From Heliocidaris erythrogramma (lineage: Eukaryota; Echinodermata; Echinoidea; Camarodonta; Echinometridae), in NCBI GenBank assembly GCA_025617745.1, contig CM046864.1, forward strand, positions 23,663,152 through 23,727,151: a stretch of 64,000 bases of DNA, read 5' to 3'. The notes beneath the pieces were generated by a model. The model did no database searches. It was given only the letters and a program-made list of their open reading frames with translations, and was not told the DNA's origin. Both the position numbers and the translations under genes were made by a program. This document shows, piece by piece, positions 1-64,000 of this stretch. Positions within the stretch are counted from its first letter, which is position 1. The number at the start of each line of letters is the position of its first letter.

Positions 1-57
1 GTACATTAGGTCGACAGTTGGACAAAGAAAAAGAAAAAAACTGTCCTCCTAATGTAC
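1..57. repeat. 57-base hairpin at the window edge
   Basis: GTACATTAGG (1-10) pairs with CCTAATGTAC (48-57), and inside it ACAGTT (14-19) pairs with AACTGT (39-44); 17 of 19 arm positions match. The loop is purine-rich. It may be a small MITE or one end of an element extending left of the window. Confidence 0.6.
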
Positions 58-992
58 CCTTTAGGTGTTTACATATATATATATATATAAATTACGAGGT
101 GGAGATGCACTATTTGCCAATTAAACTTTATTTTCCAGATTTTCGGAACGATCCACATGTTCCTTCTTCAGGGAAAGGGATTTTTTTAAATGTTATTGTT
201 TGTATTTCTTCTTTTAATTATTTGGTTGATGTACTCGCCTCTGTGGAGTACATGTATTTTGATGAATTGTCATATTTTTCGCTTATTAAGTGAAAATTAC
301 GGCAATTCAAGTTACCTTAAATAGGCACCTCTAAATGAACCAAATAGCGGGTTTCCGAGTGCTGTTAAATGCCCGCCACTGCTCCATCGCCAGTAGTATC
401 AAACACAATTAATGATTGATCTCCATGGTCATGTTTAATTGTATTCAACTGAATAGCCATTTAACGCGTGATTTGTGTCCATTACAAAGTTCGTGTGCAA
501 TTAAACGCAAATATTGTAAAGACAGAGGAATTTAACGAGATATTTTTTTCTAAATTCTTTTGTCGCATGTTATTTCTTATTTTAGGAACAATGCCTAAAG
601 TGACAGAGCCTTAATCATGAGTGAGTTTTGGGTGTTTTGTATTACTACCATGATTTATTAAATGATATATAATCAAGTGACGATTACTACGAAGGGTGAT
701 ATATAATTTCATATCAGATAGACAAATGATATTAGTTTGGTTTAAAAAATAAAATAATCATAAATTGAAACTGTGAAAAATCAAAATGACAGATATAAAA
801 TATTCAGAGGTAAAATGCCAGATGCTGAAATGTTTAGAGGTATTATATCAAAGGTAAAAATGTCAGCTGTATATAATGTCAGTGTTAAAAATGTTAGAAA
901 AAAGGGCAAGACGTAATGTATCCAAAAAGGACCACGTTTTATTTGGTTGGCCATATCAGGTTGCGATGTATTTGGAGTATTTACAGACTGAT
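58..992. other. AT-rich DNA, no gene recognised
   Basis: No splice-bounded open frame, RNA gene or repeat element that I can name. A (TA)n run near 72-88 is the only simple repeat. Confidence 0.5.
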
Positions 993-1018
993 CCCCCCCC
1001 CCCCCCCCCCCCCCCCCC
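993..1018. repeat. poly-C tract, 26 bases
   Basis: An uninterrupted run of 26 C, one of more than a dozen long G or C homopolymers in this otherwise AT-rich window. It produces proline or glycine runs in chance reading frames on both strands. Confidence 0.95.
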
Positions 1019-1619
1019 TCCACAAAAAAACCCAACAACAACAAAATGTGGTAAAATAGGTGGCAAACAAATGCAAGAGCGCCGCCGTCAATCCGTGTTT
1101 CGATATAAAGAAAAGTAAAACTATTTAAAAAGATGAATAACAATAATGATAACGATAAAATCCATAATAGTTTTGATAATAATAAAATTTATAATGATAA
1201 TTATTAATATCATTTTTAATTAATACCGTGTGTTTAACGATGTTACTATTATTACCATTGTTAATACCATTACCATTGTTGTTGTTGTTGTTGCTTGGCT
1301 TTCAATTTTGACAGCCATTATTCTCTTGGCAGATATTTACATCACTAATATCAAGTAGCCTGTATGTAAGAATGATTTCATTTTCTGAACGAAAACTAGC
1401 TGACTATATACCCATACTTTGGTTTTCCAAATGTCGCTGAGTAGATGATACATTTCTATGTATAGTTATGTCTGTTTTTCTACTGTTGGCATAGCTTCGT
1501 CAGAACTGAATAAAATATACTATCAAAGTAGCCCTTCTAGACACGGTAAATAAAACAGTGTTCTTGAAACTTTAGTCTCAAGCCCCATGGCTTTGAAAGA
1601 CTAATACAGGATCTACCTC

Positions 1620-1970
1620 CCCCCCCCCCTCTTTATCTCTCTCTTTCTCTCTTTCTCTTTCCCTGCCTGTCTCTCTATCTCTGTCTCTCTCTTGTCGTTT
1701 CATTCAAAATTTACTTGGTTCGAGTGAATGCCTCTAAAATGATTTCCAACTTCCTACTATTTCAATCCCCTGTTCTATTTGTTTTATCTCTCCAACACCT
1801 CTTGTCATTGTTATCCCTCCTTCCATGCATTCTATTTATTCATTTTTCTTTTTACTCTTCTTTTTCTTCTTCTTCTCCTTCTTCTCCTCCTCCTCCTTCT
1901 TCTTCTTCTTCTACTTGTTCTGCTTCTCCTTCTTCCCCGCTCCCTCTCCCCACACTCTCTCTATCACTTT
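1620..1970. repeat. CT-rich low-complexity tract with (CTT)n
   Basis: Poly-C at about 1618-1630, (CT)n at 1633-1695 and (TTC)n/(CTT)n around 1860-1935. Frames here give only Ser/Leu/Pro runs. Confidence 0.85.
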
Positions 1971-1999
1971 CTTTTCTGTTATATATCTATATGTGAGGA

Positions 2000-2165
2000 A
2001 ATGAAAGAATAACGGTTGCATGGCCTATTAAAGTTCCCCCGAGCAGTCCTCCCTTTTAAAATGTCCGAAAAGGTTGAAAACATATATCCGCCTGGAATCA
2101 AACCTAGGTCACTGACTTAGAAACCCCAATGCTTTAAGCACTACACCACGGAAACGGGCCAGTGG
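2000..2165 (-). repeat. tRNA-derived SINE-like sequence
   Basis: The minus strand from about 2163 reads CCGTGGTGTAGTGCTTAAAG (A-box-like TGGTGTAGTGC) and about 40 bases later GGTTTGATTCC (B box) near 2097. An unrelated body follows (2085-2000). The boxes and spacing match a pol III tRNA promoter. The D and anticodon arms do not fold as a clean tRNA, so a SINE head or tRNA pseudogene is more likely than a working gene. Confidence 0.55.
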
Positions 2166-2360
2166 TTTCGGATACGAACCTTTGTAAAGTTTGATAAAGC
2201 GAGGATAGCTCTTTAATTTAAGCGACGCAACCATTATTTTCTCATTTCCTTAAACAATGTATATACATGTATTTCCAAAAGAGTTGCCAGATATATAGTA
2301 TAGTTTGTATAGTAATTTCCCCACACTTGTATATATTTGTGCATGCGTGTGTGTGTGTGT

Positions 2361-2376
2361 AGGGGGGGGGGGGGGG
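2361..2376. repeat. poly-G tract after (GT)n
   Basis: (GT)n from about 2346, then a G run to 2376. Confidence 0.85.
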
Positions 2377-2459
2377 TGTGCGGGTGTGTATGTATATACA
2401 TCCATTTTATCGTCTCTAAGAGTCAACATTCATGATTAACTTCTCACTACCCCCTCCCC

Positions 2460-2760
2460 ATCTCTCTCCCCTTCCACAAATGGGGAAGTTTTCTTTTCCC
2501 GGCGCATCGATCCCCCTCTTCGTCGAGTTAGCTGGCGTAGACCTGTCATCGGCACGTCCCTTTGCAGTCAGTAGAGCAGCGCAACCAAGTGGAAACCTGT
2601 AAAATTTCGCGCTCCCTGTTATCGAATAATACACTTGATCGGGCCGAATTAGCATCAGGAATCGCTGTGACGCTAGCCCCCGCTGCCAGAGAGAGGGAAA
2701 TCTAGACGGGCTGTAATCTTTGGAGGTAAAAATAGGATTGGCGTCGGCACGTGACCATAC
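2460..2760. other. GC-richer unique block, possible regulatory or conserved DNA
   Basis: This 300-bp block has clearly more G+C than its surroundings and no simple or dispersed repeats. The minus-strand frame across it (2416-2778) has no recognisable domain and no splice support. It could be conserved noncoding DNA or an unrecognised exon; the sequence alone cannot decide. Confidence 0.3.
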
Positions 2761-3097
2761 TTCGCTATTCAATGACATGAAGACTGCAGATGAGATATGG
2801 AGGGCGGATTACAAGGAGATTTAAAAATATCGAGGACACAAAAGATATTTGTATTTTTATGAATCTGTTTTGATTGCGTTTTTTCTCTCGCCATTTTCGT
2901 GTGCCAAAAACACGACCTGGATTTAAGCCAGCCTTTTTTTTTTTCTGTTTTTTTGTTTTGTTTTGTTTTTTATATTTGTTTGTCTTTATGGTCGGTGCCC
3001 CGCCGGACCTACGAAACAAATCATATTTGAAACAGAACCAAGAATTTATACGTATGATTATTGATAAATTTATCTATCATCATTTTTTCTTTCATTT

Positions 3098-3212
3098 AAC
3101 CCCCCCCCCCCCCCAGCCACTTCTCTATCTCGCTCTCTCTCTTTCTCTCTCTCTCATTAACTCCTCTTCTGTCTCCCTGCCCCAAACACACACACACACA
3201 CACACACACACA
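3098..3212. repeat. poly-C, (CT)n and (CA)n compound tract
   Basis: A C run near 3100-3114, CT-rich sequence to about 3170 and (CA)n at 3185-3212. Confidence 0.9.
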
Positions 3213-4430
3213 TTAATATAGAGCTACGCAAATGCCCCCTGTCACTCTGACCGATCTCATCCTTTCTATCTTTCTCTATCAAACAGTCAAAAGATAATGA
3301 TTTTTATCTCTCGCTTTAAAATAATCATATTCAAGTAGAATGACGCTTGCGTGTAATCAATGGGCTTGAATTTAAACGTGTAGTTAATTAATTTGAAGTA
3401 AATTAGAACGAATGATAGCCGGAAGACTTCTCACAGATTAAGAAATGAACGAGGAACTGAAAAAAATCGAAACCCTCATCCCTTAAAAATGATTAAATTA
3501 GTTTGAAGTCATTTTATCAAAACATTTTCTATTTTCCGGAAGATGTATTTCATCGTTATTTTGGAGTTTGCTTGTGACGTAATTGTCGTTTATTTTCAGT
3601 GGAAACTTTTTTTATTCATTATCAGTCATTTATAGATAGATGCATTTGGACTTTTTATCTCTTCTCATAATTAATACTGACACAACATGACATATTCTAT
3701 TCAGGGCGTTTGGATTTTCAACAAACGAGTAATCATTAAATTCAAGTAACTTATCTATCAAAATTGACAGGGATTATTTCAGTGCTAATTTCTTTGTTTA
3801 AAAAATATAGCAAAATGCAATGAGGCAAAAAGGCGGTTCCTGTGAAAACACAGACGTTAAATCCATCTTCCTTTATAGTTTCGACACGAAAAGGCCTCAC
3901 ACAATCGCCATGCACTTAATTAAGATTTCCTTGAAGCCTTTCATTAATGACAATAATAAACTATATCACTGGTAAACTGAATGATAGTGGAATATTTAAA
4001 GCTGTAATGTCTTTCAATCACTGTTGTCAGCAGTTGTTCGTGATGTGAGTATTCCAAGAAGAAAAAAGGAGGAAAATGAATAAATATGTAAGAATAGTGT
4101 CGTCTCTGAACACGCTAGCAAAATTATACTTCAAGTTAAAGTTTTCAAGTTGAAGTTCTCGATTTTAACACTTTCATAAAAGCATCAAAATTATACAAGT
4201 ACATTTCCATATATATATTACGACAACAGAGAGAAAAACGAAACAACAACTCATATGAGGTGTTTGGAGATTAACTAAAAGACAGGAGTCTTATTAATTG
4301 TTAATCTCTTAAATATAAAATACAAAATAATCTAGATTTCACAACTAACAGAAGAAATGAAGAGAAAAAAGTGGGAAAGCACTCTGGAAACACACACTCA
4401 CACGCACACGCATCTATGTTTTCTATTGTT
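3213..4430. other. AT-rich DNA, no gene recognised
   Basis: Unique-looking sequence without convincing coding signals, RNA genes or inverted repeats. Confidence 0.5.
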
Positions 4431-4436
4431 CGGATT

Positions 4437-4574
4437 TCAACCGATGACTCCACTATTGAATTGCGTCACAAAATTCATTGACGGAATAAACCTCACCAAT
4501 TGTTGACAACCGATGACCTATTGAATTACTACCGATGACCCATTGTTCTCTTTGTTCGATGTCATCGGTTTGAA
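4437..4574. repeat. short inverted-repeat element inside a CA-rich region
   Basis: TTCAACCGATGAC (4437-4449) and GTCATCGGTTTGAA (4561-4574) are inverted. ACCGATGAC recurs at about 4508 and 4530. CA-rich sequence flanks both sides (about 4389-4412 and 4598-4623), which suggests insertion into a microsatellite. No target duplication is clear. Confidence 0.5.
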
Positions 4575-4863
4575 TGTGTACACATGTACATAAAAACACG
4601 CACACACACACACACACGCACACAGTCTTGTATTGCTTTATTTCCGAGGACAAGTATTGTTCCTCTATTGTTCCTCCTAGACCATGGGCCGAGGCCTGTT
4701 TTCTTGCTTAGTTTTCTATTTCCGTGGTCCCCACCTGGGAAGTACCTAAATATGTGCTAGATATGTTGGAAACATGTATCTGAATACAAAATGACATGTT
4801 CCCGCATTTGAAAATTGCACAGTAATTAATAACGGCAGAAAATAAAGAACAAGTTAAGAATTG

Positions 4864-4892
4864 GTTGCTAGGGACATTTTGGCCCTAGCAAC
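4864..4892. repeat. 10-bp perfect stem hairpin (GTTGCTAGGG/CCCTAGCAAC)
   Basis: GTTGCTAGGG at 4864-4873 pairs with CCCTAGCAAC at 4883-4892 across a 9-base loop. Function unknown. Confidence 0.6.
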
Positions 4893-5828
4893 GGTGAAAA
4901 GTGGTCATATTTATTGAAATTTTTCAAGCTAATATGCTTCTTGGGCCTGTAAAATGATGTTTTTGTAAGTTTAGATAAATGATTAATGTTACTAAATATA
5001 ACATTTTAATAAACATATTGATTAATGCCTCAATTATTAAAGGGATTACCATTATTTGATATCATTAAAGAGATTAATATGATAGAATCATTTTTTTTGC
5101 CAAAAGGAAAAGGAAAAAAATGAATGGATCATTTAACTTGAACGATATTCCTTTCACATTACCCCTCCCCCACTAACCACCCCACCCCCTATTAATGAAA
5201 GTGCCAGTAGTTACTTAAGGTGACAACAACATGTACATGCTACAGAGCCAGACACACAATTAAATTAGTGAAAATATTTTAAAACTAAATTTCACATCAT
5301 GCTCATTTCCCATTAACAAACATCTACCACACTTCAAGATCACCAAGTTACAATTCTATGCACATTTGTTGCATACATACTCATGCACCCTCCTCCCCAC
5401 ACACACCCTCATCCTCACATACCAAAGCATATACATTTTTCCTTTGTGAGACCTCATAATAGTGATGAAATGATTTTATATTATAATATTGTTTATTATT
5501 AATTGCTGTATAAATTTCCAAGTTCAATATCAATCACATAATATAAATCCAGTTGTGTTTTTTTTTCATATCAACATGATAAAAGACTTGTATAAACATG
5601 AATGCACCATTACATGTAGCTTTCAGTGTGGAAATTACAGGAATAGAATAGAATTATGTTTGTAAATTATTTAATCAGATTAACCGATATTTCTGTATCT
5701 GTTTTACTTCAGCTTCAGAAAATTCTGTCAAGCTTTGTGATTATCTGCATGTAACTGTATACTTTTAATAAACAAAACAAAAAACAAAAACAAATAGTAT
5801 ACCACTATCAATGAGGATTTGTATAAAT
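4893..5828. other. AT-rich DNA, no gene recognised
   Basis: No coding or RNA features found; A-rich stretch (AACAAAA repeats) at about 5769-5795. Confidence 0.45.
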
Positions 5829-6000
5829 AACATTGTTGTCATGACAACAATTTTACTTATCCGTCCTCGGACAGTCGACGGAATAAAGCACAAATTCATT
5901 GTTCGACGTTCGAGGACTATTGTCCGGCTTCCGAGGACCATTGTTGTCATGATTTTTTTTTTGTTCTCTGTCCGAAAATGTCCTCGGACATACTGCTAAA
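5829..6000. repeat. palindromic cluster (TTGTTGTCATGACAACAA; CCTCGGACA motifs)
   Basis: ATTGTTGTCATGACAACAAT (about 5831-5850) is a perfect palindrome and its half ATTGTTGTCATGA recurs at 5940-5952. Between and after them are repeated CCTCGGACA/TGTCCGA/CGAGGAC motifs in both orientations. The arrangement suggests a small foldback element downstream of the RT fragment. Confidence 0.45.
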
Positions 6001-6094
6001 CACGCCCATGCCAACATACACCCTACACATTTTCGCTTACACGGCCTGATGAGATCATAAAATTCATAGTATTGCACATATTTTGTTGTAAATG

Positions 6095-6765
6095 TTTTTG
6101 AAGAGCTCTTTAAATGTTTTTAAAGAATGCATCCTCAATGCATCATCTTGATGCTGTTTGGAATGCTACTCCATATCTTTGGGCCATTAAATATATTGCG
6201 TTCCTGAAGGCTGAGCTTCTGATTTGCAGAAAATCGAATTATGAAGCATGTCTGGTGTTGTACTTATGTATACTGGCTTAAATTTAAAATGGTTTCCCAT
6301 AGATATGGGTAGGACCATGAGAACATTCATACATAAAACAGGAATCTGAAATTGAGACATATCAAAAATATTTATTCAAGTTTATGGAGTAATAGAATGG
6401 CTTAATGAATCAAAAGCCTTACTAAGGTCTAAGAATAGACCAATCATGACTTCCTTGTTTTCAAATACATCATTTTGTGTTGTAGTTCCAAAAGAGCAGG
6501 AGATGTGGAGTGCCCCGATCTAAATCCGAATTGGTTTGGTTTTATAATACTGCACTTCATAAGAAATTCATATAACGGTTATATACACATTTTTTCTAGA
6601 ATCTTGAAAAAAAAAAATAGGAAATTGGTACTAATACTAAGATGCCTGGAGATGACATTAGTTTTTACACATTTTTTCTAGAATCTTGGAAAAAATAGGA
6701 AGTACTGATATTGGACTGATATAGTTCGAAAATTTTTCCTTACATCCATTTTTGTAAATTGGTAC
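6095..6765 (-). mobile_element. non-LTR retrotransposon reverse-transcriptase fragment, degenerate
   Basis: Minus-strand translation in shifting frames gives recognised RT blocks in the right order. These are ISPISVLPIFSKILEK (about 6725-6670), QFGFRSGHSTSPALLEL (about 6530-6475), LFLDLSKAFDSLSH (about 6440-6395) and a C-terminal PKIWSSIPNSIK with SFKTFKELFKN (about 6190-6100). The YXDD region between the last two is missing. Parts of the 5' portion are duplicated: AATTGGTACTAAT plus GGAGATGACATTAG occurs near 6625 and 6757, and TTTTTTCTAGAATCTTG near 6588 and 6672. Jockey/CR1-like; certainly inactive. Confidence 0.7.
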
Positions 6766-6969
6766 TAATGAAGCCTGGAGATGACATTAGTTTTACAATT
6801 ATTATGACATTTTCAACTACCATTTTTCATTCTATTGTCAATGGTTGTGATAATCACACTGATACTCATGTTATAAATGAATGCAATAATGATAAAATCT
6901 TAACATTGTTTTATAAAGTTATCGTTATTATCATTAGTAGTATTACTTTTGTTGTAATTGATATTACTA

Positions 6970-7929
6970 CAGTGCGAGTCAGACAAAAATGTTACACTTT
7001 TTAAAATGATTATATTACAAATATGACAGAAATATCACAATTCTTGCACCCAAGTTAGATACAATTACTCTTCCAGTTATTAGTAGATACCACATTTGTG
7101 GAGAATCAGTAATGAATTTACTGGATAGGAATCAATTAATGTGTCTGGGTGAAAACCCATTTGCGCCAACGTCAACAACGTTTTGCCTGATTTGGATTTC
7201 ACTGCACAACGAGCAAGAAAGCCTGTTGTAATGATAATTGAATCATTACATTAGGTGAACCTGTGGAATGGCCCCCAAGATCTCCAGACTTAATACCCAT
7301 GGACTTCTTCGTCTGGGGGTTTCTCAATTCCAAGGTGTACAGCAACCCACCTGCAGACCTGGATGACTTGCAGCAACGAATCGTCAGAGAAGCAACCAAT
7401 CTGCAAGAAGACAGGGAGACATTTCGTAGGGCCATGACAGCGATGCTCCATCGAGCTCAGAAATACATCGAGAGAAACGGACGCCATGTGGAAGATTGAA
7501 AGCTATGTCCAAGTGCCCTAAATGACTATGAAAGGGGACTTTTCAGTGAAGATCACTGAATGTTATGATTTCTAGCTCTATTTACTTACTCATTTATTTA
7601 TTGGTTCTCATATTATTTGTAGTGATTGAACATATGCATAAACTTCACGCTCACTGATTGTGTGAATGATGTTGTCTCTGTTTCAGCAGGCTTGGCTCAA
7701 ACTTGGCTCAAACGAGTTTTGACTTTTCAAACATTTCAAACAAGTTTGACATTTCAAACAATGGCTGTTGTGCACTCATCCGTAACAACAACATTGAAGC
7801 AAATGTTACCAAACAACAAATGAGTATAATTATACTGTATCCATACATGCTAAAAATACTCTGTTTATCCCATATTTTTAAAACAATACTCAATTTTAAA
7901 AGTGTAACATTGTTTTCTGACTCACACTA
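6970..7929 (+). mobile_element. Tc1/mariner-superfamily DNA transposon remnant with both ends
   Basis: The left end CAGTGCGAGTCAGAC... and the inverted right end TAGTGTGAGTCAGAA... match for about 40 bases with a few differences. Each is flanked by TA (6968-6969, 7930-7931), the target of the IS630-Tc1-mariner superfamily. Inside, 7252-7500 encodes the transposase C-terminus. At about 960 bp the copy is shorter than a full mariner (around 1.3 kb), so part of the 5' transposase is lost. Confidence 0.8.
7252..7500 (+). pseudogene. mariner-type transposase C-terminal fragment
   Basis: The frame reads LGEPVEWPPRSPDLIPMDFF, then VWGFLNSKVY, a helical tail and a stop. The WPPRSPDLxPxDFFxWG block is the hallmark around the last catalytic Asp of a mariner-like DDE transposase, and SPDL still carries it. 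Upstream (about 7141-7250) related coding sequence can be sensed but is interrupted by stops, and the N-terminal DNA-binding region and first two catalytic acids are absent. It could not make an active enzyme. Confidence 0.75.
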
Positions 7930-7988
7930 TAGTAGTTTTTATCATTATCATAATTATTATTATTAGCATTATTATTATTATTATCAAT

Positions 7989-8033
<45 letters not shown>

Positions 8034-8157
8034 TTATCATTATTGATTTTCCCACAACCAAATGTTCAGTTGGTAAATTAAGAAGTAACTGGATTTCATT
8101 CAGAAATCTAGGGTTATTCTTTGTTTCTACAAGTCATCGTCTTCGTAATTCTCCATT
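7930..8157 (-). repeat. 3' UTR and (AAT)n tail of the R2-like fragment, abutting the mariner element
   Basis: On the minus strand the endonuclease frame is followed by about 110 bp of noncoding sequence and then (AAT)n-type repeats (about 7945-8045). A simple-repeat tail at this position is typical of a non-LTR 3' end. The mariner right end and its TA lie directly beyond. Confidence 0.5.
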
Positions 8158-8946
8158 TCATTCTAGTCCAAGACCTTTCGCAGAATAATGTGCTGTCCCG
8201 AGCAGGCTTACTTTCTGTATGGTTTCAGGCGATACGTCGACTCCAAGATCAGCCAGGAAGCTCGTATGTCTTGTCACTGTTCCCAAGGCCCCTATCACTA
8301 TTTGTATGACTCTCATCTTCACCTTCCATATCCTTTTTAGTTCCCATGCCAGGTCATTGTACTTTTGCATCTTTTCTTCCTCCCTACGCCACTCCCTGCA
8401 TTCTCCAGGAATTGCAATGTCCATGATGAGACATTCCTTGTCCTTCTTTTCGGTTAGAATGATGTCTGGTCTCCTAGCCTGTATAACCTTGTCTGTTTGG
8501 ATGTTGAAGTCCCACAGGAGTTATACATCTTCATTTTCCATCACGGGTTCCGCCCTGTGTTCGTACCATTTGGCTGCATGCGGAAGTTCATACTTCTTCG
8601 CCAGACCCCAGTGTACAGCCACTCTAACATGCCTTCCCTTGTACTCTGTCCGTGCCATTTTACTGCATTCACTCACAAGATGCGTTACCGTTTCATCTTT
8701 GCTATGGCACATTCTGCACGATGTTGATGTTTCCTGTATCTCATTTCTTGCTTTCCTGTAGTTTGTTCTCAGTGCCTGGTCCTGAGCATTAAATAACAGA
8801 CATTCAGTCTCCCTTTTCAGGCTTCCTCTTTTCAACCTTTGCCAACTCTCATGTTGTCCTTGCATCACCTTTCCTTTCCATCCTTTAAGTCTCCCATTTC
8901 TCCGATCGGCCTTGAGCTGTTTTGCTGTCTTTGTTTTTGTTATATC
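8158..8946 (-). pseudogene. R2-like non-LTR retrotransposon, C-terminal zinc-finger and endonuclease region, one stop
   Basis: One minus-strand frame runs from about 8946 to 8158 with a single in-frame TAA at 8523-8521. Upstream of it is a CCHC-like finger (CRMCHSKDETVTHLVSECSK) after the conserved LKRETECLLFNAQDQALRTN block. After the stop come LLWDFNIQTDKVIQARRPDI and ECLIMDIAIPGE, matching the RPD...D core of the restriction-like endonuclease of R2-type elements, then VIGALGTV and a normal-looking C-terminus. The RT itself is missing (5' truncation near 8946, next to AT-rich DNA). This type is common in invertebrates and often annotated as an R2 Pol-like protein. Confidence 0.7.
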
Positions 8947-8972
8947 AATTATAATTAATAGTTAATTCATCT

Positions 8973-9107
8973 CAATATGGCACGAAAAAGAGACATGATA
9001 ACGAAGCTTTTCGACCTGCACTCATCAGGTTATCACGCAGGTATATAACAAATTACTTGAAATCGATGATTTCAAGTAATTTTTTTTTTTTTTTTCGTGC
9101 CATATTG
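8973..9107. repeat. nested hairpin (foldback/MITE-like) element, 135 bp
   Basis: Outer arms CAATATGGCACGAAAAA (8973-8989) and TTTTTCGTGCCATATTG (9091-9107) are perfect inverted copies. Inside lies a second near-perfect palindrome, AAATTACTTGAAATC/GATTTCAAGTAATTT (9049-9082), and a CCTGC...GCAGG stem (9015-9041). It lies between two dead retrotransposons and has no coding capacity. Confidence 0.7.
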
Positions 9108-9214
9108 AAATTTTGTAGTACCAAGAAATTATTAGTTAATTCATCATTAATTATTTATCAAATATTCATTATTATCAGGCATATTGATATTAATTATGAT
9201 TAATTAATTATTAT

Positions 9215-10850
9215 TATTAATTACATTTAATAATTATTATCACTTCTTTATTAATATTATTATCATTATTATACCGCGTTTTTCCCGTAAGCCCCAAAGT
9301 GCTTACATTAGATCCAAACAATTGAAATATATGTATCAAGAAAACAACATTACAATTACAAGTACAAACTGCTAGAGAGATGTGTTTTCAAGGATTTTCT
9401 GAAGGCATTGACTGTTGAAAACTGTATAATTGTAAGGTAGTAAATCATTCGAGTATTTTGAAGCATATGCAGCAAATGTCCCATCATCGGTCAAGGTGCG
9501 AGTAGGTGAATAATTATGTGAGACGGAGAGAAACACTGAATGACATTAATCTCCTGGTAGATGTCTATAAAGTTAAATAGCAATGAATATTCTTTGGAGC
9601 TTGATTATCAAGGATTTTTTTAGACAAAATCAAAAGTAATTTACAAAGTATTCCTTGTTTCAAAGGAAGCCAATGTAATGAGTTCAAGAGTGGCTGAGAT
9701 GGGTGGTCCCTAGAAACCCGAAGCACCAATTGAGCAGCCAAATATTGAAGTCGTTGCACACGATTTAACTTAGGTCGAGGGAATGATAGAAGGAAGCCCG
9801 TAACAATAGTCGTAACGGGATAGAACTAAAGAACGCAGAGCATAATGTCAGGCAGATCGATAAAATGACCCTTCTAATTCTAGCAATATTCTTTAATAAA
9901 ACGTAACCGTACGACAGATGTGAGAAATATGGTAAGACATCGACATGCAACAATCAAATATAACTCCGAGGTTCCTTATTGTTCTGAAGCCATGAGTGTG
10001 CCACCAACATTCAACTGAACGTTTGGAAGATTGTGCAGATTGCGGACTGAAGCTTCAAAAAAATATATAAATTACCAAATATAAAAAATCGAATCATTTA
10101 ATTTCAACTTATTTACTACTATCCATTAACTAATAACTGAAATGCAACTTTGAAGTTTATTAAGTAAGTTATTATAGGTTCCTGGAGTCCTCGGGTGAAA
10201 TAAATTATATAACTGTATGTCATCAGCATAAAGATGATAAACAATACCACGATGTCGCCAACAGGAAGAGTATGGAATGAATATCCTACGGGTCCTACTA
10301 TGGATCCCTGAGGAAGTCCAGATTCTAAGGTTGTTGAATTTCAAATCTGCCGGCAATGTCAACTTGGGAAGACCATCCAGAGAGGTATGAATGAAACCAG
10401 GAAAAAACCGTTGACCAAACTATGCGGCTGGTAGATGTATTATTGCCAGAACTATCTTGTTTGAATCAAGAGCAAACGTATTTGTCACTTTAACTAGAGC
10501 TGACTCGGTACTGTGTTTGACCTATAATCAGATTGGAAATAATCAAATAGGTTATTAAATTCAATGTGTTCAGTTAATCATGTACAAGCTGCTTTCTCAA
10601 CGAGTTTACCTAACATGTTGAGTTTGACACTGGTGTATAGTTTTTTCTTTCTTTAAGTTTTTTAGGTCCAGGCTTGATTTTTTTCAAAAGCGGTGTGATT
10701 ATTTTCAGTGTTCTCAATTTGGAAAAGTGCCTCTGAAAAGAGATTGGTTGACTCAAAGCTCTCTTACAGAAACCACGTTGGTATGGGATTAAGTCGACAA
10801 GATTTAATAGCAGATGACATAAGAATTCTGGACAAATCACAATCTGTAAA
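9215..10850 (-). mobile_element. non-LTR retrotransposon (CR1/L2-like), 5'-truncated, degenerate
   Basis: Minus-strand pieces in order: LKIITPLLKK and NYTPVSNSTC (about 10,700-10,610), then YHLYADDIQLY (about 10,215), the YXDD active site of reverse transcriptase, then NRVQRLQYLAAQLVLR and LLNSLHWLPLKQ (about 9760-9640), then a C-terminal tail. Several frameshifts and stops separate them. The 3' end carries the common GTAAGCACTTTGGGGCTTA segment and TATAATAATGATAATA-type tail (9310-9215). The 5' end stops beside a SINE tail at 10.88 kb. Confidence 0.75.
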
Positions 10851-10876
10851 AAAGTGAAATTCTCGAAAAGAATATT

Positions 10877-11038
10877 GTATTCATATTAATAATAATAATA
10901 GTGGGTTCTTGTATAGCACACGTGTCTGTCAGACTTGACACTCCCGGCGCTCCACAATTATTACGGCTTTAGCATGACTGCTCTTATGGCGCTCTGGCAT
11001 TTCAGAAAGTGAATTCTTGCCAGGTACCCATTTACTCA

Positions 11039-11045
<7 letters not shown>
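10877..11045 (-). repeat. SINE/LINE 3' tail ending in (TATTAT)n
   Basis: On the minus strand it reads TAAATGGGTACCTGGCAAG, ...GAGCGCC..., CTATACAAGAACCCACTATT and then a TTATTA-type tail. The GGGTACCTGGCA and CTATA...TTATTATT features are those of tRNA-SINE/LINE 3' halves seen elsewhere in this window (47.6, 50.8 kb). It is truncated at the (TTA)n tract at 11,039. Confidence 0.5.
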
Positions 11046-11069
<24 letters not shown>

Positions 11070-11105
11070 GTTGTTGTTGTTGTTGTTATTAGTAGTAGTA
11101 GTATT
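11039..11105. repeat. (TTA)n(TTG)n(TAG)n microsatellite
   Basis: Consecutive trinucleotide runs change from TTA to TTG to TAG within 67 bases, as if one tract mutated and re-expanded. Open frames across it only reflect the three-base period. Confidence 0.9.
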
Positions 11106-11195
11106 CTTATTATTAGTAAATAAGATATTTAACAAATGGAAAGAGTTGTGTAAGATTTTCTTGAAGAAAAAAAATGTCTTAGACACTACCGATCC

Positions 11196-11273
11196 GGGGG
11201 GGGGGGGGGGGGGGGGTATCGTAGTAGTAAAAGTAATCATATTAGTACTAGTAGTAGTAGTAGTAGTAGTAGT
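11196..11273. repeat. 21-base G run followed by (AGT)n
   Basis: G runs unbroken at 11196-11216, then, after a short spacer, (AGT)n at about 11245-11273. The G run could form a quadruplex on the plus strand. Confidence 0.9.
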
Positions 11274-13117
11274 CCTAGTAGAAGCAGTGATACCCTTATT
11301 GTCATATTATCAATTATCATAGTACTGCTTCAACTCCTTACCACAACTGAATACTGTTCATTTATCTTCGACTTCAAAGTAGTCCAAATTTTACTCTGTT
11401 TTATGATTATCACGTATTCATCTAGGACAAAAAAAGTCCATGAATGAAGGAAAACTGCTCTGAATTATTCATTTGTATCAGAAGGTGTCTTTTAACTATA
11501 TCATGAGAGTGGTGCAATGCACCGACTGATGTTCATCCGAGGCTGATTGCATACAAACTTTGCCATTTCATCTTTTCTCCCCACTCACCCCCCAACAAAA
11601 AAAGACACGTTATAACTGGGATGCGTCATGGCAAGATAAGGGTTAATAAAGCATTTTCTATGCGGCTGAATCATGGAAATTGTGTCAAAACATTCCTCAA
11701 TGTCTTTGAAGTTCCATGCTAGCTGCCGACACCCAGTCCAGGTGGTTATAATGAAGAGCATTGGCCAATGTGCTTGTTTGCTTGTTTTATTTTCTAAATC
11801 TTATATTTAACTAAAGTTTTGAGAAAAAAAATACTTCATAGTTTATTGACATTACAACACTCAAGAAACGGCATTGCTTCCCAAGACGCAATCGAGGGGC
11901 ATACTGCCCTCTCGAGATCACGATGAGCAAAAGTTTTAACCCTGACCCGAATATATTACCGCATCCACGTGATATTTTGACAAAATATGCCTGTCCAAAT
12001 TTATTTATTTGTAGGTAAATTTACAAATTTAAGAGTTGTGCGCTTGTCTGATTGCGCTATGCACTGTTAAGCTTTTTTGTTCTTCTATTGTGTCCTTCTA
12101 TAAAACGAGCAAGTAGAGCTACACTCGGTCGAAATTTGTTTCGCTACACTGCCCTGCAGTCATTACATTTCATGCTTGCAGTTTTGACCGATCAGAGGCC
12201 TATAATCTTGATATGCGGTATAATTATAATGTAATAAAGTACATCTCTGGAGGCAAAAGGGAGATTGAATGTTTTACTTGTTGTGAGCGATAATGAGCAA
12301 CATTATTATTTGCCTTCGGTACGTCTGTAGCAGGTAAATGTAGTTAATGTATGAATACTTATTGCCTGGTAAGGGTTGTTGCTCAAGAGTAAGACGTTAT
12401 TATGCAGAAGAATGTTTTTTCTTAGGTGGTGCGGGACATAAGCTTTAGGTTGCGAAATAAACGGGCTGCTCATACCCAAATATATTTGATGGTATAAAAA
12501 AGCATGTTCAATGTGTTTTGTCATTTAGGTAACACTCGGGTATGAGGATTGGGGAAGTCGAATTGAGTATTGTTGTAGGAATTTAGATAAATGACTGGTG
12601 GTTTTCGTATGATTCGGATCGTATTTAAAATTCGCGATTGAGAATTGAATTTAAAGTGCGTGCAAAATGATTTCAAATTACACAGTGTATCTCTTCCTGT
12701 CGTTGATACGAAAATGCACACCATATAAACCTGCTTTCATCATTATCCATATTTGTTTTAATGTTCGCCCTGTTTTTGTGCTGTTTCTAAACTACATTCC
12801 TGGATAAGCCTTTTTTGGGTCCATCTTAACATTTCCGGTAACAATACGTTCCAACTTAATTTCTTTCTTTATATATTAAAGTACGAATTGATAATTTGAA
12901 CTGAGAGTCAATTTTGGTTCAAGATAAACACTATAACTCAAATTTAATAGTTCTATTGCTTAGTAGATAAAATAGGTCTACACCATAAGTCTAACTGATG
13001 TAATAACACAACAAGCTCTGCATGTCGCTTTTGGTTGTTGTTAAATGAATGGACATATACATTGTCTGATTTTTTTTATGAAGATCCAATCCAATCCCCT
13101 CCGGGATTTTTTTTTCA
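11274..13117. other. no gene recognised
   Basis: Unique AT-rich DNA with a small TCGAGGGG...CCCTCTCGA hairpin at about 11893-11916. Open frames are short and lack splice support. Confidence 0.45.
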
Positions 13118-13197
13118 TTAACCCATTGTCTATTCAATTCTTTAACTCTCATAGGCTTGATACAGGAGCCACCCAGTTCCCGTAGTCTTTGGGTTAA
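13118..13197. repeat. 72-bp MITE with perfect TTAA target duplication (copy 1)
   Basis: The element CCCATTG...CTTTGGG (13122-13193) is flanked by TTAA on both sides (13118-13121, 13194-13197). TTAA duplication and CCC/GGG ends fit piggyBac-type mobilisation. A second copy of the same length lies at 17289-17360. Confidence 0.75.
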
Positions 13198-13316
13198 AAG
13201 CACCAATATCTATGAGATGCCTGATGGAAGGTGATGGTGAAGCCGAAAAAAAAGAAAATACTGAATATGCGGTCAATTTTATCAGGGAAAACTAAAATAC
13301 ACAAATAATGACTATA

Positions 13317-13522
13317 CAGCCCTGGAAAAAATTATGGACCAAGCTTCTGTAATATAGTTACTATAATATGCATTCAAACTAATGGAAATGATTTGTCTTT
13401 GTATTTCATTGAATGAATAACAAATTCCAGCAATTGTACCTTGCTTTTATGATATTTTATTTCCTTCTTATATATAACACTTTCAGTAACCATTCTTGGT
13501 CTAATAATTTTTTCCACGGCTG
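13317..13522. mobile_element. 206-bp Tc1/mariner-type MITE with TA flanks
   Basis: Left end CAGCCCTGGAAAAAATTAT (13317-13335) and right end ATAATTTTTTCCACGGCTG (13504-13522) are inverted, continuing into GGACCAAG/CTTGGTCT. TA flanks both ends (13315-13316, 13523-13524). CAGCCnTGGAAAAAATTA is a typical Tc1-like end. No coding capacity, so it depends on a transposase elsewhere. Confidence 0.75.
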
Positions 13523-13524
13523 TA

Positions 13525-15100
13525 GACGTTAGAAAGTATTTGCTAAAACGTCCCTGGTCAAACAACGTTATCCACAACTTCAGAAGACGTTGGTAGAAAT
13601 GGAAAGATACGTCAGTAAAAATCCCGTTTATCTGTCACAGGGCAAACGGGCGAAAGGTATTTTGGTATTTCCCATCGTAACTTAACGTTGCTAAAATGAA
13701 ACGTTTTTCGCATCCCAATCAAATGTTCCTTTTTTTAATAGGGCAGAGTTTAAAGGGTGGGAGGATATCCTTTGTTTTAACCATCGCTGTAATTCAGTTA
13801 ATACGTGAAACGCATCCCTCCTACACACGCACACACATAAAAATATGCGCCCACACCGGTCACGCACCCCCACCCCGAACAAAGAAGATATAAATGAACT
13901 CACCTCGATTCAACCTAAGTTAGCAGCTTTTATAAAACATCTTTCAGAGAGAATATGTTCAAGTTGAAGTTCGAGACGGAAGAAGACACTAAGTCTCACT
14001 CATCCCATGTGGTTGCGGCAATCAAAACAAGTGATTCGATGACCATTGCTATCACTTTGACCGGATTAATGGATTAATACTGAATTTGACCCACTCCGCG
14101 GAAATACAGATTTCTTTCCCGTCTTATTTCATCAGGTTTTACCCTAAGTGTAGTCGGAGTTTGGATTCTATTTTCTAATATTGTTCAAAATCCATCATTT
14201 TAAGAATATCTAATTAATAAGAACTTTTACATAGCGTCACTCCCTTTCACAAGAGTCTCGGTCCTATAGTGGCTTCCCATTTCAGGGGAGACTATTTTTG
14301 GCCTTTGGGGTGCTTGGATATTAAAATTTATATGTTTGAAATGTTAATCAATGTGTTCATGTTCTTCAATTGAAAAGTAATATTTCTTTATTTACACGAA
14401 TCAGTAAAATTGGCAAGTAGTTACCTTCAGGCATATTTGTTGTGCTTATTATAAAATGAAATAAACAACACACAAAAAAAATACCTGTAAGAAATGATAG
14501 ATATAAAATATTTATCATTAAAATGTTACCAAATTGTTAGGCCCTACGTGGATGGACTAAACGCAAATAACGACATTCGTTGAACAGCGCCATCTGTGTT
14601 AACTAAATGATCAGGAGCAGGACACTGGCATTATAATGCATCCGAAAGAAGGAAAATGTAATTATTTGAATAAAACTCTAGCTGAACTATGGATACATCA
14701 TCGTTCTCTACAATTAAATCATTAATTATTTAAACTAGAATTATTTGTTTATTTCTGTATTAATTTTTATAGTTATTATTAATGTGACAGTAAACTGAAG
14801 CTCCTAATGCGCCATCTTTCAACATGATTTGAAAATGTCTGTGCCTCTCATTTCCCCATATGCCCCATTCTAGTTTGTAGAATTTTAGAATGTATCTGCA
14901 CGGAATTTTCCACAATGCCATGTCAAAATTAGTAGTTAGAAATAAAAACTGTTATTATTTTCACAACAAGCGTTTTGTCAGAATTCCAAATAGAAAGCAA
15001 TTAATTTTCAAATTATAATTTTAATTTAGCAATCACTGTAAGACGGCGCTGTACAAGTTCTACCAGTTAAATGCCACTTTAAACTTGTTTAAATCCAAAC
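13525..15100. other. no gene recognised
   Basis: Mostly AT-rich single-copy-looking sequence. The frames at 13.69-13.90 kb come from CA-rich low complexity. Confidence 0.45.
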
Positions 15101-15107
15101 AAAAAAT

Positions 15108-15475
15108 GGCTGCGCAATCATAATAATACATTGATCCTTGTGATAATATTGTATACCAAAATGTAATTATACTGCCATATATTTTTAGATGTTAATATCT
15201 ATCAGCATATTATAATTGTTGTTATTATTATCATTATTGTTATTATCATTATTAATAATATCATCATCATCATTATTCCTGATATTGCTTTATTAATTTA
15301 TTTATTTAGTTATTTATCATTTGTTATAGTTATTGTTAAGTCTGTTCAAATCAAGAAAATTGGCTGCATAATCATAATGATACATTGATCATTGTTAGCC
15401 TATAATATGAATTTTCCAAAACGTATTATCATCATCACCATCATCACCATCATAATTATTCCTGATATTGCTATC
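15108..15475. repeat. local direct duplication, period about 254 bp
   Basis: GGCTGCGCAATCATAATAATACATTGATC near 15108 and GGCTGCATAATCATAATGATACATTGATC near 15362 start two related blocks. Both later contain (ATC)n and ATTATTCCTGATATTGCT (near 15273 and 15456). This is a diverged tandem duplication. Confidence 0.65.
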
Positions 15476-15742
15476 TCACCTATTCCCACTCCCCCCCCCC
15501 CCCCTCTCCTTTCCTATTTTTACAATGAAATTTTCATCCAATTTTGCCTTTCCTTCTCGCTATAATATTCACTGGTGTCATTAAGTTCCTCTCCATCACT
15601 CTCTCCATTTCCCCCTGCCTCCCCTTATGGCTGCAATGTTTCTGGCTTTCTTCTACTTTTCCCCTGCATCGCTTGCATTATTTTCATTTATATGGCCCTT
15701 TTTCTCTGTGTACCTTAAATGAATTAAGAAATCGAATTAAGA

Positions 15743-17148
15743 GCAATTGTGACCCTCCACCACAAAACGACCAATAAGTCGCAATGGGAGTTTTAGAGTA
15801 AACAGCTGAAAAAGGTGATTTGGGGTGGAAATTTTTATTTTAACTTTTTTGTATTTTCTGAAAGTTCATATATTAATCTACCATCTGACAAAATTTCAGG
15901 TTAAAATACCTTGTTGAAATATGTTTTTACTCTCATTCAAAATGATCATGTTTTCCTGGACATTCAAATCTGAGTGTCAACTTGCTGGGATTGTACTTCA
16001 CATCGCTTTTCTGGTATAGCTTAAAAACTATGCACTGTCTGATATTCAAAATCTAAAGAAACATAGAAATATATCTATTCTGAAGGTATGGAAAGTTTCA
16101 ACCCAATCCAATTAGTACTTCACAGTGTATGCTAGGGAGTTTTGACTCAACCTTTTGTGCGACAAACAAAAGGACACAGATTAGGCGCTTTTAAACGGTC
16201 ACTCTTCTTTAGAGCCCGTTTTCTCTATTGTTTTGGTCATTAGCCTGTCTGACACGTTGACATTCTCATTGTAATTTAAAAGGGTTTGCTTAGTACATAC
16301 AAGACAAGTTATATATCATTTTAAAGCTTAGAATCTAAAGCCCCTATCACACCAAACTCCACGACTGCTACGACCGTCCCGACAACGCCGATTCTATATT
16401 TTTTGAAACATTTGTATGAGTCGGGGTAGAATCGTGTAAAAATACCCGAATCCCGGTTAAAAAATTATACATTCCCGTTGCTGCCACGACTCTCCCCGAT
16501 TGTGCCACGACTGATTCCCGACAGTCTCGATCCAGCCATGTACCAGCCACGACAGCACCCCGATTATACCCACGACTCTCACGACTGAGTCCCGACAGTA
16601 CCCGTTTGTGCCACGTTCTCGCCAAGACAGCGCCACGATCTATCCGATTGCGCCACGACTGAGCCACGCCACAGCCCCGATCTATCACCTTCTCTACCAC
16701 GTCCGCGCCAAGACCTATAAATACAGCCGATTTGCAAGCAGACCTCACTTTCATTTTGACTGGGCCACGACCAATCCGACAGCACCACGACTGAGCCAAG
16801 ACTGTGCCCCGACTATCCCGACCGCGCCACGTCCTCACGACGTTATAGCCACGATTTCTTAGAATCGTGAGAGTTCCCGATTATTAAGCTCCGACCTAAA
16901 AAGTCGTGACAGCCCTCCCGACCGTTCCCGACCCTCACGAACATGCCACGACTAACCCCGATCACGCCACGACCTTCCCGACTTGGCCACGACTTTTCAC
17001 CCGATTTTCCATATTTTTGAGTCGGGACTGTCGTGGCACGGTCGGGAAGCCCGGTGTGATAGTACAGTAAGCTTTCAAACTGTGTTGAAATTTAAAAAAC
17101 CCAAATTTCCGACTTATTGGTCGTTTTGTGGTGGAGGGTCACAATTGC
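15743..17148. mobile_element. 1.4-kb inverted-repeat element (outer), 38-bp perfect ends
   Basis: GCAATTGTGACCCTCCACCA and the next 18 bases (15743-15780) are exactly the reverse complement of 17111-17148. Left and right ends abut CAATTG, which may be the target duplication or part of the ends. Its interior is AT-rich noncoding DNA and carries a second inverted-repeat element at 16344-17062. The end sequence resembles a repeat I remember as abundant in echinoids; no transposase is present. Confidence 0.75.
16344..17062. mobile_element. 719-bp nested inverted-repeat element packed with CCACGAC/CCCGAC motifs
   Basis: Ends CTATCACACC (16344-16353) and GGTGTGATAG (17053-17062) are inverted; just inside, CGACCGTCCCGAC and GTCGGGACTGTCG continue the symmetry. 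The interior has dozens of degenerate GCCACGACT, CCCGACA and CCCCGAT words spaced about 8-12 bases apart, nearly all in one orientation, far more G+C rich than the host DNA. Minus-strand frames through it (16368-16838) read repetitive Arg/Ser/Trp/Val words and are unlikely to be a gene. It sits inside the outer element, so it probably inserted later. Confidence 0.7.
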
Positions 17149-17284
17149 AATACCTTATTGACTATATCCCATATAAATCATGTTCGGATAAGGTAAAACG
17201 TCATTGTAATGTCCCCACTCCAACTCGCATGTTCAACTTCTTCGCACATTTCAAAAGGTAACGTACAAGGCTATTGAAACTGCC

Positions 17285-17364
17285 TTAACCCGTTGACTAC
17301 TGAATTCTTTAACTCTCATAGGCTTAATACATGAGCCACCCTGTTTCCGTAGCCTATGGGTTGC
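17285..17364. repeat. 72-bp MITE (copy 2)
   Basis: Core 17289-17360, same orientation and length as the copy at 13.12 kb; both share TTTAACTCTCATAGGCTT and GAGCCACCC. The left TTAA (17285-17288) is intact, the right one has mutated to TTGC. Ends CCCGTTGACTAC and GTAGCCTATGGG are imperfect inverted copies. Confidence 0.75.
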
Positions 17365-20300
17365 GATTAACTTTTGAAAGTCTTTGCAATCGATATTTAC
17401 ATTCATATTGATATCTATATTCGTGCCCATGTCCCTCTCTCTCTCTCTTTCGCCTTTTCAACTTCTTTAGGAATTAATGTTCGTCCTCTCTTCCTCTCTT
17501 TTTCCTTTTCTTTCAAACAATCATTAATTTTAGATCGTTAGATCATTTGCCATGTCTTTTTTTTAATCGTTAGTGGAGTACATAAACTGGTAGGTAACGT
17601 CATGCATTTCCTAATTTTTCATTTTGAAATCAAAGTCACACTCATCTTAATTAGGAATAAAGCTGAACAAATTATTTTTCTATTTCAAAAGTAAGGTTTA
17701 TTACAGTTATTTTCTCTCATTTTTAAATGTTTTTATAACAATGACACGGTGCAAAATGTCTTAGGTAACTCCAATCAAATGATATTATGTTACATAATAT
17801 TTTACGGGTAGTTTTTAACGACCAACATGGAAAGTAAGTAACCAGTATCATAGTTGCTAAACGTAATCAATATTATACCATTGCATATTATACATTATAT
17901 AGAAGAGAGTCCTCGCTAAAAGGATTTCATGAATGGAGGAATGGATTCCATATCACACTAAACAATGAATAATCCATTTATAAATATAACGGTGATTTAA
18001 TTATTGTAACTTGCAGAGAGGGTTCACAAAAATGACTTTGATATAAATCATTTGATATATAACATGTTGGACTAACAATCAAAAGGTTAAAACTTACATT
18101 ATGGGGGGGGGGGGGGGTAGATGTTATTCATGAACAAAAACAAATTAAGTTCTCTGTAAAAACTGTTTTACAGAATTACATGTAAGATTATCCCGATATA
18201 AGGTCGATTTTGATAACAGGAGAAAATGAAATAAATTGATGAATAAAGTATCACATTAAATTGTCTCTTTTTATAAACTTGACAAGAAAGGCAGCTTTTA
18301 TTTATTTATGTATGTATGTATGTATGTATTTGTTTATTTATTTGTTTATTTATGAATGTATTTTTTTTCTTTTTTATTATTAAATATTAGACATCATCTG
18401 CTGGTGTGGTGTGTCGTTTACAAGGACAACTATTATTCATTTATTTATCTATTTTTATTATTATCATTTTATTTTTATTTATTTATTCATTTATTTATTT
18501 TTATTTTACTTTTTTTGTTGGAAGGGGGGGGGGGGATTAACCCTTAATATTTTAAGCGTATTCAATGGTAAATACGGAGTGGATGTGACGAACAATACGT
18601 ATTGCACGTTTGTCTTTAATCCTTAATTGCATATACCTATGGGAACTTTAAAAAAGTATGGGTTACAACAATGCCTTATTCATTCAAATATTATTAAATT
18701 ACATTTTGCTTCTTAAAATATGCTACAAAATACAGCCAACGTACAGCAATGAGAGTTCCCCATAAACAATGAAATGGCGCTTTTAAATTACACGTGAGAT
18801 GTGTAATTACATGACATACTTATTATGAAATATACGGAGAGAAAGAGCACCCACTTGATATCTAATTTTTTGTAAAACATAAAACGTACACAAATTAATC
18901 AAAAATCGAAACGGTCAGCATCATATTCACCTAATTTTTTTTTTAAACACACACACATATATATTTATATATTTATATGTATATACTTTCTCTACTTTGT
19001 AGCTGCATCTATATTTCAGAAGAAAAGTGCACTTTGTACAAACAGCCAATTCTACAAACCTTTCAAAGTATTCAGCAATTCAAGCCTGATTTAAAGAAAC
19101 AAAATTAATTGTACAGTTTACGCATAGTATTAAGGAATCGTTTACTAATAACATAACATTTGTATACTGCATGCACAATTGTAATGACACAATTTTGATT
19201 CTTACATTGCGTATAAACGAAACGTTTGGTATGTACTCACGATCAATAAATCGATATCTTACATCGAGTATTCATATTTGAAAATATGGTGGAACGTTTA
19301 AGCACATTTTCAAGATCATTAAAATGTAATTACTATTCATTACCATGACAGTAAATACAAGGAATTTGATTATGCATTGTGGGATCACTTTAGATTTAAA
19401 TGGCATATATAAAAGTTAATCTTAAGTTGACGTTTTCAGTGAAGATGGTCATTTATATTGAAAATGAGATTATGACAGCTAAATATTGTTTGAATTGCAA
19501 ATATTTTGATCAGAATTTATTTTGTTTTCACTCTTTCCCTTCCTTATTCATTTCCGTAGTTGTAGTGAGGGCTACAAGCACATTGAGCTTCATGCTTACG
19601 CTGCACCCCTCCTCTATCTGAAAGTTGATATTTCTCTTACACATTCCAATACATCGGAAAAAATAAAGCAATCTCAAATCATACGCATTTGAATGATCCT
19701 ATAAAAGAGGATATAGAAACTAATACACCAAACCAATCAAAACACTAAAAAATAGTTCAAGATGCCTAATTCCCTTTAAAATACAATAACCAAAACAACC
19801 AACGACTGTAAATGTGTGTTGTACAATCATGACGTGGAAGATTTAATTTTGCAATGGGGCCTTTGTAATTATACTAAGGGATTAACGAATTTCTCTTTTT
19901 GTCATCTCTTTATTTAGCTTTGTTGACCCTTAATTGATACGTTGTCATTTTGGTCTTGCTTCGTCTTAAAACAAAACAAAAAAATAATGGCTAGAACTGT
20001 ATCGAATGATGGTAGGCAAAGGGGTAATTATAAATAAAAGGGGTCAGTGATTTGCATTCCAGAATATATTTGTTATAATACAACAGGAAAACCTTCGTTT
20101 TCACGTTGAAAAGGCAACATTACTTTAAAAAACCCTTTTTTCCAAAACCCCTTGAGGAATTTTCAAAAGATCTGATCTAAAAATTTTCCAGTAATCATTA
20201 CTCGTCAATTTCACACTACAATTCTTTCTCAGTAATATTTTTTTTTGTTGTTGTTGTAAATTTCAAACATCTAAACTCACTGCTAGCGTTCTTTTCATTA

Positions 20301-20428
20301 CACAACAATCATTTGCACTTTATCTATGAAGTTTGTCGACAAGATGATTTGAGATTGAGCTCTGAAATTTACAAGAGAACTATTAAAAAAGCTACTGAAA
20401 TAATGAGCGTAGCAAAAAATACATATAA
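17365..20428. other. AT-rich DNA with TTTA-type low complexity, no gene recognised
   Basis: Includes a G run at 18103-18117, (TATG)/(TTTA) repeats at 18300-18520 with a G run at about 18523-18535, and otherwise unremarkable sequence. A 41-bp segment at about 19555 resembles one at about 37146. Confidence 0.5.
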
Positions 20429-20434
20429 TTTAAT
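20429..20434 (-). promoter_or_regulatory. possible polyadenylation signal (ATTAAA) of the peptide gene
   Basis: TTTAAT on the plus strand reads ATTAAA on the minus strand, about 290 bases past the stop codon. No AATAAA lies between it and the stop; the next AATAAA on that strand is near 19,910. In an AT-rich region such hexamers arise by chance, so this is only a candidate. Confidence 0.25.
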
Positions 20435-20720
20435 GATGAGGTAAACAGATAAGTCTACCAGATTCAGCGCGGCTGTTGTGTTTGTTTTAGTTTAATTTTT
20501 TAGAATTTCTTTTTCCCGAATTCATGTTTTATGTCCTTTAACTGCCAAATGAATGCACACATAGGTTTCAATGACAATTTGATCTAGAAACAGATCATAA
20601 AAAAATAAATTGAGAGAAAGAGGGATCCTCTTTCTTCCCATTAAGCCCGAGATCTACAATGGAACACTAACGAGGACACCATTAACAACCGAATATACAG
20701 ATGCAATGTGGTTGCCATGG

Positions 20721-20979
20721 TTACATGTCTTCGAATGTCTCATTTTCAAGGTCATCGAGCATCGCGCGGATAAGGAGCAACTTCAGTTCTTTTGTTCTCA
20801 GTTCCTCGACCTCTTGCTCCCGTGTGTCGAGAAGAGCCTGTGTGTCTTCATCCAACCCCTGCCAGCCGTTAGCGGGCGCCCTATCACCGTAGATTTGTTC
20901 GTCCTTGAGTTCTGGTTGATCTTCGGTTCTTAGCTCCTTTTCCCAATCGCCAGTTCCATCCGAAACGTCACCTTCCGTC
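20721..20979 (-). CDS. coding exon 3 of the peptide precursor (acidic C-terminal region)
   Basis: It begins after a clean TTTCATTTTTACAG acceptor (AG at 20981-20980) and runs 259 nt to TAA at 20723-20721. It encodes residues 59-143, rich in Glu and Asp, with a Leu/Glu-rich segment (about 104-138) likely to be helical. It has few basic pairs, so it is probably a spacer or sorting region rather than a source of more peptides. The frame also stays open upstream into the GA-rich intron, which is not coding. Confidence 0.78.
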
Positions 20980-22956
20980 CTGTAAAAATGAAAATGAGAG
21001 CGAGACAGTGAAAGACGGCGAGGGGAAGTTGGGAAATAAAAAGGATAGAGAGAGAGAGAGAGGGGGGGGGGGGGGGGGGTATGGGGCGGAGGGTTACTAG
21101 TATCATAGGAATAGTGAAGAAATTGAGAACGGGAGAGAGAGAGACGGGATTGGATAATGTATAGAGAGGAATGGGAAAAGAGAGAGGGGTACGCACACAT
21201 CGAGAAATGGAGAGAGAGAGAGAGCGAGAGAGAGAAAGAAAGAGAGAGAAGGGAGTGATTGGAAGTGTGTTGGGGTGTGTGTATGTAATGTAATAGAGGA
21301 GGAGATTGCGCTTACCTTTTAAGGATTTCATCAAATAGTCTTTTTGTAATACCAATATTACTGTGCGGGCAGTTAGGACCTTTAAAAAGACCGCTGTAAA
21401 AAAAAAAGAAGAAGAAGATAATAAAAAATAACGTATAATCAATACCCTCAAGGTCCTCTTACTGAAATAAATTTTCATGTAACATAATGTTAATGACAAG
21501 AATTATTAACAAGAACACTTTCTACATTAGCGACGAAAAAGAAATCTGCAAGTTCTGAATCCATATCAAGTAATATAAGACCTGGATTATCATTGTATGA
21601 ATTCAACACTAATGTAGACCCCAAAAAGAGAGAAAGTTATCATTTTTTGGTTCAAATATACTAACAATTTGCATTTCCTTTCCATTATTACAAAGAGAGC
21701 ACATTGCTTAGCTTGATTTGACACCTGTAACGAATATTTTCCTACTAATTTCGTACTGTGATATTGTATGGGGTTTCTGTCATCAACACTTATTACACCG
21801 CATACTTCTCTTACAAAAGAGAGCCATTCGTATAATCTGTCACACACCATTTATAAGTCCTAGAAGACCACTCTGTTTTTTAAATTGAATGTTCTCCCAA
21901 TTTCATTATTACACGATTTCCAGCTATGTATTGTTATGTATTCATACTATTATAACTTACTTCCAGATGGTATTCGTAGATATAATACTAGGATCTCAAC
22001 AGACAATCGTGTTATATATATTATGGTCGTTCTTCCTTTTCAAAAAATATTTGGAACAAACTACCTCTAAAAAATTAAGCAGTGTACGACATTGAACAGC
22101 TTTAAGCATAGTTTAAAATCTTATCTTATGCAGAAACTTTGAATTTAATTTCATTTCGCCTTTTGTTATGTTTGATGAAACCGTTATTGCACTATACATT
22201 AATTTTAATTTATAAGTTTTCTATTTTGTACATGGATCATCTATTTATAAGTTTTTCAGAACTTCTTGATGATCCAGCCACTTCATAGTTTCCTTAACAA
22301 TGTTCTTTGGTGTTATTGTCTTTCCTTTGTGAAAAAAAATAAATAAAAAATGTTTTGTTGTTTCCTTTGCCTTTGTATGTATTTTTATGACAGTGGTGAA
22401 TAAATTCAATTAAATTCAATTCAAATTCAATTTTAACGGCAACTGTATTGTGTTTTTGCAATGGCCTATTTTGCAGTGATTTTGTTTCAAAAGTTTGGGG
22501 CCTCTAGTATCGGAAGCAGCCTTAGTATATATAAAAAAAATGGGTATCTTATTTTAAAGACAAAATTAATATCAACCCTAGGACCTTTTATCAAAATTAC
22601 TGGAACTATTCAATAAAATAAGCAACCAAATTATTTCCGGCAGTGACTTGAAAAAAGAGATTGATTTTATTCAGACAACTTGAAAAAAGAGCTTGTATTT
22701 ATATAGTATAGTTACTTTAGTTATCGAAGTGATTTGTACGCGACGATGAGCTTGATATTCAGCGCTCTATAAATCGTTGGATTAACTCAACACACTTAAA
22801 CATGGCTTAAAGTGAGGCGGCTGCCTGGAATACGGGCTTAGGGAAGAAAATAAATACTTACATGCATTGTTTGGGTCTAGGTCTGCTTTCACATATTTGA
22901 CAGCAATGCAGCAGTATGCATATAACGGAGAAAGACGCCCAGAACTTTAAATCCAT
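20721..22956 (-). CDS. secreted peptide-hormone/neuropeptide precursor, three coding exons, complete
   Basis: Coding parts on the minus strand are 22956-22862, 21393-21316 and 20979-20721, together 432 nt or 143 residues plus TAA. Seen: all four splice ends obey GT/AG, pyrimidine-rich tracts precede both internal acceptors, and the reading phase is kept at both junctions (AT|C, AG|G). Residues 1-24 form a classic signal peptide: start MDLK, hydrophobic FWASFSVICILLHCC, then QICES. After it comes RPRPKQ, then C31-IGLFKGPN-C40, PHSNIGIT, Lys-Arg at 49-50, LFDEIL and Lys-Arg at 57-58. The rest (59-143) is acidic and ends in a Glu/Leu-rich probable helix and FEDM. Known: peptide precursors are cut at dibasic sites and short two-Cys loops form one disulfide. 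Inference: the main product is a cyclic peptide from about residues 23-48, possibly with pyroglutamate at Q30. C-x8-C with Pro two before the second Cys and a place right after the signal peptide recall elevenin; MCH also has C-x8-C. Neither assignment is secure. Confidence 0.8.
20980..21315 (-). other. intron 2 of the peptide precursor gene, with (GA)n and poly-G
   Basis: A 336-bp GT-AG intron. On the plus strand it holds (GA)n at 21046-21061, an 18-base G run at 21062-21079 and a second GA-rich block near 21205-21250. On the transcribed strand these are C- and CT-rich and add to the pyrimidine content ahead of exon 3. Confidence 0.7.
21316..21393 (-). CDS. coding exon 2 of the peptide precursor (second Cys and dibasic sites)
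   Basis: This 78-nt symmetrical exon follows a CTTCTTCTTC(T)nACAG acceptor and ends in AAAAG|GTAAGC. It encodes GLFKGPNCPHSNIGITKR and LFDEILK; the first base completes the Ile codon from exon 1 and the last two bases plus the first of exon 3 give Arg58. The other two frames contain stops or break the phase. Skipping it would keep the frame but delete the second loop cysteine. Confidence 0.8.
21394..22861 (-). other. intron 1 of the peptide precursor gene, containing a LINE fragment
   Basis: A 1,468-bp GT-AG intron between the signal-peptide exon and exon 2. Much of it (about 21.6-22.43 kb) is the 3' end of a decayed non-LTR retrotransposon in the opposite orientation, so the insertion does not disturb the coding parts. 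A short stretch near 22735-22790 contains AGCGCTCTATAAAT, resembling the 3' ends of SINE/LINE repeats. Confidence 0.65.
21600..22433 (+). mobile_element. non-LTR retrotransposon 3' end (RT C-terminal region and tail), degenerate
   Basis: Read with frameshifts, the plus strand gives typical C-terminal pieces of a CR1/jockey-like ORF2: YCDIVWG near 21754, then LLQKRAIRIICHTPFISP, NLLPDGIRRYNTR and finally LNSFKHSLKSYLM before a stop near 22140. About 290 bp of AT-rich 3' UTR follow and end in ATTCAA-type repeats (22400-22433), as expected of a 3' tail. No catalytic part is present, so this is a 5'-truncated dead copy. It lies in an intron of the peptide gene on the opposite strand. Confidence 0.7.
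22862..22956 (-). CDS. coding exon 1 of the peptide precursor (signal peptide)
   Basis: ATG at 22956-22954 lies in a good start context (A at -3, G at +4). The exon encodes the 24-residue signal peptide and RPRPKQC, and ends TGCAT with two bases of a split Ile codon, followed by a strong GTAAGT donor at 22861. Thirteen bases upstream of the ATG is TTTTTGCAG (AG at 22970-22969) after a long CT-rich stretch and a TCTTAAC branch-like motif. The transcript therefore probably starts in an upstream noncoding exon that I could not find. Confidence 0.8.
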
Positions 22957-22980
22957 CTTTCAGAGTACCTGCAAAAATTT

Positions 22981-23100
22981 TCAAGAGTTAAGAAAACGAG
23001 AAGAGAGAGAGAGAGAGAGAGAGATAGAGAAAGAGAGAGCGGTGGGGGAGGTCGTGATGAGCGAAAGAGAGAGAAAGAGAGGGGGAGCGGGAGAGAAACG
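22981..23100. repeat. purine-rich (GA)n tract upstream of the peptide gene's coding start
   Basis: (GA)n at about 23001-23040 and further GA-rich sequence to 23100. On the transcribed minus strand this is a CT tract immediately before the AG ahead of the signal-peptide exon, so it may serve as its polypyrimidine tract. Confidence 0.7.
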
Positions 23101-23139
23101 AAAAATAATATTTAGTCAACCGTTCATTAAGAATTTCAT

Positions 23140-23440
23140 TATACAGTATTTATTACCCACGCCGATAAAATCGGCAGGGTTATGTAAAGGGCTCCTTATG
23201 TTTGTTTGTTTGTTTGTTTGTGTACAAGATAACTAGAGGACGGGAGAACGGAATTGCACCAAATTTTTAGAGAATGTTCGGATAGTGACAGGAAGAATCG
23301 ATTATATTTTGGTGATGATCGGTTGACGCCTGCAAATTCGGTGTAAACTTGAGGTTTTTACCCCATAGTATAGTATTGCAACTACTCTGTAGCGCCGCTA
23401 AGACGTGTTATTGCCGCCTTTGACGGCCTTTCTAGTTTTT
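23140..23440 (+). repeat. dispersed repeat with CACGCCGATAAAATCGGC and (GTTT)n
   Basis: CGCCGATAAAATCGGCAGGG followed by (GTTT)n, then GTGTACAAGATAACTAGAGG. It ends near TTGCCGCCTTTGACGGCC. This layout matches a repeat type I have seen in several marine invertebrate genomes. No coding capacity. Confidence 0.45.
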
Positions 23441-23731
23441 ATTTTTATTTTATTTTATTGATTAAGTAATTAAGTAATTTTATTTATTTATTTATTTTAA
23501 ACAATATTTTACATGTATTTAATTATTTATTTGTATTTATTTATTGATTGATTGATTGATTGATTTATATTTATTTATTTATTATTATTTATTGATTTAT
23601 TACCCATTTTTTTTTTTTTTTCATTTATTTTATTTTTATTTATTTATTTATTTTATTATTATTTAATTATTTATTTATTATTTTTTTTTAATGTTATATA
23701 TATATATATTTTTTTTTTGGGGGGGGGGGGG
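23441..23731. repeat. (TTTA)n/(TTGA)n low-complexity tract ending in poly-G
   Basis: About 270 bases of TTTATT/ATTG repeats, then (TA)n, T and a G run (about 23719-23731). Confidence 0.9.
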
Positions 23732-26700
23732 GTTAGGATAATATTTTGAATATGATTACAGAACTTTAAAGTTGTACGAATAAATCTAAGGTGCATCCTT
23801 CAAATGCAAAACTGGTATATTTTACTGAAGTATATTTCCATTCCAGGAAGCTATGCCGAAAAAAAAATCGTTTCCTTTGTTACGTCAAGAATAGGATTCG
23901 GCAAGCAAGGGGCGAACAAACACAATATGCAAATTGAAAAAAAAGTCCTCACAGAGGGAGGACAATTTGAAGAGAGAGAAGAAAGAATACAGTTTGCCAT
24001 GTCCCCACTCGAATATTGAAAGAGCGTGAACAAACATGTGAAACGGTGAAACCATTTGGATTAGCATGACATCTTCCGATTACGTACGTAGCTGCCGATC
24101 CGGGCACTATCGCATTTCCAATTTTCATTCCCAAGTGACAACCACATTGAAGAAAGGCTAGACAGGGGTTAGCCTTGCCCCAGGCACAGATGTCAAACAA
24201 TTACATAGAAAAAATGGGTTACCTAAACTAAATTGAAATTGCTATTTTCTATCCCCTTTCCCGCGTGCAACCGATAAAAAAGGAGACTTCATGAATAATG
24301 AACGGAGAGGGCGACACAACATTTTGATGTTGACACCAGGGATTCATTGCCTTTGGTTCCAACTGTGAATCTACCCCGATTATATCGCAAAAAGAAAGGG
24401 CCATTGTCGGCAGGGAATGACTTTATATGAATGATTATTTCTGAAATCGACTGGAAAAATATGTTATTCAAGCCGTACGGCAAGTTGATTCCTTTGAAGC
24501 ACTTCGTGGGACTTGACATTTGAAATTAATATCGGGTAAGAATAGCAAATGTCTCGTAGGAAAAGGTAAAGCAGCTTCAACAACAGAATTTCTGGAAATA
24601 TTAATCATATTGATAGACAGGCCTTCGTTCATCCTTCGATTTTTCACTATTTCAAAGATTTAGATTCATGGCATGTAGGGCAAGACGTAGATGTGTGTGG
24701 ATTACATATATGTTAAACCAATGCAACTATTTCAAAAGCATCGACCTTTTTGAAGATTGCGATAGATTTAGAGACAGATGTTAATTGGTCAGGTCAGTAG
24801 GCTAAATACCTTGAATTATAAACGGTCTATAATTTCCCCCTTGACCGTCGACTATATATTGCAAATAGCAACAACAAAAAAGGATGATGATTATGATGGT
24901 AATGATGATGATGATGATGATGATGATGAGGATGATGAAGATGTCGGTGGTGGCAGTGGTATAATGATGATGATTAGCCGACATAGATGAGACAATATTT
25001 GTCTAAAAATATTATGTTTGTAACAATAAAAAGGTCGCAGAAATAGGTTCTTGAATAAATTTTGGATTGTTTTCCTTTAGTTTAATTTTGATATTTTAGA
25101 GAATTAATTATTTAAAGAAAACCTGCCCTTAATATTCTAAACCGAAGAGGAATGTATTTTGCTGTTATTTTTTTAAATTTGAAATAAGCCATACGTAAAA
25201 CAATTTATACCATACATTATGTCCATGCTAGGGGCACGTTAGAAGCCCAAATAAAAGGTGAATAAGACTGGAAATTGGTCCCCTTTTACGATCAATAAGC
25301 TGACATTCTCCATGTTTCTACAAAATATTTCATATTTCTGATCCCTCTTAAATTGAAAACAAAAATATGAGGGAGGTAAATGAATGGTAATCACTTTTCC
25401 GCGTACATGAATGGCAAATCGTGCAGGTTTTCAGCTGAATGTTCTGGAAAATCTATCAAAACCGTCTTTCCTCAATGGCAAAATTATTTTCGTATGAAGC
25501 AAGGCTCCGTGACGCGGCTGAACATAATTGCGTCGGCAATATTAACCAAATTCGATTTAAGATCTGATTGTGCTCCATGTGTTCAATGAGGGCAATTAAC
25601 AAGGGGTCTACATCATATGTGACATACTGATCACAGGTCTAATAGGACTTCAGATTCAACTGAGATAGCTTTCGTTTTTATAAGGTATATTGTATACAAT
25701 GATGACGTCAAACAATACGTTAGACTTGAGCGACGTAAAACACGAAAGAATATAACTAATATAACGATGGGCTGCACTGTTGAACACTCAGTAGGGATAA
25801 ATGGGTATACATAAAATGGTTTATTGGTATATTTCAGGAAGATATTCCTTTACAGGTGAACTGCTTTTGAATAAGACGGAGAAAAAAATATAAGGGTAAT
25901 AATTATGTTACACTCATATGCGCTCTGAACCTTTAATTGTTATTGTTAGGTCTTATTTTTCGCTCTTCAGAATACTACAGCTTAATGGTACGGTGAACAT
26001 GTGAACAAGGGGAAAGAAAAACAAAAGTACAGTGTGTCTAAACATGACCCAGTGTACTCTTTAGGAAATTGTTTTACAAGGCTTCCATTGGGAGTAATTG
26101 GGATATCTATGGTTATCATTGGTAAAAGAGATATATCAAGTACCATTCCATGTCTCATAAAATATTGACGTTATTTTGGTAACGTAATGCCTCACAGTGC
26201 GTTGAAATATAGACAGTACTGCAGCGTATGTCTACCCATGTAGGTTGGGAAGGGGGGGGGGGGGGCTACTTCTTTCTTGATCAAACATTTTCTCATTCAT
26301 TTTCCGTTTTGTAACTCGTTTTAGTACAGTAGTTGCTTTGCTTTACCCCAAAATGTTCCCCTCTGCCTTCCCTAATTCGTTCTCTTTCTCCCTTTGTCTC
26401 CCTCTCTCTTCCTCTCTCTCTCTCCCTCCTATTCCCTTTCAAGTCGTTCTTTCATTTCTCCATTACAGCTGCCCTTGAATTGTCTTCGTTACTTCACAAC
26501 AAGGTCTCGTTGAATATTCATATCCTTCGAGAGTTTGTTTGTTTTAATGCTATATCTGGTTGCTAGTAATTTGTAAAATGTTTACTTTTCATTATCGAAA
26601 ATTGGGGTAAAACTAGACGCACGATTTCCTGTAAAAGGTAGTAGAAACGATGTTATTCGTAGTGTAGATGTAACTGTATACGTGAAGGAAGTGGTCATTT

Positions 26701-26840
26701 CCATTTCAAATTTGTAACACAATTACCTCTATTTGTAAATTTTAAAGAAAACAAAAACAAAGTACTGACGTCTTAAGTTGCATCCACGGGGAAGACTATT
26801 CGGTAATGTCTCCTGAACGATAAATGATCAGCGATATGAG
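23732..26840. other. no coding exon recognised; possible 5' flank of the peptide gene
   Basis: This lies upstream of the minus-strand peptide gene and could hold its noncoding first exon and promoter. Blocks at about 24060-24200, 24290-24530 and 25390-25620 are less repetitive and richer in G+C, but nothing identifies a promoter. A (GAT)n tract lies at 24900-24935 and a G run near 26257-26267. Confidence 0.35.
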
Positions 26841-27211
26841 TTAAAGATGAAGTTGATTTTTTTTTAAATCATATGATAACATAATAACATAAACTGTCTC
26901 TTAGCATTTTGGAAAGGTTCGTCATGTCTGCAGAAAAATTATATACTCTTACGTTTCGGAATCATTAAAATTATAAGAAATTGGCCCAATCTCGCTGAAA
27001 AGCACGTCATGCACTAAACAGAAAAATGTGTATATGGGACTGCACACACAATGTGGCATCGGAATGTTCGGCCTGAACACTTCAGCTATTTCTCGTCATA
27101 TTTCGATTATAGGGCATTTGAAGAGCAATGCCCTTTATTCAGGGAACATACTTACTATGAAGATCTTCCAAACTGATTTTTCGCCTTTCCCCATAACACA
27201 ACTCTCATTAA
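26841..27211. mobile_element. TTAA-flanked MITE family, copy A
   Basis: Core 26845-27207 between TTAA at 26841-26844 and 27208-27211. Left end AGATGAAGTTGA. Shares GGCCCAATCTCGCTGAAAAG, TATATGGGACTGCACACAC and GGGCATTTGAAGAGCAATGCC with the copies at 29.3 and 60.1 kb. Noncoding. Confidence 0.7.
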
Positions 27212-27465
27212 ATTGGCAACACTTGTATGAATGCCGCAGGCATACATCAAATGGATATCCCTTCGCAAGATACCATTGAGAATTTTAAGACCATTGTTGA
27301 AGGTTGTACTATTCAATGTCATGCATGCATGTATGCATGTAAAGAGCAATAAAATGTAAGCAAGGTGTGGGTTATGGTTAAGAACACAACAGTGTGATAA
27401 CATTACTGGATTGTCAAATATAGCCGGGGGTGCGAGATTGATAAAAGAATGGGGTTGAAAGTGAA

Positions 27466-27600
27466 AGAGAGGGAGAGAGAGAGAGGGGGGGGGGCGGAGG
27501 TCGGAGAGACATGGACAAAAGAGAAAGGGAGAAAAGAAGGCATAAATAAACAGGGAGGAAGAGTGGGGGAGAGAAGAGAAAGAGAGAGAGAGAGAGAGAT
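27466..27600. repeat. (GA)n and poly-G low-complexity tracts
   Basis: (GA)n with a G run at about 27466-27494 and again (GA)n at about 27578-27599, separated by purine-rich DNA. Confidence 0.85.
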
Positions 27601-29302
27601 AAATAACAAAGGAAAACTAATATAGTGGAAGCGACGTAATCTAAAGAAAAGGATAACCACAGTCAAACACAAAGTAAGTATTGGAATCCGTCTAAATATG
27701 AACTTGCCTCAAACTCGATGTGCCCTTAAAAGAAAAACGCCCCGAATTTGGGTATTGAGGAGCACGAACGTTAAATATCGTAACGTTTCGATGACACCTA
27801 GATTTCATTTTGCCGTCTTGGATCGAGCCGCATCACAAAATCTCGGCGTATCAGATATCGGGAAGTACTTTGCTCCACCACAATCAGATTCAAGCAACGA
27901 GGCTCGAATTATCTAAAACTCATCATGGGCTTCCCCACTCCTCTGCATGATGGCAAAATTAGTAATGTTGTTTTTCTTCACAGAAAATTTCAGGTAAAAA
28001 TGATGATTTTCCACAAGGAACTGAATAAATAATTCTGTAGTGAAACTGCTCTCACAGAAGCTGGTTTGGGGGAACGTTTTATAAAAACAAGTCACATTAT
28101 GTTAAAACCTACACAGATATGCAGACAAAGCACGGGGTTTTTTTATCATGATAATGCTATTTTTCACACATTGACCCCCCCACCTAAAACAAGACAACAA
28201 AAAAAAGAAAAAAAAATCGGAACTATTGCTATCGTTAAATCTTTGGGGTTTGAAATCAAAATAAGAATAATATCGGATGGACCTAATAACGACTGAACTA
28301 GGAAGAAAAACACACTCGAACCCTCAATATCCTTTAAAAAAAAGATGTAAAAAAGAAATATAAAATAATAAACATCGAAATTATTACCACCGTTAAATAT
28401 TTAATGGTTAGGTTACGAACAACACCAAAATCCCGCTTAATCCGCTTTTCATAATGCTCGATAAAATATTGTTTTGAATCAGATAATAATCATCAATATA
28501 GACAGCTGACTAGTGATTAAACCTATACAGACGAAGACAAAATATTTTTTTCGTGTCCATGAAAGGAGCGGTTGAAATTAAATATAAGTGTACTTGCAAT
28601 TATTTCACTCTTGGGGACTACGCATGCATAAATTTATGATTTAATTTCGTGACAGTGCCTACACCTATACAGTCCGCCACTTGTTACGAGTTTGGGTGCT
28701 TTATAAATATGACATTGTTGGAATCGACTCGCCAGAGCATATCCTCTTTCCTTTTTTTTTTCTTCTTCTTCTCATTTCTTCCTTTTCTATTTTAATCTTC
28801 ATTTTTATATTTTCCCCCTTTTTTATCATAATAAATACTTCCAGATTTTGCATAATTTACTATTAATTTACTATTACATGCATGTAAAATATTATGGTTA
28901 CTTATTGCTCTTATTATGTAGTTTGGCACAATGATACTGTCATGTGAATATATTTGTTCGTGTATTTTACCTTGATTATTGTGAAAATGTTATTTTGAAA
29001 AAGGAAGTAATAAAAGATTCTTAAAAAAAAAAAATATCCAAACATAGTCACAATACACGTGACTTAAGGGAATGAAGAGCGCGATTTTTATTCCCACAGT
29101 AGGCCATGGAGGTGAACAATCCAAAGTGCGTACAAAGCGACTTGATATATTCATATATATCCTAGCAGTGAATCCCGTTGACATGGTTGATGTCGCTGAA
29201 AGTGGCGTAGAACCAGGATGAATGCATGGGCACTTGCGCCCCTAATCCATTTGTGAAAATAGAGGAAGGCGAAAAGTCCCGTTCGACAACGTGTAATACA
29301 TG
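27601..29302. other. no gene recognised
   Basis: The plus frame at 27698-27916 has fairly balanced codons but no domain or splice sites that I could support. The rest is AT-rich, with T- and A-rich runs near 28750 and 29023. Confidence 0.4.
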
Positions 29303-29706
29303 TTAGAGATAAAGTTGAGTTCTGGTAATGCCATTACATTGTGAAAGAAACTCAAAGCAATTCAAAAGCAAATGTTAGTCATGTCCGCATAGAAAGTGGT
29401 GTGTACTGTGAGGGTTTGGACTCATCAAATCGATAGGATATTGACCCAATCTCGTTGAATAGCACATGACACATGTATTACACACATAAATGGGTACATG
29501 GGACTACACATACATGTGGCATGAATGTCCGACCCGAATACTTCAGAAATTTATTGTTCTTATTATGAATATGTCGGCATTTGAAGAGCAATCCTTTTCA
29601 GGGAACAATTTTAGTCTATGATGTTCTCCTAAACTGACATACAATAAATGAGAAAGCTTACAAATTATTTTGCACTTTTCCCAGAACTCAACCTTCCCTT
29701 TCAGGG
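29303..29706. mobile_element. TTAA-type MITE family, copy B
   Basis: Left end AGATAAAGTTGAGTTCTGG and inverted right end CCCAGAACTCAACCTTCCC. Shares GACCCAATCTCGTTGAATAG and GGCATTTGAAGAGCAATCC with copy A. The TTAA flanks have decayed (TTAG on the left). Confidence 0.65.
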
Positions 29707-30496
29707 TAAGTATCCCACTTCCACCCACCCATGACTGGAATCACGGTACGCCACTGAAACTCAATGATATTGCCCCTTTGATCCACATGAACGATGATAA
29801 TATGATTGATGCTTTTTGATCCCTGTGGTCATTCAAACGCTGGGAGCTAGAGAAGAATATAATATCAAGGGCGATGCAGTTGCAGTATGCTGCAGTGTTG
29901 AGTAGTAAAACATCATGATCATCATGACCATGTAAGGCAGTAACTAGTTAAAATCATATCCTTACCATTTTCACCTTATATTTTGATTAGCAAGAAAGTG
30001 TAAAGAGACTTTTTTGTTTGGTTGGGGGGGGGGGGGGGTCGAGAATCATACTTTACAGTGACTACAATTTATTTAGAATCTTATCGTTATTGTATGCTGA
30101 CGTTGCGACAAATTATGGCAATTAAAGGATGACTCACATCAACAGTGCATTTCAATGACATGGTAAACGTCTGCAAAGGAACAGAGACATGTAGGGATCG
30201 GGAAGGGGGGGGGGGGTGGAGATATATATATATATATATCATGTAAGACCACTAGACCACTGAGGCGGGTTGAGTGGTAATCGGCTACACCAGGTACAAA
30301 TACCGACAGGCAGCCCCTGCAACCCCTTCGCAGTTAATTTATTCCTTTTCTTTGAGGGACAGGGGAGTATTGAATAATGAAAAGCAGCATGCCTAGCTAG
30401 ATTCATGACGGATTCATGTATTAGAATTAATTAATTATTTACAATGTGTGAGAAATTTGTTCTGATACTATAGCATCGGCAACTCTCGTGGGTAAA
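29707..30496. other. no gene recognised; poly-G tracts and tRNA-like fragment
   Basis: G runs at 30024-30038 and 30205-30216, (TA)n at 30221-30239. On the minus strand, 30265-30240 reads CCTCAGTGGTCTAGTGGTC, an A-box-like SINE head cut off by the (TA)n run. Confidence 0.4.
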
Positions 30497-30753
30497 TTTA
30501 CATAATGTGAGAAATCAATTGAATTGAATGAGAGAAATAATTTGCGTAGCTAAATTCATTGTTCAACTTACTGACTTCCTTTTTGTGGAAATAACTGCAG
30601 GCGTTAGGCGCGCAGTGCCAAAGATCCGGGTTCGACTCTCGGCGGAGACAGTTTTGCAATCCCTCCAGTTATTTCCACAAAACTGAAGTCAGTAAGGAGG
30701 AACAATGAATTTAGCTACGCAAATTATTTCTCTCATTTCTCGCATTATGTAAA
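30497..30753. mobile_element. 257-bp hairpin element with a tRNA-like loop
   Basis: Arms 30497-30597 and 30666-30753 are inverted copies over about 88 paired bases (TTTACATAATGTGAGAAAT at the tip, TAATTTGCGTAGCTAAATTC in the middle); the left arm has a 12-bp extra piece, CAATTGAATTGA. The 68-nt loop contains GATCCGGGTTCGACTCTCGG, a tRNA T-arm/B-box-like sequence. A foldback element that captured part of a tRNA-derived SINE fits best. Confidence 0.7.
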
Positions 30754-30822
30754 CTCAGAGAGAAAAGAAGAGAAGATGCAAGTAGGTCTAAACCATAAGA
30801 ATATCCACAGGCAGAGAAAGTG

Positions 30823-30824
30823 AC

Positions 30825-30856
<32 letters not shown>

Positions 30857-30888
30857 GGGGAGGGGGGAGGGAGGGGGGGGGGGGAGAG
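30823..30888. repeat. (GA)n and poly-G mirror-type tract
   Basis: (GA)n then almost pure G with scattered A for 66 bases; all-purine on the plus strand, so able to form triplex or quadruplex structures. Confidence 0.9.
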
Positions 30889-33800
30889 ATGGAACGAATT
30901 AGGAAGTGAGGTAAACGTCAGTTTTGCCCTTGAATGGCCAGAGGGCCCGGTCAAGCATGAAGCTGTCCAGCCCAGCCTTTTCCGGTCTTCAGATGTGATT
31001 GAGCCATCTCATGTCCCGTCAAGAAATTAAGCATGAAATCTACCTTAGATGGTGACATGCTACGAACCAGTGTAATTCTATCAGAAATTACGTTAACTAG
31101 AAAGAAAAGGGTCGATCTCGCGGTGCGTTTGCACTGTCAGTAAGGCCTCATCCGTCCCTAGAGCCATATGCTGTGCACTATGCCCTACCAATCTTCAAAA
31201 TATGTTTTACATGTACCGGTATTTACAATAATACGGAATACAATTGAATTATGTTTCTGATTTATGCCGTCAGTGTACAGTATTGTGCGATTCCGTAATG
31301 CAATGTTTCCCATGGAAATGGAAGAAAAAGATCTGCAAAGAGATATTTGTGCAACTACTCTCCACACTCTTCTGCTTCCGTAAACATACCCATATCAAAA
31401 CTGAAATATAAAGCTTACATTATTTTCTTACACTTAACACAATATTTACAGTACGGCTAGCTACATGTAGCAAGCCATCATCTATAGGGATAGATGACGT
31501 TACTGCGAAGGCGTTGTATTTTTTCCCCTGGATTTTGGCAAATGTCCTTTCTCGGCAAGTCACCTATTTCAAAGGAGATTACCACTGCACCAAGATTTCA
31601 CGTAAATGCATTTTGAAAGAGACAAACAAATTCAGCGCATGACGAATGAAGTGCAGTGGGAACGCAGTTCGAAGAATACACCGGAGGCTTTAAGAATGAT
31701 TATCAAGTATGGTGCCCAAATTATAACTGTGAAGTCCCTCGTTTCGTAAACATGCGAGAAATTGCAACCCTGGCTTGGCTTTGGACAGTGGTATAATGAC
31801 AAAGACATGGCATGAGGGGACATTTTTGCTCCCTGGGCAGTTTACCCAATTACAAGCGCCTCGATCTTTAGTCTTCTGGTCAAAAAGTGCATCTGATACT
31901 GACAACAGCCTGATTTTGTAGAGTTTATGTCACTTACAGACGCCCACATTGACTGGACCATCTATCTTTCGCACAATTTATTCCATCCAGAAATTACCTT
32001 GGGCTACCCTTTTTCTGCAGGTCCAAAGCCTGTGTAGGCCTATGCTGGGGCTTACAGTTCATAAAGTTGATCCTATATTCAGACCACATTTTAGCATCGT
32101 AATCTGAATCATCAACTGACAGTATGAGATTGAAAAACTGATGAAAATAATCCACGAGATTATAGAGAAATAGTTTACATGATAATTAAATATTTCAGAA
32201 GGACAGGAATCCATCACATGATAACGACCCGTTTAATTGTTCTATTCTGTTGTATTCTCTGTCGCTCGATAGCGATGGCTTTGTGACTTATGGGTGAGTC
32301 ATGTCAAATGATATCCGACCAAAACTCCACTCTCAGAAGTGGCGTTTATCATATGGTCACGACACTGGACCATTATTATTTTTTTACAGAAATGTGGAAT
32401 CGAAAACAAAAATTGAAATTCGAGACGGTATTCGGCCCCGATGTCACATTTGAAAATAAGGGCGAAATGCCAACGAAATGTAAATTCTATGATAGAGATA
32501 CCACTACTGAAACCTTCTCTCCTGAAATACAGCCAGATGTAAAATCCCACTGGCTTCTCCATCGCGTTACGTGATATCCAAATATCTTCCAGGAAGTTAT
32601 TTTTAAGAGCGATAGCACATTTTTGCTGTTGTTTTTTTTTCTTCTTCACAAATGTCTTGAAAATACAATCATTTACATTTACAAACCTATTTTAGACTTA
32701 GATACATACACACACATAATTATTTTATATATATATTTATATATATATACGTGTGCGTGGGTGTGTGTGCTTTTATACAACTGTAAGTAAATATCATAAT
32801 TATGCAACAGCTTTGGCAACTCCTACTTCTAAGCCAGTGCCCCGGTTTGGATTCCAGGCGGAAGCATTTGTTCAACCTTTGCAAACATTTGAAAATGAAA
32901 CTTTTTCATGTTTTTGTGGGAAGAAATTTCGAATAATTTTCATTTCTGTGCATCCTTGCAGTAGGTATTGTATGGTCACTACTTCCCTCGTTTTCCGTTA
33001 CACAACCTCGACCTGACGAAGGTACGGTTGCTTCCCTTGAAAATACTTTGGCCAAGTGGACTGGATACATATCACTCTCAAGGTTGATGAACATCTACAC
33101 CTAACGCTGATTCAGCTGCTCCCTTGAAACACTTCAAATCTTACTGTGCAGAGAGGTTTTGCTTTTTCCAAAACACAAGCAATGCTTACTTTTCAAAAAC
33201 GCCTAAAAATCTTTACTTTAACCACGCCTTATGTTATAAAATGTAGTGTACGAAAATTGTAGGAATAATTACCCTTTTGAATGATACCAATAAATTATTA
33301 AAACTGACACCATCTGACACCAGAATAATTATTGTGAATATAAATGAGTTTATCATTAGTCCTTTACAGTTCTATTCGTCATTCGCCTACCTTTGTTTAA
33401 TGATAATATATTTGTACATAATTTTGAAAAAATTAGATAAAAGTGGCATGCCATAACTATTGAATATTACGTGTAAGAAAGCTTGATCAATGCTTTAAAT
33501 CGTTATTTGAATTGACCACTACATTTTAATTGATGGATTAGTGTGTCATTGAACATACCTAGCGTTTTCGTCACATGTGATGACACCGGCACAGCAGTAG
33601 TTGTAAATGTTCTCCTACCCAATCACACTTCATGGATGTTTCTCGCTACACCATGACTAGGAATGTATTGTTGCTATTTTTTTCAAGAATTATAAATAGT
33701 GTATGATAATTCTGGCCAGTAACAGGTATGATAAAATTGTTCAAAATATGTGTATCCCTTGCTCTTTTACCCAATTCAATATTCCATGTCTTAATCTACT

Positions 33801-34675
33801 CCCTCTCTCTTTCTGGATTTTTAAAAACACATTTTTTTTGTTTAAATACAAGCTTAATATTTCGTTTATTTGATTACTTTATATGTCCCCCCCCCAACCA
33901 AAAAAAAACAACAAAAAACAACAACAACAACAACAACAACAACAAAAAAACCCGAATAAATAGATAAAAAGATGACTGAAAAAAAATAAAAACATATATG
34001 CAAAAGGCATCAAAAAGAAAGAATTACTGATATAAAATCGTAATAGATGAAATGTAATGTTTTGTATTAATTAATAAACAAGCCTCTATTGTTTCCTTTA
34101 TATTTGTTTGTGTTAAGAAATGATTTTGCCAAACTTTCTTGTTTTCTTTCAATTTCTTTCCATGTCTTTCATTCCCTTTATAATATGTCCCCGTTACATT
34201 TCTGTAAGGATCCTTTATGGATTAGGTCAGCCGTGAAAAAAATATTTGTTCTATTCCTTGCAAATTCTATAACGAGAACAATACAACTTGCATTTTTTAC
34301 ATCTTCAACAACAAAAAAACGTCAGGTCGTATTACAGACTCGTAAATGTATATCCTTTGTTCAAAGGGTTAGCTATAGACGGACTTACGTCAATGCAGTT
34401 GTGATTGAGTATATAGAACACAGGTTATCATTAGAAGGGCAAATAGATAAAGATTCTTGAAGCGACCTAACCCCGCCCCTTCCCTCGACTCGCTTTACTT
34501 TGTCGCTTCGAGACACACAGGTGCTGAGACCACGACCTTTTTCTAGTCTCTGAGGTTAGACCCAAGCAAAAAAGCTAGTTTTACCCCCTTAAAAGCATGG
34601 GTTTAATTAAACCCCAGTGGCATTACTGCAATGCATCACAGGGTTTGCCGAACAAAATAATCTACAATGTATGAT
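30889..34675. other. no gene established
   Basis: AT-rich DNA with a few GC-richer blocks (about 31.7-31.95 kb). (TA)n and CA-type runs at about 32707-32768; (CAA)n at 33909-33946. The plus frame 32391-32574 follows an acceptor-like TTTTTTTACAG and is reported separately. GGGTTTAATTAAACCC near 34601 is a 16-bp palindrome. Confidence 0.4.
32391..32574 (+). other. weak candidate 3' terminal exon
   Basis: After TATTTTTTTACAG (AG at 32389-32390) the frame reads MWNRKQKLKF...FENKGEMPTKCKF...HRVT and stops at TGA (32572-32574). The composition is protein-like, but the opposite strand is also open and no partner exon was found. No family recognised. Confidence 0.2.
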
Positions 34676-34742
34676 ATTGATAATAATGATGATGATGACG
34701 ATGATGATAATGATGATATTGATGATGACGACGATGATGATA
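34676..34742. repeat. (GAT)n microsatellite
   Basis: GATAATGATGATGATGACGA-type repeats over about 65 bases. Confidence 0.9.
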
Positions 34743-34935
34743 AAATAATGTCATAGAAATCATCGTAAAAGAAAATAAAAATAGCGCTGGTCAATGAAAT
34801 TCAGAACATTATGTTAATATAAGTGCATAATAATTATTTTTAAAAATATGCATTTTTTAATTTCACCATTTTTTTAAAGAACGCTTTTGAATTGCAATTT
34901 ATGATAATGTATTATAATGGCTATTTTACCCTCGC

Positions 34936-35105
34936 TTAATGGTGATCAAAGGATGCACCAAAGTTGATCATCAACGGTTTTCTTCTCCCGTGGTGATCAT
35001 CAATGGTTTTCTTCCGCTGTGGTCGTCATCAATGATTTCATCTACCATCACTACAACGAAGACGTCTAATATTGCTCACCAGTGATCACCATTAACCTTT
35101 TATTG
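34936..35105. repeat. 170-bp inverted-repeat element with internal 30-bp tandem units
   Basis: TTAATGGTGATCA (34936-34948) and TGATCACCATTAA (35093-35105) are exact inverted ends. Inside, the unit TGATCATCAAyGGTTTTCTT plus CTGTGG or CCGTGG occurs twice and a third degenerate copy follows. The TTAA at both tips may be the target. Confidence 0.65.
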
Positions 35106-36966
35106 GCAGGATCGCAGGCTTGCCACGGGTTTCAATCGCCACAAAGAGAAGGAACCAATTAACGGAAGGATTGCACTGTGCCTTTCAATAGATTCCAGGA
35201 ATCACCAACTTTCAGTCTTAATTTGCTTCATGACACTTTTGTCACCTGTATGTGGTAGTTTTATATTTGAACTTTAGTATTAAACTAGAATTTATGGATA
35301 AAAGCAAAAACTAAGAAATAATGTGACAAAGGGGTATTACCTGAGAAGCAAATAAAAAAGTAACATTAAAGTCGCCAGTAAATGCGCGTCTGATTGTCAT
35401 CATTGTTATTAGTAAATAAGTGTCAGATCGTCACCACTGATGTGGATAGTGACCGTCTCTAACAGCTACGATCACCGAAAAAAATGTTTGTGCAACAAAA
35501 CTAGCGCCAAAAACAAACGAGATGAAGGCCCTCGGCGCGACTGCCGTGTCGGCTTACAAACGATAAGATAGGGGGATTCTGGTAGCATAACCTGACGCTG
35601 TTTCCCGCCCAAAGCGTGAATTCACAAAAGAATAGCGCTTACCAAAAGAGAGAGAGAAAAAAAACCTAGGCGATGATACAAGCAACGAAAACGGAAGCAT
35701 TGCTTTCCTCCACAAGAGATCCACCCCTTTCCACTCTTACTCTTTTAATCTTACTCTGTGTTTATTTACCTACTTGATGTAGATTCCCTTTAAACTGTTG
35801 TTTTCGTCACCTTTTCTGCTTAAGTGAAACTTGATGAAACTTTAATTAATTCATGTATCTATTTATATATTTGTTTATGTATTCTTGTATTCATTTTTTT
35901 CATTGACTATATAGCTTTTTAGTTTACCTGTTATTCATTTAAGTTAGTTATCTGTCACTTGAATCATTTATTTATTTATTTATTTACTTGTTTTAGAGGG
36001 CTCTCATTCAATTCTTGTTCCCTAAGCAATTTTCCTGATTACCCATTCTTTTAGCTGAAAATACACCTTCTTCATCTCACATTTTTGCAATGTCCGTATA
36101 TTTGTATCATGTTTATTTCAAAGATCCTGACAGAGCATTCGTTACATTTTCAGACTCCATGCTATATACTTACGAAATACTTTAAAGTAAATTTGATATG
36201 GTATATTCATAAAGGTTATACATCCCCTGAATGTGCATCGAAATTTTCCAAACTACTGCACGTTTAATATGCAAGGGACTTTGATTTTAGTTTCGGCTAG
36301 CGAGCTCTCGCTCCAGTGGTTGTATAAAGTACATTAACTCAAGCGATTTCATAAAGCATAGCGTATCAATATTAGACAGAGGTGGCCAGGTGTATAGGCC
36401 TTTAGGGAGTTTTTAATATTTAAAGGCAATTCTCGCCTTAAGCTTCATTTTTTTTTCCTACGGAAAATTCCTATGTTGTGTATACTGTAACTCAACTATG
36501 ATTACTTTTTTTCGTTATGTCTAAATTCCATCAAGGCTTTAATATCGAATAGAGAATACAACCCAATGGTTATCATGATTACATTTTTTACAACCAGGGA
36601 CAAAAGATACAATGTCTACCAATTCATTCCTCATTGGTCAAATAACACCATGTGACCGTGCAAAAAAAGTGATAACACACGGCAAAAAGGCTCTAAAGCA
36701 CGGATGAGCTGCGCGTACGCGTACCTCTGGTGCGTGCAAACTTAAAACGCAATGAAATCGCGTAGTTTAATTGTCATTTTAGCGCAGGGATTACATGCGC
36801 GCACTGAAACGCGCATGACTTTTGTTGGCTGCGCTTATGTGATGTCATCCAGGAAAGCAAATGGCAGCCTCCATGACTGTGCGACTCTTGGCGTTTCTAT
36901 GGGGTTCGTACGGTTCGTAACCATTTTTATAGACTTCATAATCATATTGCCGACCAGTTTTATAAA
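35106..36966. other. no gene recognised
   Basis: A GC-richer, CpG-containing stretch at about 36660-36920 and another at 35450-35640 stand out. (TTTA)n occurs near 35958-35985. No supported exon. Confidence 0.4.
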
Positions 36967-37136
36967 ACTATTAATACATGGTTGTGAGTTCGTGCATTAG
37001 TGCGATCTGGCAACATGCAGGTTTTTATCGTGGTGTCAAACACACTCGGCTTGCGCCTCGTGCGTATAGTACACCACGATAAAAACCTTTGTGTTTACAG
37101 ATCGCACCAACGCACTCCCAACCATGTATTAATAGT
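36967..37136. repeat. 170-bp hairpin MITE
   Basis: ACTATTAATACATGGTTG at the left and its inverse at the right end are near-perfect. The pairing continues through GTGCGATCTG/CAGATCGCAC and GGTTTTTATCGTGGTGT/ACACCACGATAAAAACC. The short loop contains ACTCGGCTTGCGCCTCGTGC. Noncoding. Confidence 0.75.
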
Positions 37137-38249
37137 ATATTATTTCGCAGTTGTACTGAGAGTTGCAAGCGCATCAAGCTTTATGCTTCTGTTAACCATG
37201 TATTCAGTTTGTAAGTTAATCTTGTATTGAATAAAAAAAAACATGTATTCATGTAGCATTCATGAGCATGAAATAAAATATGGATATGATGCTATAGAAA
37301 CCAATAAATCAAATTAAATAAAGTGTTAAATAATCAACCGTTTAGAATGACCTCTACACTGGTTCTTTCATATGACAATCATGCGACCAATACTACAACC
37401 TTTTTTAATGTCTACGTTCTATTTGTCCTGGGGTATAGGAGGGGAAAATGGCGGCCCAATCAATGGCTGTATACTATTTTCCAAACTGCTTTTAAACTGG
37501 CGCCTCTGACTTGTTCCCTACACATTCACTTCCAGGGAGCATCGAATTAACAACTTATTCGATGTGACACGATCCTTTAATGTTATTAAGATGTTTGTTG
37601 CCTCGCTTTCGGGTTCGCTTTTTCTGCCCCCAAACCGAGACTTCGTCCTCAAATAAGAACGTCTCAACGAAATTACCGAATGCGGAGAAAGAAAGAGGTT
37701 ATAAAAGTGGAATAACAGAATTTCGCACGCACAGCTAAAAGCCCAGTTTTGCCAACTGCAATGATAGCGATTGCCTTTCAAAAGTTCCGACATATTCATT
37801 CGTATGGAGAAACATAATTGTACATATTCCCATATTTTCCCATTTTGTACCCATCCAAGTCTGTAAACCCCAATCTCGCTTTCTATCTTGGTGGCAATAT
37901 CGTATCGATTATCATCATCATTATTTGTATTCTCTCATTTATTCAGCCTTTCTGTCTTGTTTACCGTTCTCTATAACTCTTTCACTTTATCTATATACGG
38001 CTTTGTCACTCCCAGCCGCCCCCCCCCCCCCCCTCTACCTATCTACCTATCTCTCTCCCTTTCCCTCTTCTCCGTCTCTTTGTCACTCTCTCTAGCTTCC
38101 ATATTCTTTCACCTTTCTATGCTTATTTCTCATTATTTTGCGTATCAACAACCTACTTTTATTGTTTTGTTTGCATATATCTCATACCCCCTTTCTTTTC
38201 CTCCTTTTTTCATTTAACCATGCCTACTTTTTTTCATCATTTTAATTTC
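37137..38249. other. no gene recognised; CT-rich tract
   Basis: Unique AT-rich DNA to about 37.88 kb, then pyrimidine-rich DNA with a poly-C run at about 38019-38033 and CT repeats to about 38100. Confidence 0.45.
37146..37190. repeat. short dispersed segment shared with 19.56 kb
   Basis: TAGTTGTACTGAGAGTTGCA-like sequence and CAAGCTTTATGCTT resemble TAGTTGTAGTGAGGGCTACA and GAGCTTCATGCTT at about 19557-19597. They may be ends of one repeat family; too short to classify. Confidence 0.35.
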
Positions 38250-38814
38250 ATATATGAAGAGCTTACTTGCAAAAGGCCCTAAATCCATTTTTTATCATAT
38301 GGCACTTTTTTATATGCCTTAATAGAGATTCACCATGTGCATCAAACTGGCTATATTTCAACTTCTAAAAGTTTCAGGAAGTTTGTTAAAAAATGAGATG
38401 AAAATTATGTTTTCTTTCAAAAGGCTCTAAATCCAAAACACTTTTCTTGCAAAAAGCCCTATATCCATTGATCTATCCTGCATCCTGATTGGCTAAGAGA
38501 ATAGGTTTTTGGCATGAATGACCAATCACGCGCCTCCACACAACACACAACCATCTATCCAGAGACTCTGTGAGAATCTTTCCAGCTTTTTGACATTTTT
38601 TATGGGAATTAAATACACAAAATTCCTTAGTTTATCAAGATCTTGAAAATTACTACAACAATGGAGCTTGCAGATATAACCAACAATCCCAGAAAAAAAG
38701 AAAGAAAAATTAAATGAAATGATATCTTATTGGATGTACATGAGTAGGTGATATGAGGATGGTGTGATATTGAAAAAGGTTCAGCAGGTGCTGTTAACTC
38801 TAATGACATGAATA

Positions 38815-39235
38815 ATACAGCCATGACAAAGATGATGGTGATGATGCTACTGTTAGTGATGGTGATGTTGATGATGATGGTGATGATGCTACTGTTAGTG
38901 ATGGTGATGTTGATGATGACAGTGACAAATGTGATGATGGTAGAAATGGTGATAGAGATAATGATAATAGTGGTGGCAATGATAATGGCGATAAAGGTAT
39001 TTACGATCTCCATAATGACGATGATGATGGTGATGGTTATGATGGTGATGATAATGGCAATAATGATGATAACAACAATGATGATGTTAGTTATGATGAT
39101 GTTGATGCTGATTTCATTCATGTGTATGATGGTGTGATGCTGAATGTTCTGATGATGGCAATGGTGTGATGACGATGGCAATTATACGGGTGATAATGAT
39201 GGTATTGGTTACGTGATGTGATGTTGATTATGATG
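38815..39235. repeat. (GATGGT)n minisatellite with a 48-bp duplication
   Basis: TGATGGTGATGATGCTACTG followed by TTAGTGATGGTGATGTTGATGA occurs twice in tandem near 38832-38927, within 400 bases of GAT-rich sequence. Long Met/Val/Ile frames on both strands are artefacts of this period. Confidence 0.85.
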
Positions 39236-39276
39236 ATGCATTCTACTCTGGATACAGTAGATATTGTTTTTATTTT

Positions 39277-39545
39277 GAGCAAATCTGCTTTATTAAGGGC
39301 AGATAATGACTGGCTACTGTCAGTAGACAATACAAATTATCTTTGGAATCGACTTAAAAATGTTGCTATATCAGGCAAGGTTTATCCGAGCAAAGCAAAT
39401 ATTTTATGCAGTTATCTAGAGCAAGTCTGCTTTATTTTTAAGGTTATTTTTAAGGTCAGATGATGATTTTCAATAAGTCACCCCAATTATCTTTCGAAGT
39501 TTAAATTTTGATTGATTTTATAATGTTGCTATATCAGGCAAGGTT
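39277..39545. repeat. diverged tandem duplication, period 140-165 bp
   Basis: GAGCAAATCTGCTTTATT (39277) and GAGCAAGTCTGCTTTATT (39419), and GTTGCTATATCAGGCAAGGT at 39362 and 39525, mark two copies inside the 38.25-39.93 kb element. Confidence 0.7.
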
Positions 39546-39931
39546 TATTATAACCCATTGAACATAGGCAGGTGGAGCAGCACAAGAGGTTAGGTGAACA
39601 AGGGCGGTTGATTTTGGGTTCATAAGAAAAAAAATTAATGCGTAAATTACTATTATCATTCAAGACTTTTCTTGCAAAAAGCCCTAAATCCCACTTTTCT
39701 TGCAAAAGACCCTAAATCCAAAAAATAATAAATATAAAAAATCATATAAAATATTTGACGGCCGCAGGATTTTTAAAATTGTGATTATTGTTACTTGTGG
39801 TGATGTCTCTTAAACATACATGAAGATCTTCTTGAATGAAATCATAGAACTGTGTGAAACAAAAAATCTCGATTTACTAAGAAGTAGGTAAAGTGGATTT
39901 AGGGCCTTTTGCAAGAAAACTCTTCATATAT

Positions 39932-40899
39932 TTCTTTTCGTATATCCATATATTCATTCCATTATTTCCTCTCCCCATCCCCTCCTTTCTTGATATCTGT
40001 TAGGCCTGCATTTAAGAAAAGAAATACAGTCTATAACATGGACATGATGTTTCCTTCTCAACAGCAATCCCCCAAAAACAGAGAAAAAAGAAACAATACC
40101 AACAAGAACTGAAATAAATAACCGCCAAATAAAATAAATAAAGTTACTGGTATGGCCTAACAATATCAACATACTGAAATCAAGCTAAAATGTAAATGTA
40201 CATAAATGTGGGCAAATATTTGGAGAATATTCTCAGTATGAAAAGGGTACTGGAATAAATTAGAGAATCTCTTGATGAAAACATCTTACTGTTTCGTGGC
40301 AAAAATACGAGAGTAGTTATCAACATTCAATACATTAAAATAACAAGGTTAAGAATTACATTTCTCGTATAAGTAAGAGGCGTTGTATATTTAAGTAATA
40401 CTAATCTGCTGTTTTATGCTTTGTTTGTACCGGGAAAATACCCCCGAAAGCACTTATAAAATTAGATTCTTTGCACTAAACCTGTCACGTTATGATTGAA
40501 AACATAAAACTGTTTCGTTTATATTCCTTTACGATTTGACATGAATAAATCAAACTGCATTTTATTAATGACGGTTGTGAGTTGTGGTACGCGGGGGGGG
40601 GGGGGGGGGCACTATTCGACTTTTATTCATATTTCCTTTGAAATCATGATAATTTTATTAAATAGAGAACATCACTTCGCCAGCCAACCCGGCTTCTTAT
40701 TAGGAACATACCATGCAAGTGGAGCGTGACAAAAACGTAGCAAATTCGAATGCATGGGCACATTTCGCAACATGGGTTTAAAATTATGATTTTACAGCCC
40801 ACACGGCCCATGCCCTATTTCAAACAAGTTTTTTATGCACACATATTCACATTTATCGGCACGAGCATACGAGACCCGCTTCAGAAGACAAATTTGAAA
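39932..40899. other. no gene recognised; poly-G run
   Basis: AT-rich DNA with a 20-base G run at about 40590-40609. Confidence 0.45.
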
Positions 40900-41035
40900 T
40901 ACTGGGTAAGTAGCGTAGTAAGTAGGGTAGTAATACTGGGTAAGTAGCGTAGTAAGTAGCGTAGTAATACTGGGTAAGTAGCGTAGTAAGTAGCGTAGTA
41001 ATACTGGGTAAGTAGCGTAGTAAGTAGCGGAGTAA
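40900..41035. repeat. 34-bp minisatellite, four copies
   Basis: The unit ACTGGGTAAGTAGCGTAGTA plus AGTAGCGTAGTAAT repeats four times with one or two substitutions per copy. The unit is not a multiple of three, so the minus frames across it shift and repeat. Confidence 0.9.
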
Positions 41036-42264
41036 TACTTTATATATTCCATGCATCCATGCATCCCCCTTTATATTCTTATTCGGAGAAGCGATGTCAC
41101 TACAACCATAGCTATTCCAACTGTATAAGCAACGGCAATACAAATAAAATATACACAAAGGGTATACAAATTGCTTGAAAGAAGGTGCTCTGGTATAGGT
41201 AGGTCAACAGTGGCATGGAATAAAACTTTAGCGAGATGAATAACGTTGAGAAACATTATACGGAATTTGAGAGGAATTCAGGTGTTCATGTTTAAAAAAA
41301 AAAAAAAAACAATTAAAAATAGATTTAAAAAAAAATGAAAGGTTACCTCTTTAAAAAAAAAAAATAAATAAATAAACTATGTATTTAACGTTTTCTTAGA
41401 AATACAATTGTCGGTTAGTTTCGCATATCTAGAACAATTTCAAAATCAAAAGTTCCGGGGCCCAATTTTGACAAGTGTTGGCACTAATGACTTTCTTTAA
41501 CATTACATGTAAACTAGGATGACAAAAAAACAAAGGCAGAGCTCATTATTGTTTTTTGATGAATTACTAAAAAGTATTGTTACTGTACAAAAACAAGTTA
41601 TTTCAAATAAACAAAACTAAGGAAAATAAAATAAAGGGTAGTTATTTTTCCTAAAAACAGATTTCACAAACTGCATTTTTCAGTACCATACTAAGTTAAA
41701 TGGCCTTTAAAACGTAGACAGGAACGCTCTAACTTATATGCAGACACGCGGTTCACCCACACACACACACAATTATTGCTCATACACTGTTGCACAGACT
41801 GTACAAAAATGCATGAAGGTCAATTCTTCTGTTGTCTTGTTCTGGTTATAAAAGCCACAACAAAAAGTTAAATTTACTATTTTAGATAATGTATTTCTTG
41901 CATGACCGGTTTACCAAAATGAAAGAATGGATGTAGAAAAAAATGCATTCGCCCGGCATCCCGTGAGATTCAGTGCAGGCCCTAGGTAAAGCATTTTTTT
42001 AATATCAGAAATCAATCAGTGTGTGGGTCTGCAGTGTATTAAGCCGGAAGTCAGAAATCGACATACATGTACGCAACTTAATGTTTACCTAAGTTGTGTT
42101 TATTTTCATAAATAAACCAAGATGAATGTGATTGCGTCTTCTATATTCCTGTGCCTAAATTTAATTAAGTTCATGGTTGAAACTGTTCTTAAAATATCAT
42201 GATAATCAGAATTAAAAAAAAAACAACCTACATCTACATGCTACATGTAATTGACTTATTTTGC
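41036..42264. other. AT-rich DNA, no gene recognised
   Basis: A-rich runs at 41295-41310 and 41352-41365; no coding or RNA feature supported. Confidence 0.45.
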
Positions 42265-42900
42265 CTTTAAGCTTTGACCTAACAACCAAAAAGTCTGATC
42301 ACTCTCTTCAAAGTTATGAATACAAAAATGATGAGATATACTAACAATATTAACACTATTTCATGCATATTGACATCTACGACCTTTCACCCTTCACCTA
42401 CTTAATCCCAAATCTAATCACTTCTTCTAACTTTGGTGATGCATACTAGTCTCTAATACAAAGTCTTAAGCTAATGGCTCACATTTTTCAAGATATATTG
42501 CGATAATGAGGCTAAAAACCTGGAATTTCAAGGTGAATGACCTATATAACCGTTCAACTTTGACCTAGTTACCCCCCAAATCTAATCGGATCGTTTTCCT
42601 ATGGTGAAATATACTAGCACCAAGTTCATACCTGAAATGGTTCTTGAGATATTGCGTTAACGAGGCTAAAACCTGAAATTTCATAAACATTGACCTCCAT
42701 GATATTTGACCTTTGACCTACGTAACCAAAAGGCCAATCAGATCATTTTCTTATTAGGATTCATAATAGCACCAAGTTTGAAGTTCATACCTCAAATCGT
42801 TCTTGATATATCGCGTTAAGGAGAAAGCGGGACGGACGGACTGACAACTAGAAAACATGATACCTCCGGCACCAACGTCGGTTGGCGAAGGCATAAAAAG
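42265..42900 (+). repeat. tandem TTTGACCTA-type dispersed repeat with GGACGGACGGAC end
   Basis: Three to four degenerate units of about 115-180 bp, each with TTTGACCTA, CAAATCTAATC or similar, CACCAAGTTCATAC and GATATTGCGTTAACGAGG. The last leads into GGGACGGACGGACTGACAAC, then CATGATACCTCCGGCACCAA and GGCATAAAAAG. This end is characteristic of a repeat spread through many invertebrate genomes. Noncoding. Confidence 0.65.
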
Positions 42901-44227
42901 AAGTTGATAATTTAGTTTCTTGAATATAGTTTTAAGTATAGAACACGTCATATTACTTTGAAAGCAGCTGTCTAGGGGCTATTCTGAATGATTGGTGGTA
43001 GGATGTTAACGACTGTGATCAAAGTGGTGTTTTCGAATCACTAAAGTTGTTTTAAAGAAACAAAAGGGACAGGACGCTTTAGCAATTCAGCATTTGGGCA
43101 AAAGTTGTCTAATTTTGTACTCATATTTGAAATAAGAGAACAATTTTCAGGAGCAATTATCTCCATCGGACAAACTTTCTATAGCATTCCTCCGCATTGG
43201 GATGAAAAATAATGAGACAGCTCATAAAGTACTTTCCAACTTGACAAGAAGTCAACCTTCTTTTCACTTGTTGGTGGTTTGATATCTTGTTTTTCACTAA
43301 ACCAATGCACTTTGCAAATACCACCTGCTATACAGAATCAGTAAATGTGAAATTTATCTTTGCGACTTCGCTCTCCGCAAAAACCGCGTGCATTTCTCTT
43401 CGTCGTCTAGCCCTTGAAGAGCTGCCAATGTGGAGTTAACATTTGAACCACGCCCGAAAAAGAAAGAAGAAAAAAAAAAAACATCGTACAATGCCCACAA
43501 TTCGCACTAACTATGCGCAGTAATACATTCAAAATGTCGAACACATTTGATGAGTGCTCGCTATGAAATGATCAACTGATCAATGGCCCAAGAAAAGTTA
43601 TATTCCCCCTAACACATTACGCCATCACATTCGTAATGATATGATATAAATGAACTTGAATGGGAAATGGTATTGAAGAGAGGCATATTAAAGGTTTTCT
43701 TCTGTTCATCTGGCAATCTACTGGGGGGGGGGGGGGGGGGGGGTTAATTAAAAAACCTATTCACCACAGTACAATGTGATTTATTTAATGACATGACCGT
43801 TACTTCATTTAGAGGGAAAATCAACCCTGATTAAATGTAGGTTTTAAAAGAAGTAGAAAACTTAAGGAGCATGTCAATGAAGGTCAAATCAAAATACGAT
43901 GAGAAATAAGAAGTTATGATTTTTCTAAAAGTTGTAATCAATCAAAAATAAATTGACAACTCAGTGACTAATCTTAACTGCGAGCTCCTATCCAATTTGC
44001 CCTGTACCCCAAGATCACTGATTTCCATTTTATGTAAAGCATACATGTGCATTGGATAAAATGTTTGCACGTATGCTTTTACTCAAACCTGTCATGAAAC
44101 AAATCCATTCCTTCATCATAAATAAGAAAATGACAATTTATGAAATGTTATGTAGTGAGCAAATGGGAGTGGTGCGCACAAGATACATCACGGAGTTGCC
44201 AGAGTGTGCTTCATTACAACTTGGTAG
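42901..44227. other. no gene recognised; poly-G run
   Basis: A G run of about 21 bases at 43723-43743. A GC-richer piece lies at 43365-43460. No supported exon or RNA gene. Confidence 0.45.
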
Positions 44228-44847
44228 TTAAAGGCCAAGTCCACCTCAATATCAAGTTGATTTGAATAAACAGAGTAAAATTAAACAAGCATAACAGTAA
44301 AAAATTCACTGAAATCGGATGTAAAATAAGAAAGTTATGGCATTTTGAAGTTTTGCATTATTTCATGAAACAGTGATGTGTATAACATAGGCGGTATGCA
44401 AATGAGTGAACCGATGATGTCATGCATTCACTTTTCCTTATGTATTTTATTATATGAAATATCATATATTATTTCCTTTTTTTTTGCTTCACTAATGTAA
44501 AACATTGTTTGACTCCATATGGAACATGTAAAATCATCATTATGGTAAGTTATTTTCATGCAAGGAAGGGATTCTTTATTATCACATCTATAAAAATTGA
44601 AATATTTGAAATATCATATAATAAAATACATAAGGAAAAGTAAGTGTGTGGTATAATCGGTTCACTCATTTGCATACCGCCCATGCTATGCATATCACTG
44701 TTTCATGAAATAATGCAAAACTTCACGTAAAATGCCATAACTTTCTTATTTTACATCCGATTTCAGTGAAATTTTTACTGTTATGCTTGTTTAATTTTAC
44801 TCTGTTTATTCACATCAACTTGATATTGAGGTGGACTTGGTCTTTAA
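44228..44847. mobile_element. 612-bp foldback MITE with ~240-bp arms and TTAA flanks
   Basis: TTAA at 44228-44231 and 44844-44847. Left arm AGGCCAAGTCCACCTCAATA onward (44232 to about 44470) is nearly identical to the inverse of the right arm (about 44605-44843), including AAATCGGATGTAAAATAAGA. A middle of about 130 bp separates them. TTAA duplication suggests a Kolobok- or piggyBac-type transposase acting in trans. Very close to a repeat I remember as abundant in sea urchins. Confidence 0.85.
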
Positions 44848-47584
44848 CGCCAAAACCACAAGCAGTGCGGCGTCTTCGGTCGTAGCTATCGACCAATTGG
44901 TCAGGATTAAATTTAAGTTTAGCAAACTTGTCAATGACTTCTCGATTCAACGACGATCTCTCCACTTGAAATCTCAGAACAACTGGCGTTTTTGTTCTGG
45001 GGGTCCATGTGAACCTTGGTCGTTGTTAGTGAGTCGTTAATTGTTTCGTTAACTTAAATTTTCGCTAAATTAAAGTTTCGAGACTGCATGAACGTGGCTT
45101 GTTATGATGCCCTTATTTATTCAATCATGGCAATGTCGAAATGAAAAGCGTCTTTAAAACATACCCACACGTATTAACAAACACAAGGACCTAGCACTAC
45201 CACACCTTCCCAGTTATTAAGATGAATACCGCATTTAATTTGGGGATGAGCATAAAAAATTATGTATGAATACTGTTGCAAAGATTGCACGAACACCCGA
45301 GTATTACAGAAGATGTGCCTACTACCATGACGCATTCGATGGTATGGAAGATATAATTATTTGAACAAGAGATGGTAGGTGAAAAATTCCTCTTAAATAT
45401 TTCGGAGAATAAGATATTACTTTGACAAATACAGAGACCTTATAGACCTCATTTTTATTATCTCCACATTTTTAAGTCATTATTTAAGAATAAAAAAGAT
45501 AAAGTTAGTAACACGTTGCATCCTGTCACTAATTTACCCCTTTCCCTCTCAATATCTGAAGACCCAAGCGATTTAACAAAGCGCGTGTCCATACATATTT
45601 TTGTGTCGCCTCGACAAACCGCTGATACCGTCTCCAAATTTCCCTGAAACACCACAACTTATTGTACAGGCGCTAACTATTGAGCAGTATTTTTTTAGTA
45701 GTAAAAGATCTATGCAAGGACAAAAATCTTGCTTTTGTCGTGAATCCAGATGGGGTATTGATTAAGAGAATATGGCCGCAAACCTGATTCTGCATTGCAT
45801 GAGAGTTGTCAAGAAAGAGGAGAGAAACGCCAGGAAGATATATATAAAAAAGGAGTCCACCTAAAATAGAGGGGCGTTCAGCTGATATGACACCCCCCCC
45901 CCCCCTTCATCTGATATGCGACTTTATAACAACGGATAAGTCACATATTCCACATGTTCTGAATGCCACAAAATACCCGTGTAGACACGACCTCCATAAC
46001 ATCAGCTCCACTGCGGTTTTATTTTTAGCCCCGAACTGCAATCACTGCGCCTCTGTGGGACGCCCGACCTAATGCTTTGCGCAGATCGCAGGCCCCGGTA
46101 TACGTTTCCCCTGATCGATTCAAAATTGCAGTAGGAATTAGGCAGTCGATAGGGCTTATTATTCATTTTGATGGCACGGCTTACAAAGAGTGAGTGTCCT
46201 AACACGTCATTGGCATAATGAGGTTTTGTTTAATTGATTTTCCACGATGCATGTCCACTGTAACGTAATAACATCGTCCGATCGGGGCCGTTAATGATCA
46301 TCAGGAAGGAATATGAGATGAGGAACCTACAGAAATCTACCGTCACAAGAGTCTACTGATACACTGAATGAAATGTCACAGCAATTGTGTAGTTATGTAG
46401 TTATGTAATTTCCAACAAAGTCTATTATGATAATACACTTAATATGAAGCATATGGACCATCTAACTAATTTTCATATAAGTTCGGTATTAAATAACTTT
46501 GAAAAGACAGGGTCTACATCCCCCCCCCCCCCCTCCTTTCAGAGAATTTTTAAAAGTTGCCCTCCCCTAACGCCAATGAATAATCGACCCACCACTGCAG
46601 CTATGGGCAATGTGGTCTTTCTAGAGAGCTGGCCAGTATGGCACGACTTGACATTATTTCGGCGTGATCAACCGTAAGCCCATTTCGCTTGGAAAAACAA
46701 CAACACAGTATTAACGACTGGATGTATAAAAAACGGGTATCGTTTATGCAATGACATAAAATGGCAGGAATATAATCTACTTCTCGAGTAAATGCACGTG
46801 GGTTTTAATGTACCTATGTTTTATATAAGTGACATTGTTAGCAAAAGGGACGACATGGGAGGTTAAAAGTCACATATGTCTAAATCCAGGAATAAAGAGA
46901 CTCATCAATGTTTCCTTGTTTTACCCTTTAGTATTGCTGCTTGTCAAATATTTCCATCAGCAAATGAACGCAGCAGACCCCGAGGTTAAATAAAAGTGTC
47001 TTGGGAATGTTGGCTTTTAGATATATTGAAATAAAGCATTTGATTGGCATTGACAGCACTTACCTGTCTTCACGAAATTAAAGACCGCATGCACAGCTTC
47101 CGGTACGATGATCAACACTTCTGTTCACTTGTAAGCAGTCCGCAAGTGATAAATCCCAACTATCGATTCGACAACCACCTGTAGATGATATGTGTGAAGA
47201 AGACATTATCAAGGAATATGTGCACAGCAAAGATATCGGGATGGTCAGTTTATGTCAATCTTTGTGATAGATAATTGTGCAATGGCGTAACGGCGCGGCG
47301 TCGAAAGTTTCGATCTGTTGTAGATGACGAGTATTAACCTTTCATGTACACGCTCTTGGTCATGAGTACGGACTGGCCCACGATGACATATACTACACAA
47401 CCCGGCAATGTACCTAATCAACAACTTCTTCAGACTGCCCAAAAATACATATTAAAAAAAAAAAAAATTACATGTACAAAAAAAAACCCTCACCGAACTG
47501 TATTTTCCTCCTGTCAACTGGTCACCCTTTATGGACACAACTTATAGACACTTCTTCTAAAGGAGCCAAATTTTGAACGTTTAA
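44848..47584. other. no gene recognised; GC-richer blocks
   Basis: Unique DNA with balanced-composition blocks (44.86-45.04, 45.51-45.66, 46.0-46.32 kb) and C runs at about 45892-45905 and 46519-46533. No exon supported. Confidence 0.4.
46000..46320. promoter_or_regulatory. possible conserved noncoding/regulatory block
   Basis: A 320-bp repeat-free block with higher G+C than its surroundings, including homeodomain-like TTTAATTGATTTTCC and GATCATC words. Nothing proves function; selected on composition and lack of coding signal only. Confidence 0.2.
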
Positions 47585-47760
47585 TAATTAATAATAATAG
47601 TTGTTTCTTATATAGCGCCTTATCTGTTACAGAGTAACCGACCAAAGCGCTTACAGCTTACAATTGCCATATAATGAATCGTTGCAGTTCGAAGTCAAAA
47701 TGCTGAGAGCTCACAGGTTTTTAGGCGGCTGAGAATGATTTTTTTTTTCACCGCATGCTT
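47585..47760 (-). repeat. LINE/SINE 3' tail
   Basis: On the minus strand: GTAAGCGCTTTGGTCGGTTA, AAGGCGCTATATAAGAAACA and a TATTATTATTAAT tail at the low-coordinate end. The same layout appears at 9.2-9.3 and 50.76 kb. Confidence 0.55.
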
Positions 47761-49344
47761 TGTCAACTCATATTCATGCCACAACACAGCAAAACATAAA
47801 CTTTGACCTCATCACATAAATCGTTTATTGAAAAATAACCCTTCGTAAATCCACATGACTGACTAGAAGTAATACATGGTTACCGTCAAAAAGAAATTTA
47901 GAAATGTGACGTTATCAAAGAACGTACACGAAAAAAATGCCACGTTCTAAAATAGAAGGCAAGAATGTGACCTTTAATACTGCAGTCACGGCAGGGCCTG
48001 GAACGAGTTGGTGTTTAGCCTATAGAGGGTCGGTCCCACATCACCGATAACTACTGTGATAATAGTGCTTTAACACTTTTGTCAGTTATAAGTTATAAGT
48101 TATAAGAAACAAGTATTAGGATTATCATTTTATTAGCTGCATTATTATTATTATTGTTATTATTACCATCATTATTATTATTAATAGTAGTATTAGTAAT
48201 ATAAGTATTTATCCTTATTGTTATTATTAACATTATTATTACTATTATTATTCTTGGTCACCCGACTTATGCTCATGAGCCTTTCAGCGCAAACGTCCTT
48301 GCATCTTTTCTTTTTTTTTTAAATAATCTTCTGGAGACCAGTTTGGTAGTTATGGTTATTGGTGTATCGCTATCGATGAACTGGGACCGGCCCCTAACAT
48401 ACCTTATCATGTGACAGGAATGACGCATCAACCATTGTAAATAAGTTGACAAGCTGCGATACAGATGTATCTAATTAACTAATTAAACAACCCAGTCTAT
48501 TAGTAAAAATGACGTTTGTATAATTGTTATCAGCCATACAGTGGTTCCTTTGGGGTTTTTTTTCAAATTTTGTTTTGATGTGGTTTTCGGAGGTTACTTT
48601 CCACCATGGTAGTATCATAATTATTACATATTAAGAATATTGTTACTATTAAAAGGAAACCCGCAATATGTATTGATCGCAATATAGCACATTTTTAAAA
48701 ACAAAGTTGTATATAATACTGCTGAAATCTTGTTACCTTATAATGGCGAATTATTCAAAATTAGTCCGCTCCTGAATTCCGATTACTATTAAAGATTATT
48801 CATTGAAAACAGGCAAGCGTCAGTGTGTTTAGAAATGGACTAGTCATGATGTTGCAGTAGCTATAAGAGGGAAACAGATTGTGCAAGGCTGCATACAAGT
48901 TTTACAATAGTCCACGGCAAATGAATAGTGACATGAGTCTCTTAACAAGCAAATTCACCCTTTTTTGTGGATGTAGGTCCTCTTATCAAACCTCGCTGGT
49001 GTGTAGCGTAGTTTGATAATAAGAAAACGAACGGCCTTTGGTAACTCTAGACAATGATGTGACAATCACGTGATAATGAGACTTCGATCAATTAGTAACA
49101 CCGAATGAAATAGCAAGCTAGTGCAACGCCAATCGGATGATTTTCCTTAGCCTCTTAATATCGACTGTTGTCCCCCCGGGAGTTCACAAATTAATACACA
49201 TTGGCTAATTCGAATTGTTCTATACAGTCTGATGTAGCGAGCTGCAATCGCCAGTGATGTGTATAATAAGAGTTAGACGCAGAACTTTTTAGAAAAAAAA
49301 AATATATGAGTATGCACAAGCTAAACTCTTTCGATGGCGAGCCC
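47761..49344. other. no gene recognised
   Basis: AT-rich with (TTA)n at about 48145-48255 and a small TTATAAG triplet near 48087-48107. A repeat-free block with several ATTA/TAAT words at 48985-49265 is a weak regulatory candidate. Confidence 0.4.
48985..49265. promoter_or_regulatory. possible conserved noncoding/regulatory block
   Basis: Repeat-free, moderate G+C, with CAATCACGTGATAATGAG (an E-box CACGTG beside a homeodomain-like core) and GATCAATTAG. Function is inferred from composition and motifs only. Confidence 0.2.
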
Positions 49345-49481
49345 TCCCCCCCCCCCCCAAAAAAAAAAATAAATAAATAAAAAATAAATAAATAAATAAA
49401 TAAATAAATAAATACAATAAAGATAAATAAAGAAAAAAATACAATAAAAATAATAGAATAATAATAATGTTAATAAAAATG

Positions 49482-49525
<44 letters not shown>
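49344..49525. repeat. poly-C, (AAAT)n and (AAT)n tract
   Basis: C run at about 49346-49359, A-rich (AAAT)n to about 49450 and (AAT)n at 49484-49517. Confidence 0.9.
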
Positions 49526-49529
<4 letters not shown>

Positions 49530-50039
49530 CTAATAATAAAATAGAAATGTCAAAATAAAAATAGATAACTATATACAATAAATAATTGAATAAAGAATTA
49601 TGAGTCGTGACTACAATTTCATAGTTGAACTATAGAAATAATATGTGTGTAAATAGTATAGCGTTTATAGCTAATATTTCTTCAAACGCGAACAGGAAAT
49701 GAGCTATATAATGTTGGTTGCATTGCTTTGAACACACACAAACATTGCTCTAATAAACATGTTGGAACAATTCATGAAGAGAGCCACAAATCACGGGGTT
49801 TACTCTAAAAGTACCGACATACCAATTCATTTATTCAGGAACGCATTCTATTATTGTCCTGATCAAATGTGCTTTGTTGTTGTTGTTGATGATATTCTTT
49901 TTGCAGGGGGGGGGGGGCGGGGGATGTTCTATTGTTGCAATATCTCTGTGCATTTTCTTTTCGTTTTAAGGGCCTTAAACTCCAGTCACATCGTCCACAC
50001 CAACCTAAAGAAATTTGTTATCAGTAACAAGTGCCACAT

Positions 50040-50150
50040 GTCTATGACAAGTTTGCTCTCAACCAATCAGATGCAAGGATTTCAGTAGCTTATAACAACT
50101 ATCGTAACTTGTTATTGATAACAAGTTTATGAAATTGGGCCCTAGAGTGG
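50040..50150 (+). repeat. dispersed repeat with TAACAAG palindrome (copy 1)
   Basis: ATGACAAGTTTGCTCTCAAC, CAATCAGATGCAAGGATTTC, AGTAGCTTATAACA and ACTTGTTATTGATAACAAGT, ending in GGGCCC. About 85 percent identical by eye to the copy at 52.93 kb. Confidence 0.65.
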
Positions 50151-50579
50151 ATCATCGTCGGTGTGGACGGTGTCTGAGTTATTACAGACAGACGCCTTAA
50201 TTACTTAGCTTTTTAGATATTTGGTGTCAGTTTCACAAGTCTCTGTCAAAAATACTTCTTCATCACAAAGATGATTCCCAAGCCCCATTTTTGATTTGTC
50301 TGAATCTCAATACTTTGTCAGATTTCGTATCACCTTTCTTTACAAAAACAGCTCAAATACATCGGTATTTACATGAGATATAGATGTTAAAATGCAGACT
50401 ATTCTGTTCATATGATTGAGGCCAAGTCAATTTGCATACAAATAGGAATCGAAATTTGATGCTGACACCTGCGATCTTCTAACACCATGCAGATAATTGT
50501 AATTCAGAAAAGACATTTTCATATTTGTCAGACAGTGGAAACAAATCTTCACAAACTAAGCATGAAATGAATAAGACTA

Positions 50580-51464
50580 GGGTAAACTGGGGGAATATGG
50601 AGCCCTTAAGCACAAAATGATAGTTTTGAACATGTAACAAACATTCTTTTCACTTCTCTCTTTTACTGGTGGAAGAACTATTTATTGCCGACATAAAATC
50701 ACTAAAGTATGGAGCCCATAAACAATCTATACTGAAATTTGATTATGCTCGTAATTGGTATAATAATAATAATAATAATACCTGGCATTTATAACGCGCC
50801 TTTCCCAAAGTGGCCCAAAGCGCTAGATATATATTATTACCCCGGTCATTGGATTCTGGCACGCCCGCACACAATTAACAATTAATTTTTTTAACAAGTG
50901 AAAGTTCTCTTCAAACTATAAATTATACATCATGAAATGATTATAACTACACAACAGAACAATACTGCACTAGCCATCAACAGTCTGTGCATGTACACAT
51001 TGATAACACTATATCCATTGTATAGAATGCTGCATGTTTACAAGGGGCTCCATATTACCCCAAAGATATTGTGGCTATGTAAATGGATTGTACAGGCCAT
51101 TCACTCAACCATGATCAATACACATGCACTCAGCACCAGTATACAACCCACATTATGCACTTATTATGATACAATCAAGATATGATTACGCAAAGTAGGT
51201 TTACAACAGCAATCTTTACATTTTCGGGCTTATAAGGAGCCAAAAAATGGCACGAAAATCGCTTACCTTTCTCCAATATGTTGGATTTTGTTGTGGATAT
51301 CCGAGACCTACCAGCTAACTTCGTGTTTACAGAGTGGCAGTGGGTGCAACAGGTCACATAACAGGCATTTAAACCACAGAGGGGGGCTATAACACTTTTC
51401 TACAGGCAGATTTCTATGCATGGCTCCATATTACCCCGAGGCTCCATTTTCCCCCGGTTTACCC
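50580..51464. mobile_element. 885-bp inverted-repeat element with GGGTAAACTGGGGG ends
   Basis: GGGTAAACTGGGGGAATATG (50580) and the inverse of CCCCCGGTTTACCC (51464) are the ends, each next to TA (50578-50579, 51465-51466). The phrase TATGGAGCC or its inverse GGCTCCATATTACCCC recurs inside at about 50595, 50708, 51045 and 51422. A LINE/SINE tail is inserted at about 50760. No transposase. Confidence 0.65.
50760..50885 (-). repeat. LINE/SINE 3' tail inserted in the 50.6-51.5 kb element
   Basis: On the minus strand: GCGCTTTGGGCCACTTTGGG, AAAGGCGCGTTATAAATGCC and a (ATT)n tail. Same family type as 47.6 kb. Confidence 0.55.
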
Positions 51465-52515
51465 TACATTTGATGATTTGAGATCTCCATTACTAAACAG
51501 ATGCAATAATAAGTTGCTATTCATTTTTTTTTTTTTTTTTTTTTTGTCGGGGGTCAAAGCTATCTAGATATGCAAACAATAATGATGCAGACATTAATCT
51601 TACATTCAATTCATATTATTTGATCGCCTTATCGAAAAGCTTGCTGTTATGCATCTTCCCAGAAACGTGTTTATGATATCATTTTCTCGTGTCATTTCTT
51701 GAAATAGAAACTTAAGCATTGCGCAGTTGATAATGATCGTCGAATTTCAATGGCCTAAATGTATATAACGCCATATGACCCTAATAAAATGATGCACATG
51801 TATTTACATAATTAAAGTTACTGGCATTAAATTCATCATCTGCAGTCGTATTAAAAAAAAAAAAAAAAATTCAGATAAATCCTATATCCTCCTCGTTGCA
51901 ACCTTATTATGTATAATAATTATATGTTTGTTTTGATATCTTAAATTAAAAATAATCCATTCAAGCACATGTTGAATAAGATTTAACGGTATTAAAGTCA
52001 AATGATATTCGTTCAAACAAAAGCAAATTATGTTGCAAGGAATAAAACGAGCGTTGTGTCCAATCATTTATTCAGATTTCTAACTGTGGCTTCTACTGCC
52101 TTTAAGTAGTAACTTCCACCTCTATGCTTTAAGCATGCCTGCAGTTGAGTACACATATATTCACACATATGTGGCGTCGTGAATTCCTTTGTGGCATTCG
52201 TTTTATGGTCAGGAAGTCGTCTCTTAGTTTCATTTTCATATCATGGTGATGATTCAGGCATATCTTTCTCTTTTTTTTCTTCCGGGATAAATCGATATGA
52301 CGCTTATTTATCTTCATCGTGTGGGAGCTTGTATTGACTCTAGATTTTATGATTTGACTCTATGTGCATGGTCATCTAAATCGAAACACAATCTATCCAT
52401 TCACCACCCAGGCATTCGAGACCTTATGTGCTTTTTTTATAGCCATTTCAAGAAACTAAATGACGAGATGTGAATTAACACTTGTTGTGTTCCCGTACCT
52501 AGATCTTTGCGAATA
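51465..52515. other. no gene recognised
   Basis: Poly-T of about 24 bases at 51523-51545 and poly-A at about 51853-51869 in otherwise AT-rich DNA. Confidence 0.45.
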
Positions 52516-52712
52516 AGCCAGTTCGTAATTATTACTGATCCTGAAATGACACTTATTGTTTTTTTAATAGGGCATGCGCATTTTTGGGGGGGGTGGACGC
52601 TCCAATTGTTAAGTAAAATCATCTGTGCGCGCATCGTGGTGCTTATAGAATGACAGCATATTATAAAGGTCAATTTATCCGCACATGCGCAGATTGTAAT
52701 TACGAACTGGTT
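52516..52712. mobile_element. 197-bp AGCCAGTTCGTAAT MITE, copy 1
   Basis: Left end AGCCAGTTCGTAATTA and inverted right end TAATTACGAACTGGTT. GAATA stands on both sides (52511-52515, 52713-52717). A G run (about 52585-52593) and GCATGCGCA/TGCGCGCAT words lie inside. Same length as the copy at 58.08 kb. Confidence 0.75.
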
Positions 52713-52925
52713 GAATATGCTATTCATTTGTCATTTACATAATTATGTACATACAGATAAGACAGGCCGATTTAAGTTTTCCTTAAACTATGAAGAAAGT
52801 CTCGACAAAGAGAGATATAGATACGTTTAAATTATCTCACGTGATCACTCATTCTTGCGAGGAATGGATGAGATTCATCATTTATCATTCCAGGGTTAAA
52901 GACTAATGATTGCCTTGGTGTTTTA

Positions 52926-53032
52926 ATGACAAATTTGCTCTCACCCAATCAGATGCAAGGATTTCAGTAGCTTATAACAGTTATTGCAACTTGTCATTGA
53001 TGACAAGTTTTGTGAAACAGGCTCCAGAGTAG
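52926..53032 (+). repeat. dispersed repeat with TGACAAG palindrome (copy 2)
   Basis: Shares CCAATCAGATGCAAGGATTT and AGTAGCTTATAACAG with the 50.04 kb copy and ends ACTTGTCATTGATGACAAGT, TTTTGTGAAACAGGCTCCAG. Probably one end of a larger inverted-repeat family. Confidence 0.65.
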
Positions 53033-53253
53033 CAAGTTTATAACATTGACCTTAATGTGTACATGAGTAGTTTAGTTAGAAAGACATTTTTTGTTAACAT
53101 TTCCTAGTCATATCAGTTTCATTTCATCCCATCAACTTGAAACTTGTTTAAGAGTCTCCTTAAACTCTTGACAAATATGATAGCATCGTTTTATTTAGAA
53201 ATATGAAGATGCGGAGCTAGATATGTCGTTCTATTCCCCCTACAATATCATCG

Positions 53254-53538
53254 ATGCTGTTTGCATGTACTAAACACTCGACGGGGTTAGCTAAGGTGCC
53301 CTGTATGACACCTCTTGGTAGAAGAGACGGTATTTACGGGTGTAAGTGGTGCGTGAAGTACCCGGTACCCCAGCGGGACAAGAGCATCAGACAACACTCC
53401 AAAAGCGCCACTCAAAAAGAGTTTCATATTTACCGACGACGTACCGTTAAAGGTGCAATTGTACATTTCAAGGAAACAGCCAAAAGGGACGTTGAAATGT
53501 TTATTAATATATTTTGCAAGAAAATCATATCCTCGTAA
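53254..53538 (+). CDS. small ORF with a CxxC...H zinc-finger-like pattern, hypothetical
   Basis: A 94-codon ATG frame with balanced codon use in a region poor in simple repeats. Residues 28-58 read YGCKWCVKYPVPQ...SIRQHSKSATQKEFH: Cys30-x2-Cys33, then His48 and His58, the layout of a BED/hAT-like or C2H2 finger. Basic residues follow. No promoter, splice sites or relatives recognised. It may be a piece of an old DNA transposon, a small gene, or a chance frame. Confidence 0.3.
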   Translation: MLFACTKHSTGLAKVPCMTPLGRRDGIYGCKWCVKYPVPQRDKSIRQHSKSATQKEFHIYRRRTVKGAIVHFKETAKRDVEMFINIFCKKIISS

Positions 53539-53659
53539 TTAACATTTTACATGTCCAAGGCTCAGTATCCAAGATAACAATAATGTTGATCAACTTTGAG
53601 CCAGACAAAATCATATATTATTATTACTATTATTAATAACAAGAGTTACGAGAATGTCA

Positions 53660-53810
53660 TATTGGCCAGTATTCTAAACTCTATTCTAAACCATAGTTTA
53701 ATTAAAACCGACTTAGATCGCAAGTCCAGTCTAAATGTGTGTACAAAGTTAAACCACACTTTGTAGACTGGAGTTTAAGTTAAACCGGGATTTTAGAATA
53801 CGGGCCAATA
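53660..53810. repeat. 151-bp hairpin MITE
   Basis: TATTGGCCAGTATTCTAAA at the left and TTTAGAATACGGGCCAATA at the right are inverted with one mismatch. Inside, GTTTAA/TTAAAC words and AGTCCAGTCTA/TAGACTGGAGT continue the fold. A common compact element type in echinoids as far as I recall. Confidence 0.7.
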
Positions 53811-55075
53811 ACCTTTGTCCTTTCAGCCAATTTTGGGTTGATTTAGAACAAGATCTAATAGTTAAGAATACGGTAGCTTGTCGAAATTCCTTTGGAACTT
53901 AAGAAACTTTATAAATGCATTAGTCCATTTATGTTCAGTGAACATGGTGAATGTTGAGCTAAATATAATGTAAATGCATGAAAACATGAATGCATACATC
54001 AAAATGGGCATGTTGATCTGCCTTTTATCGTACGATTGTAGCGAAGTGAACCGTAAAGCACCGTTTTAAATCATCGATTATGTTTTGGCAAATTTATTCA
54101 GGCTCTTTGACGAAATGATGACATCACTTTAATTAACAACCACCAAAATAATATCGACGCCTGCTGATATCCATTGGTACGGTAGATTACACGCCATGCA
54201 CAAAATCGTGCCGCACTTTAAGTAGCTTCAGTGACAATGGCAGGGGATTTTTTTAATGCATCTTTTTAATCAAGAAAAACACTAAGCAAAACGTACGATT
54301 AAAAAGCTTGTTGCTGACATGGCTTCAGTGGGTTTTTTTTTGTTTTTTTGTCTTTTTTTGTTTTGTTTTTTTGTTTCGCAAAAGAGAAACTAATCATGTA
54401 AAGTGGCCTTTTGTCTACCTGAAAATAAAAATGAATGCAAAAAAACAACACAAAAGCTATGAACAAATGGCTTTTTCAAGGTCCATCATTGTCTCTTGAT
54501 TACAGAATTCAATTTACAGGAAAGGAGTGAAAGTCAACCTTTAGTATTTGTTTGCTTGTTTGTCTGTTTAGTGTTTTGTTGTTGTTGTTGTTTTGGATTA
54601 AACTATACATGTACATCATTATCATTTTTTGTTATTGTTGTTCAATATACGGTAACGCAATATTTATCCCAATGGCATGTCCACTTAATTTAAGTTTCTA
54701 ATAAAACTACAGATATATCAGATTCCTGTCGCAATTTATTCGGGTTTTATCAAGCTATGGCTATTTTTGTAAATACAATTTGAAAAGAAAATCTCAATGA
54801 AAGCTGTCAAAATTTCTGGAGATATTTTAAAGGTTATATTATGATGTTTATTGGCGCAGAGCTTGTCTCAATGCCTATTATCCTCGAATGACGCAACATT
54901 ATTGCAATTTTTTACAAAGGCATATTTGTGTAAGTCATTTGGCGGCATCGTCATTTTGAATTTCATTTCAAACCTTTTCTCTAAGATTTATTCGTTAGAT
55001 GAAATTACCCCCTCTGTTCCTCCCGGTGCCCCATATACTATATCGATAGTTACATTAATCAATTGACATGCCGTA
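53811..55075. other. no gene recognised
   Basis: AT-rich with T- and GTT-rich runs near 54330-54380 and 54575-54595. Confidence 0.45.
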
Positions 55076-55079
55076 CTCG

Positions 55080-55460
55080 CCCACCCTTCAAACGCCAAAC
55101 AAGCGAAATTGTGAATGCTCGATTTAAGAATCAATCGTTCGGAAAGACAAAGACATCGTCTAAGGTTCCAAAACGTTTCCGCTGGCTATTTATTTAACTG
55201 GCATGACCATTCCCGGTTCCCCTTGTCCGTCCATCGGCCTTATCGACAGCCCCATTGACAAATGTCGGAGTGGTGATTTGGGTAATTAAGGCGGCGATAT
55301 TCAAGCCAATTTGGGCGGAAAATGATCGCGTGATGACCCTCTTCGAAGAAGGATGGTTAAGAAGAGGGTAAGTGGAGATAAAACAGCAATCGAATTGGTG
55401 AAGAGAAAATCGAAGTTAATTCGATTCATTGCGCGATGTGTATTCCTGTCTTCTTCCTTC
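55080..55460. promoter_or_regulatory. strongest candidate conserved noncoding/regulatory block
   Basis: A 380-bp block with no repeats, moderate G+C and no long frame. It contains GGTAATTAAGG (homeodomain core), GCCTTATCGACAGC, GGCGGAAAATGATCGCGTGA and GAATTGGTGAAGAGAAAATC. It looks like ancient unique sequence beside much decayed transposon DNA. Function is inferred, not shown. Confidence 0.25.
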
Positions 55461-55516
55461 CTATAATGTGACGTCCTTTGGGGGTATTTGTAAATTAATC
55501 TTATTTCATATTGACG

Positions 55517-56690
55517 TTAAAGATAAAGTTGAGGTTATGCGATTATAATTGCGAAAGGCACTGACTGAAATAAAATGAGACAGGTTGATTATGTAGTTTG
55601 AGGGTTTGAGGGTTTTGAATCATCAAATTGATAACAGTCAAACTGCATGTCGTATGTAAATGAGCAAAAACAGGCTGATTCTATTCCATGTGCTTGGAAT
55701 GGCACACTCTCCCCGCAACCACACTATAAAACAATCTAGTCAAACATGATTAGAATCTAATCAAATTTGACTAGAATAACTATTCTGACGAAACTTGCAC
55801 TATTCTTGTCAAAACTATCAACTTCGGGTTTGAAGAATCTTAATCAAAATGAAAAGAATCCTAGTCAGAATGACCAGAACGTGATTAAGAAAATGTGGCC
55901 AGTCTATCTGGTAAGAAAAAAAATGACTCGACGTTTTCAGAGTGCGGTGGGCTGTTTCGCATTGTCATATTAGTAGTTATGTAACTAAAAAAATATAAAT
56001 GTTCATTTATTTGAGGGAAAGGGTCTATGAAATAACCAATCAGAGTGCTGGAATAAACAATTTGTAGGATACAATGTGTACTTTGGTTACATTTTGCCGG
56101 ATCCTGACCATGTCATTAAGTTTACATTAATATTGTTTAACATTTTTTTAGGATACAGATATTGCCCTTTACACTGATGTCAAATTCAACCTGGCACATA
56201 GTGAAACTAAACCTGTATTTTTGGTCATAAAATAACAAAATGTTATGTCACATTGTCATAGACAAATAAAGTATTTCATGAATATCTTATTCTCCTTTCC
56301 TATGTGATGTGTAAATCATGATGATCGTTAAATGTTTACTAAACGATTCAATTATCTGGAAATGAAATGTTCCCGGGGTTCCTAGTCATTGCATATTCAG
56401 AGACTAACCCAATCAAGCAGAGCTAGAAATAAAATATTTCACTTTTGGGGGACCTACGGCTTGACTGACAACAAAATTGTTGCACTTAAGTCACAAGTCA
56501 TGTACGGTACACTGTAATGGGTATATGGGACTACACACACACATACGACTGAAAGTTTGGTCCAAACTTCTGAGCTTTATATAGTCATAATTGTTTGAAA
56601 TATGAGGGCATGTGAAGAGCAAGTTTTTAAAGATTACATTTCTTCAAAGATCTCATTCAAATCAATGAGTAACAATATTGCAAATATTGT
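55517..56690. mobile_element. TTAA-type MITE family, copy C, apparently split
   Basis: The left part (55517 to about 55640) begins TTAAAGATAAAGTTGAG and ends GAATCATCAAATTGATAACA. The rest of the family sequence (GGGTATATGGGACTACAC onward) appears only at about 56495-56690. The 850 bp between looks inserted, though two independent fragments are also possible. Confidence 0.45.
55736..55774. repeat. 39-bp near-perfect palindrome
   Basis: CTAGTCAAACATGATTAGA followed by ATCTAATCAAATTTGACTAG folds on itself with two or three mismatches. TCTAGTCA/TGACTAGAAT words also recur nearby (55.74-55.88 kb). Confidence 0.65.
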
Positions 56691-58081
56691 GGATATATGG
56701 GTAATGTGTATTGCCTCCTATAACTACTGAATAATCTTTAAGACTTCCATTATTGATTATTAACAGTTGTATATTGATGTTGTATAATGCGAAATATTCG
56801 TCCGTATTGTCGAATCTTTTTTTTTCATATTTCGGATTTATTTATTTACTGCCACAGATGGAATAGAAACTGATGAAAAGGTTTTGATTACAATGCCATA
56901 ATACTTCGCAAAGATAAACTTCTGTCACGTGTCAACACGTTAAATTTATAAACGGGTAGAGAAAATGGGTGGGGGTATTAACACGGAGCATTGGCGTAGC
57001 TATGAAAATCTATATAAGGTAAGTGCCCCCTACAAATGGTAAATTAAAAAAATAATGATTTACAATAAATTTACGAGAAATGACACTGTTTAATAGTTCT
57101 AAATATGTATTAAGGGTGAGTTTCTTTATTTTTTGGTTAATTTACTGTTGTTGTTTTTTTAAATCAACGAAAACAAAATGCAAATGGTAGAAAAAAATTA
57201 TCCAAAGTGCAGGACACATACAGTACTAGTGTAATGTCCTCTTTTGTTTTTCTTTGTTCCTCCTTAATTTGGCAGAGCTGATGTTTAGCCCACCATACAA
57301 TTATAAATATAAGGGGAAAATATTGATTTCATTACAAGCCCATGGTACATTGCTTATTGCACTTGGCATTTAGTGTGCTTTTCCATGCAGGATATCATGA
57401 TGATATTTATAAGAATGCAGAATTTCTCATTTCGGTTACGGTAGAACACGTGTCTATCATTTAACAAAGAAGGATAATATAATGAACAAATTATTACGCG
57501 TAGCATAGGATCATTATAAACAAGTTTTTTTCAGTTATATTTCTTATTTGCAAGCTATGAAAACGTCTTTTTAACGTTTAATAAAGACCTGCTATCAATC
57601 ATTTCCATTATGTGTCTACTGCTGCATATTTATAGGAATAAAAATCGAATATCAACGCTCTTTTATCATTTTATGCGTTCATTCCATTATCACATTAGGG
57701 TGAACGGCCGATGAATTATTTAGTGCGCAAAATCGATTCAGTACTATACACAGTCCAAGATGCCGTACACATTTCTGAATAACGCATATATTTACAACCA
57801 CTAGACAAAGAAATTAAAGCACATAACGCATGCAAGAAATCAATTCTTTTTTTAAACGAAAATAACATGTTTGTCTTTGATTTTGAAATTATATATAAGG
57901 AATTTATCGGTTACCAACCTACGTGTAACATGTAAAAGAACACTGCAGCTGTCGAAACATGAGCTTATAGGAGATAAAAGAATTGTGATCTTACTAAAGA
58001 AATTGATAACAATGATGCTTTCCTTTTCCACATGGATGACAAAATTTAGTTCCATTACTCATCACGTCCTCTCATGGAATA
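56691..58081. other. AT-rich DNA, no gene recognised
   Basis: No supported coding, RNA or element features. Confidence 0.45.
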
Positions 58082-58278
58082 AGCCAGTTCGTAATACGTA
58101 CCTGCGGTACAAAATGAACCTGAAATCACCGCAATCCGTACGCGCACACGCATCTATTTTGGTGGACGCGCTACTTGTTTAAGTACTGACATCACACTGG
58201 GGCGCGCATTGTGAAAGCGTATAATTGAACGCGGTACAAATGACCTTTATCTGCACAAGTTGCATTTACGAACTGGCT
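58082..58278. mobile_element. 197-bp AGCCAGTTCGTAAT MITE, copy 2
   Basis: Ends AGCCAGTTCGTAAT and TTTACGAACTGGCT. Shares CCTGAAAT and GTGGACGC with copy 1 and has exactly its length. GAATA again precedes the left end but not the right, so it may be part of the element or its preferred target. Confidence 0.75.
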
Positions 58279-60144
58279 ATGTCCGAGCTCATATTCACCT
58301 CCTTCTCTTCCTTACACCTTCTCTCTAGCTCTCTCTCTCTATCTAGCCTTCTGACGTTATACATCTCCATTTTTGTAGCTATATAACCATAGAGAATCAA
58401 TTTTAGATTAGCTAATTTCTAAGGCTCAGCACTCTGCATTACCATTTTCTTTCTCTTGTGGTAGTAAAGTATTTCAAATTTCTGACTCATTGCATTGCCA
58501 CTTATGAAAGCTTAATTTTTCATTTACTGTTAATCACAATTATTTTCCCGTATTAACGCTGAAATAACTTACCAGGCTCTTTTATTTTCTGCATGTCATA
58601 TTTCATTTTTGTTTACCTCTAAATGTTATTTTTTTACACACACACACACACACATAGTTCATAATGATCTATGTTATATAACTTATTGTTTAAGGCCAAC
58701 GTCACTACCATTAATGTTTCACAGTATGTTTCGGATTTATGTCATTTATATGTTATTTTTTCTCTTTTCTGATATCATATATATGTACGTAACCCCTCCC
58801 CCCCCCCCTCTCTCTCTCTCTCTCTTCCTCTGTTCCAATGCCGATGAAAGCCAATTTTCATTATTCATCTGTCTCTATTAACTTTATTTGTCTCTCTCTC
58901 TCTCTCTCTCTGCTCTCATATCATCAGCTCAGGTTATGTTCACTTCGTTTTGTTCCCGCCAATTTTCGTCTCTCTCATCCCCCCCCCCCTCACACACACA
59001 CACACACAAACACACCCTTTTTCCTTCCGTTTTAATCTTGCCAATCCGACAAGTGCATATCAACCCATCAGCCCTGTCGGGTCATGCACCGGCATCTCAG
59101 ATATTCAATCGAATAGATTAAATTTAAGGTAATCAATCTTGATTTCACCCGTCTTAACTTTTATCTTGATCATGAATAAGAACACCGTATGCGGGTGGGG
59201 TGGGGGGGGGGGGATCAGGGGCCGTATGTCATTCACTATTAAAGGAACATTAGTGGTTGTATGTAAATGTGTATTATTTTATGAATACTTTCCTCCTCCT
59301 CAAAGTGGCCTTCATTCATGTGCACGAATATCAATTCGTTAGATTTATGTCATCTTTACTTGCAGTTCTTTAATTGTATTTATATTTGGTGATTAATGAC
59401 AAAAAAAAAAGTGCCCCGTGGCGTCCAAAAGAGTAATTAAATGAGTTTAAATGCTAGCATGCCGGATAGCCACTCCTTTACCCGACAACTGAAAATCACC
59501 AGAACGCGAACCGAAGGAAAAAACATAATTGTGTATGCTAAACACCGACATCACATTACGTGCCCACAAGGACAAGAAAAGAGCCAAGTTCAATTAACGA
59601 CAATTTCAACTTCAAAGCTGAATCAAAGCCACTTCGTCAAAGGCAAAGTTCACCTTGGCATGTATGGGGCTTTATGCGAACAGAGAGGAAATCTAAGTAC
59701 GTGAAAAGTTAATAGAAATCAGTTAAAAGCTAGAAAAGTTAGACGTTTAAGACTTCCGATCCGTCGAATACAAATTGACAACTTCTTTTTCCAATTTGCA
59801 AGTACGTCTCCCGTTTGTTATGTAAAAAAAAACAAATATCCTGCTTGGACATATATTCTTACTCCATGTATTAATTACATCCATTCATTCATCATCAATC
59901 AAGAAAATGGGAATTATTTGATTTTTGTTTCCCTCTCTCTCTCTCTTGTTTCTGGTTTTTTTTTCTCGCCTTTTCTGTTTAAAAACGTGATAGAAGATAT
60001 AGTTTAAACATAAATCGAAAATATGGCAATTTGTGTTTGAATTGTTAAAACTCTTATTAGATTTTACCCAAATGTTCCCTGATGTGGTTATGTTATTTGT
60101 CGGCTTTTATTCAAGCTAAAACAAATTCAGTGCTGACTTCCACT
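58279..60144. other. low-complexity clusters, no gene recognised
   Basis: (CA)n at 58636-58655, C and CT tracts at 58797-58825 and 58890-58912, C plus (CA)n at 58980-59012, G run at about 59201-59212. The plus frame at 59441-59704 shows no domain or splice support. Confidence 0.5.
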
Positions 60145-60539
60145 TTAAAGATAATGTTGAGTTCTCAAGGTAAAAAATTATTTGTGAGATTTCTCATTCT
60201 TTGCATGTCAGTTTGGAAGAACATTATAGTACAACATCCCGTGAAAAGGATTGCCCTTCATGCCCTCATATCTAAAATATGAATAGAGATAGCTGCATTG
60301 TTCGGGCTGAACATTCATGCATCATGTGTATGCAGTCCCATATACCAAGCTATATGTGCAGTACATGTGCTTTTCAGTGAGATTGGGTCAATTGTTATCA
60401 TTTTTTAACTATTCCAAAATCTCACAATGTACACCAATTCTTATGTAGACATGATCAACCTTTCACCATGTCCACAGTTACCTGGAGACAGTTTCTTTCA
60501 CAATGCAATCGCATGACGAGAACTCAACTTTATCTTTAA
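60145..60539. mobile_element. TTAA-flanked MITE family, copy D, 387 bp
   Basis: TTAA at 60145-60148 and 60536-60539 bracket an element whose ends AGATAATGTTGAGTTCT and AGAACTCAACTTTATCT are inverted. Its body is opposite in orientation to copies A and B (GTGAGATTGGGTCAA, GTCCCATATACC on plus). This is the best-preserved copy. Confidence 0.75.
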
Positions 60540-60744
60540 GTCTCATTTAGAGGGCAATTTCCCTCCACACACCGGTGGCAGGCCAGCTCTTTCACCTTCC
60601 GCTCTTCAGTCTTCATCATTAACGGATTGCGCATCGAGGATGGGCTGTCAGGGCATTGACCTTTCTGGTACATGAAGGAGTATCTGCTTCACCCCTGCCC
60701 ACCACCCACCCCGACTCACCTACCCACGCAATGATGTGATATTG

Positions 60745-60960
60745 CGTAGAAGGTATCGTGAACTAGTGAGTATTAAGTCACCAGACAAATTACTACATGG
60801 CATGGGGTTCGAATCCCAACCACGCCACTAATGTATTTTGGAAAGACACTTATAATCTACAGCTTGCACTCTCCAGAGTTTTGGAACTTAACTCTAAATC
60901 CCTGCTTATGTTTTGACATCGATACGGCTTTGCTTTGCTTGTTCCCCCCCCCCCTGTAAA
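60745..60960 (+). repeat. tRNA-derived SINE
   Basis: GTGAACTAGTGAGTATTAAG (A-box-like) is followed about 40 bases on by GGGGTTCGAATCCCAACCAC (good B box with T-arm pairing) and GCCAC. Then comes a body with TTTTGGAAAGACACTTATAA, typical of tRNA-SINE second halves. It ends near the poly-C at 60943-60954. Not a functional tRNA, since the acceptor arm does not pair. Confidence 0.6.
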
Positions 60961-61037
60961 TCCCAGTTAAAACTTAATTTAAACAAAAACGAATTAGATG
61001 ACTATCTATAGAATAGTTTAGTTTAAAAAGTTGTCTG

Positions 61038-61231
61038 GCATGCACCCTGATGATAATCATAAAAGGTGAGGGGGAAACAAAATCGTGGAAAGCAGGTAAG
61101 TCAAAAGAGAGAGAAGAAGAAAGAAGAAAGAAAAGCATGCACCCTGATGATAATTATAAAAAGGTGAGGGGGAAACAAAATCCTGGAAAGCAGGAAAGTC
61201 AAAAGAGAGAGAAGGAGAAAAGAGAGAAAGG
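61038..61231. repeat. tandem duplication of a 97-bp unit
   Basis: GCATGCACCCTGATGATAAT starts at 61038 and 61135; both copies run through GGTGAGGGGGAAACAAAATC and GTCAAAAGAGAGAGAAG. Both strands stay open here, but only because the DNA is purine-rich. Confidence 0.85.
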
Positions 61232-61672
61232 GATAGAGAAAGAGAGAGAGATAGAGAGAGAAACCTTTCCAAATCCTCTTCGTACCTTGAAAAAAGAAAT
61301 TGAAGCGGGCATTTCAAAAGAAAAATGTGTGATTGATGAATAATCTTCAGAGTATTAATTCCAATGGGATACAGCGAAATCAAGTCATCCTATGTTAGCC
61401 GGATATGAGGTTATTACTAGGAAAGGTGAGGTGGAGGGGGTGGGCAGTTAACGAGGGAAGAAGAGGGAGAGGTTTTGAGATGTGGGGTGTGGCCCCATCA
61501 AAATTCGAAAAACAGAAGAAAAAGAAAGAGAAAGAATAGACTCATGCTACACCACAAACTTTTAAATGTACCGGAACCAATATTTCTCCCACCAAATCTT
61601 CATCTGATTTCCTCCACCTGATCTGTCTCGTTCGTATGTTACGTTTCTCATTTTTTAGGGGCCTTGTGGTGA
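61232..61672. other. purine-rich then unique DNA, no gene recognised
   Basis: (GA)n to about 61262, then unremarkable sequence and a GAGGTGGAGGGGGTGGG-like stretch near 61430. Confidence 0.5.
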
Positions 61673-61723
61673 GGGGGGGGGGGGGGGGGGGGGACAAAGT
61701 GTTCTCCCCCCCCCCCCCCCCCC
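61673..61723. repeat. G21 - 12-nt spacer - C18 inverted homopolymer
   Basis: G at 61673-61693, ACAAAGTGTTCT, then C at 61706-61723. The two runs are complementary and could form an 18-bp all-GC hairpin on either strand, or quadruplex/i-motif structures. Confidence 0.95.
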
Positions 61724-63821
61724 TCCCCAACGGTATGTTTCCTCTTGATATTATTGAGATAAATTTCAGAGGTTAAAACAACAAAATGGACGAGTTACTA
61801 CGTAAATATTGAAGCGGTGAACGTCATTTTGCCAAAAAAGAGATTGCGTTGGCGCTAAGAAGAAGAAAAAAGCCAAAGATTCTTTAAAACAGGCGGAAGC
61901 GAAGCTGGAAAATGACCGGACAAGGGAAATAAGGACATCATGTCGTTAAAATATCTTCACTCTTCAATCACTTCTTCGTCGCCAAATGTCGTTATAGTTC
62001 CGATAACTCCTCGATGCCTTTTTTTGTTGCTACTGCTGTTTCCTTGTGTTCGTCCTAGATATAATATTTATGTAGGGCACGCCTGCCTTTTCGACAGTAC
62101 TGATAGAAGATAACATGGATACCGAGTCTTGACACAGTTTTTTTTTATTGAGTTTTAGGAACCGGAGGTGAGAGTTCATTAACATCAATGGGAAGCAGAA
62201 TCGCGGCGTTGAATGGTGGTTTGTCAGATTTTTTTTTTTTTTTCATTCATGGACAATCGAGAAAAGGCCATAGTCATTCTGTTTAGCGTTAATTGTCTCA
62301 GAATTAGTATTAGTTTTCACTTCTCCTTATCCGATCGATTTTTCCAAAGCAAACAATTGAAAAACATAAATAACATACAACAAAACAAAAAAAAATACCA
62401 AAAAATACACCACATCCCTGTTTCGTCAGGTGAGTACTAACAACCACAAGCAGATCGGGGTTTTTTTTTCACTGCGTGTGGAATTTCGGGGTGAAAAATT
62501 CAATGGTTAAAGAAAAAGTAAATTCCTTTTTGTTAAATCATTTTTCTTGCTTATCTTATGCGTAAATTAAAAAGAAAATGAAAAGCTAACCCTTTTTTTT
62601 TATTTGGTTGTTTTTGGGCTTGATTTTTTTTTTTTAATCTGTATTTCAAGATGTTATCCATCCGTCTACAGGCTGGAGAATCGGGAAAACGAATGATTTG
62701 GCCAAAGACAGAGTACCTTGATCGTGTTGATCATGTTGATATTGTGATCCGAGAATAGATCAAGAAAACAAAGAGACTTGTTTCAGTCTGTTTCCTTGAA
62801 ATTCCATCATTGTGAAATAATTGGGGAAAAAAGGACAGAGTAAAGAATAAAGGATGTAGCAATGTCTGCAATTTCGTCTTAATGCGATTAGTGAGAACGT
62901 CACAAGGGATGGTGGTATTCAAACATTTCACTGTCAGTTGGGAGGCTGAGAGTTGAATCTTTGACGAGGCTCTTTTTTTTTATAGATTCACGCTCTCTAT
63001 CCATTTGCAGCAAATGGTTACCAGTTTTGTTCCCAGTTCAACTAATTCAGGATTCTTACATGCAGGGTAAATTCGTATCCTTACGGTGTCACATTCTATT
63101 GCGAGCTGATTGTCGGTGCGTTTTGTGGGGGGACATAACTAGCGCTAGGTTCCGAACTCGAGACATTTTGATCCGTAAAATTCAGGAAAATTAGCATTCG
63201 ACCACATCAACTAGGCATGTGATTTTTAAATTAAACTTGTATAAATGAATTTTGTTTCTGCAGTTTCTTGGTAGACAGTAAATACTTATGATAACGAGTC
63301 GTTGACTATCATGTGGATCTTACCGAACGTTTAAAAATAAAATCCTAGCAATTAATCAGTATCAATCTATTACGTTAATACCGATGGTTGTTGTCAAAGT
63401 ATGGTGAATAGATGGTGATGTTTATAACCACTTTGGTAGATTTAAACATTTTATGACTTGAGTAGCTACCTACACACAGATTAAGAATGGAAGTGATGGT
63501 ATCTATTCAGCAATAACTCAGGTTGATGAAAGGACCATTTCCTTAGTTGCATGAAAATTCAATTTAGGGTTTTAAACGAACCCTCAGTTTCACTGATATA
63601 TCGGGTTCCACTTTATCTAGCGATCCAATTAAGATGCTGATAAATTAAACGTCGGTTTCGGTGTATCTTCTTATTTCGACCTTTTCATACCAATATTCTT
63701 GAAAGTATTCACGGATGAATTCTTATTGTTACATATTGCCTCTTGTCTCAAATTGACACCTTATTTCCGAGGCGCGTGTATATATAGGTCACGTAGCTCC
63801 GTCTCTCTCTATCTTTATCCC
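61724..63821. other. no gene recognised
   Basis: Mixed unique DNA with T runs near 62230, 62460 and 62625. No splice-supported frame. Confidence 0.45.
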
Positions 63822-63986
63822 TAGTTTGCAGGCACAAACCCTGGTCAGTCCTAAAGGAGTGTCTGTTCTATAAGATTACCATAGGCCCTGTACTATATCT
63901 GCTCCTGAGGTAGCTGGGTTAGGCTTCTCTCAAGACACAATGATTTTCTGATAAAGTGTCAAATTAGGGTCTGCGCCTGCAGACTA
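63822..63986. repeat. 165-bp inverted-repeat element near the right edge
   Basis: TAGTTTGCAGGCACAAACCCT (21 bases, 63822-63842) and the inverse AGGGTCTGCGCCTGCAGACTA (63966-63986) match with three differences. No target duplication is clear. Confidence 0.6.
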
Positions 63987-64000
63987 CGCAATCCCATCAT

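Follow-up and report, generated by a model that had tools for sequence, protein, structure and literature searches.

The sea urchin Heliocidaris erythrogramma carries, within the 64-kb stretch of DNA analysed here (the window), a three-exon gene for a secreted precursor of hormone type. The gene is real, and homology is the decisive evidence. We consider it probable that this is a prohormone gene, whose predicted product, cut out at Lys-Arg, is a non-amidated 24-residue peptide with a disulphide ring. The gene appears to belong to a family for which we found no name, within a known kind of precursor. Short hormone genes split by introns are easily missed, and the ring peptide, if it is a hormone, is a candidate ligand for orphan echinoderm receptors.

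Gene structure and splicing

Three exons on the minus strand (22956–22862, 21393–21316 and 20979–20721) give a stop-free product of 143 residues, which reads MDLKFWASFSVICILLHCCQICES-RPRPKQCIGLFKGPNCPHSNIGIT-KR-LFDEIL-KR-TEGD...ETFEDM. The initial annotation had proposed these same exons and this product, and they do join without a frame break. The features of the locus are as follows.

22957..22968, minus strand: possible 5′ untranslated start of exon 1, with the acceptor-like TTTTTGCAG before 22968
22862..22956, minus strand: coding exon 1 (95 nt), with the start codon, residues 1–31 and two bases of codon 32
22885..22956, minus strand: predicted signal peptide, residues 1–24 (MDLKFWASFSVICILLHCCQICES), from hydropathy only
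21394..22861, minus strand: intron 1, phase 2, in the codon following the first ring cysteine
21316..21393, minus strand: coding exon 2 (78 nt), with the remainder of codon 32, residues 33–57 and two bases of codon 58
22862–22884 and 21345..21393, minus strand: predicted mature peptide RPRPKQCIGLFKGPNCPHSNIGIT, residues 25–48, from translation
20980..21315, minus strand: intron 2, phase 2
20721..20979, minus strand: coding exon 3 (259 nt), with the last base of codon 58, residues 59–143 and the stop codon TAA; encodes the acidic tail
20742..20849, minus strand: conserved tail helix, residues 102–137, predicted from the AlphaFold2 model of L. pictus P0001
20491..20496, minus strand: nearest polyadenylation-like hexamer, ATTAAA, 224 nt past the stop codon, by consensus match only

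Exon 1 encodes the signal peptide (residues 1–24) and the initial part of the ring peptide with its first cysteine, and the second ring cysteine is in exon 2, as are the two Lys-Arg sites apart from the final base of the second, which lies in exon 3. The codon split by the first junction is that of residue 32, Ile. Both introns are in phase 2, which bears out the agreement of junction phases noted in the initial annotation. The splice signals are strong, as had also been claimed: on the minus strand of the window, and with a rough generic splice matrix, the donors at 21316 and 22862 rank 5 and 26 of 3420, and the acceptors at 21393 and 20979 rank 5 and 14 of 3257. An in-frame stop lies upstream of the start codon, at 22962. 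The acceptor-like TTTTTGCAG (6.3 bits, rank 112 of 3257) ends 12 nt upstream of the start codon and suggests that there may be a non-coding upstream exon.

Both strands of the window were scanned for three-exon models of at least 130 amino acids with a hydrophobic leader, using score thresholds close to the model's own values and picked after the model was known; the sole such model was the 143-residue precursor. The same scan of 100 dinucleotide shuffles yielded none, each shuffle being scanned on one strand only as against two real strands; shuffling also breaks pyrimidine tracts, and the last shuffle had 3 acceptors above threshold where the two real strands have 8 and 15. The precursor had been described as the only convincing gene in 64 kb. 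This stands among three-exon models of the same type; for the window at large it goes further than our Pfam check, which covered 10 open frames from a set of 94 with low bias and at least 75 amino acids and brought up one frame resembling a reverse transcriptase remnant.

Homologues and gene copy number

In a search space of about 5.8 billion proteins, the precursor matched LOC129268659 of Lytechinus pictus, an ‘uncharacterized protein’ also of 143 amino acids (E 9.8e-63), the two being 69% identical across 100% of the query. The two proteins align end to end with zero gaps. When the L. pictus protein was compared to the window by tblastn, each exon was matched separately (exon 1, E 9.6e-14; exon 2, E 3.2e-6; exon 3, E 2.5e-39), the three matches being collinear on the minus strand and exons 1 and 2 matching L. 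pictus residues 1–32 and 33–58 respectively. An accidental joining of exons is already refuted, and we regard a chance join or a pseudogene as vanishingly improbable, given an ungapped full-length relative at this level of significance, a reading frame that is nowhere broken, and 0 of 100 one-strand shuffles giving a comparable model.

The L. pictus protein is the one full-length relative found in the protein searches. Two more relatives consist of exon-3 sequence only, P0002 (81 amino acids) and P0003 (93 amino acids). P0003 is more diverged, being 51% identical across the 61% of the query that it covers; it retains the core of the tail and the start of exon 3. Its alignment begins at the Arg-Thr junction, as exon 3 does in H. 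erythrogramma, which suggests that the intron occupies an equal position in this more distant relative. We note that P0003 sits on a 24-kb contig, and the upstream exons may be there. Wider protein searches with two alignments, taken up to E 10, returned nothing beyond the three relatives (3 of 485 and 3 of 1082 candidates).

The L. pictus protein was also searched against the genome, 26 contigs totalling 1,064,227,859 bases, again up to E 10. No second copy of the gene was found: the three matches are the three exons. Exon 2 alone scored E 0.65 genome-wide, so that this search might not have picked up a paralogue of the ring exon that had diverged. At the DNA level, window positions 20900–21500 gave 52 matches in the genome, comprising the locus itself and 51 others, all 51 of which fall within query bases 139–388, corresponding to the repeat-rich intron 2.

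Pfam contained no significant family for the precursor, and the alignment gave one weak match (E 0.28, in 1 of 4 members). Sequence searches of the PDB produced weak matches only, to APOBEC3G-type proteins (E 0.46 and 1.2) and UPF2 (E 3.4), and in a second search to APOBEC3G-type proteins (E 0.17 and 0.51). Rfam gave no match in the window at gathering thresholds. We found no paper that mentions LOC129268659, which may be listed under another name in supplementary material.

Organisation of the precursor

The precursor has the layout of a secreted protein, as the initial annotation had recognised, and this layout is kept in L. pictus, with the leader identified by hydropathy only. The maximum 15-residue mean hydropathy in the leader is 2.0, from residue 5, and the position of the signal cleavage site is a guess. 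The ring occupies residues 31–40 of 143 and has the sequence CIGLFKGPNC in H. erythrogramma and CMGLIKQKGC in L. pictus, C-x8-C in both. Both full-length sequences have Lys-Arg at 49–50 and 57–58, with a six-residue linker, LFDEIL, in between, and the second Lys-Arg is followed by an acidic tail of 85 residues. The C-x8-C loop, the two Lys-Arg sites and the acidic tail had all been picked out initially, and all are present here and retained in L. pictus. Loss of the loop in related species had been named as grounds for rejecting the gene; it is kept in the single relative that spans the region (1 of 1).

The predicted peptide ends IGIT-Lys-Arg in H. erythrogramma and LS-Lys-Arg in L. pictus. 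Neither has a glycine before Lys-Arg, and therefore amidation is not expected. The net charge of the predicted peptide is +4 and +6, and that of the tail –18 and –20, in H. erythrogramma and L. pictus respectively. A basic peptide with an acidic tail is a usual layout for a prohormone.

We propose that the signal peptide would route the precursor to the secretory pathway, and that a proprotein convertase would cleave it at Lys-Arg 49–50 (and 57–58). Cleavage would free non-amidated RPRPKQCIGLFKGPNCPHSNIGIT, in which one disulphide would close a ten-residue ring, together with the six-residue linker. The remaining 85-residue acidic polypeptide, with its long helix, may be a folding or granule-sorting segment, or may be co-released. 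As well as the signal and convertase cleavages, the disulphide and the role of the tail, we infer neuronal expression and a receptor.

The structure was predicted by AlphaFold2 for the L. pictus sequence P0001. The model, made from 3 sequences, is of poor quality as a whole, with a mean pLDDT of 54.3 and a pTM of 0.25, and its only confident part is the tail helix, a single helix covering residues 102–137 (pLDDT by block 75, 85, 81 and 66). This helical region has many invariant positions across the four aligned sequences.

Conservation along the precursor

The segments of the precursor differ in their conservation between H. erythrogramma and L. pictus. Identity is 17/24 in the leader (residues 1–24), 8/10 in the segment running from the first Lys-Arg to the second, and 16/31 in residues 59–89. 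The most conserved segment is the C-terminal 54 residues (90–143), with 47/54 identical (87%), and the least conserved is the ring peptide itself (25–48), with 11/24 identical (46%). Both cysteines of the ring peptide are kept, and the two urchin peptides share the pattern RPxPxxCxGLxKxxxCxxxNIG.

Conservation of the tail over the peptide is the reverse of what is described for the elevenin precursors of molluscs and annelids, in which, according to PMC10175484, the peptide is the sole highly conserved portion. An inverted pattern of this kind is unusual, and it is testable. That the ring diverges and the tail is conserved is our main ground for questioning whether the ring peptide is the only active product.

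Comparison with known peptide families

Elevenin (L11), known from molluscs, annelids, arthropods and nematodes, resembles the urchin peptide in being C-x8-C and non-amidated. Two cysteines with eight residues between them are described as common to all elevenins (PMC10175484), and elevenins as not amidated (PMC5627052). In PMC10175484, Aplysia elevenin shares with the urchin precursor an Arg-Pro start (RPRIDCTRFVFAPACRGVSA) and a peptide placed directly behind the signal peptide, and the Aplysia precursor, at 151 amino acids, is of similar length to the urchin one at 143. The residues of Aplysia elevenin tested there are I4, D5, F11, P13, R16, G17 and V18. Unlike elevenin, the urchin peptide does not have I4, D5, F11, R16, G17 or V18; it is also longer after the second cysteine, and its precursor conserves the tail and not the peptide. 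Counted by hand on a cysteine-anchored alignment, 1/7 of these residues is present in H. erythrogramma and 0/7 in L. pictus, and we have therefore not assigned the urchin gene to elevenin: the architecture fits, and key residues are missing.

The bombesin-type precursors of echinoderms (ArBN and its relatives) are similar to the urchin precursor in that the peptide adjoins the signal peptide and is split by the first intron (PMC12002301). The same source describes amidated peptides ending in the consensus RIFGPxx-amide, and genes with three coding introns of which the first is in phase 1. By contrast, the urchin gene has two coding introns, both in phase 2, and its peptide is non-amidated and has no RIFGPxx end. 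The bombesin type is thus ruled out by the end of the peptide and by the number and phase of the introns.

In the np25/CCHamide-like precursors known from starfish, brittle stars and sea cucumber, the signal peptide is likewise followed by a peptide with two cysteines, and there is a dibasic site (PMC5627052, PMC4772807 and PMC6586643). These peptides are predicted to be amidated; starfish Arn25 has an amidation glycine, with four residues separating the two cysteines (PMC4772807), and sea cucumber Ajn25 also has an amidation glycine (PMC6586643). This family is ruled out by the urchin peptide's C-x8-C spacing and absence of an amidation glycine, and it is not among the three relatives found. 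Echinoderm MCH-type precursors share with the urchin one the presence of one two-cysteine peptide per precursor. Their peptide lies at the C-terminus of the precursor, and its cysteines are spaced two residues further apart than those of vertebrate MCH (PMC4772807). The MCH type is ruled out by the position of the urchin ring, at residues 31–40 of 143 and not at the C-terminus.

Alternative interpretations

The prohormone reading is favoured because the cysteines, their C-x8-C spacing and both Lys-Arg sites persist though the peptide otherwise diverges. It is weakened by the two further relatives in which the tail alone was found, which leave one relative spanning the ring. We hold it to be unlikely, while still giving it real weight, that the main product is instead the acidic polypeptide at the C-terminus, which includes the 36-residue helix, the ring peptide being secondary. 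Such a polypeptide might be secreted and act as a helical factor, or might assist processing or sorting in the way that 7B2 and proSAAS do. The identity of 87% in residues 90–143 as against 46% in the peptide, the many invariant positions in the four aligned sequences and the confident prediction of a single helix at 102–137 all argue in this direction. However, it would be strange for a dispensable peptide to keep its two cysteines and both Lys-Arg sites, as this one does in L. pictus, and the tail has no significant family match, a search with it returning the same three relatives only. The gene might also encode a secreted, cleaved protein that does not signal, such as a defence peptide or a structural or matrix component. 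We give this little credence: the basic cysteine-bearing segment does change faster than the acidic tail, which is a pattern seen in host-defence propeptides too, but two Lys-Arg sites bounding short segments, and the finding of no second copy, fit hormone precursors better.

It is improbable, in our assessment, that the gene is the echinoid orthologue of elevenin, and thereby the missing deuterostome ligand of elevenin-type receptors. It would then be the first such ligand from a deuterostome, strongly diverged outside C-x8-C, and its receptor would be either an echinoid elevenin-type receptor or a bombesin-related orphan (for example a relative of starfish BNR2-11). This is suggested by three features that Aplysia elevenin shares, namely the C-x8-C ring, the Arg-Pro start and a peptide placed close to the signal peptide, and by the lack of amidation, as reported for elevenins (PMC5627052). 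PMC10175484 gives no elevenin precursor as known in deuterostomes, and describes elevenin-like receptors predicted in Saccoglossus and Branchiostoma. In starfish, ArBN failed to activate BNR2 and BNR3, two of the bombesin-receptor-related proteins tested, and the significance and ligands of BNR2-11 are left open in PMC12002301. Against orthology, the conserved residues number 1/7 here (P13) and 0/7 in L. pictus, compared to 3/7 in an accepted elevenin from Pinctata, counted by hand on the same alignment; G17 and R16, which PMC10175484 ranks as most important, are both absent. Among the titles of the matches listed for elevenin literature on echinoderms, sea urchins and deuterostomes, and for elevenin literature from 2024 onwards, none names an echinoid elevenin or the urchin precursor, which may be listed in supplementary material.

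Other features of the window

On the minus strand, the open frame at 8524–8961 matches zf-RVT, a zinc-binding family of reverse transcriptases, in Pfam (E 5.5e-6), its 27.4 bits being just below the family cut-off of 27.5, and is probably the remnant of a non-LTR retrotransposon. An open frame on the plus strand at 7242–7496 gave no match in Pfam; it resembles the C-terminal region of a DDE transposase. Midway through intron 1 (21394–22861), the sequence looks by eye like a degraded retroelement end. In two tandem arrays, a 74-bp unit is repeated about 2.4 times at 16483–16663 (67% matches) and a 34-bp unit 4.2 times at 40898–41039 (98% matches). At 61038–61230, within a purine-rich stretch, a 98-bp unit is present twice, the copies matching at 92%.
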